Source of the DNA: Thalassobium sp.
GTDB lineage: Bacteria; Pseudomonadota; Gammaproteobacteria; Pseudomonadales; Oceanobacteraceae
Reading direction: 5' to 3'
Assembly (NCBI GenBank): GCA_002733205.1
Contig: NVUW01000001.1
Coordinates: forward strand, 372,001 to 436,000
Length of the DNA stretch: 64,000 bases
Shown here: positions 1 through 64,000 of the stretch, one piece after another
How the letters are laid out: the number at the start of each line of letters is the position of its first letter
Position numbering within the stretch: position 1 is the first letter of the stretch
The notes under the pieces: generated by a model
Database searches by the model: none
What the model was told of the DNA's origin: nothing
The model's input: only the letters and a program-made list of their open reading frames with translations
Made by a program: the position numbers and the translations under genes

Positions 1-650
1 AGTTCATCCTCAACGGCAGACGCCAATCCCAGCGCACGGGTACCGATATTCAGACGTCTGGAAAGGTACAAACCACCATCGCGGTAGAGATAAATCATGC
101 CGTCGTCAGCATCCAGCCGCAGCACGCCAACTGCCGTCTCCGGCTCCATTTCAGCGACCAGATGCAACAGACTGAGTTCGGGAATGGTGATACTGCTCAA
201 CGCTAATTGCTGATGTTTACACCAGCGCACCAGCTCTTTGATGCGGCGGTGATCAATAACCACCGCAAAGGCCATCTCCAATCGCTGGCGATACGCGTCA
301 GCGGGCATGCGGAAGCCCTGAATGACTTTTTGTTCGGCCCCCTGCGGCAGCAGATCACGCATACGGAAACGCAGCGCGTCGCCCAGCTCGTCATCGCTTA
401 CCGCCGGCGCTTCAACCAGGTGTAATTCATAATCGAGGGCATCCAGCGATAACACCGTGGCAACGCCATCCAGCGCCTGATGCCGTATCCAGGCCGCCAA
501 TCCGTCCAATCCCTGATCGCCGGGCTGCGGACGGAAGCATTCGCGTATCGTCCCGCCGTCGCGCAATACGGCAAAGCCTCTGCCCTGGTGCAATTCAATG
601 CCCAGACAGCGTAAATCCTGAACGGTTTGTTTCTGCCAAGGCCAGCGCAT
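1..650 (-). CDS. mshI: MSHA pilus biogenesis protein MshI-like (PilM/GspL-type), 3' end outside window
   Basis: An open frame runs on the minus strand from ATG at 650 to the window edge without a stop (216 codons visible). It is preceded by the strong ribosome site AGAGGTGG. The translation contains VLSLDALDYELHLVEAPAV followed by DELGDALRFRMRDLLPQGAE, which resembles the 'YQLLLVEAP ... LREALRWRIKDL' signature of MshI, the actin-like PilM-type cytoplasmic component of the MSHA type IV pilus assembly platform. Other msh genes would be expected to the left of the window. The family assignment rests on motif memory, not a search; a GspL/PilM-like protein of another pilus system is the alternative. 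Confidence 0.72.
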   Translation of the reverse strand, partial: MRWPWQKQTVQDLRCLGIELHQGRGFAVLRDGGTIRECFRPQPGDQGLDGLAAWIRHQALDGVATVLSLDALDYELHLVEAPAVSDDELGDALRFRMRDLLPQGAEQKVIQGFRMPADAYRQRLEMAFAVVIDHRRIKELVRWCKHQQLALSSITIPELSLLHLVAEMEPETAVGVLRLDADDGMIYLYRDGGLYLSRRLNIGTRALGLASAVEDE

Positions 651-746
651 GACCACCTCTTTAAAACCAAATAATCTAAAGAAAGTGTAGACCATGATTC
701 TGGCGCAGGATGGCCAATGTCTATGTTCAGCACCTGTCGGGCCACC

Positions 747-752
747 TATAAT
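747..752 (+). promoter_or_regulatory. -10 element for trmL
   Basis: A perfect TATAAT lies 27 bases before the chosen trmL ATG (780). The -35 position 17 bases upstream reads TGTTCA, which is weak. Transcription starting near 759 would leave an in-frame upstream ATG at 717 outside the mRNA, which supports the start at 780. Confidence 0.45.
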
Positions 753-779
753 GCCCGCCTGCTTATAAGGCCCGGCACT

Positions 780-1244
780 ATGTTCAATATTGTTCTGTTC
801 GAACCCGAAATTCCGCCCAATACCGGCAACATCATCCGCCTGTGCGCCAACACCGGTTGCCGCCTGCATCTGATTGAACCTCTGGGTTTCAATATGGAAG
901 AAAAAAGTCTGCGCCGCGCCGGACTGGATTACAGCGAATGGGCCAGCGTAAAAATTCACGCCAGCTATGCCGCCTTTCTCGCAGACGAGCAGCCGCAACG
1001 TCTGTTTGCCCTGACCACCAAAGGTCAGCGTACTCACTCCGATGTGGCTTTCGCCGCCGATGATTACCTGATGTTCGGCCCGGAAACCCGTGGCCTGCCG
1101 GAGGATGTGCGCATGAGCCTGCCGTTTGAACACTGGCTGCGGCTGCCGATGATGCCTGACAGCCGCAGCATGAACCTGTCCAATGCCGTGGCGGTGATGG
1201 TTTATGAAGCCTGGCGGCAACTGGGATACAATGGCGGCTCCTGA
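780..1244 (+). CDS. trmL: tRNA (cytidine(34)-2'-O)-methyltransferase TrmL
   Basis: SPOUT-superfamily methyltransferase that 2'-O-methylates the wobble C34/cmnm5U34 of tRNA-Leu isoacceptors with SAM. The protein starts [20 protein letters not shown], the characteristic TrmL/YibK N-terminus. The knot region is visible as [14 protein letters not shown] followed by [20 protein letters not shown] near the C-terminus. Its 154 residues match the family (about 155-160). The longer frame from 717 adds 21 residues with no family resemblance and begins upstream of a TATAAT. The gene is divergent from the mshI-like gene and is followed closely by the sugar dehydrogenase. Confidence 0.95.
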
Positions 1245-1260
1245 TTCGGGGAGTACCGCG

Positions 1261-2361
1261 ATGAAAATCCTGCTGCTGTGCATCAGCATCCTGTTCACGC
1301 CACTGCTGCATGCCGGCAAGGCTGGCGAAGTTCTCACTGATACACTCAGCCGCCCGTGGGGCATGGCCTTTATTGCCCCCGATCAACTCCTTATCAGTGA
1401 ACGCAGCGGCGCCCTGCAACTGTTCCACACCGGGCAACAGCAATTGCATGAGGTTAAAGGCGCACCCAGGGTGTGGTTCGATGGCCAGGGAGGGCTGCTG
1501 GATGTCGCCGTGGCCGACGACTATCAGCCCGGCGGTTGGATTTATTTCACCTGGAGCGCTCCGTTAGCGCAGGGGGAGCGAGGTCAGGCGGCCACCGCGC
1601 TCGGGCGTGCGCGCCTCGATATCAGCCGCCAACCCTTTCAGCTCGACGACTGGCAAACGCTGCTGATCAGCCAGTCGGCAAGCAGCAGTGGCCAGCATTT
1701 TGGCAGTCGCATCGCCTTTGATAAGGACTATGTTTTTTTCAGTATTGGTGATCGGGGGGAGCGCGACAACGGCCAACGCCTGAACACCCACGCCGGTAAA
1801 ATTCTGCGTCTGACCCGTGATGGCGATATTCCGGCCGATAATCCCTTTGTCCGCCAGCCCGGCGCATTGGCAGAAATCTGGAGCTATGGACACCGCAATC
1901 CCCAGGGACTGGCATACGATGCTGCCACCCAGCGCCTGTGGGCGATTGAACACGGACCGCGCGGCGGAGATGAAATCAATCTGATCAAAAAGGGACACAA
2001 CTACGGCTGGCCGGTTGTTTCCTGGGGCAAAGAGTATTGGAACCCGCTGTATGTCGGCGAGGCACGCAGCCGCCCGGATATGACCGACCCGGTAAAAATG
2101 TATGATCCCTCCATCGCCCCCGGTTCTTTACTGTTTTATCAGGGGAAGGCCCATGCAGACTGGCAGGGCAACCTGTTGGCCGGAGCGCTGAAGCTGACCC
2201 ATCTGAACCGTGTAACGCTGGGCGGAACGGAGAACGAGCCACAGGCCATCAGTGAAGAACGTCTGCTGACCAATCTGAACGAGCGCATAAGAGCCCTGGC
2301 GACCGACAGCACCGGCAAGCTCTACATTGCCACCGACAGCGGCCGCCTGTTGCGCTATTAA
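1261..2361 (+). CDS. PQQ-dependent aldose sugar dehydrogenase (YliI/Asd family), periplasmic
   Basis: Soluble quinoprotein of the glucose/sorbosone dehydrogenase family (six-bladed beta-propeller). It oxidises aldose sugars in the periplasm with PQQ as cofactor. The start at 1261 gives the signal peptide MKILLLCISILFTPLLHAGK; the frame stays open upstream into trmL, but those residues precede the signal peptide. Family blocks follow: RPWGMAFIAPDQLLISER, FSIGDRGERDNGQ, WSYGHRNPQGLAYD, EHGPRGGDEIN and KKGHNYGWPVVSWG. The histidine and arginine blocks line the PQQ site in homologues. Length (366 aa) is typical. Substrate is not predictable from sequence, and no PQQ biosynthesis genes lie in the window. 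Confidence 0.9.
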   Translation: MKILLLCISILFTPLLHAGKAGEVLTDTLSRPWGMAFIAPDQLLISERSGALQLFHTGQQQLHEVKGAPRVWFDGQGGLLDVAVADDYQPGGWIYFTWSAPLAQGERGQAATALGRARLDISRQPFQLDDWQTLLISQSASSSGQHFGSRIAFDKDYVFFSIGDRGERDNGQRLNTHAGKILRLTRDGDIPADNPFVRQPGALAEIWSYGHRNPQGLAYDAATQRLWAIEHGPRGGDEINLIKKGHNYGWPVVSWGKEYWNPLYVGEARSRPDMTDPVKMYDPSIAPGSLLFYQGKAHADWQGNLLAGALKLTHLNRVTLGGTENEPQAISEERLLTNLNERIRALATDSTGKLYIATDSGRLLRY

Positions 2362-2390
2362 TAACACTGGCAATCCACCCAAGCCATAAA

Positions 2391-2431
2391 CAATAAAGGC
2401 CGCAACCCGTTACAGGTTGCGGCCTTTATTG
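2391..2431. terminator. Bidirectional rho-independent terminator
   Basis: A perfect hairpin AATAAAGGCCGCAACC / GGTTGCGGCCTTTATT with a 7-base loop sits between the convergent sugar dehydrogenase (+) and secB (-). A-rich and T-rich flanks let it act on both strands. Confidence 0.9.
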
Positions 2432-2471
2432 CTGATGAACATACGGAATCAGCGGAAAAGGAATACTCAAC

Positions 2472-2945
2472 TCAGTGAGTGGTTTCCTGCTCGGCGGCGG
2501 CTTCCTGAGCCTGCTGAGCTTCCTGCTGCAAACGCTGCTGGAACAGGGCATCGAAGTTAATCGGTGCCAGCATCAGTGCCGGGAAACCACCTTTAACCAC
2601 CAGGTTATCGATGCTTTCACGCAGGTAAGGGAACAGGATATTCGGGCACATAGCACCCAGCATCGGCTTCAGCTGTTGCTCCGGGATATTCACCATGGCA
2701 AACAGGCCAGCCTGAATCAGCTCAACCAAAAAGGCGGTTTCGCCATCGTTGGTCGCGGTGATGGTTACCTTAACAGACACTTCATAGTGATTATCGTCGA
2801 GCTTACGCGCACCACTGTTGAGGTCGAGTTTGATCTCTGGCTTCCATTCTTTGCTGAAAGCCTGTGGTGAATTCGGCGCCTCGAAAGAAGCGTCTTTAAC
2901 ATAGATACGTTGCAGAGCGAACTGCGGCTGTTGATTATCGGCCAT
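2472..2945 (-). CDS. secB: Protein-export chaperone SecB
   Basis: Homotetrameric cytoplasmic chaperone that keeps preproteins unfolded and delivers them to SecA. The sequence is classical SecB: FALQRIYVKDASFEAPNSP at the N-terminus, then FLVELIQAGLF, then CPNILFPYLRESIDNLV and GGFPALMLAPINFDALFQQR. It ends in an acidic, glutamine-rich tail. Length 157 aa is normal for Proteobacteria. A ribosome site AGAAGGA precedes the ATG at 2945. The gene follows the rhodanese gene by 39 bases, probably as one operon. The glutaredoxin gene grxC that often lies between these two genes in relatives is absent here. Confidence 0.98.
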   Translation of the reverse strand: MADNQQPQFALQRIYVKDASFEAPNSPQAFSKEWKPEIKLDLNSGARKLDDNHYEVSVKVTITATNDGETAFLVELIQAGLFAMVNIPEQQLKPMLGAMCPNILFPYLRESIDNLVVKGGFPALMLAPINFDALFQQRLQQEAQQAQEAAAEQETTH

Positions 2946-2984
2946 GTCGTAATGTCCTTCTGATTATTATGTGCCGGAGCAGCC

Positions 2985-3398
2985 TCAGCTGCGTACCACC
3001 GGCAGGTTCTGATTAGTCCACTCCATCATGCCGCCAGTCAGGCGTACAGCGTTGAAGCCCTTTTCGCGCAGCATCTTGCCTGCCACACCTACGGTCTGAC
3101 CGGTTTTACACACCAGAATGATCGGGCGCTCTTTGTGAGCATCCAGTTCATTCAGACGGCTGGCCAGATTGCTGTAAGGAATGTTCAGAGCATTAGCCAG
3201 ATGACCAGCGCTGAAGTCTTTTTTGTCACGGATATCCAGCACTACCGCGTTTTCTTTGTTGATCATTAACGTGGCCTGAGCTGTCGATACAGTCTGACCG
3301 CTGCGACGGCTGTTGTCCCACAGCAGAGCAGCCAGAAACGCGCCCCAGATAGCAACCAGCTCGATGTGGTTGCCCACAAAATCAAATAGACGATCCAT
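2985..3398 (-). CDS. Membrane-anchored rhodanese-like sulfurtransferase (YibN-like)
   Basis: Single-domain rhodanese with one N-terminal transmembrane segment (about residues 8-28). The Rhod domain (about 40-135) has the family opening VVLDIRDKKDFSAGHLANA and the active-site loop VCKTGQTVG with catalytic cysteine. The domain closes with VRLTGGMMEWTNQNLPVV. Such proteins move sulfane sulfur; the in vivo acceptor of YibN is not firmly established. It is upstream of secB in the same orientation, an arrangement common in gammaproteobacteria. The start is supported by GATGAGAAG before the ATG at 3398. Confidence 0.88.
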   Translation of the reverse strand: MDRLFDFVGNHIELVAIWGAFLAALLWDNSRRSGQTVSTAQATLMINKENAVVLDIRDKKDFSAGHLANALNIPYSNLASRLNELDAHKERPIILVCKTGQTVGVAGKMLREKGFNAVRLTGGMMEWTNQNLPVVRS

Positions 3399-3634
3399 AA
3401 CTTCTCATCATCACCCGAAAAAAGAAGGCGGCAGTATAGCGCCTGCCTGCCTGCGGAACCACCGCCCAAACTGTCCATTGCCCACTCTGGGGGTCAGCTT
3501 CTGGCAGTGACGAGTAACGGGCATGGCAAAATCAATCACCGGCCAAGACTTTTGCCTGTCCCACAGGGCGACGAACGCGGTGTTTTTTAGGTACAATGGC
3601 GGACTTTCATGGCAACGTAACCGAGTCTGTTTTA

Positions 3635-5179
3635 ATGAAATCGCGTCCTGTACCTACTGCTCTGATTATTCTCGATGGCTGGGGCTATCGTGAAGACACC
3701 GCCAACAACGCCATTGCCAACGCCAATACCCCGAACTGGGACGGCTTGCTGCAGCAGTATCCCAATGTACTGATTCAGACCTCCGGCGAAGCCGTGGGTC
3801 TGCCCGACGGCCAGATGGGCAACTCCGAAGTGGGCCATATGAATCTGGGTGCCGGACGCATCGTGTACCAGAACTTCACCCGCATTAACAAAGCCATCAA
3901 AGACAACGAACTGGCGCAGAACGAAGTACTCTGTGCTGCCATCGACAAAGCCGTCGCTAACGGTGGCGCCGTTCATTTTACCGGTCTGTTGTCACCCGGC
4001 GGCGTACACAGCCATGAAGATCATCTGGTTGCCCTGCTGGAAATGGCCAAAGCCCGTGGCGCTGAGCGCGCCTATGTGCATGCCATTCTTGATGGCCGCG
4101 ATATGCCACCGCGCTCCGCCGCACCGTCCATCAAAAAGATTGAAGACACTTTTGCCCGCCTGGGGAATGGCCAGATCGCCACGGTGATCGGCCGCTTTTT
4201 CTCAATGGACCGCGACAACCGCTGGGAACGCGTTCAGGCCGGCTACGATGCCATGACGCTGGGCAGCGCCGAATTCCGCGCCGCTTCCGCCAGTGAAGCC
4301 CTCAGCAATGCGTATGCGCGCGACGAAAACGACGAATTTGTGAAAGCCACCGTCATTGAAGGTGCCGACGGCCGTGTACAGGATAACGATTCCGTTATCT
4401 TCTTTAATTTCCGCCCGGACCGTGCGCGTGAACTGACCCGCGCCTTTGTCTCCGGCGATGAGTTCAAAGGCTTTGCCCGCAGCGCACATCCAAAGCTTGC
4501 TGACTTTGTCATGCTCACCGAATACGCCGCTGACATTAAAGCCAACTGCGCGTTCCCGCCAGCCACACTGAGCAACGGCATCGGTGAGTACGTTGCTAAT
4601 CTGGGCCTGACCCAGCTGCGCATTGCCGAAACCGAAAAATACGCCCACGTCACTTTCTTCTTCTCCGGTGGCCGTGAAGAAGAATACGCCGGCGAAACGC
4701 GTATTCTGGTGCAATCTCCCGATGTCGCCACTTACGATCTGCAGCCGGAAATGAGCGCACCGGAAGTCACCGACAAACTGGTCGCTGCCATTAAAAACCG
4801 CGAATTCGACCTGATTGTCTGCAACTACGCCAACGGCGATATGGTTGGTCATACCGGCGTTTACGATGCGGCCGTTAAAGCCGCCGAATGCATTGACGAA
4901 TGCATCAAACGCGTCACCGATGCCTTGCTGGAAGTGGGTGGCGAATGTCTGATCACTGCCGACCACGGCAATGCCGAACAGATGCTGGATGACAATGGCG
5001 AAGCCATGACTCAGCACACTACCGGCCCGGTGAACCTGATTTATGTGCATAACCGCGCGCAAGCGGTACAGCTGCATCCCGGCCGCCTGTGCGATGTCTC
5101 GCCGACACTGCTGAGCATGATGGGCTTGCCGCAACCGGCCGAAATGGACGGCAACTCTCTGGTCAGCTACGGCAACTGA
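3635..5179 (+). CDS. gpmI: 2,3-bisphosphoglycerate-independent phosphoglycerate mutase
   Basis: Mn-dependent glycolytic/gluconeogenic enzyme interconverting 3- and 2-phosphoglycerate through a phosphoserine. The alkaline-phosphatase-fold core starts [13 protein letters not shown], and the catalytic serine is in [19 protein letters not shown]. Other conserved blocks are [51 protein letters not shown] and [11 protein letters not shown]. From ATG 3635 the protein is 514 aa, the usual length. An in-frame ATG at 3596 would add 13 residues but lies inside a candidate -10 (TACAAT 3592-3597), so the later start is preferred with some doubt. envC follows at once. Confidence 0.96.
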
Positions 5180-5180
5180 T

Positions 5181-6305
5181 ATGAAATCACTGTTGCTGAG
5201 CGGCTTCTGCCTGGCGCTGTTGTGTCTGCCGGCGCACGCCGACGACGAAGCCAAACTGGATGCGCTGAAAACCGAAATTGCCAAGCTCGAACAGTGGCTG
5301 AACTCGGCCAAAGATGAGTACAGCCAGCTGAACGATGCGCTGCGTAAATCGGATAAAGACATTGCTGAGCTGAGCAAGCAGATCGAGCAAACCCGCACTC
5401 GTCTGCAGGAGGAGAAAGACCGCCTAAAAAAGCTCAGACAGGAGCAGGGACAGCTCCGCCAGTTACAGGACAAACATCGCCAGCATCTCGCTGAGCAGTT
5501 ACGGGCCGCACAGCGTATCGGCTCGGAAGGGCCGCTCAAGCTGCTGCTCAATCAGGATGATCCGCAACAGGCGCAGCGCATGCTGCGCTACTTCAGTTAT
5601 TTCAATAACGCCCGCATTGATCATATCCACCATATTCTGGCCGAACTTGAACGGCTGGATAAGCTTGCCGAGCTGATTGCGCAGCAGGAACAACAATTGC
5701 TGGCCACCGAGAAAAGTCTGCTGGGCAAAAACCGCGAAATGGCCACGCGTAAGCAGGAACAGCAGCAACTGCTGGCTAAACTCGCCGGCCAGATGAAAAA
5801 CGAACAGCAACGGCTGGCGCAGAAACAGGCCGACCGTAAACGCCTCGAAGCACTGCTGAGCGAAGTACAGACACTGCTGGTTAACAGCCCGCGTAAAGAA
5901 GACGCGCGACCGATTACCTCCCTCAAAGGAAAACTGCCGCGTCCGGTTAATGGTCGTGTGCTGCACGCCTTCGGCAACCGTAACAACGACAGCATGAACC
6001 GCTGGGAAGGCTGGGTGATGAGTGCCCCGGAAGGTCTGCCAGTGCGCGCCATTCATCACGGCCGGGTGGTGTATTCCGACTGGCTGCGCGGCTTCGGCCT
6101 GATCACTATTATTGATCATGGCCAGGGTTACCTGAGTCTGTACGCCCACAACCAGACATTGTTGCGCGATGTTGGCGCCTGGGTGAATCAGGGCGACAGC
6201 ATTGCCACCATTGGCCGCAGTGGCGGCAGCACGGAACCGAATCTGTATTTTGAGATCCGTTATAAGGGCAAGCCGCAAGACCCGGCTGCCTGGCTGAAAC
6301 GATGA
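5181..6305 (+). CDS. envC: Murein hydrolase activator EnvC (degenerate LytM/M23 domain)
   Basis: Periplasmic coiled-coil protein that recruits and activates AmiA/AmiB-type amidases at the septum. The order is signal peptide (MKSLLLSGFCLALLCLPAHA), long coiled coil (about 25-240), then a LytM domain (about 255-374) with VRAIHHGRVVYSDWLRGFG and HGQGYLSLYAHN. The zinc ligands are degenerate: the usual 'HLHFE' is NLYFEIR here. That indicates a non-catalytic activator, as in E. coli EnvC, rather than an endopeptidase. The start lies one base after the gpmI stop. An AmiB/C-type amidase that could be its partner is encoded at 60660-61979. Confidence 0.9.
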   Translation: MKSLLLSGFCLALLCLPAHADDEAKLDALKTEIAKLEQWLNSAKDEYSQLNDALRKSDKDIAELSKQIEQTRTRLQEEKDRLKKLRQEQGQLRQLQDKHRQHLAEQLRAAQRIGSEGPLKLLLNQDDPQQAQRMLRYFSYFNNARIDHIHHILAELERLDKLAELIAQQEQQLLATEKSLLGKNREMATRKQEQQQLLAKLAGQMKNEQQRLAQKQADRKRLEALLSEVQTLLVNSPRKEDARPITSLKGKLPRPVNGRVLHAFGNRNNDSMNRWEGWVMSAPEGLPVRAIHHGRVVYSDWLRGFGLITIIDHGQGYLSLYAHNQTLLRDVGAWVNQGDSIATIGRSGGSTEPNLYFEIRYKGKPQDPAAWLKR

Positions 6306-6385
6306 AAAAACGCCTCCTGCCGCGCCTTAACAGGTTCTGACTTTTGTGCCATTCTTCAACGCATTGACCTGAATTGAGTATCCCC

Positions 6386-7765
6386 ATGCCGTTATCTTCT
6401 GTTCTGTCCCGCCGTATTTTCCCGTGGTTTGGTTGTACGGCGGTCTGCGTCCTCGCGCTGGGTATTACTCAGGTGCAGGCACAACCTGCCGAGGCCGCTC
6501 TGCCCGATGCCAGCACCAGTGAGACGGTGCAGCGTCCGCAGGGTCAGCTGCCATTGCAGGAGCTGCGTAATTTCACCGAAATTTTTGAACGCATCCGCAC
6601 TGCGTATGTAGAAGAAGTCGACGATAAAACCCTGTTGGAATACGCCATCAACGGCATGCTTACCTCCCTCGATCCGCATTCTGCCTATCTGCAACCAGAA
6701 GCGTTTTCGGATCTGCAGGAAAATACCTCGGGTAAATTCGGCGGCTTAGGCATTGAAGTTGGCCTCGAAGACGGTCTGATTCTGGTGGTCACCCCGATTG
6801 ATGACACTCCAGCGCAAAAAGCCGGTATCCGCGCCGGTGATTTAATTGTCTCGCTGGATGGTGAAGCCGTGATGGGCATGAATCTGAACGACGCCGTCGA
6901 ACGTATGCGCGGCGCACCGGGCTCAGAAATCACCTTGGAAATCCGCCGTAAAAATGAAAAAGAACTGCTGACCTTTACCCTCGCCCGCGCGGAAATCAAA
7001 GTCGCCAGTGTGCGTACCGAGATGCTCAGCGGTGATGTTGGCTATGTGCGCATTACGCAATTCCAGGAACATACCGGCAGCGAACTGGCGACCGCCATTG
7101 AAGACTGGCGCGCCAAAGGCGACCTGAACGGCATCATCCTCGACCTGCGTAATAACCCCGGCGGCGTGCTCGATGCGGCCGTCGAAGTGGTCGACAGCTT
7201 CGTCAGCCAGGGGCTGATTGTCTACACCAAAGGCCGCACCCCCAGTGCCGAAGTCAGTTACTCCGCCACCAATCACACCGCAGCCGGCAGCGTACCGGTG
7301 GTGGTATTAATTAATGGTGGCTCTGCCTCTGCGTCAGAAATTGTAGCCGGGGCGCTGCAGGATCATCAGCGTGCCGTTATTGTTGGCACCCAGTCATTTG
7401 GTAAGGGGTCGGTGCAAAGCGTACTGCCGATCACCGAAGACCGTGCCGTTAAACTGACCACCGCGCGCTACTTCACGCCCAATGGCCGTTCGATTCAGGC
7501 ACAGGGGATTAAGCCCGATATCTGGGTGGAGCAAAGCGAAGTGACCCCTTACGAACAGCGCTTTTATAAAGAAGCCGACCTGCCTGGCCACCTGAGCAAT
7601 CCGACCCAGAAAGACAACAACGCCGGGGATAAAAAAGCACCGGCCAACAGCTCAAAAGCCGCTGCAGACCCCAGTGGTGAACTACTGAAAAAAGACTTTC
7701 AGCTGTACGAAGCTCACACCCTGCTGCGCGGCGTCACCATTCTCAGTCCCCGTCCGGAGGCCTGA
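6386..7765 (+). CDS. ctpA: S41-family carboxyl-terminal processing protease
   Basis: Periplasmic serine protease that cleaves C-terminal tails of envelope proteins. The layout is an N-terminal hydrophobic signal/anchor (about 5-35), a short helical region, a PDZ domain (about 90-185, FGGLGIEVGLEDG then AGIRAGDLIVSLDGE) and the S41 core. The catalytic serine is in INGGSASASEIVAGAL and the lysine in GTQSFGKGSVQSVLP, the Ser-Lys dyad of CtpA. The ATG at 6386 has GAG upstream; a TTG at 6374 in frame is less likely. It lies downstream of envC and is translationally adjacent to yibQ, a conserved envelope gene order. Confidence 0.95.
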   Translation: MPLSSVLSRRIFPWFGCTAVCVLALGITQVQAQPAEAALPDASTSETVQRPQGQLPLQELRNFTEIFERIRTAYVEEVDDKTLLEYAINGMLTSLDPHSAYLQPEAFSDLQENTSGKFGGLGIEVGLEDGLILVVTPIDDTPAQKAGIRAGDLIVSLDGEAVMGMNLNDAVERMRGAPGSEITLEIRRKNEKELLTFTLARAEIKVASVRTEMLSGDVGYVRITQFQEHTGSELATAIEDWRAKGDLNGIILDLRNNPGGVLDAAVEVVDSFVSQGLIVYTKGRTPSAEVSYSATNHTAAGSVPVVVLINGGSASASEIVAGALQDHQRAVIVGTQSFGKGSVQSVLPITEDRAVKLTTARYFTPNGRSIQAQGIKPDIWVEQSEVTPYEQRFYKEADLPGHLSNPTQKDNNAGDKKAPANSSKAAADPSGELLKKDFQLYEAHTLLRGVTILSPRPEA

Positions 7766-8593
7766 TTGCTGCAACGCTTCTCGTGGCTGGCTGCGGCCGG
7801 CCTGTTCGCTCTGTCCGCTCTGCTGCCCGCCCACCGTGTCAGTGCAGCGGACAGCGCAGCGTTATTGCTGATTATCGACGACATCGGCAATAACCAGCGC
7901 TCAGGCAAACGTACTGTGGCTTTGCCCGGCCCGCTGAATCTGGCATTTCTGCCCCACACCCCTTACGCCGCACCACTGGCCGAAGCGGCATTCAGCGCCG
8001 GTCATGGCATTCTTCTGCATGCGCCGATGGCCAACGAACAGGGTGCCCGCCTTGGACCCGGCGCGCTGACCAGCGGTATGGATCAGGCCAGCCTGCAACA
8101 CACCCTGAATGACAGTCTCGCCGCCATCCCCCATGTTCAGGGCATGAACAACCATATGGGCAGTCTGCTGACACAACAGGCCGATGCGATGCGCTGGGTG
8201 ATGCAGATTGCACAGCAGCAGGGACTGTTTTTTGTCGACAGCCTGACCAGCCCCAAAAGCGTCGCACTGGAGCAGGCCCGCGCAGCCGGTATTCCGGCGC
8301 TGGAGCGTGATGTCTTCCTTGATAACGACACCCGACCGGCGGCGTTGAAGCGCCAGTTTGAACAAGCGCTGCGCCTCGCCCGGCATCGGGGTTATGCCGT
8401 TCTGATTGGTCACCCCTACCCGGAAACACTGGAGTTTCTGGCGCGTGAGCTACCGGCATTAAAGGCGCAGAACATCCGCCTGACCCGCATTGATGAGTTT
8501 CTGCAGCAACGCCTGTGGCTGCCATTGCAAAAGCCTTCGCTGACACCTTCGCGCTACCTGTTACGCACCACCGGTGCCAGCCTGCAGCCCTGA
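7766..8593 (+). CDS. Divergent polysaccharide deacetylase family protein (YibQ/DUF610)
   Basis: Predicted periplasmic member of the divergent polysaccharide deacetylase family. It has a signal peptide ending near HRVSAAD, then LLLIIDDIGNNQRSGKRT, FLPHTPYA, ILLHAPMANE, GMNNHMGSLLT, GLFFVDSLTSPKSVA, PALERDVFLDND and VLIGHPYPETL. These blocks match the family, but catalytic activity is unproven. The start is TTG at 7766, immediately after the ctpA stop, with a clear GGAGG at 7756-7760; no closer ATG fits. It completes the gpmI-envC-ctpA-yibQ envelope operon. Confidence 0.88.
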   Translation: MLQRFSWLAAAGLFALSALLPAHRVSAADSAALLLIIDDIGNNQRSGKRTVALPGPLNLAFLPHTPYAAPLAEAAFSAGHGILLHAPMANEQGARLGPGALTSGMDQASLQHTLNDSLAAIPHVQGMNNHMGSLLTQQADAMRWVMQIAQQQGLFFVDSLTSPKSVALEQARAAGIPALERDVFLDNDTRPAALKRQFEQALRLARHRGYAVLIGHPYPETLEFLARELPALKAQNIRLTRIDEFLQQRLWLPLQKPSLTPSRYLLRTTGASLQP

Positions 8594-8615
8594 GCCTGTA
8601 AACCTGAGCCTGTAA
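8588..8615. repeat. 14-bp direct repeat, two full copies plus a partial
   Basis: CCTGAGCCTGTAAA occurs twice in direct succession, followed by a partial third copy (CCTGAGCC). The first copy contains the yibQ stop codon. It looks like a recent slippage duplication just past the gene end. Confidence 0.6.
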
Positions 8616-8897
8616 ACCTGAGCCGCCGCCAAACCAGAAATCCACAGCACGGCGATCATCTTGCAACACCAGTCTGCCCTCCGTGTTCCAGTCATTCTGC
8701 AGCCGCCATTCACTCAGAATCGGTAAGGTTAAACCGTCTGTCGTATGGCTTCAGCGCCAGTCATTTTTGCTGTATCGCCGTACAATGGCACCGTATGACC
8801 GTAAAGGACTGTAAAAAGCCGTGTTTTGGTACGCCACGATACTTGTACGATAGTTTTGTTTTAGATAATCTGAACAGGATTTTGTGAGGGGCAAATA
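8594..8897. other. Intergenic stretch with a weak promoter only
   Basis: About 300 bases between yibQ and the cytochrome gene. Apart from the repeat at its left end, the only signal seen is a possible promoter at its right end: TTGTAC (8843-8848), 15-base spacer, GATAAT (8864-8869), then GTGAGGGG as a ribosome site before ATG 8898. Minus-strand frames here are short and interrupted. No RNA-like hairpin with a T tract was found. Confidence 0.4.
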
Positions 8898-9194
8898 ATG
8901 ATAAAAAAACTCAGCACCGGTCTGCTGCTAATGATCGCCTGCAGCGCCAACGCCACCGACGAATACAGCAAAGAGCTGTATGACATTTATTGCACGGCCT
9001 GTCATGCCGTCGCCGCCTCCGGCGCACCACAAGCATTTACTTCCGAATGGGATGAGCGGTTAGATAAGGGTATGACCACCCTGGTCAATCACGCGATTAA
9101 TGGTATCGGCAACATGCCACCCATGGGGACCTGTGCAGAGTGCAGTGCCGAAGATCTGGAAGACATCATCCGTTATATGGCACAGGAGCAATAG
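8898..9194 (+). CDS. Small periplasmic c-type cytochrome (cytochrome c5-like)
   Basis: 98-residue secreted monohaem cytochrome. The signal peptide is about residues 1-19 (ends SANA). The haem site is CTACH near residue 33, and a distal methionine in NMPPMG (about residue 77) is the likely sixth ligand. A second cysteine pair (CAEC) just after it is the disulfide typical of the cytochrome c5 class. The next gene starts two bases downstream, so the two are probably co-translated. The cytochrome is a good candidate for electron acceptor of the flavoenzyme encoded there; this is inference from pairing. Confidence 0.9.
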   Translation: MIKKLSTGLLLMIACSANATDEYSKELYDIYCTACHAVAASGAPQAFTSEWDERLDKGMTTLVNHAINGIGNMPPMGTCAECSAEDLEDIIRYMAQEQ

Positions 9195-9196
9195 CC

Positions 9197-10618
9197 GTGA
9201 ATTTTGACCGTATTCAACTTAACCGCCGTAATCTGCTGAAAGCAGCCGGCGCAGGCCTGGTGGCCGCTGGCACCGCCGGCTGCAGTTCCAGCGTAAAACC
9301 ACAGGAAAACCCGGGTATTATCGGTAAAGACGGTAAGCGGGTACTGCCGTGGAGTAACTGGTCCGGTAATCAGCATTGCCAGCCGAATGAACGCCTGGTA
9401 CCACGCAACGAAGATGAGTTGCTGACCATTCTGCGCAATGCCACCCAGCCGATCCGCAGCGTCGGTTCCGGCCACAGTTTCAGCGCGCTGGTCCCCACCG
9501 ATCAGACTCTGCTGTCGCTGGCGCGTCTGCGCGGTGTTGAGAATGTCGACGCCGACGCCCTGGAAGCCGATGTCTGGGCCGGTACACGTCTGTCTCAGAT
9601 CGGCGATAAACTGTGGGAACACGGTTTATCCACCATTAACATGTCAGACATTGATACCCAGGCCTTTGGTGGCGCACTGGCCACTTCAACCCACGGTACC
9701 GGTAAAGAACTCGGCACACTGTCGACCCACGTTAAAACCCTGCGCATTGCCAATGCCGCCGGTGAGATGCTGGAATGCAGTGCCGAACAGAACAGTGATC
9801 TGTTCCATGCCGCCGGTAACAATCTGGGCGCACTGGGCATTGTCACCAAAGCCCGTATCCGCACCGATAAAGCCTACTACCTGAAAGAACACAGCTGGAT
9901 GATGTCGGAAGACGAAGGTCTGGAGCGTGCGGAAGAATTACGCGATGCTCACCGCCATTACGAAATGTACGCACTGCCACACAGTGACTACATGCTCGGC
10001 ATCGCCATCGACAAAATTGATCCTGCCGAAATCCCAACCGACCAGGCAGAGCCCAGTGGCGATGCTTATGAAGCGTTCCGCATGATGTCGAACCTGATTG
10101 ACTACATGCCATTTGCGCGCAGCTGGCTGGTGAATTTTGGTGCCGGTGGCGTGGAGCCTGAAACCCGTTACGGTAAATCGCACGAAATTTTCGGAAATCT
10201 GCGCGACATCCGCTTTAACGAAATGGAATACACCGTACCCGCTGAAGTTGGCCCGCAGTGTCTGCGCGAAATTCTGCAAACCATTAAAAAACAGAATATT
10301 CCGGTTATTTTCCCAATCGAAGCCCGCTACATTAAAGGCGACGATGTGTGGCTGAGCCCATTCTACAAGCGTGATGGTTTTGCCATCAGCTGCCATAACT
10401 TCCACGACAAAGACTATAAAAAGTATTTTGCCGCGATTGAACCGATCTTCTGGAAATACGATGGCCGTCCGCACTGGGGAAAAATCCACACGCTGAAAGC
10501 TGCCGAATTTGCCGCCCGTTACGAGCGTTTTAATGACTTCCTGCGGGTGCGCAAAGAAATGGACCCACAAGGTCTGTTTCTGAATGATCACCTGCGTTCA
10601 ACGCTGGGAATCAGCTGA
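9197..10618 (+). CDS. Tat-exported FAD-binding lipoprotein, D-arabinono-1,4-lactone oxidase family
   Basis: GTG start at 9197 with AGGAG eight bases upstream. The N-terminus LNRRNLLKAAGAGLVAAGT plus AGC has a twin-arginine motif and a lipobox. The VAO-type FAD domain (about 55-230) includes IRSVGSGHSFSALVPTDQT; the histidine in GSGHSF is the covalent 8-alpha-histidyl-FAD position in aldonolactone/alditol oxidases. The C-terminal ALO domain ends with RPHWGKIHTL, matching the family HWxK motif, and DPQGLFLNDHL. Substrates of relatives are sugar lactones or polyols. Export to the periplasm next to a cytochrome c suggests a dehydrogenase feeding the respiratory chain rather than an H2O2-forming oxidase. 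473 aa. Confidence 0.85.
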   Translation: MNFDRIQLNRRNLLKAAGAGLVAAGTAGCSSSVKPQENPGIIGKDGKRVLPWSNWSGNQHCQPNERLVPRNEDELLTILRNATQPIRSVGSGHSFSALVPTDQTLLSLARLRGVENVDADALEADVWAGTRLSQIGDKLWEHGLSTINMSDIDTQAFGGALATSTHGTGKELGTLSTHVKTLRIANAAGEMLECSAEQNSDLFHAAGNNLGALGIVTKARIRTDKAYYLKEHSWMMSEDEGLERAEELRDAHRHYEMYALPHSDYMLGIAIDKIDPAEIPTDQAEPSGDAYEAFRMMSNLIDYMPFARSWLVNFGAGGVEPETRYGKSHEIFGNLRDIRFNEMEYTVPAEVGPQCLREILQTIKKQNIPVIFPIEARYIKGDDVWLSPFYKRDGFAISCHNFHDKDYKKYFAAIEPIFWKYDGRPHWGKIHTLKAAEFAARYERFNDFLRVRKEMDPQGLFLNDHLRSTLGIS

Positions 10619-10652
10619 TTTAATCACTGCACTAATTAATCGTGTAATAAAC

Positions 10653-10683
10653 AATAAAGCCGGCGAATGCCGGCTTTATTATT
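10653..10683 (+). terminator. Rho-independent terminator after the flavoenzyme gene
   Basis: Perfect 12-bp stem AATAAAGCCGGC / GCCGGCTTTATT with GAAT loop, followed by a TTATT-rich run. It lies 35 bases after the stop codon at 10618. Confidence 0.85.
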
Positions 10684-10822
10684 ATCATTGCCTAATCCAT
10701 CCGGCGGAAATGAGCGGCTATAGCGCAATGTTTAATCACCGCATCATATACTGGCCTGAAAAATCCCTTCTTCCCCCGTTCGTGGCTTCTTGTCAGCCGA
10801 GTTATTCTGATAAGCTGAGCCG

Positions 10823-11686
10823 ATGAATTCATCCTTGTTATTTTTATTATCAAGACGTTGCCGGCCAATATTCAGTCTGCTCTGTTGTGCCGCCCTGGTT
10901 TTTATCGTTCCTGCAGAAATCACCTTCGCCGATGATGGAATCCCCCCTGTGCGCTCCATACCTCTGTTGGCTACGTCGACGGTAAAGCCCTGGGGATTTG
11001 CGGATACTGACAGAACCCGCAAAGGCATGCTGATTGATTTTCAGAATACCCTGTTCAGCCGCGCCAACATTGCCGTTAACAACGTGCTTGAGCCTTATCC
11101 GCGGGTTATTCAGGATATCGAAAAAGGCGATGCTGACATTGCCGTCATGTTTGTCAGTCCACAGGCCAACCGTATTGCTCATTCGCTGGGTAACGTTCTC
11201 AGTGAGCGTATTGTGATTGTGGTAAAAGCGGGGAGTAAAGAATACCGCTCGCTGGATGATTTTAATGGCCAGAACATTGGCCAGGTCCGTGGCTCAAAAT
11301 ATGGTGATGCCTTTGACAATCATCCGGGCATTACCCGTGTGGCCCTGACCGATGTCGAACAGGGGTTAAAAATGCTGCTCGCCGGGCGGTTGGATGCCAT
11401 GGCCAGCACCGAACATTCATTGCTGTTTGCCATGTACAGCGCCGGCATTAATGCCGCCGATATTCAATTGGCTTTGCCGTTGTTTACCGCCCGTGCGGAT
11501 TTGTACGTTGCCCGCCATGCGATGCAGGCCGAATGGGTAAAACCTGTTGAGCAGACGCTTACCGCCATGCGCAACGATGGCAGCCTGACGCAAGCGCTCT
11601 ATCAGAATAAGTACTGGCCGTATGACAGCTATTGCTTCAGCGGCGGACAATGCCTTAATGGTCACCAGGCATCCGCGGAAAAGTAA
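10823..11686 (+). CDS. Periplasmic substrate-binding protein, SBP family 3-like
   Basis: 287-residue secreted protein of the bacterial solute-binding family 3/PBPb fold. A hydrophobic signal sequence (about 14-36) precedes the mature part. Matches include KGMLIDFQNTLFSRANIAV, YPRVIQDIEKGDADIAVMF, SLDDFNGQNIGQVRGSKYG and GLKMLLAGRLDAMASTEHS. No ABC permease or ATPase and no sensor domain is adjacent. It may therefore be an orphan binding protein or act with a transporter or signalling partner elsewhere. Substrate unknown. Two cysteines near the C-terminus (CFSGGQC) may form a disulfide. Confidence 0.75.
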   Translation: MNSSLLFLLSRRCRPIFSLLCCAALVFIVPAEITFADDGIPPVRSIPLLATSTVKPWGFADTDRTRKGMLIDFQNTLFSRANIAVNNVLEPYPRVIQDIEKGDADIAVMFVSPQANRIAHSLGNVLSERIVIVVKAGSKEYRSLDDFNGQNIGQVRGSKYGDAFDNHPGITRVALTDVEQGLKMLLAGRLDAMASTEHSLLFAMYSAGINAADIQLALPLFTARADLYVARHAMQAEWVKPVEQTLTAMRNDGSLTQALYQNKYWPYDSYCFSGGQCLNGHQASAEK

Positions 11687-11710
11687 CAACTGAAGCACCC
11701 GACCAGTGAC

Positions 11711-12442
11711 TCAGCGGCCGTCGTACTCTGCCCCGAATAATGTACTCATCTGCCGTTGTGGCTTCTCATTAATGTTGGCTTTACCGGCTAAATAACGCTC
11801 ACGAAAGAGTAAAAAGTATTCCGCCAGTGCCTGCGCGGCAATATGGTCTTCTGCCAATTTTAATATTTCTATGCCCACTTCTGCCGTGCATAACTGATGC
11901 AGGTGTGCCGCTTCGCGCAGCTGATATTCCGACCCTTTTTCCGGCTGAATACCGAGCACCGGCAGAGTCTGCAGATAGGGGCTGCGGAACATTTTTTTCG
12001 CTTCACGCCAGGTGCCGTCAAGCATGACAAATAACGGAATTTTTCCCTGTTGCAGGGTTGGCAATTCCGCCGGGGAATGAATGCAGCGTTCGGGCTCCGC
12101 ATACTGATGCGGAAACACCACAATGGGGGCATAACGCTCGTCCTGCAGCAGCGCCAGTAATTCCGGATTATGAACCGTACGCTGCCACTGGTAGGCGTAA
12201 TTATCGGCCACCACATCGGCAATCAGCCGTCCGGTATTGCTCGGTTTAAACACTTCACCTTGGTACATGATAAAAACAAACGCGCTGCGGCTGCTGACTT
12301 CTGGCCGCTCCGCACAAATGCAATGACTAACCCCCAGCAGACACTGCGGACAACGCACGGTTTTGCTGCCACGCGCCAGGAAAGCACGGCGGGATTTCGC
12401 CAGTTCCTGCAGGCGCAGGTCAGCGACAGAGTTACAATGCAT
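11711..12442 (-). CDS. tapT: tRNA-uridine aminocarboxypropyltransferase, DTW-domain protein
   Basis: DTW-domain (TDD superfamily) enzyme that transfers the 3-amino-3-carboxypropyl group of SAM to U47 of tRNA (acp3U). Near the N-terminus lies the zinc-binding motif RCPQCLLGVSHCICAE. The namesake motif is DGTWREAKKMF (about residues 150-160). NTGRLIADVV and the variable C-terminal helices match the family. Length 243 aa is normal. It is transcribed with the HAD gene upstream (58-base gap). E. coli TapT (YfiP) is the model; symbol assigned by family. Confidence 0.85.
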   Translation of the reverse strand: MHCNSVADLRLQELAKSRRAFLARGSKTVRCPQCLLGVSHCICAERPEVSSRSAFVFIMYQGEVFKPSNTGRLIADVVADNYAYQWQRTVHNPELLALLQDERYAPIVVFPHQYAEPERCIHSPAELPTLQQGKIPLFVMLDGTWREAKKMFRSPYLQTLPVLGIQPEKGSEYQLREAAHLHQLCTAEVGIEILKLAEDHIAAQALAEYFLLFRERYLAGKANINEKPQRQMSTLFGAEYDGR

Positions 12443-12500
12443 GGGGGTTGTTATCCGCAGATGAATAAAGAAAAGGCGCGCATTCTACCCTGCGCAAGCA

Positions 12501-13295
12501 CTAACGCGAAGACAGCGGCATGCGTTGCCACAACGCCGGTAATTCGGCCACCGAATCCAGCAGATATTGCGGCTGCAATCCGGCACTGTCGGCGTCTTCG
12601 TCACCCGGCCGGTATTTGCCGGTACGCACCAGTGCGCCGTGAATGCCACAGGCCTGAGCGCCCAGCACATCACCGAGTCGGTCATCGCCGATCATCAGGG
12701 TTTGCTCTGCCGTAACATTAAGCGCCGCCAGCGCCTGCTGAAAAAACGAGACTGCCGGCTTGCCCATTACCAGCGCCTCACGCCCAGTCGCGTATTCCAG
12801 CGCCTTCACAAAAGGGCCGACATCCAGCTGCAGCCCATCGGCGGCAGCAAAATAGCGCGTCATACCTAACGCCAGCAGAGGAATCTCAGGATCAGCCATC
12901 AGCACCCGGAACGCCTGATTCAGCACCTCAAAGGAAAAACCCGTACCCATATCACCGATCACCAGCGCCTCGGCATCGTCACCGCCGCTCAGATCAAACA
13001 TACCGAATTCGCTGTACACCGCCTGCGGTAACAGCACATGCAGACGCTGCTTATGCTGTTGCTGCAGCCACAGCCGCGCAGCAATGGGTGGGGTAAGAAT
13101 ATCGGCTTCCTGCGCAGCAATACCGGCGGCCTGTAAATCGGCGGCAATACGGCTGGCGGGCTTTGACGTAGTGTTGGTTAAAAACCGGTGGGGAATACCC
13201 TGCTGCCGCACCCAGTTTAAGGTTGCGGCAGCACCGGGCAGCGCTGCGCCTTTGAATAACAAGACACCATCAATATCAAAAAGAACCGCCTGCAT
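12501..13295 (-). CDS. HAD-superfamily IIA hydrolase (phosphatase)
   Basis: HAD subfamily IIA phosphatase resembling the TIGR01458/NagD-like group. Motif I is LFDIDGVLLFKG, motif II LTNTTSKP, the motif III lysine is in VMGKPAVSFFQQAL and motif IV is MIGDDRLGDVLGAQACG. The C2-type cap occupies about residues 75-180. The second aspartate of motif I supports phosphatase activity; substrate unknown. The ribosome site GGAGGAAG fixes the ATG at 13295. Likely first gene of an operon with tapT. Confidence 0.85.
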   Translation of the reverse strand: MQAVLFDIDGVLLFKGAALPGAAATLNWVRQQGIPHRFLTNTTSKPASRIAADLQAAGIAAQEADILTPPIAARLWLQQQHKQRLHVLLPQAVYSEFGMFDLSGGDDAEALVIGDMGTGFSFEVLNQAFRVLMADPEIPLLALGMTRYFAAADGLQLDVGPFVKALEYATGREALVMGKPAVSFFQQALAALNVTAEQTLMIGDDRLGDVLGAQACGIHGALVRTGKYRPGDEDADSAGLQPQYLLDSVAELPALWQRMPLSSR

Positions 13296-13380
13296 AACGC
13301 TTCCTCCGCCTGTCGCTCAATCCGGTCACAGACAGCCTACAACAGCTGGCGCAGAATTGCGTTTATCTGCTCAGTGGTTC

Positions 13381-14625
13381 TCAGTCACACAAGCCATCGT
13401 CCGGTAACAAATGCTCATAGCGGGCGTCGGTCAGAGTGCGCAGGAAACAGACCAGTGCGGTGACTTCTGTCTCCGATAAAGTCCGCGCCTGCTGTAAATC
13501 GTCGTTGCTCATATTGGCACTGATTTCCGGCTCAGCCCATGGCAGTCCGGTTTCCGGATTTTCCGCAAAATCCGACCCGGTCTTAAAGTGATCGTAAAAC
13601 TGTACCACCGTCGTCAGGTCAGCAAACACGCCGTTGTGCATATAGGGGCCGGTAACAGCCACGTTACGTAAGGTCGGGACCTTAAATTTTCCCTGCTGCG
13701 CAACGTCGGTTATGTCCGGATTCGCCAGCAGGCCATCATCGCTGCCGGTTACACCGCTCAGCGCACGGGCAGCGGCATTCACCGGTACGCCAATGTTGTG
13801 GTACTCGTAATTACTGAAGGTTTCCCCGCGCTGGCCCTTGGCTTTTAACTGATGACAGGCGCCACAGTTAGTGAACTGACTGAAAAACAGTGACTTGCCC
13901 AGCGTGGCTTTATCCAGCGCATCGTAAACATAGCGGTTACTGTCCCCCAGCGGCAGTAATGAGCGGTCATACTTGGAATCGAAAGGCGCAAAGGTATTAC
14001 TGCGCTCAAAAGCCGCAATGGCATCGGTCATTGCTGCATAGGCGGCATCAGCATCAGCGGTCAGATCCAGCCCATATAACTGGCTGAAAGCCTCAATGTA
14101 ATCATTATTTTCCAATAAACGATCAACCACGGCCGTTTTGTTTTCCATACCCATTTCTATCGGGTTCAGCGGTGGCCCTCCGGCCTGCTGCGCCAGACCG
14201 CTGGCGCGGCCATCGTGAAACTGGCCACCGATATAACCGCTGTATTCTTTCAGGCTGCCCGGCACGGTTTCCGCTGCGCGGGTATGGCTGCCCTGACTGA
14301 ACGCCGGACTGAAGCGCGCATAAGCTGCGGTCGGAGCGTTGCGATCACCAAACGACGTGCCGTTATCGCCACGGGAAACCGGGCTCACCTTGCCATCTGC
14401 GCCACTGCGGTTATCCACAAAACCATGCTCGGGGTTGTGGCAGGTCGCACAGGACTGAGTGCGGTTGGCTGACAAGCGGGTGTCATGAAACAGGCTTTCA
14501 CCCAGCGCTTCTTTGCTGGCAAAGGCCGGACTCTCAGAGCCGCCACTGCTGCCACCGCAACCGCTAACGGCCAATACAGCGACGACCAACGAGACATGTA
14601 ACGGCAAAAACAACGCTTTTTTCAT
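13381..14625 (-). CDS. Di-haem cytochrome c peroxidase-family lipoprotein (MauG/MbnH-like)
   Basis: Periplasmic di-haem protein of the bacterial cytochrome c peroxidase/MauG superfamily. An N-terminal lipoprotein signal ends at VSGCGG. Haem sites are CATCHNPEHGF (about residue 59) and CGACHQL (about residue 255). KVPTLRNVAVTGPYMHNGVF is the conserved segment before the second distal ligand. It is 414 aa. Members act as peroxidases or post-translational oxidases. It is divergent from the imelysin operon across a 227-base gap holding a Fur-box-like palindrome, so joint iron control is inferred. Whether it reduces peroxide or works on iron/copper ligands cannot be told from sequence. Confidence 0.88.
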   Translation of the reverse strand: MKKALFLPLHVSLVVAVLAVSGCGGSSGGSESPAFASKEALGESLFHDTRLSANRTQSCATCHNPEHGFVDNRSGADGKVSPVSRGDNGTSFGDRNAPTAAYARFSPAFSQGSHTRAAETVPGSLKEYSGYIGGQFHDGRASGLAQQAGGPPLNPIEMGMENKTAVVDRLLENNDYIEAFSQLYGLDLTADADAAYAAMTDAIAAFERSNTFAPFDSKYDRSLLPLGDSNRYVYDALDKATLGKSLFFSQFTNCGACHQLKAKGQRGETFSNYEYHNIGVPVNAAARALSGVTGSDDGLLANPDITDVAQQGKFKVPTLRNVAVTGPYMHNGVFADLTTVVQFYDHFKTGSDFAENPETGLPWAEPEISANMSNDDLQQARTLSETEVTALVCFLRTLTDARYEHLLPDDGLCD

Positions 14626-14707
14626 AACCCAATCCGCCAGATAGCAGTAATTCAGGTGGCAATGCTACTACACCGGGTGTGGATATAAAATACGAATCAC
14701 TCACATA

Positions 14708-14746
14708 CAACTTCGTAGTTGCAAATCATTTGCGTTTACATTAGAT
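14708..14746. promoter_or_regulatory. Fur-box-like palindrome overlapping divergent promoters
   Basis: GCAAATCATTTGC (14721-14733) is a perfect inverted repeat matching about 10 of 14 informative positions of the 7-1-7 Fur box. An adjacent inverted repeat CAACT-TCGT-AGTTG lies at 14708-14721. On the plus strand TTGCAA (14719) and TTAGAT (14741) form a weak promoter with a 16-base spacer. On the minus strand TTGTAT and TATATC are spaced 17 bases and point to the di-haem gene. Operator identity (Fur) is inference. Confidence 0.5.
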
Positions 14747-14852
14747 TGCGGCCCCTGACGTTTTTTTACAGACGCCGCGACAGCTGCCAGGCGCTTATTG
14801 CCTGACTTACGCCGCTCGCCGCCATTTATTTCTGCCCAAACAGGATCCGATC

Positions 14853-16337
14853 ATGAAGCTCACACACCTTGCAGCCTGTATCGCCACTGCCACACTGTTG
14901 ACCGCTTGCGGTGGATCATCCAGCGACTCAGATTCCTCCGTTATCAACCTGCCGAATGTGCAGAAGGTTCTGAATACCAATGCTGATATCGCACTGGCCG
15001 TTTACAGTGATGCCGTCGATACCGCCATCGACCTGAAAGCCGCACTGGCAACCTTCCGTGCAGATCCGACGGACGCCAACCTGGAAGCCGCTAAGAAAGC
15101 CTGGCTGGTTGCACGCGAACCTTACGGCCAGAGCGAAGTTTACCGTTTCCGTAACAGCCCGATTGACTCAACAGACTACAGCAGCGAAGACGGTCCGGAA
15201 GGCGATATCAATGCCTGGCCATTGGGCGAAGCCCTGATCGATTACGTCAAAACCAACAGCAGCGACTTTGGTACTGACCAGATTGGTGTCACCGCCAACA
15301 GCGCCGGCATTAACGGTAATGGTGCCATTGATGCGACTTACGCTACCAACGATGATACTGACAACATCATTGGCAACACCAACGTCGTGATCAACGCTGA
15401 TCTGCTGGCCAATACCGCCACCGCCGATGATGAGCACGATGTGATTGCCGGCTACCACGCCATCGAATTTATGCTGTGGGGTCAGGATCTGAACGAAGAT
15501 AACAACACCACCGATGGCACAGACCGTGATACGGCGGTGAAATCTTATGTGTTTAACCACGGTGGCCAGCGTCCGCTGAGCGATTTCGTTCCGGGTTTTG
15601 ATGGCACAACCACAGACTACAACGCCAATACCCTTTCCCATCGTCGTCACCAGTTTATGGCCGTTGCGGTGGATAAACTGATTGCCGATCTCGAAGCCGT
15701 ACGCGATGGCTGGAAAACCGGTGCAGCTTACCGTACCGCCTTCACCACGGTGACCACGGAAGCACAGGCCAAACAAAAACTGGCAGAAATTTTGACCGGT
15801 ATGGGTACGCTGTCTGAAGGCGAACTGGCCGGTGAGCGTATGCAGATTGCCTTCAGCGCCAACTCTCAGGAAGACGAACACAGCTGCTTCTCCGATAACA
15901 CTCACCGTGATATCTGGCTGGATGCAGAAGGCGTCGCCAACAGTTACTACGGTGCCTATGCCGGTTACGACAGCACGCTGGACGGTACCGATAACGTCAC
16001 CGCCCGTGCCATTACCAATGGCTATGGTATTGACGATTACCTGCGCGATGCCGGTAAAGCAGAACTGGCCACCCGGGTTGAAACGGCACTGACCACCACC
16101 GCAACCCACTACACCGCCATTGATACCAAGGCCCGTGCCGGTGAACCCTTCGACGTGCTGATTATGACCGCCAATCAGAACCCCAATAACCCGGTCTACA
16201 AAACCATTACCGCGCTCAACACCCAGTCGGCACTGATTGCAGAAGTTGCCACCACCCTCGGCATCAGTGGCTCGGTTGTTGATCCTGACGCATCCGCCTG
16301 TGATACCCAGGATCCACTGGCGTCCTGTGACGAATAA
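14853..16337 (+). CDS. Imelysin-family lipoprotein (IrpA-like, peptidase M75 fold)
   Basis: Imelysin/EfeO-domain protein (494 aa) with lipoprotein signal MKLTHLAACIATATLLTACG. The family GxHxxE motif is present as IAGYHAIEFMLWGQD (about residue 205). LVAREPYGQSEVYRFRNSPID is the usual N-terminal block, and SHRRHQFMAVAVDKL and FSDNTHRDI follow. Imelysins are periplasmic or outer-membrane-anchored proteins linked to iron uptake; most are probably metal or haem binders, not peptidases. It has about 490 residues with two four-helix bundles, like IrpA. It is first gene of a five-gene operon running to 21428. AGGATCC precedes the ATG. Confidence 0.9.
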   Translation: MKLTHLAACIATATLLTACGGSSSDSDSSVINLPNVQKVLNTNADIALAVYSDAVDTAIDLKAALATFRADPTDANLEAAKKAWLVAREPYGQSEVYRFRNSPIDSTDYSSEDGPEGDINAWPLGEALIDYVKTNSSDFGTDQIGVTANSAGINGNGAIDATYATNDDTDNIIGNTNVVINADLLANTATADDEHDVIAGYHAIEFMLWGQDLNEDNNTTDGTDRDTAVKSYVFNHGGQRPLSDFVPGFDGTTTDYNANTLSHRRHQFMAVAVDKLIADLEAVRDGWKTGAAYRTAFTTVTTEAQAKQKLAEILTGMGTLSEGELAGERMQIAFSANSQEDEHSCFSDNTHRDIWLDAEGVANSYYGAYAGYDSTLDGTDNVTARAITNGYGIDDYLRDAGKAELATRVETALTTTATHYTAIDTKARAGEPFDVLIMTANQNPNNPVYKTITALNTQSALIAEVATTLGISGSVVDPDASACDTQDPLASCDE

Positions 16338-16347
16338 TCACTAACCG

Positions 16348-17892
16348 ATGAACGCATTATTGATGCTCAGCCAGCCGGGTTTTACCCGGCTGGCTTTTGT
16401 CTTTTCTGCCGTACTGAGCCTGAGTGCCTGCCAGCCTGCTGCGCCATCCGCAAATAACGTAAAGGCAGCAACACAGTCAGCTGTACCTGCATTAAGCGAC
16501 AGCGAACGCCTGCCCGGAGGCATTGGCAGCAGTGCCATCATGCCTTTTGCCAGCTACGAAAAACCCGTTACCAATTTACCCGTCAGTGCCAAAGCCGACT
16601 TTTATGCCGGTAAAGCGCTGGCGCACCAACCCTGGGTGAAAGCACCGACCGCCACCACCGCACGCGATGGTCTGGGCCCGCTGTATAACGCCCGCACCTG
16701 CCTGGCCTGCCACATTAACGGCGGCCGTGGTTCGGTTCCGGCCGATAACAACAGTCCGCTGTTTAATGCATTTCTGCGCCTGAGCCTGCCGGGGTCTGAT
16801 CCGGTTGCCGGTGTCATTCCTGAACCTGTGTATGGCGATCAGCTGCAAAGCCAGTCAACCGCGCTGTCCCATCAGCTGCGCAGCAGTCAGAACGATCTGG
16901 CCAGAGCCGATGAAGTCGCACCGGAAGCCTACGTTTATCTCAATTGGCAGACCCGCTGGTTTACTTACCCCGACGGCCAGCAGATTGAATTGCGCTGGCC
17001 CGAAGCCGATATCCGCAACCTGGGTTATGGCCCGCTGCACGAGCACACACTGTTCAGCCTCAGGGTCGCGCCGCCGATTCATGGCATGGGTTTGCTGGAG
17101 TTAATTGATCAGGCCGATATTGATGCTTTGGCCGATGAGCACGACCGCAATCAGGATGGTATTTCCGGCCGGGTCAATCAGGTCTGGGATGTGCAGCAAC
17201 ACAAAACCGTACCCGGCCGTTTTGGCCTGAAAGCCAACCGCCCAACCATGGCGATGGTGGTCGCCGGTGCCTTTGCCAACGACGTTGGCATCAGTAACCC
17301 GCTGTTTCCGGCTCAGCCCTGTACCGACGCACAAACCATCTGTTTGCAGCAAGCCACTGGCAACGATAAACAGGGCAATGATGAGCAGGGCAATGATCAA
17401 CAGGGAACGGAGCTGTCGCAAAAACTGCTGCAGCTGGTGATCAATTTCAACCGCAATCTGGCGGTGCCACAACGCCGGGATGCCGATCATCCGGACGTTC
17501 TTGCCGGGCGCTCGCTGTTTTATCAGAGCGGCTGTGCGGGCTGCCATCAGCCATCGTTTGTCACCGGCGAAAGCCGCGAATTCCCTCATCTGAGTAAGCA
17601 GATTATCTGGCCATACAGTGATCTGCTGTTGCACGACATGGGCGAAGAACTGGCCGACCACCGCCCGGACTACGCCGCCGATGGCCGCGAATGGCGGACA
17701 CCACCGCTGTGGGGACTGGGCCTGAGCCAACAGGTCAATGGCAGCACTACCCTGCTGCACGATGGCCGCGCCCGCTCAGTCGAAGAAGCCATTGTCTGGC
17801 ACGGCGGTGAAGCCCTTGGGGCACGCCAGACCTTTGTTAATCTGCCGGCTGAGGAGCGCAAGGCTCTGATCCGCTTTGTACAATCGCTGTAA
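16348..17892 (+). CDS. Di-haem oxidoreductase family lipoprotein (DUF1111)
   Basis: Periplasmic c-type cytochrome of the family formerly called DUF1111/thiol oxidoreductase. A lipoprotein signal ends LSLSACQPA. Two haem sites are visible: CLACHINGGRGSVP (about residue 118) and CAGCHQPSF (about residue 395). Conserved blocks include ARTCLACHING, HGMGLLELI, GRFGLKANRP and LLHDGRARSVEEAIVWHGGEA. It sits between imelysin and DUF1513 genes, an arrangement seen in iron-regulated loci of other gammaproteobacteria. A probable role is redox handling of iron or copper during uptake; the reaction is unknown. A triple GNDxQ repeat (17359-17403) lies in a surface loop. Confidence 0.88.
   Translation: MNALLMLSQPGFTRLAFVFSAVLSLSACQPAAPSANNVKAATQSAVPALSDSERLPGGIGSSAIMPFASYEKPVTNLPVSAKADFYAGKALAHQPWVKAPTATTARDGLGPLYNARTCLACHINGGRGSVPADNNSPLFNAFLRLSLPGSDPVAGVIPEPVYGDQLQSQSTALSHQLRSSQNDLARADEVAPEAYVYLNWQTRWFTYPDGQQIELRWPEADIRNLGYGPLHEHTLFSLRVAPPIHGMGLLELIDQADIDALADEHDRNQDGISGRVNQVWDVQQHKTVPGRFGLKANRPTMAMVVAGAFANDVGISNPLFPAQPCTDAQTICLQQATGNDKQGNDEQGNDQQGTELSQKLLQLVINFNRNLAVPQRRDADHPDVLAGRSLFYQSGCAGCHQPSFVTGESREFPHLSKQIIWPYSDLLLHDMGEELADHRPDYAADGREWRTPPLWGLGLSQQVNGSTTLLHDGRARSVEEAIVWHGGEALGARQTFVNLPAEERKALIRFVQSL
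17359..17403 (+). repeat. Three tandem 15-bp units inside the di-haem gene
   Basis: Codons for GNDKQ, GNDEQ and GNDQQ follow one another, diverging at a single residue per unit. The insertion is in frame and hydrophilic, so probably a loop expansion. Confidence 0.75.
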
Positions 17893-17897
17893 GTGGA

Positions 17898-19118
17898 ATG
17901 AATATGAAATCCAGATCTTCAGCTTCAACGGCGACTGACCTGCATAAACAGGGTCAGCAACGCCGCCAGACCTTAAAAACACTGCTGGCTCTGGGCCTTA
18001 CACCGGCAACCGCCAGCTTGCTCAGCGCCTGCAATAAAGCACCGGATACATCCGCCGCTGCGCAGGAATTCTGGGTATCCGCTCAGGGCCGTGATGCCAG
18101 CCAGTTCGGCCTGGGGTGGGTACAGTCAGAGGCAGGCTATGCCAGTCAGAGCGCTCATACCGCAGTCAGTGGTTTCCGCGGCCATGGCGCAGTACAGCAT
18201 CCATTGCGTCCGGATGCCGTGCTGATGGTCTCGCGCCAGCCCGGCACCGAGTGCGTGGAAGTTAACCTGCTCAGCGGTGAGGTAACGGCCCGCTTTGCCT
18301 GTCAGCCCGGCCGTCACCTGCATGGTCATGCCTGCTTCAGTGCCGATGGCCGGCAGCTGTTTACCACAGAGTCTGATTTTGTCTCCGGTCTGGGAAAAAT
18401 CGTGGTACGCGATGCCAGTACCTATCAATGGCTGGGGGAGTTCGACAGCCATGGCATTGGCCCGCACGAATTAAAAATGATGCCCGATGGAAAAACACTG
18501 GTCGTCGCCAACGGCGGTCTGCGCACCCACCCTGACAGTGGGCGTAAAATTCTTAACCTCGACACCATGCGTTCCAGCCTGAGCTACCTGCGCGCCAGCG
18601 ATGGTGTATTGCTCGACGAACAAACCCTGACCGAACCCAAAGCCAGTATCCGCCATCTGGATATTGCCGCCGACGGTACCGTCGCCGTTGCCACACAGGT
18701 GCAGCGTGCCGCCATGGCAGACAACCATATTGTTGCTCCCGGTGCTGTACACACACCGGGCAAAACATTGCAGCCGCTGCCAGCCCCCGTGCCGCTGCTC
18801 AGTCAGTTTAACGACTACATGGGCAGTGTTGCCGTGCATAACGGCGAGCGCATTGCCGGCTTCAGCAGCCCGCGTGGCAACCTGGTCGCTTTCTGGCATC
18901 TCGACCGTCATGAATTACTCGGTTATCACGCTTTTCACGATGTTTGCGGCCTGACGGTAAGCCATGACCAACGCTATTTTGTGTTGTCCAATTCCGCCGG
19001 CCAGCTGCGCCGTATTAATGCCAGAACGCTGCAGGAACAGCCCGACCTGCGGCTGCAGATTTCTGCAATGCACTGGGACAACCACATGATTTCTTTAACC
19101 CTGAACACCACCAGTTGA
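17898..19118 (+). CDS. DUF1513 domain-containing protein, exported
   Basis: DUF1513-family beta-propeller-like protein, 406 aa. The N-terminus carries RRQTLKTLLALGLTPATASL then LSAC, so a twin-arginine-like export signal with a lipobox is likely. Blocks include GRHLHGHACFSADGRQLFTT, GIGPHELKMMPDGKTLVVAN and IRHLDIAADGTVAVATQ, consistent with propeller blades. The family has no known enzymatic function but is consistently found with imelysins and DUF1111 proteins. An alternative ATG at 17904 would drop two residues. It is six bases after the di-haem gene stop, so co-translated. Confidence 0.85.
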   Translation: MNMKSRSSASTATDLHKQGQQRRQTLKTLLALGLTPATASLLSACNKAPDTSAAAQEFWVSAQGRDASQFGLGWVQSEAGYASQSAHTAVSGFRGHGAVQHPLRPDAVLMVSRQPGTECVEVNLLSGEVTARFACQPGRHLHGHACFSADGRQLFTTESDFVSGLGKIVVRDASTYQWLGEFDSHGIGPHELKMMPDGKTLVVANGGLRTHPDSGRKILNLDTMRSSLSYLRASDGVLLDEQTLTEPKASIRHLDIAADGTVAVATQVQRAAMADNHIVAPGAVHTPGKTLQPLPAPVPLLSQFNDYMGSVAVHNGERIAGFSSPRGNLVAFWHLDRHELLGYHAFHDVCGLTVSHDQRYFVLSNSAGQLRRINARTLQEQPDLRLQISAMHWDNHMISLTLNTTS

Positions 19119-19125
19119 GCAATCC

Positions 19126-20211
19126 ATGAATTTTTTATTGTTTCGTTCACTCGTATTTTCTGCTGCTGCCGGATTGTTATTAACCGCCTGCGGTGGAGAA
19201 CGCGTTAATGACCCGGTCACCGTCACGCAATCATCACTGGATAAAGCGTTGCAGGAACTGACCGACAACAGCATTATTCCGGCGGTCAATGATTTTGCCA
19301 GCCAAAGCGCTGCATTAACCAATCAGGCTGAAGCGTTCTGCAGCGCCCCGGATGCCGCCGGACTGACGACTCTGCAACAACAATGGCGTACGCTGGCCGA
19401 CAGCTGGTATCACTTATTACCGTTAAATTTCGGCCCGGCCGACGATGATCTGGTATTTCCGCCATACATTTATATCGACTCCCTGCGCCAGCGTGGTAAT
19501 AACTACAGCGCCACGGTCAGAAGTGAAATCAATACCCTGCTGGGCAACACTACAGAATTAAACAGCAGCTATTTTGATAACCGTAATTTTCAGTACGTGG
19601 GATTACTGGCGTTGGAAATTGCCATCTTTGAACGCGCCTCTGATGCCAGTAAAAACACCACCGATATTGTTGCTGAATATCAGGCCCAGCCACGTAAATG
19701 CGACATTATCAGCGGCCTCAGCAACGCACTGCAGGTTAAAGCCGATTACATCCGCAGCGGCTGGACGCTGAATCACAAAGCCACTGGAAAACCTTACCGT
19801 GAGTTATTTCTCAGTAATCAACTGGATGATGGCACCCCTGCCCTGACCCAGTTACTGACCAGCGCGCAGGAATTTCTCGATTATTTACAACAACGCAATG
19901 TCGCCACCGTTGCCGCACAAAGCAGTGGTTACAACTGGCCGTTAATGGCCACCGCTATCGATAGTATTGAAGAAATTTTACAGGGCAACAGCGCCAGCAC
20001 CCTGAGCCTGTTCTCTCTGATGACTGCCGCCGGTTACGACGCTGCGGTCAGTGCTGTGCGCTCGAATATTGCAGCCGCAAGGGAAAACATCAGCAATCAG
20101 GATGCCCTGTTATTCAAATCCTCGGCGGCGCAGTTGGATGGCAATTTTAAACGTGAAATTCCGGACGGGCTGGAAGTTGATCTGGGCATCAACTTTACCG
20201 ACGGCGATTAA
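19126..20211 (+). CDS. Second imelysin-family lipoprotein
   Basis: 361-residue lipoprotein (signal ends LLLTACGG) of the imelysin family. The block QQWRTLADSWYHLLPLNFGP is the family's N-terminal W-rich segment, followed by FPPYIYIDSLRQRGNNY. The GxHxxE site of the first imelysin is altered: the corresponding segment reads YVGLLALEIAIFE, so the histidine is lost while the glutamate stays. It may be the regulatory or docking partner of the first imelysin. It lies 7 bases after DUF1513 and before the porin. Confidence 0.8.
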   Translation: MNFLLFRSLVFSAAAGLLLTACGGERVNDPVTVTQSSLDKALQELTDNSIIPAVNDFASQSAALTNQAEAFCSAPDAAGLTTLQQQWRTLADSWYHLLPLNFGPADDDLVFPPYIYIDSLRQRGNNYSATVRSEINTLLGNTTELNSSYFDNRNFQYVGLLALEIAIFERASDASKNTTDIVAEYQAQPRKCDIISGLSNALQVKADYIRSGWTLNHKATGKPYRELFLSNQLDDGTPALTQLLTSAQEFLDYLQQRNVATVAAQSSGYNWPLMATAIDSIEEILQGNSASTLSLFSLMTAAGYDAAVSAVRSNIAAARENISNQDALLFKSSAAQLDGNFKREIPDGLEVDLGINFTDGD

Positions 20212-20243
20212 TTTTTTAATTATTTTATAAGGGCAGATAGTCA

Positions 20244-21428
20244 ATGAAAGCCAACCTGAAAAAACACGCCGCCCTGTTAGCCGGTGCGGTCTTACTGGCC
20301 AATACACAACTGGTTCAGGCTGATGATCAGCAAACCATTATCGAGCTGCAGAAGCGTATCGAACAGCTGGAACAAAGCATGAACGAACGCCTGAATGCGA
20401 TGGCCGACAGTATGGACAGCGTGGCCGCTCAGCAATCTTCCGGGGCAAATAAAAACGTGCATATCGGCGGTTATGGCGAAATGCATTACAACCATCTGGA
20501 TGTCGATGGCACCGATACCCGCCAGATTGATTTACACCGTATGGTGCTGTTTTTTGGCTACGACTTCAGCGACCGCGCCCGCTTTGTGTCTGAATTTGAA
20601 GTGGAACACACGCTGGTCAGCGATGGCGCCCGTGGTGCGGTAGAAATTGAACAGGCCTACGTTGAACTCGACCTGATGAGCAATATGCAGTTCCGCAGCG
20701 GTGTGATGCTGATGCCGGTAGGCATGATTAATGAAACCCACGAGCCACCGACGTTTTACGGTGTTGAGCGCCCGGTGATTGAAACCACCATTATTCCGAC
20801 CACCTGGTATTCGGCCGGTATCAGCATTACCCACCAGCTGGATAATGGCATCAGCTACGACCTGATGATTTCTGAAGGTCTGAAAACCGATGACCCAACC
20901 TACAACAACGATGCTGATCCGTTTGACCTGAAATCCGGTAAGCAGAAAGGTTCTTTTGCCGATGCCTTCGATCTGGCCGTGACCGGGCGCGTTGTTTATC
21001 GCGGTACCGCCGGTCTGGAACTGGCGGCTTACGCGCAGTATCAGCCCGACCTGGACCAGAGCGCAGAAATTTCTTATGCCGACGATGCCACACTGGTGGG
21101 CGCCCATGTGATTTATCAACTGGGTGATATCACCACCAAAGCACTTTACGCGCGCTGGGATCTGGGAGGCGATGCCGCCGATGCCGCCGGAAAAGCCGTA
21201 CAGGATGGTGGTTATGTTGAAGTGAATTACCGCCTGAACGAACAGTGGGGCTTTTTTGGCCGTCAGAGTGCCTGGTCACAAAACGACGATATGAACGCCA
21301 GCCAGAGCGATGCCGGGGTAAACTACTACCCGGTTGAAGGCATTGTGTTTAAAGCGGACATCCAGCAACAGAATAAAGACGCCGGCAATGCCGATGGCTT
21401 TAACCTGGGTATGGGTTATATGTTCTGA
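20244..21428 (+). CDS. Outer-membrane porin with N-terminal coiled coil
   Basis: 394-residue predicted outer-membrane beta-barrel. A signal peptide (ends LVQA) is followed by a short coiled coil (IIELQKRIEQLEQSMNERLN) and a barrel from VHIGGYGEMHYNHLDVD. The last strand, FNLGMGYMF, ends in phenylalanine as Bam-dependent porins do. FFGYDFSDRARFVSEFEVEH and VEIEQAYVELDLMSNMQFRSG are typical of the phosphate-selective porin O/P-like superfamily. Position at the end of the imelysin operon suggests it admits the metal complex or ligand handled by the upstream proteins. AAGGGCAG serves as ribosome site. A terminator follows. Confidence 0.85.
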   Translation: MKANLKKHAALLAGAVLLANTQLVQADDQQTIIELQKRIEQLEQSMNERLNAMADSMDSVAAQQSSGANKNVHIGGYGEMHYNHLDVDGTDTRQIDLHRMVLFFGYDFSDRARFVSEFEVEHTLVSDGARGAVEIEQAYVELDLMSNMQFRSGVMLMPVGMINETHEPPTFYGVERPVIETTIIPTTWYSAGISITHQLDNGISYDLMISEGLKTDDPTYNNDADPFDLKSGKQKGSFADAFDLAVTGRVVYRGTAGLELAAYAQYQPDLDQSAEISYADDATLVGAHVIYQLGDITTKALYARWDLGGDAADAAGKAVQDGGYVEVNYRLNEQWGFFGRQSAWSQNDDMNASQSDAGVNYYPVEGIVFKADIQQQNKDAGNADGFNLGMGYMF

Positions 21429-21444
21429 GCCGCTGCTGCAGAGC

Positions 21445-21481
21445 AAAAATGCCGGTGCGGTTTTCCGCCCCGGCATTTTTT
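21445..21481 (+). terminator. Terminator of the imelysin-porin operon
   Basis: Stem AAAAATGCCGG / CCGGCATTTTT with an inner GCGG-TTTT-CCGC stem, ending in a T run. It begins 17 bases after the porin stop. Confidence 0.9.
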
Positions 21482-21597
21482 ATGCGCATCAAATGGGCAA
21501 TGATTGACCCTGAGCCGATATAAGTCCTATTCGTTTATCAATAAAAAACGTTAGGATGACATCCTTTTTACCCGGCCTTTCCACAGGGGAGCTGTTT

Positions 21598-22548
21598 ATG
21601 CTGATTATCGAAGCCGTTGCTCCGGCCTCTACCGAAGACGACATTCTGCGTCTGGCTAAGCGCAATGACGTCAGCGACGTCTGGATCAGCGGTCAGCGCG
21701 AAAACCAGACCGTGATTAAAATTCTGCTCAGTAACGATAAATCGCAGAAAGTACTGGATCAGTTGCAGAAGCTGATGGAAGGCAAAAATAATTTCCGCGT
21801 ATTGGTGTACCCGCTGGATCTGGCATTACCCAACGAAAGTCTGGAAAAAACCCGTCTGACGCGTGAATCCCTGTATAACCAGCTGAGTCGGGAAAGCCGC
21901 CTCGACTGGCATTTTATTATGCTGGTGATCTTATCCACCATCGTGGCGGCCATTGGCCTGATCGAAAATAACGTCGCCGTTATTATTGGTGCCATGGTGA
22001 TTGCTCCGCTGCTGGGTCCTAACCTGGCGCTGTCGCTGGCGACCACTCTGGGCCATGTGAAAGAAATCAAACAAGCACTGATCACCCTGTTTTCCGGCAT
22101 TGGCATTGCTCTGGCGATTGCCTGGGCTATCGGTTGGCTCTATCCGGACATTGCAATCAGTGAAGAATTACTCAGCCGTACCCACGTAGGCCTGAGTAGT
22201 CTGGCCCTGGCTCTCGCCTCCGGTGCGGCAGCGGCGCTATCTATTACCACCGGGGTTTCGTCGGTGCTGGTTGGCGTTATGGTCGCCGTCGCGTTATTAC
22301 CGCCAACGGTAACATTGGGCATTATGGCCGGTATGCAGGCCTGGGAATCGGCCTACGGGGCACTGGCGCTATTACTGGTGAACATTGCCTCGGTCAACTT
22401 TACCGGCCAGCTCACCATGCGCCTGAAGGGGATTAAACCGCGCGAAGAAAAATTCCAGACCATCTCGCTATGGATATTTTCCCTCGGTATTGTTTTCTGG
22501 CTGGGTCTGTTGGTGTTATTAGTGCGCCTGATGCCCGACCTGGTGTAA
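21598..22548 (+). CDS. TIGR00341/DUF389 family inner-membrane protein
   Basis: DUF389 protein: an N-terminal cytoplasmic alpha/beta domain (about 1-85) followed by about six transmembrane helices. Hydrophobic stretches include IMLVILSTIVAAIGLIENNV, VIIGAMVIAPLLGPNLALSL and VLVGVMVAVALLPPTVTLG, the last two bearing the family G-A-M-(x)-A-P-L-(x)-P and A-L-L-P-P motifs. Function unknown. The ATG at 21598 is preceded by AGGGGAGC at proper spacing; an in-frame ATG at 21556 lacks a ribosome site. 316 aa. Confidence 0.88.
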   Translation: MLIIEAVAPASTEDDILRLAKRNDVSDVWISGQRENQTVIKILLSNDKSQKVLDQLQKLMEGKNNFRVLVYPLDLALPNESLEKTRLTRESLYNQLSRESRLDWHFIMLVILSTIVAAIGLIENNVAVIIGAMVIAPLLGPNLALSLATTLGHVKEIKQALITLFSGIGIALAIAWAIGWLYPDIAISEELLSRTHVGLSSLALALASGAAAALSITTGVSSVLVGVMVAVALLPPTVTLGIMAGMQAWESAYGALALLLVNIASVNFTGQLTMRLKGIKPREEKFQTISLWIFSLGIVFWLGLLVLLVRLMPDLV

Positions 22549-22568
22549 TGCCAACGTGCTGCGCTGGC

Positions 22569-23534
22569 TCAGAGCCAGCGCTTCTTGCGGAACAACCACA
22601 TCAACCCCGTGGCCAGTAATCCCATACATCCCAGCAGAATAAAATAGCCATCCTTAAATTTAAGTTCCGGCATATAGTCAAAATTCATACCGTATAAACC
22701 GGCCATAAAACTCAGCGGGACAAAGATCGCAGTAATCACCGTCAGTACACGCATGGTGCTGTTCAGCTGGTGTGAAGTGATGGAAATATAGCCGTCCACC
22801 AGATCACCACACAGCTCATAAAACATCTGAGCCAGACTGTGCAGACGCTCAAAACGATCATGCAGGTCGTTAATCACATGGCGCATTGCTTCGTCATCAG
22901 GGAAAAATGCATACTCACCGGTGCGCAATTCATCGGTGATATTTTTGTGATAATTAAACGTCCGGCGTAACTTAACCAGGCGCGATTTATAGTTCATCAG
23001 CTCACGCATATGATCATCACTGCCGGCTTCCGACAGCTCATCTTCCAGATCCCCCAGGCGTTCTTCAAACACGAGAATGTTATCCAGATAAATACCCGCC
23101 GACGTGTGCATAATTTTCAATGCCAGCTGTGCCGGGCTGCGCTGCAGATAAATACCGCCATTATCCGCCATCAGACGATCAATACTCTGCGCCGCCTGCG
23201 GATGACGGGTTAATAAAAAACGCTCGCCGATAAAAAACGAAACCGACTGCCCGGTATAGTTCAGACCCGCGTCAAAGCCGGCAATGCCGCGGTACAAAAT
23301 AAATATATGATCCGAAAATTCTTCCAGCTTAGGCGGATGACGATCCCGCACGGCATCTTTAATGGCTAACGGGTGACAGCCAAACGTCTGCAGGATATCC
23401 AGTTCCAGCTCGGCGTCAGGTTGTTGACTGTCCACCCAGATACGGCTCTCCGGCTGTTGTTGCCAGAGCTCAATCAGTTCCGCACCACCCGTGCTGATCT
23501 GTCCTTGTGCGTTAATTAATATTGTCCGGATCAC
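22569..23534 (-). CDS. CorA-family divalent cation transporter (CorA/ZntB type)
   Basis: Pentameric CorA-superfamily channel. A large cytoplasmic N-terminal funnel (about 1-260) is followed by two transmembrane helices with the signature YGMNFDYMPEL between them, then a basic C-terminus (FRKKRWL). The GMN motif is intact, so Mg2+, Co2+ or Zn2+ transport is plausible; ZntB versus CorA cannot be separated here. The start is uncertain: GTG 23534 has GAGGGG at good spacing and gives MIRTILINAQG; ATG 23540 and ATG 23558 are in frame upstream. It lies downstream of polB on the same strand. Confidence 0.85.
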   Translation of the reverse strand: MIRTILINAQGQISTGGAELIELWQQQPESRIWVDSQQPDAELELDILQTFGCHPLAIKDAVRDRHPPKLEEFSDHIFILYRGIAGFDAGLNYTGQSVSFFIGERFLLTRHPQAAQSIDRLMADNGGIYLQRSPAQLALKIMHTSAGIYLDNILVFEERLGDLEDELSEAGSDDHMRELMNYKSRLVKLRRTFNYHKNITDELRTGEYAFFPDDEAMRHVINDLHDRFERLHSLAQMFYELCGDLVDGYISITSHQLNSTMRVLTVITAIFVPLSFMAGLYGMNFDYMPELKFKDGYFILLGCMGLLATGLMWLFRKKRWL

Positions 23535-23642
23535 GATCATCCCCTCAGAGATATTGGCCATTGCTCTGCGCAACGGTCGGATAAAATACGGTTAGAGTCA
23601 ATTACGCTGTCGCGCTAAACCGCATTAAGGTACAGCAGAAAC

Positions 23643-26120
23643 TCAGAACAACGCCAACTGCTGCCCGGCCAGTGCGGAGAAGTCATCGTCGGTGTAATGA
23701 AAAATAGCATCGGCCGTCGGTTTCAGCTGCTTTTCCAGATAATGATGGTAATCCACTGTCCCGCCTTTGCTGCCATCCGGCCACACCGGCTCTGGCCCGC
23801 TCACCGTCCAGCGATAGGTAATCCAGCCACCGCGTTCAGCAAAGCGCGATGGCAAACCTTTCAGCGTCAGCCATTGCTCCAGCTTTGCCGCCGCCTGTGC
23901 ATGGGGCGGAATATTTTTCTGATACGCCGGCAGTGGACGACGCAGACGCTTGCGGTACGTCAGCAGGTGATCCAGCTTGCCGCTGAGTAAATTCTGTACC
24001 TGTTCGCGCAGCCAGTCCTGATACGGTTCATGTAAAAAAATACGCCGGTAAAGCTCGGTCTGAAACTGACGCGCCAGCGGTGTCCAGTCCGAACGTACCG
24101 CTTCCAGTCCTTTGAATACCATCTCATCATTACCGGCGCTGTTCTTAATCAGCCCGGCGTAACGTTTTTTACTGCCGGTTTCTTCACCACGGATAGAGGG
24201 CATAAAAAAGCGCCGGTAATGGGTTTCGTATTCCATTTCCAGAAAGCTCTCGGTGCCAAATTCCAGAGGCAGGCGCTCGCTCCACCAGCCATTCAGATCG
24301 CGCACCAAACGCTGGCCAATGTCATCCGCCTCGGCGTCGGTGACGCTGCGTTTAAGCCAGACAAAAACCGAGTCGGTATCGCCGTAAATAACATCAAAAC
24401 CCTGCTGTTCAATCCAGGCCGAACTTTGCTGAATAATCTGATGGCCACGCAGAGTAATTGAGCTGGCCAGACGGGTATCGTAAAAACGGCAACCATCGGA
24501 ACCGAGCACGCCATAGCAAGATGCCATAATGACCTTGATCGCCTGGCTCAGCGCTTTATTACCGGCTTTTTTTGCCTGCTCGCGTTTTTCACCCAGAATG
24601 CGGATCAGGTCAGGAAGAATGTGTTTCTGCTGATGAAAACGACCGCCGAAAAAGCCCGGAATGGTACGCTGTTTCTGTTCGCTGTCGTCGTCCAGCAACA
24701 GGCCTTCGGTCAGCCCCATCGGGTCAATTTTAAACGTACGGATAATCGACGGGTACAGACTCTTAAAATCCAGTACCAACACATGCTCGAATAATCCCGG
24801 ACGCGAATCCATTACATAGCCACCGGGGCTTTTCTGCGCGTGATAGCCTTCGCCGATATTGGGTGCCACAAACCCCGCGCGGTGCAGACGCGGTAAATAC
24901 ATATTTTCAAACGCGGCGACCGAACCACCCATACGGTCCATGCTGAGGCCGGTCATGTGAGCCCGTTCGATGGTAAAATTCAGCAAGTCGGCTTTTTCAA
25001 AGATGCGCCAGACCAGCTCGCAGTCTTTCAGGTTATAGGCCGCTAATGCGGCTTTATCGTGCATGAACAGATGCTCAATATCGCCACCACGGTCATCGCC
25101 GTGCAGCAGCTTGCTGTCCCCGAGAAAATACTGGGCAACATCATTCAGGGCAAAACTCTCAAACTGCCAGGTGGCATTGCGCAGCAGATCAATACCATCC
25201 AGCACCACGCGTCCGGCAATGTGTAAAAAAATACGGTCGGGATTATTGGCACTGACACGCCAGCTCAGCTCGCTGCCGTCGCGGCCAATGGTGAATGGAA
25301 TGTTGTGCTCGGCACATTTGCGCCGCAAAAAATCGAAATCAAACTGAATGACGTTCCAGCCCATGATCACGTCCGGATCATAGTCGGCCATTAATTGCAG
25401 AAAACGCTGCAACAGCGCGACCTCGTCGGCCACCAGTTCCAGTCCGTCATGCTTTTCCGGTTTATCGCCAACCAGTTCCTCACCAACCAATTGCTCGCCA
25501 ACCAGGCCTTCGTCAATCATCACCACCTGTTGCCAGTCATCGGCATAAAATCCAATGGAAAACAGCCGGTCCGGTTCACCCCGGCGCGGAAAGGAGGTTT
25601 CGATATCCAGTGACAGACAACGAAAAGGCGGCAAAGGGTCGTTTTCGGGCTGCGCTTGTGGCGGCAGTGGTTTCTGAATCCGTCCTTCCTGCAAATGCAG
25701 AAACGGTCGTTGTTCATCGGCCGTGACCCCGGACGGCAAACGCGCGGCACCATAAATAAAGCGCTCCATCAGGTAACGGTCAGTCGGGCGAATGTCGACT
25801 TCGCGACAAATAATGCCCTGCTCGAGCAATACGTCACGCCAGCGATAGGTGTAAGAAGATGGTAAATAGCAGGCACTGGACGGCTGCGCAGAAAAACTCT
25901 GCAACGCCACATCGGCAATACGCACCGGCCAGTTGAGGGTGCGGGCAATATCCGCTGCACGGGACGCATGCTCACGGTCAATAAAACAAACGGCGGGGTG
26001 CGCTATCTGCTGACGCACAGGGCCACGCGCGCTGTGCCACCAGAAGGTCAGCACGGTGCGCAGGCCGTCGGCGTCCTGAATGTCCGTCCAGCTGCTGGTC
26101 AGCAGAAAAGCGTTAATCAT
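23643..26120 (-). CDS. polB: DNA polymerase II (family B)
   Basis: Damage-inducible family-B polymerase used in replication restart and translesion synthesis. 3'-5' exonuclease motifs are LSLDIETSFP (Exo I, about residue 168), GWNVIQFDFDFLRRKC (Exo II) and YNLKDCELVWRIFEKA (Exo III). Polymerase motifs are DFKSLYPSIIRTFKIDP (motif A), then KKAGNKALSQAIKVIMASCYG (motif B region) and VIYGDTDSVFVWL (motif C). The protein is 825 aa against 783 in E. coli. Part of the excess is a loop with three LVGEx repeats near residues 206-220. No LexA box was recognised in the short divergent gap upstream. Confidence 0.96.
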   Translation of the reverse strand: MINAFLLTSSWTDIQDADGLRTVLTFWWHSARGPVRQQIAHPAVCFIDREHASRAADIARTLNWPVRIADVALQSFSAQPSSACYLPSSYTYRWRDVLLEQGIICREVDIRPTDRYLMERFIYGAARLPSGVTADEQRPFLHLQEGRIQKPLPPQAQPENDPLPPFRCLSLDIETSFPRRGEPDRLFSIGFYADDWQQVVMIDEGLVGEQLVGEELVGDKPEKHDGLELVADEVALLQRFLQLMADYDPDVIMGWNVIQFDFDFLRRKCAEHNIPFTIGRDGSELSWRVSANNPDRIFLHIAGRVVLDGIDLLRNATWQFESFALNDVAQYFLGDSKLLHGDDRGGDIEHLFMHDKAALAAYNLKDCELVWRIFEKADLLNFTIERAHMTGLSMDRMGGSVAAFENMYLPRLHRAGFVAPNIGEGYHAQKSPGGYVMDSRPGLFEHVLVLDFKSLYPSIIRTFKIDPMGLTEGLLLDDDSEQKQRTIPGFFGGRFHQQKHILPDLIRILGEKREQAKKAGNKALSQAIKVIMASCYGVLGSDGCRFYDTRLASSITLRGHQIIQQSSAWIEQQGFDVIYGDTDSVFVWLKRSVTDAEADDIGQRLVRDLNGWWSERLPLEFGTESFLEMEYETHYRRFFMPSIRGEETGSKKRYAGLIKNSAGNDEMVFKGLEAVRSDWTPLARQFQTELYRRIFLHEPYQDWLREQVQNLLSGKLDHLLTYRKRLRRPLPAYQKNIPPHAQAAAKLEQWLTLKGLPSRFAERGGWITYRWTVSGPEPVWPDGSKGGTVDYHHYLEKQLKPTADAIFHYTDDDFSALAGQQLALF
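25461..25505 (-). repeat. Three tandem 15-bp units inside polB
   Basis: Codes for LVGEQ, LVGEE and LVGDK in succession, between exonuclease motifs I and II. The units are near-identical at DNA level, indicating recent in-frame slippage. Confidence 0.75.
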
Positions 26121-26173
26121 AAGGCGATCTATACTTGAAAGAACGGAGTTTACCGTAAATAAGGAATATCCCT

Positions 26174-26518
26174 ATGCCCACTCCCAACATAAGTCAGGAT
26201 CCGATGTATCAGCTGCTGCGCAATGACAATGTGCCAGCCTTTAATAAAGCACGCGAAGAGGGCAAAACCTGCGATCTGCGCGGATGTGATTTACGCGGTC
26301 TGGATCTGCGTAACATTAATCTGAAAGGTATGGATTTGACCGATGCTTACTTCCGTGGCTCCGATCTGCGCGGCATCGACTTCCGCGGCTGCCGTATGGA
26401 CGGTGTCAGTCTGGCCGACGCCAAGATCAGTGGCTGTTTTTTCCCCAGCAGTTTACCGGCTCAGGAAATTCTGTTGTCGGTGAGTCATGGTATCCGCCTG
26501 CGTGATCAGGCGCAGTGA
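26174..26518 (+). CDS. Pentapeptide-repeat protein
   Basis: 114-residue protein with about nine consecutive A/C(D/N)LxG-type pentapeptides: CDLRGCDLRGLDLRNINLKG, then MDLTDAYFRGSDLRGIDFRG and CRMDGVSLADAKISG. Such repeats form a right-handed quadrilateral beta-helix. Families range from gyrase-protecting proteins to structural or unknown roles; this one is too short and generic for a functional call. Start at ATG 26174 with AAGGAATATCC upstream. It is divergent from polB across 53 bases. Confidence 0.85.
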   Translation: MPTPNISQDPMYQLLRNDNVPAFNKAREEGKTCDLRGCDLRGLDLRNINLKGMDLTDAYFRGSDLRGIDFRGCRMDGVSLADAKISGCFFPSSLPAQEILLSVSHGIRLRDQAQ

Positions 26519-26691
26519 GAGGATTTCCGGCCCCGTCTCGGCCAATCATTTAATCCGTTATAAAGCGCCGCTTGATCTGGCTGAACCTTTTGCGCAATTT
26601 CAGACATAGCTGGTTCAAGCCTGCGGGGTTTTGCTGTACATTCCGGTGATCAATGACAGGATTGCCCGAAGAGGCAAAATGTGGGGAAAGC

Positions 26692-27474
26692 ATGTTTTTG
26701 GTTGGTAAACCATCAGACACCATCGAACAGTTAATTAACCGGATTTCGCATCTGGTGCGGTTACTGCTGGAAGGCTTTGAACTGAGTGACACTCCCATCA
26801 CGCTGGAAAGCGTCGACGATCTTTATGAGCATTTCGATCGCGATCAGTTTTTTCTGATCCAGGACGGCATGCTGCATCTGAGCAAAAACGGCCAGAATCT
26901 GGTGGGTTTTGATGAAGGTGACCTGATTGGCATCGTCCACTCTTTCGACCTGCCACTGCCGGTGCTGCGTACCGATGAATACGTAGAACTGATCCCTATC
27001 GACCGTGACCGCTTCCTGCGTCATGTGTATTCCGACAAACGCCGTCAACATTACTGGAGCCACTTTCTGGTTTGCCAGAATGCACTGCTGCTGAACTATC
27101 TGGCTGATACCTTTAAAACCCAGGTGCGGCCAACCGCAGGCTTCCAGAATATTCAGCCCGGCGATGTCATCATTCAGCAAGGCGATCCGGCAGAACATGT
27201 GTACACCATCATCAGTGGTGAGGCCGATGTGTTTGTCGATGGCGTTAAAGTCGGCGACATCGGTGAAGAAGAAGTGTTCGGTGCAATGGCCGTATTTACC
27301 GGCGAACCGCGCAGCGCTACCGTGATTGCCCGCACGCCGTGCACCATTATGGCAGTACCGCAGCAAGACTTTATTCTGCTGATTGAGGCACAGCCTAAAG
27401 CCGCCGTGAATCTGATCGAGAACCTGGCGCGGCGCATCACGCTGATGAATCAACAGCTGATCGACAAAGAATAA
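26692..27474 (+). CDS. Protein with a cyclic-nucleotide-binding-type domain and a degenerate N-terminal copy
   Basis: The C-terminal half (about 145-250) is a clear cNMP-binding jelly roll: IQPGDVIIQQGDPAEHVYTI, ISGEADVFVDGVKVGDIGEE, EVFGAMAVFTGEPRSATVIA. The phosphate-binding cassette segment FGAMAVFTGEPRSATV keeps F-G-x-(M/L)-A and R-S/A-T/A-V. The N-terminal half (about 40-110) has the weak pattern FFLIQDGMLHLSKNGQNL, FDEGDLIG, suggesting a degenerate second jelly roll. No HTH or effector domain is present. ATG 26692 has GTGGGGAAAG upstream; the in-frame ATG at 26653 lacks a ribosome site. Role unknown. Confidence 0.78.
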   Translation: MFLVGKPSDTIEQLINRISHLVRLLLEGFELSDTPITLESVDDLYEHFDRDQFFLIQDGMLHLSKNGQNLVGFDEGDLIGIVHSFDLPLPVLRTDEYVELIPIDRDRFLRHVYSDKRRQHYWSHFLVCQNALLLNYLADTFKTQVRPTAGFQNIQPGDVIIQQGDPAEHVYTIISGEADVFVDGVKVGDIGEEEVFGAMAVFTGEPRSATVIARTPCTIMAVPQQDFILLIEAQPKAAVNLIENLARRITLMNQQLIDKE

Positions 27475-27501
27475 AAGCACCGCAGCAAACCGGGTAAAGC
27501 C

Positions 27502-27535
27502 AAAAGCCGTGACAGTGTTCTGTCACGGCTTTTTT
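27502..27535 (+). terminator. Terminator of the cNMP-domain gene
   Basis: 13-bp stem AAAAGCCGTGACA / TGTCACGGCTTTT, GTGTTC loop, then TTTT. It separates the cNMP-domain gene from the promoter of the small RNA that follows. Confidence 0.92.
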
Positions 27536-27564
27536 GTGCCTGGCGCTCAGAGGCTAAATATAAA

Positions 27565-27605
27565 TGAGAATTATTATTGACAGCAGTTTTGAGAATCATT
27601 ATTGT
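27565..27605 (+). promoter_or_regulatory. Sigma-70 promoter overlapped by two Fur boxes
   Basis: TTGACA (27577-27582), 17-base spacer, TATTGT (27600-27605). Fur box 1 is TGAGAATTATTATTG (27565-27579) and Fur box 2 is TGAGAATCATTATTG (27590-27604). Each matches 12 of 14 informative positions of the 7-1-7 consensus TGATAATnATTATCA. Box 1 runs into the start of the -35 and box 2 covers most of the -10, so Fe-Fur should block RNA polymerase directly. Confidence 0.85.
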
Positions 27606-27611
27606 TTGCTT

Positions 27612-27735
27612 ATCGACGTCAGAGATGGCGGCGGTGTTCAACACCTCATTCAGTTGTTGGGGTGGTGATCTCTCTCATCAAGCTAATCACGGTTGCTTTG
27701 CCCCTCTCTCTTTCAGAGTCGAGGGGCGTTTTTTT
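27612..27735 (+). ncRNA. Predicted Fur-repressed small RNA (RyhB/PrrF-type function)
   Basis: Transcript of about 124 nt predicted between the Fur-controlled promoter (start near 27612) and an intrinsic terminator (27700-27735). It has no credible ORF and is insulated from the upstream gene by another terminator. A small hairpin GGTG-TTCAA-CACC (27633-27645) is followed by a mostly single-stranded region ending TCACGGTTGCTTTGCCCC. That segment resembles the unpaired TCACATTGCTTCC target-pairing core of E. coli RyhB (TCAC..TTGCTT shared). Size, control and architecture fit an iron-sparing Hfq-dependent RNA. Homology to RyhB or PrrF is not established by sequence alone. Confidence 0.75.
27700..27735 (+). 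terminator. Terminator of the Fur-regulated small RNA
   Basis: Stem GCCCCTC (27700-27706) / GAGGGGC (27721-27727) with 14-base loop, then GTTTTTTT. The opposite strand has no T tract after the stem, so it serves plus-strand transcription although no protein gene precedes it. Confidence 0.88.
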
Positions 27736-27750
27736 ATCGGTCTTAACCGC

Positions 27751-28515
27751 CTAAACCCAGTGCAGATAATCGCCTTCCAGCAGCGTTTCCACGCAAAATG
27801 TCTGCGTCACCTGCCCGGCCGTTAACACCTCACGCGCCGGACCATCGGCGACCAATCGTCCACAGCACAGCAATAACACCCGGTCGGCGTAGCGCCGCGC
27901 CAGATTCAGATCATGCACCACCATCAGCACGCTCTTACCCGTCGCGGTGAGCTGCCGTATCTGGCTCATACATTGCTGCTGATGGCGCAGATCTAGCGCG
28001 CTCAGCGGCTCATCCAGCAACCACAGCTGACTATCAGCCTGATTAACCTGAATCCAGCTGCGCGCCAGCTGGCAACGCTGTTGCTCACCACCCGACAGCA
28101 GGCGCACATCACGGTCGGCCAGATAATGAACATCCCAGGCCTGCATCGCCTCATGCACCTGCGTGCGTAATTCCACCACCGAAGTGCTGTGCGCCAACCC
28201 GCCCAGCTGTACCACTTCACTGACTGACAGCGGAAAGTTCATCGGACTCAGCTGGGGCACCAGCGTCACCCGTTGCGCCCAGTCACTGCGTTGCCAGCTG
28301 ACGGTATCCGCCGCCGCAAATTGCAGAACGCCACGATCAGGGCGTAACAATCCGGCCAGCATATTCATCAGTGTCGATTTACCCGCCCCGTTGGGGCCAA
28401 CCAGCATCACCAGCTCACCGGCGGCCAGAGAAAAGCCGACATCATCGACAATGGCGGCACCACCGCGCGTCAGCCCCAGGCCCGACGCCTGAATCAAGGT
28501 TGTCGGCGTCACCAT
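27751..28515 (-). CDS. hmuV: Iron/haem ABC transporter ATP-binding protein (HmuV/FecE-like)
   Basis: ABC ATPase of the FecCD/BtuCD-type importer class, 254 aa. Walker A is VGPNGAGKSTLMNML, the signature LSGGEQQRCQLARSW, Walker B LWLLDEPLSALD, and the switch histidine lies in MVVHDLNLARRYADR. Similarity of the N-terminus (SGLGLTRGGAAIVDDVGFSL) is to haem importers, hence the tentative symbol; siderophore or vitamin B12 uptake is possible. It overlaps the permease gene by 7 bases, so translational coupling. Neither a binding protein nor a TonB receptor gene follows; the Fur-regulated RNA lies just beyond, on the other strand. Confidence 0.85.
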   Translation of the reverse strand: MVTPTTLIQASGLGLTRGGAAIVDDVGFSLAAGELVMLVGPNGAGKSTLMNMLAGLLRPDRGVLQFAAADTVSWQRSDWAQRVTLVPQLSPMNFPLSVSEVVQLGGLAHSTSVVELRTQVHEAMQAWDVHYLADRDVRLLSGGEQQRCQLARSWIQVNQADSQLWLLDEPLSALDLRHQQQCMSQIRQLTATGKSVLMVVHDLNLARRYADRVLLLCCGRLVADGPAREVLTAGQVTQTFCVETLLEGDYLHWV

Positions 28516-29504
28516 GCCAGCCTCTTCTTCTCACGGATCATCAGGGCAATAAACAAGGGCGCTCCCAGCAAAGTCGTGACAATGCCAATCGGCAACTCAG
28601 CCGGTGCCACGATCACCCGCGACAGCATATCCGCCGCCACCAGCAGACAACCACCCAATACCACCGCCAGCGGCAATACCCGCTGATGCGCCGCACCGGT
28701 TAACAGCCGCGCAATGTGCGGACTGATCAGGCCAATAAAGCCGATCACACCACTGGCCGATACCGCCAGCGCCACACAGAGCGCGACCCAGATCACCACC
28801 TGCCATTGCAGGCGGCTGACCGACACGCCCAGCGAGCGGGCTTCGACCTCGCCCAGCAACAGAGCATCCAAACTGCGTAAACGTTTTGGCCAGAAGATCA
28901 CGGCTCCCAGCAACACCGCACTCATCGCCCCGACCCAACCCCAGTTGGCACCGGACAAACTGCCCAGCGACCAGAAAGTAATCTGACGCAACGCATCGTC
29001 GCTGGCCATATACGACAACAGGCCGATCAGCGCACTGGCAAGAACATTGACCGCAATCCCCGCCAGAATAAGAAAGCTCATGGCATGCAATGAGCTGCCC
29101 TGCAATCCCAGACGCAGCACCAGCAACAGCGCCACCACACCACCGGCAAACGCAGCGATGGGCTGCGCCCAGTAAGGCAGCGCCAGACCCGCGGCCTGCA
29201 GCACCACAAACAGCGCGGCTGCCACCGCCGCACCACCGGATACACCGATCAGTCCCGGATCAGCCAGCGGGTTACGCACCATGCCCTGAATCAACACCCC
29301 GGCCCAGGCCAGCAAAGCCCCCACCAGAAAGGCCATCAGCACCCGTGGCAGACGGATTTGCCAGAGAATGGTCTGGCCGACGTCGGTGTTTAACAGCCAG
29401 TCGATGCTTTGACTGCCGCTGGACAGGCCCAGCAGAATAAAGATCAGTGGTAGCAGCAGGCATAACAGCAGGATATGCTTGCGCCGCTTCAGGGCGGTGT
29501 TCAT
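28509..29504 (-). CDS. hmuU: FecCD-family ABC transporter permease (HmuU-like)
   Basis: Ten-helix permease for iron-siderophore, haem or corrinoid import. Family blocks: QIRLPRVLMAFLVGALLAWA, GVLIQGMVRNPLADPGLIGV, SGGAAVAAALF, and near the C-terminus VIGFIGLISPHIARLLTGA followed by GIVTTLLGAPLFIALM. Start chosen at ATG 29504 (331 aa, MNTALKRRKH then the first helix). The frame is open to 29564, but those residues overlap the divergent Rieske gene and carry no family signal. The two divergent starts are only about 32 bases apart. Confidence 0.87.
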   Translation of the reverse strand: MNTALKRRKHILLLCLLLPLIFILLGLSSGSQSIDWLLNTDVGQTILWQIRLPRVLMAFLVGALLAWAGVLIQGMVRNPLADPGLIGVSGGAAVAAALFVVLQAAGLALPYWAQPIAAFAGGVVALLLVLRLGLQGSSLHAMSFLILAGIAVNVLASALIGLLSYMASDDALRQITFWSLGSLSGANWGWVGAMSAVLLGAVIFWPKRLRSLDALLLGEVEARSLGVSVSRLQWQVVIWVALCVALAVSASGVIGFIGLISPHIARLLTGAAHQRVLPLAVVLGGCLLVAADMLSRVIVAPAELPIGIVTTLLGAPLFIALMIREKKRLAW

Positions 29505-29536
29505 CGCAGGAATTAACTCAGGCTGCAGGAAAGAAT

Positions 29537-29854
29537 ATGCGGGCATTGTGCCACACAGACACAATTGCGGAAGGACAGAGTAAAGGTTTTGAACTCGAAG
29601 GCCAGTCGGTCTTTGTGGTGCGCAAGCTCGATCAGTTTTTCGTGTATCACAATCAATGCCCGCATCTGGGCATTAATCTGGAATGGTTACCGGACCAGTT
29701 TCTCGACAGCGATGGCTGCCTGATTCAGTGTGCCATGCACGGTGCGTTGTTTCTGATTGAAGATGGTCAGTGCATTGCCGGCCCCTGTCAGGGCCAGCGT
29801 TTAACCGCCGTAGCGCACGAAATCCGCGAAGGGCAGATCTGGATAAGCCTTTAA
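29537..29854 (+). CDS. Rieske [2Fe-2S] domain protein
   Basis: 105-residue single-domain Rieske ferredoxin. Cluster ligands: NQCPHLG (Cys-x-His) and IQCAMHGALF (Cys-x2-His). The surrounding VFVVRKLDQFFVYHNQCPH and GPCQGQRLTAVAHEI fit the NirD/ferredoxin-like group. No transmembrane segment, so soluble electron carrier or oxygenase component; partner unknown. ATG 29537 follows AGGAAAG. Upstream codons in frame lie inside hmuU and were discarded. Its promoter must lie within the hmuU start region. Confidence 0.87.
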   Translation: MRALCHTDTIAEGQSKGFELEGQSVFVVRKLDQFFVYHNQCPHLGINLEWLPDQFLDSDGCLIQCAMHGALFLIEDGQCIAGPCQGQRLTAVAHEIREGQIWISL

Positions 29855-29870
29855 CGCTGCGCCGTGGCGC

Positions 29871-30071
29871 TTACTTTTTCAGCTTATCAATACCGTCCTG
29901 CAGTACGTCTTTACTGCCTTCCAACAAATCAGAACCACCGTCTTTGAGGCGATCAACCAGCGCATCCGATTGCAGTGGATTGGCAAAAGGATCGCGGTCA
30001 CGGATCAGGTTGGAACCAATCCAGGCACCCAGCAGCAGCCCGATAATCAGAATAATAAGATTGCGTTTCAT
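29871..30071 (-). CDS. Small membrane-anchored protein of unknown function
   Basis: 66 residues: MKRN followed by one transmembrane helix (LIILIIGLLLGAWIGSNLI) and a charged tail with LKDGGSDLLEGSKDVLQDG, predicted to be an amphipathic helix. ATG 30071 has AGGGTAACTAC upstream; a longer in-frame start at 30119 overlaps the sfsA end. Situated between the Rieske gene (convergent) and sfsA (same strand). I do not recognise the family. Confidence 0.65.
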   Translation of the reverse strand: MKRNLIILIIGLLLGAWIGSNLIRDRDPFANPLQSDALVDRLKDGGSDLLEGSKDVLQDGIDKLKK

Positions 30072-30108
30072 GTAGTTACCCTGTTTTTTTAATGGATTTT
30101 GTTTAACC

Positions 30109-30858
30109 TCAGCCGCCAATGTCTACCGGTAGCCGTTTTCCTAATTCCAGACCGCGCTCATCGGCATAAAACTGTGCCTGATAGGCCAGCACTTCCACGC
30201 CCTGCTCCACAACTTCGGCCAGCGCCGCCGCATAAGCCGGATCAATCGCCCGCGCCGGACGCACCCGCGCAATCCCCTCATGCGGTACACAAAACAACAG
30301 CACGGCACGATAACCCTGTTGGCGCAGTTCAGCCAGACGGCGCAGATGCTTCAACCCTCGGGCGGTGACGGCATCCGGAAAACTGCCCCAACCATCGCTG
30401 GCGTCCGGATGCTCAGGCTGAGGGCAATCAAGCAGCGTGACACTTTTCACCTCAACATACACGGCCGACGTTTCCGCCTGCAGCAGGAAATCCAGCCGTC
30501 CGTCAGCCACCTTAGGTTCGGGCTGAATCTGAAAATCCCCCGCCAGCTCAGCAATGTTTCCGGCGGCCAGCGCCTCAGCGACCAGCTGATTGGGCCGGGC
30601 GGTATTGATGCAGGCTTTGTAACGTCCGGCGATTTCCACCCATTCCCAGCTGTAACGGTATTTACGCTTCGCGGCGGCCCCTGACGGTAACGAGTCCCAC
30701 AACCACACACGACTGCCGGGTTCGGCGCAGTGTTTCATCGAGCCGGTATTGGGGCAGTGCGCGGTAATTTCTTCGCCACTGTCGAGCACAATATCGGCGA
30801 GAAAGCGCTTGTAGCGTTTGATTAACCGGCCACCGACCAATGGACCATCGTACTGCAT
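30109..30858 (-). CDS. sfsA: DNA/RNA nuclease or regulator SfsA
   Basis: SfsA, first named for sugar fermentation stimulation in E. coli and placed in a restriction-endonuclease-like fold. Sequence starts MQYDGPLVGGRLIKRYKRFL, then IVLDSGEEITAHCPNTGSM and KYRYSWEWVEI. The core shows DFLLQAETSAVYVEVKSVTL and FPDAVTARGLKHLRRLAEL, where the D...E-x-K pattern matches the PD-(D/E)xK nuclease motif. Length 249 aa is slightly above the usual about 235. The start codon overlaps the aminotransferase stop by one base, implying coupling; sfsA next to an aminotransferase and dksA is a conserved order. Confidence 0.95.
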   Translation of the reverse strand: MQYDGPLVGGRLIKRYKRFLADIVLDSGEEITAHCPNTGSMKHCAEPGSRVWLWDSLPSGAAAKRKYRYSWEWVEIAGRYKACINTARPNQLVAEALAAGNIAELAGDFQIQPEPKVADGRLDFLLQAETSAVYVEVKSVTLLDCPQPEHPDASDGWGSFPDAVTARGLKHLRRLAELRQQGYRAVLLFCVPHEGIARVRPARAIDPAYAAALAEVVEQGVEVLAYQAQFYADERGLELGKRLPVDIGG

Positions 30859-32069
30859 CAGCGTGTGCCGTCCGCGCGGTTATTAAGCCAAGCAGCTAAG
30901 CGGGCCACGGCTTCCTGTAAACGTTCCAGGCGGGTGGTAAAGGCAAAGCGCACATGACTGCCGGCCTCGTGTTCACCAAAATCCACACCCGGTGTAATCG
31001 CCACGCCGGTTTCACGCAGCACCTGCGAGCAGAAGCTCAGACTGTCGCTGGTAAAGCGGCTGGCGTCGGCATAAATATAAAACGCACCGTCGGGTGCGAC
31101 CGGCACAGCGAAACCCAGCGGCGGCAAGGCCTGCATTAAATAGTCGCGGCGCTCGGCCAGCTCGGCCCGGCGCTGCTCCAGAATGGCCATCGTCTCTGGC
31201 TCAAAGGCCGCCAGTGCGGCGTACTGCGCCGGTGTTGGCGGTGCCAGAAAGAGGTTCTGCGCCAGCGTATCCAGATCCGGCACCCAGGCTTCCGGCACCA
31301 CCGCCCAACCCAGACGCCAGCCGGTCATACCGAAAAATTTGGAAAAGCTGTTCAGTACCACGGCGTCATCTGCGACCGACAGAACCGTTTGTGGCGCACT
31401 GGTGTAATTCAGTCCCTGATAAATTTCATCGACCCACAGCTCACCCTGCTGCTCACGTACCGCCGTCGCCAGCGCACTCAGTTCGTCCAGCGATAACACC
31501 GTGCCGGTCGGATTAGCCGGTGATGCCACCAGCGCCACCTTGGTGTCAGCCGACCAGTGCTGACGCACATCGGCGGCCGTGAGCTGGAATTTCTGCGCCG
31601 CATTACAAGGCAGCAACTGGCCACGGCCTTCAAACACGCGGGCAAAATGGCGGTTACAGGGATAGCCGGGATCGGCCAGTAAAATCTGCTGCCCCGGATT
31701 CAACCGTGCCGCCGTTAACAGCAGCAAAGCGCCGGAAGCTCCCGGTGCCAGCACAATACGCTTTGGGCTGATGCGCACGCCAAAACGATCAAAATAGTAA
31801 TCCGCCAGCTTCTGCCGCAGTTGTGGCAGACCCAATGCCGGGGTATAACCGGTCTTACCGGCGTTCATCGCTGTAATGGCGGCATCAATCATCGGCTGTG
31901 GTGTCGGAAAATCCGGTTCCCCCACTTCCAGATGAATAATGTCCTGCCCCTGCGCCTGCAGTGCCTGAGCTTCGGCCAGAATGGCCATAACCTGAAAGGG
32001 TTTAATGTCTGCACAACGACGGGCAGGAGCGTGAGAAACCGGGGTGGCCGGAGCCTGATTGGTGGACAT
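30858..32069 (-). CDS. PLP-dependent class I/II aminotransferase
   Basis: Fold-type I aminotransferase, 403 aa. Features: IHLEVGEPDFPTPQPMIDA at the N-terminus, GKTGYTPALGLPQLR, LASPANPTGTVLSLDEL analogue (VASPANPTGT), WVDEIYQGLNY with the PLP-pairing Asp, and the Schiff-base lysine in LNSFSKFFGMTGWRLGW. C-terminal arginine block HVRFAFTTRLERLQEA. Best fit is the AspC/AlaA-like group; substrate cannot be set. Lies divergent from dksA and upstream of sfsA. Its leader contains three perfect 10-bp A/T-rich repeats. Confidence 0.9.
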   Translation of the reverse strand: MSTNQAPATPVSHAPARRCADIKPFQVMAILAEAQALQAQGQDIIHLEVGEPDFPTPQPMIDAAITAMNAGKTGYTPALGLPQLRQKLADYYFDRFGVRISPKRIVLAPGASGALLLLTAARLNPGQQILLADPGYPCNRHFARVFEGRGQLLPCNAAQKFQLTAADVRQHWSADTKVALVASPANPTGTVLSLDELSALATAVREQQGELWVDEIYQGLNYTSAPQTVLSVADDAVVLNSFSKFFGMTGWRLGWAVVPEAWVPDLDTLAQNLFLAPPTPAQYAALAAFEPETMAILEQRRAELAERRDYLMQALPPLGFAVPVAPDGAFYIYADASRFTSDSLSFCSQVLRETGVAITPGVDFGEHEAGSHVRFAFTTRLERLQEAVARLAAWLNNRADGTR

Positions 32070-32085
32070 AACAACTCAACTATCA

Positions 32086-32115
32086 ATAAAAACAGATAAA
32101 AACAGATAAAAACAG
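32086..32115. repeat. Three tandem copies of ATAAAAACAG
   Basis: Perfect 10-bp direct repeats, period about one helical turn, 17 bases upstream of the aminotransferase start. On the minus strand they read CTGTTTTTAT. Phased A tracts at one-turn spacing could bend DNA. Confidence 0.8.
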
Positions 32116-32331
32116 GTAAGAACGAGTAAAGAAAACAACAAAACAGTCGCTCTATTGTGCCAGATGACTGACCAGCAGCAACAAAACCCTGCGGAAATAG
32201 TTGGCGCTTGGCATGTTATCTGATAGTTTCCCCGCCTTATCATTTGGAGCCCGGGGAAGAAAGTGTTATTTCCCGGGGCGCATGGATCCGATGTCCGGTT
32301 AAACCGGTTTACCAGGTGAGGCAGTAACGCA

Positions 32332-32766
32332 ATGCCGCAAGATAAAAAAGAATTTGCCCTGTCCGATTTCACACCTTATGAAATTGGCAAAGATGAAGAA
32401 TACATGAGTGATGCTCAGCTGGAGCACTTCGCCTCGATCCTGCGCAACTGGAAACAGGAGCTGATGGAAGAAGTCGATCGCACCAAAGAGCACATGCAAA
32501 CCGAGCTGAATAACTACGCCGATCCTAACGATCGTGCCAGCCAGGAAGAAGAGTTCAACCTGGAACTGCGCACCCGTGACCGTGAGCGTAAGCTGATCAA
32601 GAAAATTGAGAAGACCATCGACCTGATCGGTAAAGGCGATTACGGCTACTGCGGCGCCTGCGGCGTCGAAATTGGTATCCGTCGTCTTGAAGCCCGACCT
32701 ACTGCCGATCTGTGCATCGACTGTAAGACGCTGGCTGAAATAAAAGAAAAACAGCTGGGCGTTTGA
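32332..32766 (+). CDS. dksA: RNA polymerase-binding transcription factor DksA
   Basis: Cofactor of ppGpp acting through the RNA polymerase secondary channel. 144 aa with a coiled coil (about 30-110) whose tip reads NYADPNDRASQEEEF, keeping the D-x-x-D-x-A pattern required for function. The C4 zinc finger is CGACGVEIGIRRLEARPT followed by CIDC. The leader holds an imperfect hairpin (32249-32279, GCCCGGGGAA / TTTCCCGGGGC). gluQRS follows by about 50 bases, the usual dksA-gluQ operon of gammaproteobacteria. Confidence 0.97.
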   Translation: MPQDKKEFALSDFTPYEIGKDEEYMSDAQLEHFASILRNWKQELMEEVDRTKEHMQTELNNYADPNDRASQEEEFNLELRTRDRERKLIKKIEKTIDLIGKGDYGYCGACGVEIGIRRLEARPTADLCIDCKTLAEIKEKQLGV

Positions 32767-32817
32767 TCCGGCTGAATGCGCGGTCGCCAGCGGCGTCCGC
32801 GCTTTCTTTTTCTTCCG

Positions 32818-33759
32818 ATGACTGACCCTCTTATGTCAGACACCTCTGCAACACTCCCGCCTGAGCATCACACACCTTACGTTGGCCGCTTTGCGCCATC
32901 TCCGACCGGGCCTTTGCATTTTGGTTCTTTGCTCGCCGCCGTCGCCAGTTATCTGGATGCCCGTGCGCATCGCGGCCGCTGGCTGGTACGCATCGAAGAT
33001 CTCGATCCGCCGCGTGAAGATCCGGGCGCAGCCACCGCCATTCTGCATATTCTGGATGCCTACGGCCTGCACTGGGATGGCGAAGTGCGTTACCAGAGCG
33101 ACCGTCATGAGGCTTATCAGCAAGTACTGCAACAGCTGATCAGCAGCGGCCTGGCGTTTCCCTGCCAATGTTCGCGCAAACAACTCGGCGGCCAGCCACA
33201 TCGCGGCAATTGCCAGTGTCAGGCGCACAGCGATATTGCCTGGCGTTTTCTCTGCCCGCCGGGTGAGTTGTGTTTTGATGATGCTTTACAGGGACGCTGG
33301 TGCAGCGATCTCAGTGAGGAGATCGGGGATTTTGTGATTAAACGTCGTGATGGCCCGTGGTCGTATCAGCTGGCAGTCGTCAGCGACGATATTGACCAGG
33401 GCGTCACCCATATCGTGCGTGGCATCGACCTGATCGACTCCACCGCGCGCCAGATTCTGCTCTACCAGGCGCTGCGCCACACGGCACCACACTACGCCCA
33501 TATTCCGGTCGCACTGGAAGCCAACGGGCAAAAGCTGAGTAAACAGAATCTGGCGCAAGCCTTAACAACGCAAAACATCAGCTACACGTTATGGCTGGCA
33601 CTGAGCTGGCTCGGCCAGCAACCGCCCGCCGCCATCCAATCGCTTGCCCCTGGCGAACTGCTCGACTGGGGCGTCGCACACTGGCAGCCACAAACACTGG
33701 CCGGACAGCGCGAACGACCGGCACCCGCTGGCTTTCAGCGCGAAGCGTCTGCCGACTGA
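32818..33759 (+). CDS. gluQ: Glutamyl-Q tRNA(Asp) synthetase
   Basis: Truncated glutamyl-tRNA synthetase paralogue that loads glutamate onto queuosine-34 of tRNA-Asp. It has YVGRFAPSPTGPLHFGSLLA (HIGH-like motif), RIEDLDPPRED, zinc ligands in FPCQCSRKQL and NCQCQAH, and KLSKQN as KMSK equivalent. The anticodon-binding domain is absent, as expected. Start unclear: ATG 32818 (313 aa), ATG 32833, and a frame open from 32776 whose Arg-rich prefix looks untranslated. No strong ribosome site is seen for any. Confidence 0.94.
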   Translation: MTDPLMSDTSATLPPEHHTPYVGRFAPSPTGPLHFGSLLAAVASYLDARAHRGRWLVRIEDLDPPREDPGAATAILHILDAYGLHWDGEVRYQSDRHEAYQQVLQQLISSGLAFPCQCSRKQLGGQPHRGNCQCQAHSDIAWRFLCPPGELCFDDALQGRWCSDLSEEIGDFVIKRRDGPWSYQLAVVSDDIDQGVTHIVRGIDLIDSTARQILLYQALRHTAPHYAHIPVALEANGQKLSKQNLAQALTTQNISYTLWLALSWLGQQPPAAIQSLAPGELLDWGVAHWQPQTLAGQRERPAPAGFQREASAD

Positions 33760-33805
33760 CAACTTTGTGGTACGCTTGCCGCTTTCATTTTACGACGGCG
33801 TGGCT

Positions 33806-33982
33806 ATGTACGATTACCGCCTTGGATTGGCACTGTTGGTGGGGATTTATATGTTCTCCCCCATCATGATGGACTGGTGGCTGGATGACCGCGGCGCCTG
33901 GTACAAACCCTTTGCTGTCTGGCTATTGTTGATTGGCTTTTACATCTGGCTGAACCATAAGCGGGGTGATGATGAGCTTTAG
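33806..33982 (+). CDS. cbrX: Small membrane protein CbrX-like, coupled to cbrA
   Basis: 58 residues with two transmembrane helices (LGLALLVGIYMFSPIMM and FAVWLLLIGFYIWLN), start ATG 33806. It occupies the position of cbrX, the small ORF that precedes and overlaps cbrA in Pseudomonas and is needed for efficient cbrA translation. Here its last codons overlap the cbrA start by 11 bases, so coupling is likely. The longer frame to 33644 overlaps gluQRS and is not used. Identification by position and size rather than sequence. Confidence 0.72.
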   Translation: MYDYRLGLALLVGIYMFSPIMMDWWLDDRGAWYKPFAVWLLLIGFYIWLNHKRGDDEL

Positions 33983-36902
33983 TCTGGGTCAGCTGGGGCT
34001 GATCGTTCTGGGCTACCTCGGCGCATTATTTACCACCGCCTACTCCGTTGAACGCGGCTGGGTGCCACGCCACTGGGTACGCCATCCACTGGTGTATATC
34101 TTCTCATTGGGGGTTTATGCCAGCGCCTGGGCCTTTTATGGCTCGGTCGGTATGGCTAACCAATACGGCTATGGCTTCCTCGCCTATTACCTTGGCATCT
34201 CCGGCGCCTTCGTCATGTCGCCGATTCTGCTGCGTCCGATTCTGCATATTGCCCGTATTTATCAGCTGGGATCACTGGCCGATTTGCTCGCCTTCCGTTA
34301 CCGCTCGCGTCTGGCCGGTATGCTGGTGTCGGTGTTTACGCTGGCGGTAGTGATTCCGATGCTGACCCTGCAGATCAGCGCCATTGCCGACACCCTGCAT
34401 TTGCTCAACAGCGAATGGCCGGCGACCACGCTGGCATTCGGCTTCTGTATCATCATGATCATTTTTGCTGTGCTGTTCGGTGCGCGTCATGTATCGCCAC
34501 GGGAAAAGCACGAAGGGCTGGTCTTTGCCCTGGCCTTTGAATCCCTGCTGAAGCTGACCGCCATTCTGGTACTGGCCGGCGTGGCGTTATTTGGCATTTT
34601 TGATCAGGTTGGCGGTCTGGAGCAGTGGCTGATTGATAACCAGGACCGCCTGTCCAACCAGCAGATTACCCTGCAGGAAGGCCCGTGGCGCACGCTGCTG
34701 CTGGTGTTTTTTGCTGCCGCCATCGTCATGCCGCACATGTTTCATGTGACCTTCACCGAAAACGTAAACAGCGACGCGCTGAAACCGGCCAGCTGGGGTT
34801 TTCCGTTATTCCTGCTGGCCATGAGCATGGCGGTACCGCCGATTCTGTGGGCCGGGATTTATCTGGATGTTCAAACCCCGGCCGAATACTTTGCCATTGG
34901 TATCGGCCTGAAACTGGAATCACCGTTTCTGGTCATCCTGACTTTTGTCGGCGGCCTGGCCGCGGCCTCAGGCATCATGATTGTGATTACCCTGGCCACG
35001 GCGGCGATGTTTCTCAATCATCTGGTACTGCCCTTCCACAAACCCAGTCCGCGTCATGATTTTTATCGCTGGCTGCTGTGGATGCGGCGCTCGCTCATCG
35101 CTGGCATTCTGCTGCTCGCGTACGGTTTTTATCGTTCCGTCGGAGCCGATCTGGACCTTAACCGCCTGGGCATTCTTGCCTTTGTCGCCGCCCTGCAATT
35201 TTTGCCCGGCGTATTGGGCTTGTTGTACTGGCCGAAATCCAATCGCAAAGGATTTTTATCCGGCCTGATCGCCGGCATTCTGGTGTGGATCTACGCCATG
35301 CTGCTGCCGTTCTCCGAACTGGCGCTGGGCTGGAATGTTCCCCTGCCGCTGGCGGCGGTGGATGAAAGCAACTGGCACCTGGCGGCGCTGTCGGCCTTCG
35401 CCATTAACCTGCTGCTGTTTGTTTTGGTGAGCCTCAGCAGCAAGCAGAAAGCCTCGGAAATGTCCGCTGCCGAAGCCTGCTCCATCGATACCGTTTCGCG
35501 TCCCAGTCGCCGGCCGCTGATAGCCGGTAACTCCAATGATGTGATTATGTCGTTGAGCAAACCGCTGGGCCGTTACGTCGCTGAGCGCGAGGTGTATCAG
35601 GCGCTGACCGACCTCGACCTGCCCTCTTACGAAGACCGGCCCTACGCCCTGCGCCGCCTGCGCGCACGGCTGGAGGCCAATCTGTCCGGCCTGATGGGGC
35701 CAACCGTGGCGCACGATATTGTCAGCCGCTATCTGCCGTTTCAGGAAAATGCCGAACTCAGCGAAGATATTTACCAGATTGAACAGCGCCTGGAAGGCTT
35801 CCATGACCGCCTGAGCGGATTGGCCGGTGAACTGGATAACCTGCGCCGCTATCACCGTCAGACACTGGAACGCCTGCCGATGGGGGTGTGCTCGCTGGCC
35901 GATGACGGCGAGATTCTGATGTGGAATCAGGCGATGACTGAGCTGACCCAGATCGACGCCGCCCAGGTAACCGGCTCACACCTCAGCCGCCTGCCTCCTC
36001 CCTGGAACCGGTTGCTGCAGGACTTTGTCGTCAACGAACCGATGCACGAGCACAAAAAGCGCGTTGATATTGGTGCCCGTCCGCGCTGGTACAGCCTGCA
36101 TAAATCGGTCATCAAGCCCAGTGGCGGTCAGCCCGGCGGGATTGTTGTACTGATGGAAGATCAGACCGAAACCCAGTTGCTGGAAGACGAGCTGATGCAC
36201 AGCGAACGGCTGGCTTCTATTGGCCGTCTGGCTGCGGGTGTAGCGCACGAAATTGGCAACCCGATTACCGGTATCGACTGTCTGGCGCAAACCATCCGCT
36301 ACGAAACCGATAACCCCGAGCTGCTGGAAATGGCCAACCAGATTCAGGAGCAGACCAAACGGGTTACCCGCATCGTGCAGTCGCTGATGAACTTTGCCCA
36401 CGCCGGCCATCATTCTACCGAACACGAGCCGGTCAGCCTGGCGCATGTGATTGATGAGGCGATGCAACTCCTGCGCTTAAGCAAGCGCAGCCAGGACATT
36501 GCCTTTATTAATGAGTGTGCCGCTGACGTTATGGTGCTCGGCGATGACCAGCGTCTGGTACAGGTATTTGTCAATCTGCTGAGCAATGCCCGCGATGCCA
36601 GCGAGCCCGGACAAACCATTCGTGTCGTCGCAGAAACCGACGAGCACCAGGTGGTGTTGCGCATTATCGATCAGGGACATGGGATTCCGGCCGACAAGGT
36701 CGACCGCATTTTCGAACCTTTTTTCACCACCAAAGACGTCGGCAAAGGCACCGGACTGGGGCTGTCACTGGTGTACTCCATTATCGAAGAGCACTACGGT
36801 CACATCGCCATCGAAAGTCCGGTCGCCGACGGCCGCGGCACTTGTGTTAAAGTCAGTCTGCCACGTTATCATCACATTGAAGAATCGGAACCCGTTGCAT
36901 GA
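33972..36902 (+). CDS. cbrA: Sensor histidine kinase CbrA with Na+/solute symporter domain
   Basis: 976 aa. N-terminal SLC5/sodium-solute-symporter-like module with about 13 transmembrane helices (1-500), a linker, a PAS domain (about 625-730) and a histidine kinase core. The phospho-acceptor lies in LAAGVAHEIGNPITGIDCLA, and ATP-binding boxes are NLLSNARDASEPGQ, IDQGHGIPADKVDRIFEPFF and GTGLGLSLVYSI. CbrA senses carbon/nitrogen status (histidine transport in Pseudomonas) and phosphorylates CbrB. Three start codons in a row (GTG 33966, ATG 33969, ATG 33972); 33972 best fits the GGGG at 33963-33966. Overlaps cbrB by 4 bases (ATGA). Confidence 0.93.
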   Translation: MSFSLGQLGLIVLGYLGALFTTAYSVERGWVPRHWVRHPLVYIFSLGVYASAWAFYGSVGMANQYGYGFLAYYLGISGAFVMSPILLRPILHIARIYQLGSLADLLAFRYRSRLAGMLVSVFTLAVVIPMLTLQISAIADTLHLLNSEWPATTLAFGFCIIMIIFAVLFGARHVSPREKHEGLVFALAFESLLKLTAILVLAGVALFGIFDQVGGLEQWLIDNQDRLSNQQITLQEGPWRTLLLVFFAAAIVMPHMFHVTFTENVNSDALKPASWGFPLFLLAMSMAVPPILWAGIYLDVQTPAEYFAIGIGLKLESPFLVILTFVGGLAAASGIMIVITLATAAMFLNHLVLPFHKPSPRHDFYRWLLWMRRSLIAGILLLAYGFYRSVGADLDLNRLGILAFVAALQFLPGVLGLLYWPKSNRKGFLSGLIAGILVWIYAMLLPFSELALGWNVPLPLAAVDESNWHLAALSAFAINLLLFVLVSLSSKQKASEMSAAEACSIDTVSRPSRRPLIAGNSNDVIMSLSKPLGRYVAEREVYQALTDLDLPSYEDRPYALRRLRARLEANLSGLMGPTVAHDIVSRYLPFQENAELSEDIYQIEQRLEGFHDRLSGLAGELDNLRRYHRQTLERLPMGVCSLADDGEILMWNQAMTELTQIDAAQVTGSHLSRLPPPWNRLLQDFVVNEPMHEHKKRVDIGARPRWYSLHKSVIKPSGGQPGGIVVLMEDQTETQLLEDELMHSERLASIGRLAAGVAHEIGNPITGIDCLAQTIRYETDNPELLEMANQIQEQTKRVTRIVQSLMNFAHAGHHSTEHEPVSLAHVIDEAMQLLRLSKRSQDIAFINECAADVMVLGDDQRLVQVFVNLLSNARDASEPGQTIRVVAETDEHQVVLRIIDQGHGIPADKVDRIFEPFFTTKDVGKGTGLGLSLVYSIIEEHYGHIAIESPVADGRGTCVKVSLPRYHHIEESEPVA

Positions 36903-38296
36903 GTCACATCCTGGTTGTTGAAGACGAAGCCATTATCCGTCAGTCCGTGCGCCGCCTGTTGCAGCGTCATGACTACGAAGTCACCGATGTGGATTCCCTT
37001 GATGCCGCCAAACGTGAAGACTTCAGCCGTTACAGCCTGATCATCAGCGACCTGCGCCTGCCCGGCGGTATGGGAACCGAGCTGGTCGAGTTGGCCGGAG
37101 ACACCCCGGTACTGATCATGACCAGCTACGCCAGCCTGCGCTCCGCCGTCGATGCGATGAAAATGGGCGCGGTCGATTACATCGCCAAACCGTTTGATCA
37201 CGATGAAATGATCAAGGCCGTACAGCGTATTCTGAAAGAATCCAGCCTCAGCCATAAACCGACCAATACCGACCTGCGCAAAGAAGTCAGCCGCGAGTAT
37301 CCGGTCAGTGGCATTATTGGCAGCTGTGAACCCATGCTGCTGCTGTTCAAAAAAATTAATAAAGTTGCCCCTACCGATGCCACCGTCCTGATTCAGGGTG
37401 AATCGGGTACCGGTAAAGAACTGGTTGCACGGGCGCTGCACAACCAAAGCCGCCGCCACAACGCTGAAATGATTTCGGTGAACTGTGCCGCCATTCCGGA
37501 AACCCTGATCGAGTCCGAACTGTTCGGCCATGAAAAAGGCGCCTTTACCGGGGCCAATGCCATGCGTCAGGGCCTGGTTGAAGCGGCCGACGGCGGCACC
37601 CTGTTTCTCGATGAAATCGGTGAATTACCCCTCGAAGCCCAGGCGCGCTTGCTGCGGGTATTGCAGGAAGGTGAGATTCGCCGTGTTGGCTCAGTACAAA
37701 GCAGAAAAGTCGATGTGCGTCTGGTGGCCGCAACCCACCGTAATCTGAAAGACCTCGCCAGCCGTGGTGAATTCCGTGAAGACCTTTATTACCGCCTGAA
37801 TGTGGTTGAGCTGCATTTACCAGCGCTGCGCGAACGGGGCGACGATGTGGTCGAAATTGCCGCCGCCATGCTCACCCGCGCCTGCGAGAAAATGCAGCAG
37901 CCAGCGATGCACTTTACCGCAGAGGCCACTCAGGCCATCCGCCAGTACAACTGGCCGGGTAACGTACGTGAGCTGGAAAACGCGGTGGAACGTGCCGTGA
38001 TTCTGGCCGATGACGACAGGATTGAGGCTGAATTATTGGGTATCGACCTGTCACCGGATCGCTACGTCAGCCCGGCAATGCGTGAAAACCTGCTGCAGAA
38101 TGAACAATACGGGCCAGTTGATGGTCAGACCCAGCAAGGCGATCTATCTTTGGATGATTACTTTGTGCACTTTGTGCTGGAAAACGAGCACAACATGACC
38201 GAGACCGATCTGGCACGCAAACTCGGAATATCGCGTAAAAGCCTGTGGGAACGCCGTCAGCGTCTGGGCATCCCGCGCAAGAAAGGCAGCAAGTAG
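36899..38296 (+). CDS. cbrB: NtrC-family response regulator CbrB
   Basis: Sigma-54 activator, 465 aa: receiver domain (phospho-Asp in [11 protein letters not shown], conserved Lys in [10 protein letters not shown]), AAA+ domain (Walker [21 protein letters not shown] loop for sigma-54 contact; Walker [14 protein letters not shown]; arginine finger region EGEIRRVGS) and Fis-type HTH ([19 protein letters not shown]). In Pseudomonas CbrB turns on crcZ from the next intergenic region and so relieves Crc/Hfq repression. The two sigma-54 promoters found directly downstream are its obvious targets. Confidence 0.95.
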
Positions 38297-38342
38297 TCAT
38301 TCACGCCCTGAGCCAGGCTCAGATCAACCTCTGCCAGCGCAC

Positions 38343-38462
38343 AAAGTGTAACCGCCCGGTTACACTTTCTTCTCAATATCAGTCATTTACCGCCACCAGC
38401 GGTAACACTTTAGTGGAACGCAATTCGCGCCACCTCTCTCGAAAACCCACAACCCATTGATA
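38343..38462 (+). promoter_or_regulatory. Enhancer sites and IHF site for the first CrcZ-type RNA
   Basis: Two palindromes lie 85-150 bp before the sigma-54 promoter: AAAGTGTAACC-GCCC-GGTTACACTTT (38343-38368) and TTACCGC-CACCA-GCGGTAA (38387-38405). The block GTAACACTTTAGTGGAAC (38402-38419) recurs with one change upstream of the second promoter. The IHF consensus WATCAAnnnnTTR is matched perfectly on the minus strand at 38450-38462 (TATCAATGGGTTG), beside an A/T tract. CbrB as binder is inferred. Confidence 0.7.
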
Positions 38463-38490
38463 TTTAACAATTTTATTTTATTTTCACTTA

Positions 38491-38507
38491 TTGGCATGGC
38501 ATTCGCT
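38491..38507 (+). promoter_or_regulatory. Sigma-54 promoter of first CrcZ-type RNA
   Basis: TTGGCATGGCATTCGCT: GG (38493-38494) and GC (38505-38506) are 10 bases apart as sigma-54 requires. It differs from TTGGCACGnnnnTTGCW at two positions. Transcription should start near 38518. Confidence 0.75.
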
Positions 38508-38517
38508 ATATAGTTAT

Positions 38518-38690
38518 CAAAGCAATAAAAAATGCGCCTCATAAAATAAAAATAAGAATCCTGAGCGCGACAGGCCAAACAATAAAAATAAAACCGGCCA
38601 TTGAGTTCATAACAATAATAACAAGCCCCGACTCACTGAAAGACGATTGCTTTGCCTGCGAAACAGCTGGCAAAGCAATCATCTCTCTTA
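38518..38690 (+). ncRNA. CrcZ-type Hfq/Crc-titrating RNA, upstream copy
   Basis: About 170-nt predicted RNA with four clusters of overlapping CA motifs (AAnAAnAA): near 38523, 38543-38558, 38579-38593 and 38610-38622. The second sits in the loop of hairpin GCG-C-CTC / GAG-CGC (38534-38540 with 38563-38568). The third is flanked by GGCC (38573) and GGCC (38596). No ORF is present. Own sigma-54 promoter and a 12-bp terminator stem. Shorter than Pseudomonas CrcZ (about 400 nt). Confidence 0.75.
38645..38690 (+). terminator. Terminator of the upstream CrcZ-type RNA
   Basis: Perfect 12-bp stem GATTGCTTTGCC (38645-38656) / GGCAAAGCAATC (38669-38680), followed by ATCTCTCTTAT. The T tract is interrupted, so read-through is possible. 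Confidence 0.7.
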
Positions 38691-38959
38691 TCTGACCCAC
38701 TCTTGTTCATCCAACATCTGATTCATACAAACTCTGTTTTTAGCAAACGCTTCCCCATAACCGCTCCGGTATCGCCCCCTGTTCAAGCCATCACGCCTGA
38801 TGCGCAGCGACACTACTCTTTGATTACGGCATAACACTCAGTACAACAGCACATCCGTTTCTATCTGCTCAGTCATGCTCTGAAGCCGCGCTCCTCTCAT
38901 GCCATCCATGAAACAAAAGCCATGCTTTATCATGATCAAAAAAGCGCCAGCATTCACAG
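38691..38959. other. Non-coding spacer between the two RNA units
   Basis: About 270 bases without a gene-like ORF, CA motif or terminator. Only short random frames are present. It may contain the 3' tail of read-through transcripts. Confidence 0.5.
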
Positions 38960-39094
38960 GTTACCCTGACATGCCACAAAGGTTACACGTTGTTACCCTG
39001 GGAACGTTTATTGTTACCTCAGGCCTCGAATGAAGTAACACTTTAGTCGAACACATTGGTAACAACACCTTATAAAAACAGTAACCTACTGATT
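38960..39094 (+). promoter_or_regulatory. Enhancer array and IHF site for the second CrcZ-type RNA
   Basis: Four GTTAC pentamers (38960, 38982, 38992, 39013) are followed by three GTAAC pentamers (39035, 39059, 39081). GTAACACTTTAGTCGAAC (39035-39052) repeats the block of the first unit (17 of 18). An IHF-like site (AATCAGTAGGTTA on the minus strand) lies at 39082-39094. All are within 160 bp of the sigma-54 promoter; CbrB binding is inferred. Confidence 0.7.
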
Positions 39095-39112
39095 TTAAAG
39101 GAAAATTAAAAT

Positions 39113-39129
39113 CTGGCACGACGAATGCT
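39113..39129 (+). promoter_or_regulatory. Sigma-54 promoter of crcZ
   Basis: CTGGCACGACGAATGCT: full TGGCACG -24 box, GG (39115-39116) to GC (39127-39128) 10 bases apart, -12 box TGCT. Start expected near 39140. Confidence 0.87.
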
Positions 39130-39139
39130 TTATACATAA

Positions 39140-39416
39140 CAGAACACTGCGGCGAACAATAAAAATAACAAACGTCCTCAGTGCCAAACCGGCGACTTAT
39201 AAAAATAACAAAGCGCCGGAACAAACGGTCTTCGATAACAACAACAATAAAAGACCGGTGTTATGAACACGCTGTTTTGAATGCACAGCTCCATGCTGTG
39301 AAGAATAAGAAAAATAAAGGGCAGGAACCTGTCCATTCAAAACAGTCGGTTCGCCAGGTTGAAAAATAACAATAAGAAAAGAGCAGACTCACAAAGCCGC
39401 CCATGCGGCTTTTTGT
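39140..39416 (+). ncRNA. crcZ: CrcZ small RNA (Hfq/Crc-sequestering), downstream copy
   Basis: About 275-nt RNA between cbrB and pcnB, the syntenic position of crcZ in Pseudomonas. Five CA clusters: 39155-39171, 39199-39211, 39235-39252, 39302-39317 and 39361-39380. Three are loops of stems: CACTG/CAGTG (39145 and 39179), CCGGCG-a-CTT/AAG-CGCCGG (39189 and 39211), CGGTCTT/AAGACCG (39226 and 39251). CrcZ binds Hfq (with Crc) when poor carbon sources activate CbrAB, freeing catabolic mRNAs. The minus-strand frame over this region is not credible. Confidence 0.85.
39393..39416 (+). terminator. Terminator of crcZ
   Basis: AAAGCCGC-CCAT-GCGGCTTT then TTGTTT. It lies about 110 bases before the pcnB start, so pcnB is mostly separate from crcZ. 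Confidence 0.88.
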
Positions 39417-39501
39417 TTGCCTGCAATTTGTTCACCGTGCCTCACGCTCTGTATTGCTCCATATTTATCGCCGCTAAGAACCGCACAGATGAAGGTGCAG
39501 C

Positions 39502-39531
39502 ATGATTCAGAGGTTCCTTAAATTCAGGTGA
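39502..39531 (+). CDS. Possible 9-codon leader ORF overlapping the pcnB start
   Basis: ATG 39502 with AAGGTG ribosome site encodes MIQRFLKFR and stops at TGA within GTGA, overlapping the GTG start of pcnB. It may provide translational coupling. Alternatively it is the real N-terminus interrupted by a frame change, since PcnB proteins often begin with a short basic, hydrophobic stretch. Confidence 0.35.
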   Translation: MIQRFLKFR

Positions 39532-40973
39532 ACCGTTACACTCGCCTGCTTCTTTGCAAGACTAAGACTTCTGAATCCGTGAAACGGCCAACCAATTTGA
39601 TCAAATCTGTCATTCGCCTGTTCGGCAAAAAGAAAGCGCGCACCGATGTCCAACTGACCATCGTGCCACGTGATGAGCACAGCATCAGTCGTAATAACCT
39701 CAGCGAAAATGCTCTCAAGGTTCTGTATCGCCTGAATAAAGCCGGGCACCAGGCATTACTGGTTGGTGGTGGCGTTCGCGATACGCTGCTGGGCCTGCAT
39801 CCGAAAGACTTTGATGTCGCCACCGACGCGACCCCGGAGCAGGTGAATCAGCTGTTCCGCAATTCACGCCTGATCGGCCGTCGTTTCAAACTGGTACACG
39901 TGGTGTTTGGCCGTGACGTTATCGAAGTTGCCACCTTCCGCGCGCCGCCAACCGAAGAACATTCGAATAAAATTGCCGCCAAGGGCGATCAGGGCATGAT
40001 CCTGCGTGACAATGTCTACGGCAATAAAGATGAAGATGCCGTTCGTCGCGACTTCACCATTAATGCCTTGTATTACGACATTGCCGACTACAGCGTACAC
40101 GCCTATGCCGGTGGTTGGGATGATTTACAGAACCGTCGTCTGCGCCTGATTGGTGACCCGGAAACGCGTTATCGCGAAGACCCGGTGCGTATGCTTCGCG
40201 CTATTCGCTTTGCCGCTAAACTGGATTTCACCATTGAAGCGCACACCGCAGAACCGATTCCGGTAATGGCACCGCTGCTGACACAGATTCCGTCAGCTCG
40301 TTTATTTGAAGAAATCCTTAAACTGTTCCTGCACGGCAAAGCGCTCGATACTCTGCGTCTGCTGCGTGAGTACCAGCTGTTTGGCCCGCTGTTTCCGGCG
40401 ACCGAGCAGTGCCTGGGCGATGATGCACTGGCACTGACCATGGCCGAAAATACCATGCGCAACACCGATGAACGCATCCATGCGGGTAAATCGGTAACAC
40501 CGTATTTCTTCCTCGCTGCCCTGCTGTGGCCGCCATTGGTTCGTATCCAGAAAGAATTCGAAGCCAAAGGCATGGCACCGCATCCGGCCCTGCAAAAAGC
40601 CGCCGACCGCGTGCTGGCACAACAGATTCAAAGCACCGCCATTCCTAAGCGTTTCTCCATTCCGATGCGTGAAATCTGGGAGATGCAATTGCGTCTGGCC
40701 CGCACCCAAAGCCGTAAAGCGGAAGATCTGCTGACCCACCCACGCTTCCGCGCTGCCTATGACTTCGTGCTGCTGCGCGAGCAGTCCGGTGAGAACCTGA
40801 ATGGCATCGGTGGCTTCTGGACGCGCCTGCAACAGGAGCATCCGGACCTGGTGCAAAGCCGCCCACCCCGCGATTTTGATCGTAATAACGAATCGGGCGA
40901 TCAGGGCGAATTCAAAAAACGCCGCCGTCGCGCACCGCGTAACCGCAACCGCCGCCCGCCTCAGGCTAACTGA
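39528..40973 (+). CDS. pcnB: Poly(A) polymerase I
   Basis: Class II nucleotidyltransferase that adds poly(A) tails to RNA and so speeds decay. HQALLVGGGVRDTLLGLHPK and DFDVATDATPEQ hold the catalytic GG and D-x-D; RRFKLVHVVFGRDVIEVATF, RDNVYGNKDEDAVRRDFTIN and EDPVRMLRAIRFAAKLDFTI complete the head and neck. The C-terminus is basic (KKRRRRAPRNRNRR). 481 aa. GTG start at 39528 has a poor ribosome site of its own. Located between crcZ and folK, as in pseudomonads. Confidence 0.96.
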   Translation: MNRYTRLLLCKTKTSESVKRPTNLIKSVIRLFGKKKARTDVQLTIVPRDEHSISRNNLSENALKVLYRLNKAGHQALLVGGGVRDTLLGLHPKDFDVATDATPEQVNQLFRNSRLIGRRFKLVHVVFGRDVIEVATFRAPPTEEHSNKIAAKGDQGMILRDNVYGNKDEDAVRRDFTINALYYDIADYSVHAYAGGWDDLQNRRLRLIGDPETRYREDPVRMLRAIRFAAKLDFTIEAHTAEPIPVMAPLLTQIPSARLFEEILKLFLHGKALDTLRLLREYQLFGPLFPATEQCLGDDALALTMAENTMRNTDERIHAGKSVTPYFFLAALLWPPLVRIQKEFEAKGMAPHPALQKAADRVLAQQIQSTAIPKRFSIPMREIWEMQLRLARTQSRKAEDLLTHPRFRAAYDFVLLREQSGENLNGIGGFWTRLQQEHPDLVQSRPPRDFDRNNESGDQGEFKKRRRRAPRNRNRRPPQAN

Positions 40974-40991
40974 CGGCGGCCGTTCATACCC

Positions 40992-41486
40992 ATGATTCGC
41001 TGCTTTATTGGCCTCGGTGCCAACCTTGATGATCCTGCCGCGCAGATTGCTATCGCCCTGCGCGCGCTGGCCAGGCTTCCCGACAGCCGGCTACTGCGCT
41101 GCTCTTCCCTGTATGGCAGCAAACCATTAGGGCCGCAGGATCAGCCAGACTACGTCAATGCGGTCGCTGAGCTGCAAACCATTCTTGAGCCTCTGGCTCT
41201 GCTGGATGCCCTGCAGGCGCAGGAGCGTGAACAGGGACGTATCAAGCGCCGCCACTGGGGTGAGCGCTGTATCGACCTGGACTTGCTGCTGTACGGTGAT
41301 CTGACCCTGCTCAGCGAACGTCTGAATATCCCTCACCACGAAATGCACAAACGCAGTTTTGTTCTGCTGCCTCTGCGTGAAATTGCGGCCGACCTGCACC
41401 TGCCCGATGGCCGCGCCATTGCTGATCTGCAGCCGGAATTCGGTGGCGATCTGCAACGCATCGGGCCACCGCCACAGGTTTGTTGA
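40992..41486 (+). CDS. folK: 2-amino-4-hydroxy-6-hydroxymethyldihydropteridine diphosphokinase
   Basis: Folate-pathway pyrophosphokinase (HPPK), 164 aa. Motifs: IGLGANLDDPAAQI, LYGSKPLGPQDQPDYVNAVA, EREQGRIKRRHWGERCIDLD (the R-W and D-x-D metal site continuing LDLLLYGD) and IPHHEMHKRSFVLLPL. Eighteen bases after pcnB, so co-transcribed. The next promoter (panBC) overlaps its stop codon. Confidence 0.97.
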   Translation: MIRCFIGLGANLDDPAAQIAIALRALARLPDSRLLRCSSLYGSKPLGPQDQPDYVNAVAELQTILEPLALLDALQAQEREQGRIKRRHWGERCIDLDLLLYGDLTLLSERLNIPHHEMHKRSFVLLPLREIAADLHLPDGRAIADLQPEFGGDLQRIGPPPQVC

Positions 41487-41510
41487 CTGCTCTGACAGTT
41501 GACTTATAAA
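41483..41510 (+). promoter_or_regulatory. Sigma-70 promoter of panBC
   Basis: TTGACT (41483-41488), 16-base spacer, TATAAA (41505-41510), each one base off consensus. The -35 covers the folK stop. Start near 41517 gives a leader of about 58 bases. Confidence 0.65.
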
Positions 41511-41574
41511 CGCCAATCCGCACCATACGCCCCAGATTTGTTTCTAAACAAAACGCTGTAACCGGAGAATGACC

Positions 41575-42384
41575 ATGAGTCCCATCAGTATCCGCTCACT
41601 GCAGGCAATGAAAGCCGGGCAGGAAAAATTTTCAGTCCTGACCGCCTACGACGCGACCTTCGCCCAACTGGCGGCCGATGCCGGCGTTGAAGTGCTGCTG
41701 GTCGGCGACTCCCTCGGCAACGTTATTCAGGGCCAGGACAGCACACTGCCGGTTACGGTTGATCATATGGTCTATCACACCAAAGCGGTCGTCCGTGGCA
41801 ACCGTCGCGCCAAGCGTCCGGCATTGATCATGACGGACCTGCCATTCATGAGTTATGGCACCCTGGAACAGGGGCTCGAAAGCGCCCGCAAAGTGATGCA
41901 GGCCGGTGCGCACATGGTCAAACTGGAAGGCGATGACTGGCTGATTCCACTGGTTGAATCTTTGGGCCGTCAGGGCGTGCCGGTGTGCGTACACCTCGGC
42001 CTGACACCGCAATCGGTGAACAAATTCGGCGGCTACCGCGTTCAGGGCCGTGAAGACGATAAAGCCGAAGCCATGCTGGCCCACTGCATCGCACTGGAGA
42101 AAGCCGGAACCGACCTGCTGCTGCTGGAATGCGTGCCCAGCACTCTGGCCGCCCGGATCAGCGCTGCGGTGTCGATTCCGGTTGTCGGCATCGGCGCCGG
42201 AGCCGACACCGATGCTCAGGTGTTGGTAATGCACGATATGCTGGGCCTGAACTCCGGCTTCACTCCTAAGTTTGTGAAAAACTTCCTGACCGATGGCCGT
42301 AATGTACAACAGGCTTTTGCGGCTTATGTGGCAGAAGTGAAATCCGGCCAATTCCCGGCCGCCGAGCACGGATTCAGCGCATGA
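41575..42384 (+). CDS. panB: 3-methyl-2-oxobutanoate hydroxymethyltransferase
   Basis: First committed enzyme of pantothenate synthesis: adds a hydroxymethyl group from 5,10-methylene-THF to alpha-ketoisovalerate. (beta/alpha)8 barrel with ALLTAYDA-type opening ([20 protein letters not shown]), [20 protein letters not shown] (metal Asp), [30 protein letters not shown] and [23 protein letters not shown] 41575 has GGAG at 7 bases; an ATG two codons earlier is too close. Stop overlaps panC by 4 bases. Confidence 0.97.
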
Positions 42385-43241
42385 TTACCGTTCATACCAT
42401 CAGCGAACTGCGTGAGCACGTCCGCAACGCCCGCAGCAATGGCCGTCGTATCGGTTTTGTGCCAACCATGGGTAATCTGCACGAAGGCCATATCAGCCTG
42501 ATTGAGCGCTCACTGGCGGAAGGCTGCTTTACCGTCTCGTCCATCTTTGTGAATCCGTTGCAGTTTAACGACCAGAGCGATTTGGCGCGTTATCCGCGCA
42601 CCCTGCCGGCGGATCAGGAAAAACTGGCGGCAGCAGGTTGCGATCTGTTATTTGCACCCGACGTCAATGAGATGTACCCCAACGGACAGGACGCCCAAAG
42701 CATTGTGCATGTGCCGGTCGTATCTGAGGGCCTGTGCGGCGGCAGTCGCCCGGGGCATTTTGATGGCGTATCCACGGTGGTCAGCAAACTGTTCAATCAG
42801 GTGCTGCCGGATATCGCCTTCTTTGGTGAAAAAGACTTTCAGCAGGTGGCGGTGATCCGCAAGATGGTAAACGACCTGTGCATGCCGGTAGAAATCGTCC
42901 CGGTAGCCACCAAACGGGCTGATGACGGACTCGCCTTAAGCTCGCGTAACGGTTATCTGAACGCCGATGAACGCGCGCTGGCGCCGGGCCTGTACCTGAC
43001 CCTGACCGAGATTGCCGCCGACTTCAAAGCGGGCAAAGACCTTGCCGTCAGTCTGAAAGAAGCGGCAGAGCGTCTGCAGCAGCGTGGTTTCCGTCCCGAT
43101 TACCTGGAAATCCGCCGTTCCTCAGACCTGGCACCCGCCACTCTGGGTGATCACTCTGTCGTCGTTTTGGCCGCGGCTTTCCTTGGCTCAGCGCGCTTAA
43201 TTGATAATCTTCAGGTGACATTGAATCAGGCGAATGATTGA
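42381..43241 (+). CDS. panC: Pantothenate synthetase
   Basis: Condenses pantoate and beta-alanine with ATP. 286 aa; [20 protein letters not shown] contains the HIGH-type nucleotide motif, [51 protein letters not shown] and [14 protein letters not shown] with the KMSKS-like site. ATGA overlap with panB gives coupling. Completes the panBC operon, with panD as a separate gene 110 bases later. Confidence 0.97.
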
Positions 43242-43351
43242 GGCATACTTCGCCGCCTTGCGCCCATATGGGTGATAAGTGAACAATTCCGGCGTCGCGG
43301 GATTCTGTCCTGCGGCGAAGAATCGTCCGAATAGTAAAGAAAGGGTTTACC

Positions 43352-43732
43352 ATGCAATCCATCATGCTCAAAGCCAAGCTTCATCAGGCAAGGGTTACGC
43401 ACTCAGTCCTGAACTATGAAGGCTCTTGTGCCATTGACGGCCAGTTACTGGATCTCGCGGGCATGCGTGAGTTTGAACAGATCCAGATCTATAACATCAA
43501 TAATGGCAAACGCTTCACCACCTATATTATTCGTGGCGAAGATGGTTCAGGTATCATTTCCGTTAATGGTGCTGCAGCGCATATGGCTGATGTGGGCGAC
43601 CGCATTATTATCTGTGCTTACGCGAACTATGACGAAAAAGAACTGGCCACGTTCAAGCCTAAAATGGTTTACCTGAACGCCGATAACAGCGTCAGCCATA
43701 CCAGCTTCGATATTCCGGTTCAGGTTGCCTGA
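43352..43732 (+). CDS. panD: Aspartate 1-decarboxylase proenzyme
   Basis: Pyruvoyl enzyme making beta-alanine for PanC. Self-cleavage site is in [14 protein letters not shown] (Gly-Ser bond, about residues 24-25). Other blocks: [40 protein letters not shown]. 126 aa, usual length. RBS AAAGAAAGGG precedes ATG. Terminator follows, so a single gene or the end of the pan cluster. Confidence 0.97.
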
Positions 43733-43755
43733 GTTCATCTCACAGCCTGCCACAT

Positions 43756-43785
43756 AAACGCCGCTTTTCAGCGGCGTTTTTTTTA
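43756..43785 (+). terminator. Terminator after panD
   Basis: AAACGCCGC-TTTTCA-GCGGCGTTT with eight T in a row. Confidence 0.93.
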
Positions 43786-43840
43786 CTTCGCTCACCCGGA
43801 CAATGCTTACGTTCTGCTGGCAATACTTCCCCCCTGAGCT

Positions 43841-43868
43841 TTGCCGTTGTTGCTGCCTTCCGTATACT
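43841..43868 (+). promoter_or_regulatory. Sigma-70 promoter of pgi
   Basis: TTGCCG (43841-43846), 16-base spacer, TATACT (43863-43868). Transcription near 43875 leaves a 43-base leader with AAGGAAAG as ribosome site before ATG 43918. Confidence 0.6.
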
Positions 43869-43917
43869 CGCCGCATCTGATTTGTCGTTGTTATCCGACC
43901 GTATTTAAGGAAAGCCC

Positions 43918-45576
43918 ATGGCCGTTACAGGAAGCCTGACCCAGTCTGAGATCTGGAAATCGCTGCAGCAGCATCATCTGTCCATCAAAGACCAGCATAT
44001 GCGCGACTGGTTTGCTGATGATCCTTACCGTTTTGAGCGCTTCCATATCCAGGCAGCCGGACTGAGTCTGGATTACTCCAAAAACCGGGTCACCGAAGAA
44101 ACCATGCGCCTGCTGCTGCAACTGGCCAAAGAGCGCGAACTGCCGTTGCACATAGACAATATGTTCAGTGGTGAGGCCATCAACCGCAGCGAAAAGCGCC
44201 CGGCTCTGCATACCGCCCTGCGCAATTTCAGCGACCGTCCGGTGATGGTGAACGGCCAGGACATCATGCCGGAAATTAAAGACACCGTGCATCGTATGGA
44301 AGAGTTCTGCTGGAAGATCCGCCGTAACCAATGGCGTGGCTACAGCAACAAGCCTTTTACCGACGTGGTATCCATTGGCATCGGCGGTTCATTCCTTGGC
44401 CCCAAACTGGCTTCCGGAGCACTGAAACCTTACTGGGACAGTCGCCTGACGATCCACTATCTGGCCAATATTGACGGCTCGCACATTACCGAGATTCTTA
44501 AACGTCTCGATCCGGCCACCACGCTGTTTATTATCCAGTCAAAGTCGTTCAGTACGCAGGAAACCCTGAAGAATGCACTGGCCTGCCGGCGCTGGTTCCT
44601 CGATAACGGCGGCAACGAAAGCGATCTGGCCAAGCACTTTACCGCCGTATCATCCAACGTTGAAAAAGCCGTTGAATTTGGTATCGCCAAAGAAAATATT
44701 TTCCCGATGTGGGATTGGGTCGGCGGCCGTTATTCACTCTGGTCAGCCATTGGTCTGCCGCTGGCGCTGGCGATTGGCATCGACAACTTCCGCGATTTGT
44801 TACGCGGTGCCTTTGAAATGGACGAGCATTTCCGCACCGCGCCACTGGAACAGAATATGCCGGTACTGATGGCATTGCTGGGGGTCTGGTATGTCAATTT
44901 CTTTGGTGTGAACTCCCACGCCATTCTGCCCTACGACCATTATCTGCGCACATTACCGGCCCACCTGCAGCAACTGGATATGGAAAGTAACGGTAAGTCG
45001 GTGACCGCCGATGGTTATCAGGTCGACTACCAGACCGGCCCGATCATCTGGGGTGGCGTCGGCACCAACGGCCAGCATGCATTTCACCAGCTGCTGCATC
45101 AGGGCACCCACTTCTCGCCCTGTGACTTCATTATGCCAATGTGCAGCCACAACCCCATTGATAACTTCCACGCCATACTGGTCTCCAACTGCCTGAGCCA
45201 AAGTCAGGCCCTGCTGCAGGGCAAATCGGAAGAAGAAGCGGTTGAGGAACTGATTGCCGCCGGCATGAGCAAAGCCGAAGCCATCGTCCTGGCGCCGCAG
45301 AAGGTAATCCCCGGAAACCGCCCAAGTAACACGCTGTACTACCCGAAATCCAAGCCTCAGACCATCGGGGCCTTAATCGCACTGTATGAACATAAAGTGG
45401 CCGCTCAGGGCATGCTCTGGGGCGTTAACTCCTTCGATCAGTGGGGTGTTGAGCTGGGCAAGCAGCTTGGTAATAAAGTATTGGAAGCACTGGAATCACA
45501 ACGTATTCCGCAGCATTTTGATGGTTCTACCAACGGCCTCGTGCGTGCGTTCCAGCAGATGCAGGAAATGCTCTGA
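43918..45576 (+). CDS. pgi: Glucose-6-phosphate isomerase
   Basis: Interconverts glucose-6-phosphate and fructose-6-phosphate. 552 aa. Signatures: VVSIGIGGSFLGPKLASGAL, IQSKSFSTQETLKNA, DWVGGRYSLWSAIGLPLALA (PGI signature 1 region), ESNGKSVTADG, GPIIWGGVGTNGQHAFHQLL and GALIALYEHKVAAQGMLWGV. Catalytic Glu and His sit in the GTNGQHAFHQLLHQGT block. Separate promoter and terminator, so likely monocistronic. Confidence 0.98.
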   Translation: MAVTGSLTQSEIWKSLQQHHLSIKDQHMRDWFADDPYRFERFHIQAAGLSLDYSKNRVTEETMRLLLQLAKERELPLHIDNMFSGEAINRSEKRPALHTALRNFSDRPVMVNGQDIMPEIKDTVHRMEEFCWKIRRNQWRGYSNKPFTDVVSIGIGGSFLGPKLASGALKPYWDSRLTIHYLANIDGSHITEILKRLDPATTLFIIQSKSFSTQETLKNALACRRWFLDNGGNESDLAKHFTAVSSNVEKAVEFGIAKENIFPMWDWVGGRYSLWSAIGLPLALAIGIDNFRDLLRGAFEMDEHFRTAPLEQNMPVLMALLGVWYVNFFGVNSHAILPYDHYLRTLPAHLQQLDMESNGKSVTADGYQVDYQTGPIIWGGVGTNGQHAFHQLLHQGTHFSPCDFIMPMCSHNPIDNFHAILVSNCLSQSQALLQGKSEEEAVEELIAAGMSKAEAIVLAPQKVIPGNRPSNTLYYPKSKPQTIGALIALYEHKVAAQGMLWGVNSFDQWGVELGKQLGNKVLEALESQRIPQHFDGSTNGLVRAFQQMQEML

Positions 45577-45588
45577 TCCCGTCTGATA

Positions 45589-45618
45589 CTCAGGCATGAG
45601 CCCTGCCTCATGCCTGAG
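45589..45618 (+). terminator. Hairpin terminator after pgi
   Basis: Perfect 12-bp stem CTCAGGCATGAG / CTCATGCCTGAG with loop CCCTGC, starting 12 bases past the stop. No immediate T tract (CACTACTAAATACCC), so efficiency is uncertain. Confidence 0.65.
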
Positions 45619-45742
45619 CACTACTAAATACCCTTATTTTCTTCCGCCGCAAAGGACGCGCTGACTATCACGTCAGTTCGCTTGAGCAGCGGCGTTTCAT
45701 CGGCTATTCCTAATGCTGAGTTATCAATCAGGATGATGCTGA

Positions 45743-47362
45743 ATGACCCTGTTCAACGGACTATCACTGCGTTACAAAATATTCGCCATTGCCCTGACGG
45801 GCGCCGCCGGCTTTATCATCTATCTGGGCTACTCGCTTTTGGCACAACAGCGAATGGAGTCCAGCCTGAACCACATGGAAAAGATCACCTTCCCGCTGAC
45901 GGAAAAAATCGACCACAGCGGTCTGTTGCTGTTTAAGGTGCGGAACGAACTGGCCAACGCGGTGGCTGACCTGGATGAAGACCGCATCAACGAAGCACGC
46001 CGCCACCATGAGGATATGCAGGCAACGCTGACCGATATCCGCCAGCTGCTGCCGGACAGCCAACAACAACTGCAAGAGCTGAACGCCGCTTACAACCAGT
46101 ATTGGGCGAGTGCCAGCCAGATGGCCGAAGGGATGATTCAGGGCTCAATTGAACTTGCGCAACTGGCCCAGCAGGCACAAAAAGCCAATCAGACTTACGA
46201 TGCGTTCAGCAAAATGCTGGAACAACTGCGTCAGCAAAACTACCGTAATTTCTCCGCCGAAATTCAGGCAACCAGCAACGAAAGCAGCCGTACCCTGCAA
46301 GTGGGACTGGTCATTGCTCTGATCATGATCGCCATGCTGCAGTTTACGGCCTGGTATATATCCAGCCTGATCACCCGCCTGGTCAATCGTATTGTGCACT
46401 CGCTGGGAGCCATGGCGACTGGCCATGGTGACCTCACCGTACGCCTGCAAACCCGCGCTACCGACGAAATCGGTAAACTGGTCACCAACTTCAATGGTTT
46501 TATCAGCCATCTGCAACTGCTGGTACGGGTAATGGCCAACCTCAGTCTGGGCGTTTCGGCGGGTTCAGAAAAAGTATTGACCATCGCCACCGCGACCCGC
46601 CGTGGTATCGAGCATCAGCAGGATGAAATTGAACAGGTGGCTACCGCCGTCAATCAGATGTCAGCCACCGCCTCCGAAGTGGCTGAGAGCGCGGAGTCCG
46701 CTGCCGATGCAACACGCAAAGCCAGTGACGAGACCAGCGCCTCACAAAAAGTGATGGAAGCGAATATCCGCGCCATTACCGAGCTGGTAGAGGATGTTCA
46801 GCGTGCGCGCGACGTCATCCAGACGCTGGCCAAAGAAAGCGAGTTAATCGGTAATGCTTCAAAAACCATTCAGGGCATTGCTGCACAAACCAACCTGCTG
46901 GCACTGAATGCTGCCATCGAAGCCGCCCGGGCCGGTGAACAGGGCCGTGGCTTTGCCGTCGTCGCCGATGAAGTACGGGCACTGGCGGCCCGTACCGAAG
47001 AAACTACCAGCGATATTCAGAGTGTTACCGAACGACTCAACCGCAATATGCAGGAGGCGGTACAGGTGATGGAGCTGAGCCAGAGCAATGCACAAAAAGC
47101 GGTCGAACAGTCACGTCAGGCCGAAAGCTCACTCAACAGCATCATGCAGCACGTGACCACCATCAACAATATGAACGCACAGGTGGCCACCGCCGCCGAA
47201 GAGCAAAGCCAGGTCGCTGCCGAAATCAGCGCCAACATCGTGCGTATTAATCAGGTATCCGAAAACACCGTGCGCGAAGCCACCAATACCGCCAGCGCTT
47301 CCGAACAGCTGGCGGAACAGGCTGAGCAACTGCGCAGCATCGTAAACGAGTTTAAAGTTTAG
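45743..47362 (+). CDS. Methyl-accepting chemotaxis protein
   Basis: 539-residue chemoreceptor. First transmembrane helix about 10-32, periplasmic four-helix-bundle-type sensor (about 33-185), second transmembrane helix about 187-210 ([20 protein letters not shown]), HAMP (211-265), then the signalling domain. The hairpin tip is [20 protein letters not shown] then [20 protein letters not shown]. No C-terminal pentapeptide tether for CheR/CheB. Ligand unknown. No che or fli genes are near, so it is an orphan receptor feeding a distant pathway. Confidence 0.93.
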
Positions 47363-47380
47363 GATCAGGTGTCATTCAGC

Positions 47381-47435
47381 TAGAATAGCCGCCTTATTTT
47401 AAGCGCGTGGCAGAGGTATTATCACTGTCACGCGC
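47381..47435 (+). promoter_or_regulatory. Candidate mtnA promoter and leader hairpin
   Basis: TAGAAT (47381-47386) is a good -10; no clear -35. The expected leader contains GCGCGTG (47403-47409) paired with CACGCGC (47429-47435), extended by CAG/CTG inside. No known SAM or SAH riboswitch class is recognisable. Confidence 0.4.
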
Positions 47436-47456
47436 CTTGCTATCAGGACGGCCACC

Positions 47457-48473
47457 ATGTCTGTACATTCTGCATCCGCACACGCTTCTTTTCATGCCAT
47501 TGAATGGCGCCAGCAAAGCCTGCACCTGCTTGATCAGCGCGTTCTCCCGCACGAACACCGTGTACTCGAATACACCACCGCCGCCGAAGTCGCCGATGCT
47601 ATCCGCGCCATGGTCGTGCGCGGTGCCCCGGCCATTGGTATTGCCGCGGCTTATGGCTATGCTCTGGACGCACTGGCCGGACGCGATCTGCAACAGGCTT
47701 ATCATGTTCTGGCAGAATCCCGCCCAACCGCCGTGAATCTGTTCTGGGCGCTGGAGCGTATGGCCGCGCTGAACACCGCCGATGCTCATACACTGGTGGC
47801 CGAAGCCCGTAAGATTCACGAAGAAGACATTGCCGCCAACCTCGCCATGGGCGAATTCGGTGCCTCGGTATTGCCGGAAAATGCCGTGATCTACACCCAC
47901 TGCAACACCGGCGCACTGGCCACCGGTGGTCATGGCACCGCCCTTGGCATTATCCGCAGCGGTTATGCTGAAGGTAAGGTTACTCAGGTGTATGCCGGTG
48001 AAACCCGCCCATGGTTACAGGGTGCACGTCTCACCGCCTGGGAGTTGATGCAGGATCAGATTCCGGTATCGCTGGTCTGCGACGGCGCGGCTGCACAACT
48101 GTTCCGTCAGGGTAATGTGGATTGGGTCATTGTTGGTGCCGACCGCATTACCGCCAACGGCGATGTGGCCAACAAAATCGGTACCTACAGCCTGGCCGTT
48201 CTGGCCAAGCATCATGGTGTCAAAGTCATGGTCGCCGCACCGACCACCACCTTCGACTTAACCCTGGCCAGCGGCGACGATATTCCGATTGAGCAGCGCC
48301 CACAGGAAGAAGTCACCAGCCTGTTTGGCCACCCTATTGCACCGCAAGGCTGCCATGCAATTAACCCGTCATTTGATGTTACCCCGGCCGGGCTGATTGA
48401 TGTGATCGCCACCGAAAAAGGCCTGATCATGCAACCCGACCGCGACAGCGTTGCGCTGCTGCTGGCGCGCTGA
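47457..48473 (+). CDS. mtnA: S-methyl-5-thioribose-1-phosphate isomerase
   Basis: Methionine salvage: converts methylthioribose-1-phosphate to methylthioribulose-1-phosphate. 338 aa of the eIF2B-alpha-like fold. Motifs: [40 protein letters not shown] (catalytic Cys), [19 protein letters not shown] and [20 protein letters not shown] (catalytic Asp). AGGA before ATG. Head of mtnA-mtnB-mtnD-mtnC. Confidence 0.97.
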
Positions 48474-48482
48474 GGGGTGGCT

Positions 48483-49106
48483 ATGTTCAATCAGCAGGAT
48501 TTTGCCCGCGCCGCCCAGGCGCTGTGCGATTACGGCCGCATCCTCTACAGCCGTGGCTGGTCACCGGCCACCAGTTCCAACTATTCCGTACGCCTGAATG
48601 AGCAGTGCTGCGCGCTGACCAGCTCCGGTAAGCACAAAGGCGAGCTCACTCCGGCGGATATTCTGGTCGTTGACTGGCAAGGCCACGCACTGACTTCAGG
48701 CAAGCCTTCCGCCGAAACCCTGTTGCATACTCAGTTGTATGAGCGTGATCCGACCATTGGTGCTGTGCTTCATACCCATTCGCCGGTGGCGGTGGTGCTG
48801 TCACAAATCTGGCCACAGGATCAGCTACAGCTTAGCGGCTGGGAACTGCAGAAAGCCTTTGCCGGGGAAACTACCCACGAAGACACCCTCAGCTTCCCGC
48901 TGTTTGCCAACGATCAGGACATTGCCCGTCTGGCCGCTCTGGTCGAACGGCACATGAGCACCCAAGGTCAGGGCCACGCCTACCTGATACGCGGTCACGG
49001 CGTGTACACCTGGGGCAAAGATCTGGCGGAATGTTTCCGTCATCTGGAAGCGCTGGAAAACCTGTTAGGCTACCAGCTCGAATTGCTGAAACTCCGTCAA
49101 CTCTAA
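48483..49106 (+). CDS. mtnB: Methylthioribulose-1-phosphate dehydratase
   Basis: Zn-dependent class II aldolase-fold dehydratase, second step of the mtn operon. 207 aa. Metal ligands in VLHTHSPVAVVLSQ and RGHGVYTWGKDLAE; SGKHKGELTPADILVVDW and SAETLLHTQLYERDP are family blocks. ATG 48483 has GAGGGG at 6 bases; the GTG at 48477 lies within that site. Confidence 0.96.
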   Translation: MFNQQDFARAAQALCDYGRILYSRGWSPATSSNYSVRLNEQCCALTSSGKHKGELTPADILVVDWQGHALTSGKPSAETLLHTQLYERDPTIGAVLHTHSPVAVVLSQIWPQDQLQLSGWELQKAFAGETTHEDTLSFPLFANDQDIARLAALVERHMSTQGQGHAYLIRGHGVYTWGKDLAECFRHLEALENLLGYQLELLKLRQL

Positions 49107-49115
49107 GGGACTGCC

Positions 49116-49661
49116 ATGAGCATTATCCGCATCTATACCGATCACGATACAACGAACCTGTTGTTCACCAGTGATAACAGCAGCAAGATTCAGTCGCGAC
49201 TGGCGGAGATCGGCGTACGCTTCGAGCAGTGGCAAACCGGCAGCGACCTCAGTGCCGGGGCGCAACAAGAAGAAGTCATCAGCGCCTATCAACAGGATAT
49301 CGAACGCCTGATGCGTGAGGACGGTTACCAAACTGTGGATGTGGTCAGTCTTAATTCCGATCATCCGCAAAAGGCTGAACTGCGCCAGAAATTCCTCAGC
49401 GAACATACCCACAGCGAAGACGAAGTACGCTTTTTTGTCTCCGGTGAAGGTCTGTTTACCCTGCACGCCGAACAAAAAATCTTTGAAGTGTTATGCCAGA
49501 AAGGCGACCTGATCAGCGTACCGGCCAATACTCCCCACTGGTTTGATATGGGACCGAACCCCGGTTTTATTGCCATCCGGCTGTTTAATAATCCCGACGG
49601 CTGGGTCGCCAACTTTACCGGCAGCGACATCGCCGAACGCTTTAACCGTCTGGAAAACTGA
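49116..49661 (+). CDS. mtnD: Acireductone dioxygenase
   Basis: Cupin dioxygenase; with Fe it yields the ketoacid precursor of methionine plus formate, with Ni an off-pathway product. Metal motif EHTHSEDEVRFFVSGEGLF (H-x-H-x4-E) and the second histidine in VPANTPHWFDMG. 181 aa. AAGGGA ribosome site, 9 bases after mtnB. Confidence 0.97.
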   Translation: MSIIRIYTDHDTTNLLFTSDNSSKIQSRLAEIGVRFEQWQTGSDLSAGAQQEEVISAYQQDIERLMREDGYQTVDVVSLNSDHPQKAELRQKFLSEHTHSEDEVRFFVSGEGLFTLHAEQKIFEVLCQKGDLISVPANTPHWFDMGPNPGFIAIRLFNNPDGWVANFTGSDIAERFNRLEN

Positions 49662-49673
49662 GCCGCAACCCTG

Positions 49674-50381
49674 ATGACCGTAAAACTGATTCTGACCGAT
49701 ATTGAAGGCACCACGTCCTCCATTGCGTTTGTTAAAGACGTGCTGTTCCCCTATGCCGCACAGCATTTACCGGACTATATACGCAACCATCTGAGTGATC
49801 CCCAGGTGCAAGAACAACTGACGGCTACAGCACAACTGGCTGCCGCGGAGGGCCTGAATATTGATGCCAGCGATCATGAAGCGCTGATCGCCCTGCTGCA
49901 GGAATGGATTGCCGCCGACCGCAAAGTAACACCGCTGAAAGCACTGCAGGGACTGATCTGGGAATCGGGCTACAAGAACCGTGATTACACCGCCCATATG
50001 TATGCCGATGCCACCGAATATCTGCAGCGCTGGCATGCCAACGGCATCCCGCTGTATGTCTATTCTTCTGGCTCAGTACAGGCACAGAAGCTGTTTTTCG
50101 GTTATTCACAGGATGGCGATCTGCTGCCGTTGTTCAGCGGTCATTTCGATACTCTGGTTGGCGGCAAACGTGAGGCCGGTTCCTACCGGAATATCCTCGC
50201 CGAACTGCAGAAGCAGCATGATATTCAGGCGGCGGATGTGCTGTTTCTGTCGGATATTGCTGAAGAACTGGATGCCGCGCGCGAAGCGGGCATGCAGACC
50301 TGCTGGCTGGTACGTGATGGTGCATTGCCGCAGAACACCACTCATACCGCCGTCAGCAGCTTTGCCGACATAGTGCTGTGA
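49674..50381 (+). CDS. mtnC: 2,3-diketo-5-methylthio-1-phosphopentane enolase-phosphatase
   Basis: HAD-fold E1 enzyme that enolises and dephosphorylates the diketo intermediate to give acireductone for MtnD. Motif I LTDIEGTTSSIAFVKDVLFP, motif II LYVYSSGSVQAQKL, motif III lysine in VGGKREAGSYRNI and motif IV DVLFLSDIAEELDAAREAGM. 235 aa. Order B-D-C places the dioxygenase before its substrate-producing enzyme. Terminator follows. Confidence 0.96.
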   Translation: MTVKLILTDIEGTTSSIAFVKDVLFPYAAQHLPDYIRNHLSDPQVQEQLTATAQLAAAEGLNIDASDHEALIALLQEWIAADRKVTPLKALQGLIWESGYKNRDYTAHMYADATEYLQRWHANGIPLYVYSSGSVQAQKLFFGYSQDGDLLPLFSGHFDTLVGGKREAGSYRNILAELQKQHDIQAADVLFLSDIAEELDAAREAGMQTCWLVRDGALPQNTTHTAVSSFADIVL

Positions 50382-50396
50382 AGCTCAGCAGCGGCA

Positions 50397-50427
50397 AAAA
50401 AACGGCAGGATTATCCTGCCGTTTTTT
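50397..50427. terminator. Bidirectional terminator between mtnC and the thioesterase gene
   Basis: 14-bp stem AAAAAACGGCAGGA / TCCTGCCGTTTTTT with a TTA loop, between convergent genes; T tract on each strand. Confidence 0.93.
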
Positions 50428-50439
50428 ATTGCTGCTCGG

Positions 50440-50886
50440 TCAGACCGAAGTATTTTCCGCCAGATACGGCTCCAGCTTCAGAATGCTTTCTGCCAACGCC
50501 GGTGGAATCTCACAGGGACGCCCGGCCTTGTAGTCAAAGAACACCAGCAGACTTTCACCTTTGGCCACCAGGCGCGATGTTTCGTGGCTCCAGGCCGCGT
50601 ACTCCTGGGTAATACGCCCGCTCTCCAGCTGCACACTGCGGATACCGACACTCAGCGTGTCCGGGTATTTCACCGGTGCCAGAAATTTAGCATTGGTCGA
50701 CGCCAGAATCGGCCCGCGGGCGTAGTTGTTCATGTAATCGAGAATCTTCAGGTTGTCGAAATACTGCACCCTGGCACTCTCAAAGTAGCGGAAAAACTGA
50801 GCGTTATTGACGTGCTGAAAGGCATCCATTTCGCCCCAGGCCACCGTTACTTCAATGACGACCGGATAATCATACAAATCCTGCAT
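50440..50886 (-). CDS. Acyl-CoA thioesterase (4HBT/YbgC-like hot-dog fold)
   Basis: 148-residue single hot-dog thioesterase. The active-site segment EVTVAWGEMDAFQHVNNAQF carries the conserved Asp and His-Val-Asn of the 4HBT/FadM class; FRYFESARVQYF continues the catalytic helix. Probable substrate: short or aromatic acyl-CoA; not set by sequence. Monocistronic, with a 266-base gap upstream to the purA terminator. Confidence 0.9.
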   Translation of the reverse strand: MQDLYDYPVVIEVTVAWGEMDAFQHVNNAQFFRYFESARVQYFDNLKILDYMNNYARGPILASTNAKFLAPVKYPDTLSVGIRSVQLESGRITQEYAAWSHETSRLVAKGESLLVFFDYKAGRPCEIPPALAESILKLEPYLAENTSV

Positions 50887-51095
50887 TGTGTTTTCCTGTT
50901 GTTAAAGTGGTGAGAACCGGCCTCTGCGTGCCGGTTTTCTGACAATTATTAATGTCTTAAAAGTCAGAAAAGACACTTTAGCAATAGCCGTGCCTTTATT
51001 TCCTGAAAGGAATCGTAGTTAGAAAAAATGACAAATTAATGATTAAAGATCACGGATATGGCGAAAAAGCACGCCCCTCTCCGGACGGCAGGCAT

Positions 51096-51127
51096 AAAAA
51101 AACCCCGGAGCTTACGCTGCGGGGTTT
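51096..51127 (-). terminator. Terminator of the hisZ-purA operon
   Basis: Minus strand: AAACCCCG / CGGGGTTT stem with inner AGC/GCT and TTAC-type loop, then seven T. It lies 25 bases after the purA stop. Confidence 0.9.
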
Positions 51128-51152
51128 CTCTTCGTACCAGAAAGTGCCGGAA

Positions 51153-52469
<1,317 letters not shown>

Positions 52470-53636
52470 TTAAGCTTCGACCAGCTGCCACTGGCCATCC
52501 AGTTTTTTCAGATACAGATCCGCCCGGATCGCATCATCGTTCAACGGCACCACTACCCGCTTGCCCTGCTCACGCAATTGCGCAATCAGTTGCCATAAGG
52601 CCGGGTCATTATCATTGGGTGCAACTACTGTCTGTTTTGCTTCTGTCTGATAGGTACCAAAACGTGCCAGTACTTTCAGATCGGCACTGAAGCCGGTTGC
52701 CGGACGGGCACGGCCAAATACGGCACCGGTTTCGTCATAACGGCCTCCCTGGGCAATGGCATCGCCATAACCTGGGATATAAGCGGCAAACACCAGACCG
52801 GTGTGATAGTTATAGCCGCGCAGCTCGGTCAGGTCGAAATACAGTGACGTCTGCGGGAAACGCAGCGCCAGCTGTTCAGCCACCTGCTGGATATGCGCCA
52901 GTTCAGCGGAGGTTTCCGGTACCAGCTCGGCCATACGGCTGATGGCGGCATCCAGTTTCTGACGGTCGCCCTGCAGGCGGATCAGCAGCGCAAAGGCTTC
53001 AGCCAGTGCGGCATCCTGAATTTCGCGCGCGGCCCAGGCTTCAAGGTCGGTGGCGCATTTCAGTTTCAGCAGATCAAATAATTCGCGTTGTTGCTCGGCA
53101 CTGATACCGGCCTTGGCCGCCAACGCACGGAAGACACCAACATGGCCCAGGTCCAGATGCACCTGCTGCACACCGGCGGACTCAAGCAGGGTCAGCATCA
53201 GGCTGATGATCTCAACGTCAGCACCAACACCGGCTTCACCGTAAAGTTCAGCACCAATCTGCGTCGGGGTGCGACTGGCCAGCAGCGAGCTGGCCTTGGC
53301 GTGGAATACGGTACGGCAATAGCTCAGACGGCTGATGCCTTCCGGCGCCAGACTGTGAGCGTCGATACGTGCAACCTGAGGTGTGGTATCGGCACTCAGG
53401 CCCATCAACCGGCCAGACAGCTGGTCAGTGACTTTAAAGGTACGCAGATCGAGATCTTTACCGACGCCGGTCAGCAACGAGTCAAGATATTCAAGCGCCG
53501 GTGGAATCACCAGGTCGTAGCCACTGTTATCCAGCTGGTCGAGCAAACGGCGACGCAACTGTTCAATCCGCCGCGCCTGAGGCGGCAGCACTTCTTCAAT
53601 ACCATCCGGCAATAGCCAACGGTCAGCGCTAGTCAT
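52470..53636 (-). CDS. hisZ: ATP phosphoribosyltransferase regulatory subunit
   Basis: HisRS-like paralogue that pairs with short-form HisG to form the allosteric first enzyme of histidine synthesis. 388 aa: WLLPDGIEEVLPPQARRIEQ, LVIPPALEYLDSLLTG, MGLSADTTPQVARIDAHSL, AELYGEAGVGADVEIISLML and YYHTGLVFAAYIPG-like (NYHTGLVFAAYIPGYG). Lacks full HisRS anticodon function. hisG is not in the window. Between DUF2065 and purA. Confidence 0.95.
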   Translation of the reverse strand: MTSADRWLLPDGIEEVLPPQARRIEQLRRRLLDQLDNSGYDLVIPPALEYLDSLLTGVGKDLDLRTFKVTDQLSGRLMGLSADTTPQVARIDAHSLAPEGISRLSYCRTVFHAKASSLLASRTPTQIGAELYGEAGVGADVEIISLMLTLLESAGVQQVHLDLGHVGVFRALAAKAGISAEQQRELFDLLKLKCATDLEAWAAREIQDAALAEAFALLIRLQGDRQKLDAAISRMAELVPETSAELAHIQQVAEQLALRFPQTSLYFDLTELRGYNYHTGLVFAAYIPGYGDAIAQGGRYDETGAVFGRARPATGFSADLKVLARFGTYQTEAKQTVVAPNDNDPALWQLIAQLREQGKRVVVPLNDDAIRADLYLKKLDGQWQLVEA

Positions 53637-53647
53637 CGTCCAGCCTT

Positions 53648-53845
53648 TTAATTGATTACGTAAAGTAAACCCAGCCCGATCAACATGCTGATCAGACCGG
53701 TCATGCGCATCGTGCGATCATCGACGGTAGCCAACTGAGCGACCAGCTTGCGCCATCGGGCGGGGTAGAGAAACGGCATTACCCCTTCAAGAATAAACAC
53801 CAGGCAGAGGGCGATAGCGAATTCGCGCCATAAATCGGGCTGCAC
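53648..53845 (-). CDS. DUF2065 small inner-membrane protein (YjeT)
   Basis: 65 residues, two transmembrane helices (FAIALCLVFILEGVMPFLYP and MTGLISMLIGLGLLYVI) flanking a basic-acidic middle (RWRKLVAQLATVDDRTMR). DUF2065/YjeT is found next to hflKC and purA across gammaproteobacteria. Function unknown. A minus-strand terminator separates it from hflC upstream, so it belongs to the hisZ-purA unit here. Confidence 0.88.
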   Translation of the reverse strand: MQPDLWREFAIALCLVFILEGVMPFLYPARWRKLVAQLATVDDRTMRMTGLISMLIGLGLLYVIN

Positions 53846-53871
53846 CGGAGGTCCTCAAAAGAAAATCGCAC

Positions 53872-53897
53872 AAAAAAACCGGGCACCAGGCCCGGTT
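53872..53897 (-). terminator. Terminator of the hfq-hflX-hflK-hflC operon
   Basis: Minus strand AACCGGGC / GCCCGGTT with 5-base loop, followed by TTTTTTT. It lies 62 bases past the hflC stop. Confidence 0.9.
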
Positions 53898-53959
53898 ACA
53901 GGATTCTACCAAAGCCGCTGCGCCTTGAACATGGTTAAGGCGCGGGCATTGGTTATTGC

Positions 53960-54829
53960 TTACTTGCCTTTTGCGTCCTTCATATAACGGAAGAAGTCGC
54001 TGTCCGGCTCCAGCAGCAACACATCGCCCTGGCTGAAGGTCTGTGTATAGGCCTTCAGGCTACGGGTAAAGGCGTAGAACTCTGGGTCTTTGTTGTAAGC
54101 AGACGCATAAATACGTGCAGCTTCAGCATCACCCTCACCCTTGGTGCGCTCTGCATCACGGTAAGCTTCAGCTTCCAGTACGGTTTTCTGACGATCGGCG
54201 TCGGCCTGAATACCTTCTGACAGCTCTTTACCCTGTGAGCGGTGTTCGCGTGCTTCACGCTCACGTTCCGCCGACATACGGTTATACACCGAGGCACTCA
54301 GGTCATCCGGCAGATCGACGGCTTTCACGCGCATGTCGAGAATCTCAATACCCAGATCATCCTGAGTTTGCGTATTCAGCGCGGCGGTGAGTTTGGTCAT
54401 CAGCTGGTCACGCTCACCGGATACCACTTCATGCAGGGTACGGTTGGCGATTTCATCACGCAGACCTTTGTTCACCAGGTTAGCCAGCAGGTTAGAAGCT
54501 TCCTGGCGGTTACCGGAAGTGGCTTTGTAGTAGGAATTGACATCCTTAATACGCCACTTGGTGAACGAGTCGACGATCACGTATTTCTTACCGGAGGTCA
54601 GAAAATGCGATGGATTGGTATCCAGTGTCAGTACCCGTGCATCAAAACGCTTCACGTTCTGCATAAACGGTACTTTCCAGTGAATACCCGGTTTGATGTC
54701 GTTATCGACCACTTCACCGAACTGCAGTTTGATCGCCCGCTCGGTTTCGTTGATGACGTACAGACCCTGACTGGCTACCAACAGCAGCACACCCAGAACG
54801 ATCAGACTCAATAAAGCTTTCGGAGACAT
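53960..54829 (-). CDS. hflC: FtsH-associated SPFH protein HflC
   Basis: With HflK forms the large periplasmic cage that encloses and modulates the FtsH protease. 289 aa: N-terminal transmembrane helix (about 5-23), SPFH/band-7 domain (GLYVINETERAIKLQFGEVV, GIHWKVPFMQNVKRFDARVL) and a charged coiled coil (ERERREAREHRSQ-like). The hflK stop overlaps its start. Typical length for marine gammaproteobacteria. Confidence 0.96.
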   Translation of the reverse strand: MSPKALLSLIVLGVLLLVASQGLYVINETERAIKLQFGEVVDNDIKPGIHWKVPFMQNVKRFDARVLTLDTNPSHFLTSGKKYVIVDSFTKWRIKDVNSYYKATSGNRQEASNLLANLVNKGLRDEIANRTLHEVVSGERDQLMTKLTAALNTQTQDDLGIEILDMRVKAVDLPDDLSASVYNRMSAEREREAREHRSQGKELSEGIQADADRQKTVLEAEAYRDAERTKGEGDAEAARIYASAYNKDPEFYAFTRSLKAYTQTFSQGDVLLLEPDSDFFRYMKDAKGK

Positions 54830-56010
54830 TAACGACCCTCCCTGCGAGTAGTGTTACCAGTGCTGTTCTGACGGGTGCGGACTTCGTTCAGCACCTGATC
54901 GGTCAAACGGGAAATATCCCCCGTGCTCAGAGAGCCACCTTCGCCTTTCGCGGCCGGCAGATTCTGCATCAGCTTATCCAGCGGCAGGTACATCATGTTG
55001 TTACCGCCTTTAACATCCACCAATACTTTGCTGGTGTTGGTGTACACATCCGACATGGCTTCAATGTACAGACGCTCACGGGTAACCGCCGGCGCTTTTT
55101 TGTATTCGGAATACAGGTTATTGAAACGTGCCGCCTCACCTTCTGCGCGAGCAACGATACGGTCTTTATAAGCGCTGGCTTCTTCCAGTTGACGCTGAGC
55201 GCGACCACGGGCTTCCGGCACAACCGCATTGGCGTAGGCTTCAGCTTCGTTGATAAAGCGCTCTTTATCTTGCTTGGCTTTTTGCACGTCATCGAATGCT
55301 GCCTTCACCTGAGCCGGTGGGCGGGCATCTTTAATGTTGACGTTGGTCAGCACCATACCGGTCTGATAACGGTCGAGGTAATCCTGCAGACGAATCTGTA
55401 CTTTCTCGGCCAGCACTGCCCGGCCAGTCGTCAGAATCGGATCCATGGCCGCCGAACCGACTTCATGGCGCAGGGCACTTTCAGCAGCTGACAGCAAAGT
55501 ACGCTCCGGCAGCTCAACACGCAGGGCGAAAGCAATAGGATCGGCCACCCGGTATTGAGCGTTCAGTTCAACTTCGACGATGTTTTCGTCTTCGGTGAGC
55601 ATACGTTCTTTGATTTCGGCTTCACGCACTTTGGTGGTGTTGACCGGAATCACCTGATCAACCAGCGGCACTTTAAAGTGCAGACCCGGACTTTCCGTTT
55701 TCAGGTATTTACCCAGACGCAGCACAACACCACGTTCCTGCTCGTCGAGGGTATAAAAAGAATTAAAGGCCAGCATCACCACCAGAATAGCCGCCGCAAT
55801 ACCAAAGAAACCGCCGGCACCGCTACCGCTGTTACCGCCGTTATTGTTATTGCCATTTCCCTTACCGAACAGACCGTTAATCTTGTCCATCAGTTGTTTC
55901 AGGGCATCATCCAGATCCGGTGGCTGATTACCGCGATTTTTATTACCGCGGTTGTTGTTACCCCAGGGATCATTGGGATTGCCCTTTCCGCCGGGCTCAT
56001 TCCAGGCCAT
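54829..56010 (-). CDS. hflK: FtsH-associated SPFH protein HflK
   Basis: 393 aa. A Gly/Asn-rich cytoplasmic N-terminus (GKGNPNDPWGNNNRGNKN) is followed by a transmembrane helix (about 75-95), the SPFH domain (YTLDEQERGVVLRLGKYLKT) and coiled coil. RDYLDRYQTGMVLTNVNIKD (here QDYLDRYQ) and PPAQVKAAFDDVQKAKQDKE are HflK-typical. Co-translated with hflC (1-base overlap). Confidence 0.96.
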   Translation of the reverse strand: MAWNEPGGKGNPNDPWGNNNRGNKNRGNQPPDLDDALKQLMDKINGLFGKGNGNNNNGGNSGSGAGGFFGIAAAILVVMLAFNSFYTLDEQERGVVLRLGKYLKTESPGLHFKVPLVDQVIPVNTTKVREAEIKERMLTEDENIVEVELNAQYRVADPIAFALRVELPERTLLSAAESALRHEVGSAAMDPILTTGRAVLAEKVQIRLQDYLDRYQTGMVLTNVNIKDARPPAQVKAAFDDVQKAKQDKERFINEAEAYANAVVPEARGRAQRQLEEASAYKDRIVARAEGEAARFNNLYSEYKKAPAVTRERLYIEAMSDVYTNTSKVLVDVKGGNNMMYLPLDKLMQNLPAAKGEGGSLSTGDISRLTDQVLNEVRTRQNSTGNTTRREGR

Positions 56011-56109
56011 AAGTCACTCCAGTTAGGCAGACAATTTGATGCGCACGTCCGTATGACAACGCATCCTGAAAAATATCGGAACCGGATGCACCGGGCAAAC
56101 TGCAATTAT

Positions 56110-57420
56110 TCAGTGCCAGGCTTCCTGTATCGGTTCAAGAAAACGGCTTTCGGCGACATCAGCACGCGCCAGCGCACGCTTGAAATCCTGACGCTGCATT
56201 CTCAGGGTCAGTACCATATCACCGTTTTCAGCATAGTGTTCTTTCTGTATGGCACCCAAATCGTAAAGAATTGCACGTAACTTGGCTTCCGCCGGGTGCA
56301 GACAGATCTCTTCATTGAAGACTTCGGTGCTCAATAACTCGCCAATGGCCTGATTCAACAAATCCAGTCCAAGGCGCTGTTGTGCCGATACCCAAACCGC
56401 CACAGGTTGTCCCTGATCATCACGATCAATGCGTGCTTCAGCCTGTTCCAGCAGGTCTATTTTGTTATAGACCCGCAGTTGCGGCACAACATCCGCTTCG
56501 ATTTCTTTTAATACCAGTTCAACCTGCTGAATGTTGCCATCACGTTCCTGCGCAGCGCAGTCGATGACATGCACCAGCAGATCGGCTTCGGCCGCTTCCT
56601 GCAAAGTGGCCTGAAACGCCTCAACCAGTTTATGCGGCAAATGACGGATAAAACCAACGGTATCCGCCAACACCACTTCACCAACATTATCCACTGCAAA
56701 ACGGCGCAGAGTCGGATCGAGGGTCGCAAATAACTGATCCGCGGCATACACATCAGCCGTCGTCAGGGTATTAAACAACGTCGATTTACCAGCGTTGGTG
56801 TAACCGACAATGGCCACACTGGGAATGGATGAGCGCTTACGCGCACGGCGGTTCTGATCACGCTGGGCATGAACCTTTTCCAGCCGGGCGTTAATATTTT
56901 TAACCCGTTCGCGCAGCAGACGGCGGTCGGTTTCGAGCTGGGTTTCACCCGGCCCGCGCAGACCAATCCCCCCTTTCTGACGCTCAAGGTGAGTCCAGCC
57001 ACGGATCAGACGGGTCGACTGAAACTGCAGCTGCGCCAATTCAACCTGCAGCTTACCTTCATGGGTACGCGCACGCTGGGCAAAAATATCAAGAATCAGA
57101 CCGGTACGGTCGAGAACACGGCACTGTAAAGCCCGCTCCAGGTTACGTTCCTGGCTGGGGGATAGTGCGTGATTAAAAATAACGAGCTCTGCGCCATGCA
57201 GGCGCAGAACCTGTCCGATTTCCTCAACCTTACCTTTACCGATAAAGGTTTTGGGATCGGGGGTAGAACGTTTGGTGGTCACCAGATCCAACGGATCGGC
57301 ACCTGCCGAAATCACCAGCTCTTTGAACTCATTAAGGTCCTCGCGATTGAGGCCCTCAGGAAAATCAATATGAACCAGTACTGCGGTTTCGCCGCTATTA
57401 TCCGGGCGTTCAAAGAACAA
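56110..57420 (-). CDS. hflX: Ribosome-splitting GTPase HflX
   Basis: 436 aa GTPase that dissociates stalled or heat-damaged ribosomes. N-terminal domain with KRSTPDPKTFIGKGKVEEIG and FNHALSPSQERNLERAL; GTPase motifs: G1 GYTNAGKSTLFN, G2 T in the switch (TLDPTLRRF), G3 DTVGFIRHLP, G4 YNKIDLL. GPGETQLETDRRLLRERV is diagnostic. Seventeen bases after hfq. Confidence 0.97.
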   Translation of the reverse strand: MFFERPDNSGETAVLVHIDFPEGLNREDLNEFKELVISAGADPLDLVTTKRSTPDPKTFIGKGKVEEIGQVLRLHGAELVIFNHALSPSQERNLERALQCRVLDRTGLILDIFAQRARTHEGKLQVELAQLQFQSTRLIRGWTHLERQKGGIGLRGPGETQLETDRRLLRERVKNINARLEKVHAQRDQNRRARKRSSIPSVAIVGYTNAGKSTLFNTLTTADVYAADQLFATLDPTLRRFAVDNVGEVVLADTVGFIRHLPHKLVEAFQATLQEAAEADLLVHVIDCAAQERDGNIQQVELVLKEIEADVVPQLRVYNKIDLLEQAEARIDRDDQGQPVAVWVSAQQRLGLDLLNQAIGELLSTEVFNEEICLHPAEAKLRAILYDLGAIQKEHYAENGDMVLTLRMQRQDFKRALARADVAESRFLEPIQEAWH

Positions 57421-57437
57421 ATCAGCGGCTCCTGCGT

Positions 57438-57692
57438 TTACTCGTCGCTGCTACCATCAACTTCGCCGGTATCTGCAGGCTGCAGACGCACATTGCGGGA
57501 TGGCACAACAGTAGAAATTGCGTGTTTATAAACCATCTGACTAACAGTGTTTTTCAACAAAATAACAAATTGGTCGAATGATTCGATCTGACCTTGCAGC
57601 TTGATGCCGTTTACCAGAAAAATAGACACTGGAATACGTTCTTTGCGCAGCTGATTGAGGTAAGGGTCTTGTAGAGAATGCCCTTTTGACAT
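57438..57692 (-). CDS. hfq: RNA chaperone Hfq
   Basis: 84-residue Sm-like hexamer that pairs small RNAs with targets and, with Crc, binds A-rich CA motifs on its distal face. Sm1: [20 protein letters not shown] then DQFVILLKN; Sm2: [17 protein letters not shown]-terminus [20 protein letters not shown] is canonical. ATG 57692 has AAGGAG at 8 bases; in-frame ATG 57740 is rejected. The CrcZ-type RNAs (38.5-39.4 kb) and the Fur-regulated RNA (27.6 kb) are likely ligands. Confidence 0.98.
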
Positions 57693-57797
57693 AATGGTCT
57701 CCTTAAATGAAGGTGTGCCGTCCAATGTGGGGACAGCCAAGAAAAGTAATAAGCCCCAGTTCGTCCGGAGCGACGCGAATGCGATAAAGCTGCGAAA

Positions 57798-58757
57798 TCA
57801 GGACGATGCGCTAAATATGGCGTTGGCATGCAGGATTTTCAAGGCGCTTTGCAGAAGATTACGATCCTCTGTTTCCAGCCAGTAAAGATCAGGCCAGCTG
57901 CGCAACCAGGTTACCTGCCGCTTCGCCAACTGGCGCGTGGCTATAATGCCACGCTCAATCATTTCCTCATAATCATATTTGCCGTCCAGATAGTCCCATG
58001 CCTGGCGGTATCCGACGGCGCGCACGGAGGGCATATTAACGTTCAGATCGCCGCGCTCGTGCAGTTGTTTCACTTCATCGATAAATCCCTGCTCAACCAT
58101 CTGGCGAAAACGCAGTGCAATGCGTTCATGCAGCGTGCTGCGCTCACGCGGACAAACCGCCAGGTTAACCACATGATAAGGCAGCGGCTCGCTCTGCTGT
58201 TCGGCCCAGAACTCGGTCAGCGTTTTACCGGACACCTCATACACTTCCAGCGCACGCTGAATGCGTTGTGAGTCCATGGGCTTTAAACGCTCAGCCGACT
58301 GCGGATCAATGGCGGCAAGTTTTTCGTGCATATATGGCCAGCCATATTTTAGCCCTTCAGCCAGCAGCCGCTCGCGCACTGCTTCATCAGCCTGGGGCAA
58401 TTGGGCCGCACCGTCGCGCAGAAATTTAAAATACATCATGGTGCCGCCGGTCAGCAGCGGTACCTTGCCACGGGCGGTAATGTCGGCCATTTCACGCAGT
58501 GCATCTGCGCGAAAATTCGCCGCGGAATAACTCTCTGCCGGGTCAATCAGATCAATTAACCGGTGCGGCGCACGCTTCTGCATTTTAGCGTCGGGTTTGG
58601 CGGTACCGATATCCATCCCCTTGTACACCAGCGCCGAATCGACACTGATAATTTCACACGGATATTTTTCTACCAGTTCGAGTGCCAATGCGGTTTTACC
58701 GGAGGCGGTTGGCCCCATCAGAAAAATGGCCGGTGGTAACGCTTGCACAGTGCTCAT
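57798..58757 (-). CDS. miaA: tRNA dimethylallyltransferase
   Basis: Prenylates N6 of A37 in tRNAs reading UNN codons. 319 aa. P-loop [92 protein letters not shown] and [14 protein letters not shown]. Start overlaps the mutL stop by one base. hfq lies about 105 bases downstream with possible own promoter inside the gap. Confidence 0.97.
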
Positions 58758-60640
58758 CAGCGGCCCCGTAAAAACAGTTTATCCAGCTCACCCATGGTGA
58801 GCTGAGTCCAGGTCGGACGGCCATGATTGCACTGGCCGCTGCGCTCGGTGGCTTCCATATCGCGCAGTAAGGCGTTCATTTCCGGAATACTGAGTTTGCG
58901 GTTTGCACGTACCGAGCCATGGCAGGCCATGGTGCCGAGTAATTCGTTACGATGCGCAAGAATACGATCGGAGGTGCCATGTTCGAGCAAATCGCCCAGC
59001 ATGTCGGTTACCAGCCGCGGCACTTCCGCCTGCTGCAGCAGCACCGGAATCTGGCGTACAACCACGCTTTCCGGTGCCACCCGTGCAAGCTCAACGCCGA
59101 GCAAGCGGAATTCATCGGCAAACTGCTCGGCGGCATCCGCTTCGCGCTCACTCACGGCCAGCGTTACCGGGACCAGCAATGGCTGGCTCTGTACGCCCTG
59201 CTGATCGACGGCGATTTTTAAGCGTTCGTAAGTAATGCGTTCGTGGGCGGCGTGCATATCGACCACCACCATACCCTGTGCATTCTGCGCCAGAATATAA
59301 ATGCCATGCAGCTGCGCAATGGCATAACCCAGCGGGGGCATATCGGCGCTGGGCGCTTGTGGTAACGGCTGTGGCTGACCCTGCCGTGTTTCCTGTCCCC
59401 AGGGCGCATCGTCGAGCGGCTGACTGAGTGCGCGCAAACCTTCCAGCTGCGCACTGACAGCCCCCTGTTGCGGCGCAGCACTATACGCTGGCAGATAACC
59501 ACCGGCATTTTCCCGCACGCTCTGCGCCTGCCAGTCGAGGCGCGCCTGCTCCTGAAATTCACCGGCCTGCACACCGCTGAGCGGCGCCGTCTGAGGCACC
59601 AGCGTAGCCGGTGTACTGCCCGCCAGACGATCATCCGGACGCACATCACCCAACGCTTTATGCAGCGTACGGAACAGGAAATCATGCACCAGCCGGCCAT
59701 CGCGGAAGCGCACTTCATGCTTGGTCGGATGCACGTTTACATCCACCAGTTTCGGGTCCAGCCAGAGGTACAACACAAAAGCCGGATGACGGCCGTGATA
59801 CAGCACATCGCGGTAGGCTTGTTTAATCGCATGCACTACTAATTTATCGCGAACCACACGGCCATTAACAAAGAAATACTGCATATCCGCCTGCGAGCGC
59901 GAGAAGGTCGGCAAGCCGACCCAGCCCTGCAGTTGCAGACCCACGGCTTCGGCATCGATGTGCACGGCGCTGTCGATAAAGTCTTTATTCAACAGACTGG
60001 CGACGCGTTTTTCACGGTCGATGGTGCGCTCGGCACTGCGCAGCTGGTGAATAACCCGGCCATTATGGCGCAGCGAAAATGCCACATCGTAACGGCTTAA
60101 CGCCAGACGCTTAACGGTTTCTTCCAGATGGGAAAATTCGGTTTTTTCGGTGCGCAAAAATTTACGCCGCGCCGGGGTATTAAAAAATAAATCACGTACT
60201 TCCAGCGTGGTGCCTACCGGATGAGCCGCCGGAGTAACGCTGGCTGCCATGTCACGGCCTTCGGCATGCACGCTCCAGGCTTCTTCCGCATTTTGCGCTC
60301 TTGAAGTCAGGGTTAAACGGGTCACCGAGCTGATACTGGCCAGCGCTTCCCCACGAAAGCCAAGACTGGCGACCGCTTCAAGATCATCCAGTGTAATGAT
60401 TTTACTGGTGGCGTGGCGGCTGAGTGCCAGCGGCAGATCGTCGTGTTCAATGCCATGCCCGTCATCGCGGATACGCAGCAGTTTAACGCCACCCTGCTCG
60501 GCATCAATTTCAATGCGGGTTGCTCCGGCATCCAGAGCATTTTCCACCAATTCTTTAACAATGTTGGCAGGGCGTTCGACTACCTCACCGGCGGCGATCT
60601 GGTTCGCCAGTCGCGGTGACAGCAGATGAATTCGACTCAT
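58757..60640 (-). CDS. mutL: DNA mismatch repair protein MutL (endonuclease type)
   Basis: 627 aa from ATG 60640 ([20 protein letters not shown]); the frame is open to 60706. GHKL ATPase N-terminus: [31 protein letters not shown] and [13 protein letters not shown]. The C-terminal dimerisation domain has [17 protein letters not shown], matching D-Q-H-A-x2-E-x4-E (Met for Gln), plus [12 protein letters not shown] and QCNHGRPTW, the other metal-site motifs of nicking MutL. So repair without MutH is expected. Confidence 0.97.
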
Positions 60641-60659
60641 AAACAATACAGCCCGGAAA

Positions 60660-61979
60660 TTAGGTGTTAGGAATTCTGATGCGCTGACCAATACGCAACT
60701 GGTCATTTTTCAGTTCATTGACGCGGCGCAGTTCGTTAATAGCAACGCCATTTTTAAGCGCAATATCCGACAGGGTATCACCACTGCGGATCACATAAGT
60801 ATTGAATACCGGCGCACTGCCTTTTTGTGCGGCCAGTAAAGTACCGCGCGGCGGATGCTCGCGGAAGTATTCGGTAATACCGGCAAAAATAGCGCGCGCC
60901 ATTTTTTTCTGGTAACTGCTGGTTGCCAGCTTACGGGCCTCATCCGGATTGGAAATAAAACCGGTTTCCACCAGCAGCGCGGGCATGTCGGGCGCTTTTA
61001 AAACAACAAACGCCGCTTCTTCCACATGGTTTTTATGCAGCCGGGAAACGTTGCCAATATTGTCGAGAATGTGGCTACCCAGTTTAACGCTGGAATTGCG
61101 TTTGGCGGTCATGGATAAATCCAGCAGCGTCATCGCCAGGTGGTCTTCTTTATCTTCCAGACTGACGCCACCAATCAGATCCGATTCGTTTTCTTTATCA
61201 GCCAGCCAGCGCGCAGCCTCCGAGGTTGCGCCGCGTTCCGATAACACAAAAACCGAACTGCCATGCGCACTCGGATGTTTAAACGCATCGGCATGAATGG
61301 AAACAAAAAAGTCGGCATTGGCTTTACGCGCTTTTTCTGTACGTTCACGCAGGCCAATGTAGTAATCGCCGGTTCGTACCATAAACGGGTGAAACCCATG
61401 TTCAGCAACTAACAAACGCTGTAGTTCTTTTGAAATGGCCAGCACGACATTTTTCTCCCGCGTACGGCCATGACCAATCGCACCGGGATCTTCACCACCG
61501 TGACCGGCATCAATGGCAATAATAATGTCGCGTTTATTGTCGGTATAAATATCGGCTTTTTTGATCGGGGAAATAACCTGAGAGCCAATTTCGCGCTCCA
61601 GATCAACCACCAGTCGATGACTGGCGTAAACATTATTCGGCGGCAGAGGAAAACTTTTCGGATTCAGCGGTTCAGCCACATCAAGCACGATACGGACATC
61701 GTTGCCGTTACGCTTACCACTGCGGATTGCCCGGATGGCGGTTGATTGCAGATCCACCTTCGACAGATCATTGAGCACTTTCGAGTCAGACAGATCAATG
61801 ACGACCCGATCAGGATTACTGAGGGTAAAAATTTTATGCTCCGCCGGACTGGATAAATCAAACACCAACCGGGTTTTGTCCGGTGACTGCCAGACCCGCA
61901 CATCTTTAACATCGGCATGCAGCGCTGAACTGAGCAACAGCAATGGCAATATCAGCCGCGCCAGAAAAGTAAACCTCAT
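60660..61979 (-). CDS. N-acetylmuramoyl-L-alanine amidase, AmiB/AmiC-like with LysM
   Basis: 439 aa. Signal peptide (about 1-22), AMIN domain (about 25-130), Amidase_3 zinc domain (about 155-375: [53 protein letters not shown] with catalytic Glu) and one C-terminal LysM ([20 protein letters not shown]). It splits septal peptidoglycan during division under control of EnvC or NlpD; an EnvC homologue is encoded at 5181. Overlap of 4 bases with tsaE. Confidence 0.95.
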
Positions 61980-62452
61980 GCCTGGGCAAACTCCTGTGCT
62001 ACCTGGTTCAGCGCCTGTTGCCAGCGAGTTCCCCGTTCTGTGCCTGCCGTCCAGCTTAATTCACGGCTGTCGCCCAGGTCGTCAATATGCAGCACCAGAT
62101 CGGCTGCGGGCAGAATGCCGCGGCCTTTTTCGGCCCATTCAATTAAGCACAGAGCCTGATTATCGAGGTAATCGCGTATGCCCATAAATTCCAGCTCTTC
62201 TGCATCCCCCAGACGATATAAATCGAAGTGGCACACATGGCAGGCCGCCAGCGGGTAATCCTCAACCAGCGTGTACGTCGGACTTTTAACCGCGCCCTGA
62301 TGACCCAGAGCCTGAATCAGGCCACGGCTGAAAGTGGTCTTACCCGCCCCCAGCGTGCCTTCCAGAAACAGCAGGCCACCTTCGCTGAATACCGGCGCGC
62401 AGGCCGCCGCAAAGGCCGTCATAGCGGATTCCCCGCGCAGGTGAATGGACAT
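61976..62452 (-). CDS. tsaE: tRNA threonylcarbamoyladenosine biosynthesis protein TsaE
   Basis: ATPase of the TsaB-TsaD-TsaE complex making t6A37. 158 aa. Walker [53 protein letters not shown] and [19 protein letters not shown]. Start codon overlaps the nnr stop and its stop overlaps the amidase start. Confidence 0.96.
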
Positions 62453-63972
62453 CAGTTAATCAGCTCCCGCAACATCATCATTAAATCACTGGCCAGTAAA
62501 CCACGCTGACCGTAACGTGCCGCCACCATATCAGCCGCAGCACTGTGCAAACAAACGCCATAACGTGCCGCCGCCCAGGGATTCATGCCCTGCGCCAGCA
62601 ACGCTGCAATCACGCCACTGAGCACATCGCCCATGCCGCCGCTGCTCATCCCCGGATTGCCGTCGGTGCACAGCGCCAGCCGGCCATCGGGGGCGGCAAT
62701 CAATGATCCCTGCCCTTTCAGCACCACCACCGCCTGATATTCCTGCGCCAGTTTACGGGCAGCCGCAAAACGGTCGGCCTGCACTTCAGCAATGCTGCAA
62801 CCCAGCAGCCTCGCGGCTTCACCGGGGTGCGGTGTCAGTACGCAATCGCGTCCGGCAAAATCACAGCGCCAGCCCGGCGAAGCAAGAATATTCAGGGCAT
62901 CGGCATCCAGCAGCAGTGGTCGTTCATCACCTAAAACCTGCTGCAACAACAGCTCTGACCAGCTGCTCTGGCCCAACCCCGGACCAACCGCCAGCACCGC
63001 CGCACGGCGTAGCAGGGGTTGCAGTTCCAGACCGGATTCAACGGCCCGCACCATCACTTCCGGACGGCGCATCAACAGGGGGGCGACATGCTCGGTACGC
63101 GTTGCTGCACTGACCAGGCCCGCGCCACAGCGGGCCGCCGCTTCCGCAGCCATCGCCACCGCACCGCCCATCCCCTGATCGCCGCCAATCACCAACACAT
63201 GGCCAAACTCACCTTTGTGCGCGTTACCCAGACGAGTGGGTAAACGCTGTCCCAGACGATCGAGACGATCCCAACTGATGCGTTCAGCATCCGCTGGCAA
63301 CTGGTGGTAAAGCAGCGGATCAACCGCCAGCGAAGCAAACGCAATCGCGCCACACACATCCGGCCCGGCCGCGGTCAGCATGCCGCGCTTCATACCGATA
63401 AAAGTTACCGTCAGGCTGGCTTCCACCGCATTACCCATAATGCGGCCAGTATCGGCATTCAGGCCGGAAGGCAAATCCAGCGCCAGCACATCCGCCCAAT
63501 GCTGATTAATAGCGTCAATAGCAACGGCATAATCGCCGCTGACCCTGGCATTTAACCCGGTGCCCAGCAGCCCATCAACAATGACCCGTCCGTCGTAATC
63601 CAGTTCCCCACTGAACACCTGCGGCTGTACACCGGCATCAATCGCCATCGTCCTCGCCTGCTGCGCACTGTCTGACTGCTGCTGCAGATCGCCCAGCGTA
63701 TAGAAAGACACATCCATCCCGTGGTAGCAGGCCAGCGCCGCCAGCACCCAGGCATCACCACCGTTATTACCGGGGCCGGCGAAAACGCAGATGTGCTGCT
63801 CATCGGGCCAGCGTTCCAGCAAGCAGGCAAAAGCCGCTTCCCCCGCACGGGACATCAACTCAAAGCCGCTGATGTTTTCCTGTTCTGTCGCCAGCCGGTC
63901 AAGCTCGCGCACCTGTTCGGCACGGTAGAGTTCACCCGGCAGATGATCCCTGGCGGTGTAAGGTCGATTCAT
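62452..63972 (-). CDS. nnr: Bifunctional NAD(P)H-hydrate epimerase / ADP-dependent dehydratase
   Basis: Repairs hydrated NAD(P)H. 506 aa: N-terminal YjeF_N epimerase domain (about 15-215; [45 protein letters not shown]) and C-terminal dehydratase domain (about 230-500; [64 protein letters not shown]). First gene of the tsaE-amidase-mutL-miaA-hfq series on this strand. ATG 63972 has AAAGG directly upstream. Often called nnrD/nnrE or yjeF. Confidence 0.96.
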
Positions 63973-64000
63973 CCTTTGGCTGCCTAATATGTTAAATTGC

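Follow-up and report, generated by a model that had tools for sequence, protein, structure and literature searches.

The small RNA CrcZ is a decoy that targets the distal face of Hfq (PMC4063720, PMC9890229). In P. aeruginosa, it carries six (ARN)n motifs with n ≥ 4 (PMC4063720), and the three-subsite enhancer of P. putida has the order F1-R1-R2 (PMC6296734). Additional decoys are known, namely CrcY (P. putida and A. vinelandii) and CrcX (P. syringae; PMC8871633); in P. putida, transcription of crcY can proceed from PP3539-mvaB but not from cbrB (PMC6292655). RsmY/RsmZ and CsrB/CsrC likewise work as decoys, titrating an RNA-binding repressor (PMC4063720). As for the distribution of the system, a 2018 paper described CbrAB as exclusive to pseudomonads (PMC6296734), and a 2022 review regarded the system as unique to the Pseudomonadaceae on account of its conserved cbrA-cbrB-crcZ synteny (PMC8871633). 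In the literature that we searched (mostly non-subscription, and at the level of titles and the openings of abstracts), we found neither tandem CrcZ-like genes nor CbrAB-CrcZ outside the Pseudomonadaceae.

We analyzed a 64,000-nt stretch of DNA from Thalassobium sp. (contig NVUW01000001.1; "the window"). The gap between cbrB (the stop codon ends at 38296) and pcnB (which starts at about 39528) contains two complete CrcZ-like units, which we will term A (upstream, short) and B (downstream, long; Table 1). An earlier note on this DNA had proposed as much, and each unit does have enhancer subsites, an IHF-like site, a promoter, A-rich blocks, and a terminator. The locus resembles crcZ of Pseudomonas and Azotobacter in its position between cbrB and pcnB, in having subsites at three similar distances, and in its sigma-54 promoter and (ARN)n blocks (checked in Pseudomonas fildesensis, locus L002). 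In contrast, crcZ encodes one RNA of about 400 nt, while here there are two, of about 175 nt (A) and 285 nt (B), both lengths being estimates from predicted starts. As with CrcY and CrcX, there would be a further CbrB-driven decoy in the same cell (this is a prediction here), but the second copy is adjacent to the first. RsmY/RsmZ and CsrB/CsrC act on another protein, through another motif (GGA), and have another layout. The earlier note's setting within Pseudomonas does not hold: CbrB is 61–65% identical to six named orthologues (from Pseudomonas, Serpens, two Gilvimarinus, and two MAGs), and the window's family (f1) is distinct from f21, the family that holds high-scoring CrcZ.

Table 1. Features of the cbrA-cbrB-pcnB region, and hfq, in the window.
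Feature	Position	Strand	Details
cbrA-like sensor kinase	33966..36902	+	ORF; named from its place before cbrB
cbrB, sigma-54-dependent response regulator	36899..38296	+	Homology to six named orthologues
Unit A enhancer	38347..38407	+	TGTAACC 38347, GGTTACA 38358, GGTAACA 38401
Unit A IHF consensus, TATCAATGGGTTG	38450..38462	-	No mismatch
Unit A sigma-54 promoter, TTGGCATGGCATTCGCT	38491..38507	+	10/12 consensus letters, GG-N10-GC
Unit A RNA, predicted ends	38516..38693	+	ARN blocks at 38521, 38545, 38578, 38611 (4, 5, 5, 5 triplets)
Unit A terminator, UCUCUCUU tail	38645..38690	+	12-bp hairpin 38645-38680; compensatory changes
Unit B enhancer	38991..39064	+	TGTTACC 38991, TGTTACC 39012, AGTAACA 39034, GGTAACA 39058
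Unit B IHF-like site	39082..39094	-	One mismatch; read from sequence and alignment
Unit B sigma-54 promoter, CTGGCACGACGAATGCT	39113..39129	+	11/12 consensus letters, GG-N10-GC
Unit B RNA, predicted ends	39138..39418	+	ARN blocks at 39155, 39201, 39237, 39301, 39362 (6, 4, 6, 6, 7 triplets)
Unit B terminator	39393..39418	+	Hairpin 39393-39412, then U-tract UUUUUGUUU
pcnB, poly(A) polymerase	39528..40973	+	TIGR01942 516.8 bits, cut-off 305.65
hfq	57438..57692	-	PF17209 104.6 bits; ORF

Signals, conservation, and structure of the two units

The signals in the gap are more frequent than in dinucleotide shuffles of it. GTTAC or GTAAC occurs 10 times, compared to a shuffle mean of 1.6, and there are nine A-rich clusters, compared to a mean of 2.2; neither count was reached in 2,000 shuffles. 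Two or more promoter sites with at least 10 of the 12 consensus letters were seen in 5 of 2,000 shuffles (mean 0.033). A single sigma-54-like site means little because there are 11 sites of this strength in the window as a whole (both strands counted). Across 84 gaps, there were 142 such sites in the sense orientation and none in antisense, with 2.0 expected from shuffles. The enhancer motifs at both units, the promoters at 38491 and 39113 with their exact GG-N10-GC spacing, the clusters (4 and 5, which are ARN blocks with n ≥ 4), and the two hairpin terminators are all as the earlier note described them. Its pair of IHF sites was recovered exactly for A and with one mismatch for B. A consensus scan gives a second one-mismatch site near that of B, and in the alignment, the relatives match the IHF consensus better than the window does at the B site.

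The earlier note also pointed to a block shared by the two units as a sign of duplication. The 18-mer GTAACACTTTAGTSGAAC does occur exactly at 38402 and at 39035, and the next-best place genome-wide has two mismatches. However, GTAACA is in place in 94 of 100 family units, and the letters that most often follow it there are C, T, T, and T (64, 55, 67, and 55%). As part of the 18-mer is common across the family, it is weak evidence for a recent duplication, which is not needed to explain it given these family-wide preferences.

In comparison with the seven other genomes of the genus that have an intact gap, two stretches stand out as conserved islands (38337-38696 and 38977-39416; identity of 0.55–0.95 per 40-nt bin), and an unconserved 280-nt spacer lies between them (38697-38976; identity of 0.20–0.38). 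When 13 A units and 17 B units are aligned, conservation is among the highest in the A-rich blocks. Both RNAs have better predicted folds than shuffled sequences (z = −5.4 for A and −7.8 for B). The RNAalifold structures have 24 (A) and 29 (B) pairs, and 9 and 12 of these, respectively, have compensatory changes in at least one sequence each; 94.6% (A) and 93.3% (B) of the alignment cells can pair. The covariation scores (0.241 for A and 0.272 for B) are above those of 500 of 500 column shuffles and of all six slid structures, but the structures came from the same alignments, and kinship alone can beat shuffles. In unit B, 24 of 500 shuffles had at least as many further pair types, and the first stem pairs in 80.8% of cells only. 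In the RNAalifold models, one stem of A and two stems of B would enclose an A-rich block.

Relationship to CrcZ and its partner proteins

The covariance-model search that the earlier note had recommended does not place either unit in the Rfam CrcZ family: RF01675 scores A at 25.6 bits and B at 30.9 bits, below its cut-off of 95. Among 4,227 Rfam families compared to the gap, RF01675 was the only one with E below 0.01, and it matched once per unit; the window has no Rfam match at the gathering level. The RF01675 cut-off was reached in none of 20 family genomes. Among six control loci, five passed (L002, L006, L130, and L131 at 272–350 bits, and L134 at 102.5) and L137 failed. The P. fildesensis control scores 349.6 bits and has six ARN blocks by the same count that we used for A and B. 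Of 194 genomes sampled from the order, just 9 have matches above the cut-off (42 with any match at E of 0.001, under stricter filters), and so the Rfam model overlooks most of the class.

In the features of CrcZ that can be checked in a sequence, the units do agree with it. Each lies between cbrB and pcnB, each has a sigma-54 promoter with CbrB-type subsites and an IHF site (these being sequence matches only), and each has several (ARN)n blocks with n ≥ 4 (4 in A and 5 in B). Because these features are present while the Rfam score is too low, we file A and B as CrcZ-like variants and not as members of RF01675. The CrcZ-type identity given in the earlier note is supported by the anatomy, conservation, and synteny and by the genes for CbrB, Hfq, and Crc, but not by the formal family.

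CbrB is clear by homology, and the genome also has genes for a kinase that we call CbrA-like from its place before cbrB, for Hfq, and for an orthologue of Crc. The best 25 of 70 NCBIfam matches to the CbrA-like kinase span only the kinase half (residues about 590–975), and all are below their cut-offs. The Crc orthologue is on another contig. Its best match in the PDB is P. aeruginosa Crc (E = 8.3e-77), and it scores 261.5 bits with Crc (4jg3) versus 61.1 bits with exonuclease III (1ako). It reads GNFEAAH where the genome's other ExoIII-like ORF, which retains the usual motif, reads GDMNISP; we take these positions to be catalytic residues. We assign it to Crc on these grounds: it is ExoIII-like, it is closest to Pseudomonas Crc, and its active site is changed. 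The neighboring ORFs are presumably rph and pyrE.

We found no local target in the window, as no ORF of at least 100 aa has an ARN run of five or more triplets between −60 and +40 relative to its start. There is an ARN run, AATAAAAATAACAAG, on the minus strand at 10834-10848, opposite the start of an ORF that we take to be a solute-binding protein. Its role is doubtful because of the strand.

Tandem units across the family and the order

We searched 113 genomes, including the window's own, and read the locus in 90 of them and at six named loci (96 in total). The 23 gaps outside this reading (G039 and 22 others) were mostly weak matches. Twelve of the 96 loci, as read, do not extend to pcnB (G003, G038, and G042 in the family and nine others) and are outside the per-gap counts. 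Of the 84 gaps counted, one appears twice (L004 and G099 are one and the same record, Gilvimarinus agarilyticus). Our own rule for a unit was a TGGC...GC promoter with 9 of 12 letters plus A-rich clusters and enhancers. It rejected seven sites, of which the one in G040 may be real, and it leaves out sites of 9 that do not start with TGGC (for example, at offset 117 in the window's gap).

By this rule, all 40 intact gaps from the family (the window's included) have two (24 gaps), three (14), or four (2) units, which answers the earlier note's call for a synteny check in related genomes. As read from these gaps, the tandem layout is a trait of the family. In contrast, among the 44 intact gaps from outside the family (with L004 counted twice), 35 have one unit, five have two, one has three, and three have none; with the duplicate removed, 34 of 43 have a single unit. 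Six other families each have one member with an array (G048, G054, G072, G080, G097, and G110). The loci in question (L145, L160, L168, L149, L157, and L143) have two or three units. G087 also has two units, and pcnB was not reached there. Overall, cbrB, a sigma-54 promoter, A-rich blocks, and pcnB are found together in 81 of the 84 gaps from the order (one record being present twice). The synteny of cbrB, a crcZ-like gene, and pcnB thus reaches beyond the Pseudomonadaceae, contrary to the 2022 review (PMC8871633).

The earlier note suggested that two copies would double the titration signal. The number of ARN blocks (n ≥ 4) per unit shows no difference between the family and other loci (median of 4 in both, P = 0.15), but the number per locus has a median of 9 (range 7–17) in the family versus 4 (range 0–14) elsewhere (40 and 40 loci, without L004 and three gaps that have no unit, and uncorrected for relatedness). 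The doubling is supported only as far as the encoded sites.

Some loci have unusual layouts. G009 (L183) has four units, and the third and fourth (at gap offsets 1224 and 1761) are identical in their promoter letters and in the spacing of their enhancers, which suggests a recent duplication. In G071 (L132), where pcnB was not reached, the stretch at gap offsets 465-1224 has one promoter that passes the rule and, after it, 21 A-rich clusters (501-1224), which might belong to a single very long decoy RNA rather than to several genes. L142 (G049) and L172 (G056) have A-rich clusters between cbrB and pcnB and no promoter that passes the rule.

Two kinds of unit

We built profiles for A and B from the units of the window's genus (g1), and all units, these training units included, were scored. 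First units that are A-like score 149–176 bits in g1, 44–82 in g5, g6, and g8, and 28–42 in g7. Last units that are B-like score 230–300 bits in g1, 56–104 in g2, g3, g5, g6, and g8 (with the exception of G036, at 20 bits), and 25–35 in g7. The cross-scores between A and B in g1 are just 10–24 bits, and g4 scores are weak for both profiles. In most g2 genomes, both the first and the last units are B-like and there is no clear A. With scores of 53–56 bits against a covariance model for unit A (R1), two G010 units (g3) and G028 (g2) look A-like. From these scores, A and B are apparently distinct and old kinds of unit, and A plus B was probably the ancestral state of the family, followed by loss and gain. 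The tandem would then be no local oddity, as both kinds are old and family-wide.

In one family member, G003, the two kinds are not adjacent. A follows cbrB at 398.1 kb on the plus strand (promoter 10/12), and B precedes pcnB at 386.3 kb on the minus strand, with GTTAC/GTAAC sites, an 11/12 promoter, and a terminator. The units are about 12 kb apart on opposite strands, and the ORFs upstream of B are presumably for haem or iron transport. As they are split and each has its own promoter, A and B are separable, and each persists without an adjoining partner.

In the window's genome, R1 gives one full-length match, and R2 (the covariance model for the core of unit B) has a full-score match at unit B only. 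In scans of 18 family genomes (of 44) with both models, none of the matches listed lay outside a cbrB-pcnB gap, except for the B unit of G003; some matches within gaps are antisense to A's own terminator. Since each genome gave about 700 to 2300 first-look candidates and only 150 were scored, divergent copies elsewhere may be missed. We rejected a CrcZ-like match in G007 (C45:36400-36626) as chance, as the stretch read there has no sigma-54 site of at least 9 on either strand and few A-rich clusters.

Enhancer and IHF sites compared with Pseudomonas

At the three expected places (±4 nt), the enhancer subsites read F/F/R in 39 of 100 family units and F/R/R in none. In contrast, of 54 units from elsewhere, 22 read F/R/R and one F/F/R. 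The remaining units of both groups are missing at least one site in place. F/R/R is present in all four loci that we checked for comparison with crcZ (L002, L006, G103, and G063). The IHF consensus is matched without mismatch in 53 of 100 family units, 10 of 54 other units, and about 1% of shuffles. In P. fildesensis (L002), the interval corresponding to the family's site has no IHF match (4 mismatches).

The two kinds of unit also differ from each other within the genus. Unit B has sites at about −123, −103, and −81. For unit A, an F site near −134 and an R site near −91 recur, the middle subsite is absent, and the enhancer is about one helical turn farther upstream. Because A's enhancer is displaced and has no middle subsite, a graded signal from A and B, as the earlier note suggested, is possible.

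How the tandem units might act

We propose that A and B are two independent small-RNA genes, each driven by CbrB and sigma-54, that titrate Hfq/Crc (probability about 0.85). By analogy to CrcZ, we infer that both are transcribed in a CbrB-dependent manner, that they bind Hfq/Crc, and that they have a physiological effect. When good carbon sources are exhausted, CbrB, with sigma-54 and IHF, would turn on A and B separately. The four or five A-R-N blocks of each RNA, some of them in hairpin loops, would then occupy the distal face of Hfq (with Crc). This would draw Hfq/Crc off catabolic mRNAs and lift carbon catabolite repression. A and B would be old paralogues or old parallel units that stand side by side in most of the family, so that the family's locus would encode about twice the decoy sites of the other loci that we read. 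In favor of this proposal are the signal counts above those of shuffles, the two conserved islands, the compensatory changes, the Rfam search in which CrcZ alone matched, the family-wide tandem layout, the split locus of G003, and the partner genes. Counting against it are the Rfam scores far below the cut-off, the poor U-tract after A, the lack of a local target in the window, and the missing IHF match in P. fildesensis.

Alternatively, there might be one long transcript, from promoter A or by read-through from cbrB, that is processed into two RNAs, with the second promoter being of minor importance. The U-tract after A's hairpin is poor, so read-through from A into B is possible, and cbrB-crcZ read-through with processing is reported from A. 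vinelandii and P. putida (PMC6292655). But the spacer between the units is unconserved, B has a complete promoter with a better sigma-54 match than A's, and in G003 B stands away from A with a promoter of its own, so we consider a single precursor to be unlikely. It seems highly improbable that the gap encodes small proteins or a leader of pcnB instead of small RNAs: although short ORFs of up to 87 aa overlap the gap, the conservation is in the A-rich blocks and stems, the indels are not multiples of three, and a hairpin terminator closes each unit before pcnB.

If A and B are indeed independent genes, it could be that only dosage matters and that any copy number from two to four suffices, with ongoing gain and loss. 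This would account for the varying copy number across the family, for the similar third and fourth units of G009, for the two or three units in 6 of the 44 intact gaps from elsewhere, and for the blocks differing per locus but not per unit. On the other hand, A and B can still be distinguished across genera and no intact family gap that we read has fewer than two units, and we rate dosage alone at a little under even odds. A more tentative idea is that labor is divided, with the two decoys differing in the CbrB level at which they respond or in their partner (Hfq alone or Hfq/Crc), which would lead to staged relief. The unlike spacing of the A and B enhancers would fit this, as would the sizes of the blocks in the window (4–5 triplets in A and 4–7 in B) and the persistence of two distinct kinds in several genera. 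However, most g2 genomes were read with two B-like units and without a clear A (the R1 match in G028 aside), so A would be dispensable over evolution.

Returning to two independent genes, the fuller picture that we would draw, with considerable reservation, is of a lineage-specific array: two old and functionally differentiated CrcZ-like RNAs with unlike enhancer geometry would answer to one regulator and give staged relief, within a CbrAB-Hfq-Crc system that extends across the order. One family would have turned a single decoy into an array of two to four copies with an altered enhancer. Such arrays are natural variants for a question that Pseudomonas and Azotobacter also pose, namely why a cell should have several apparently redundant decoys for Hfq/Crc.
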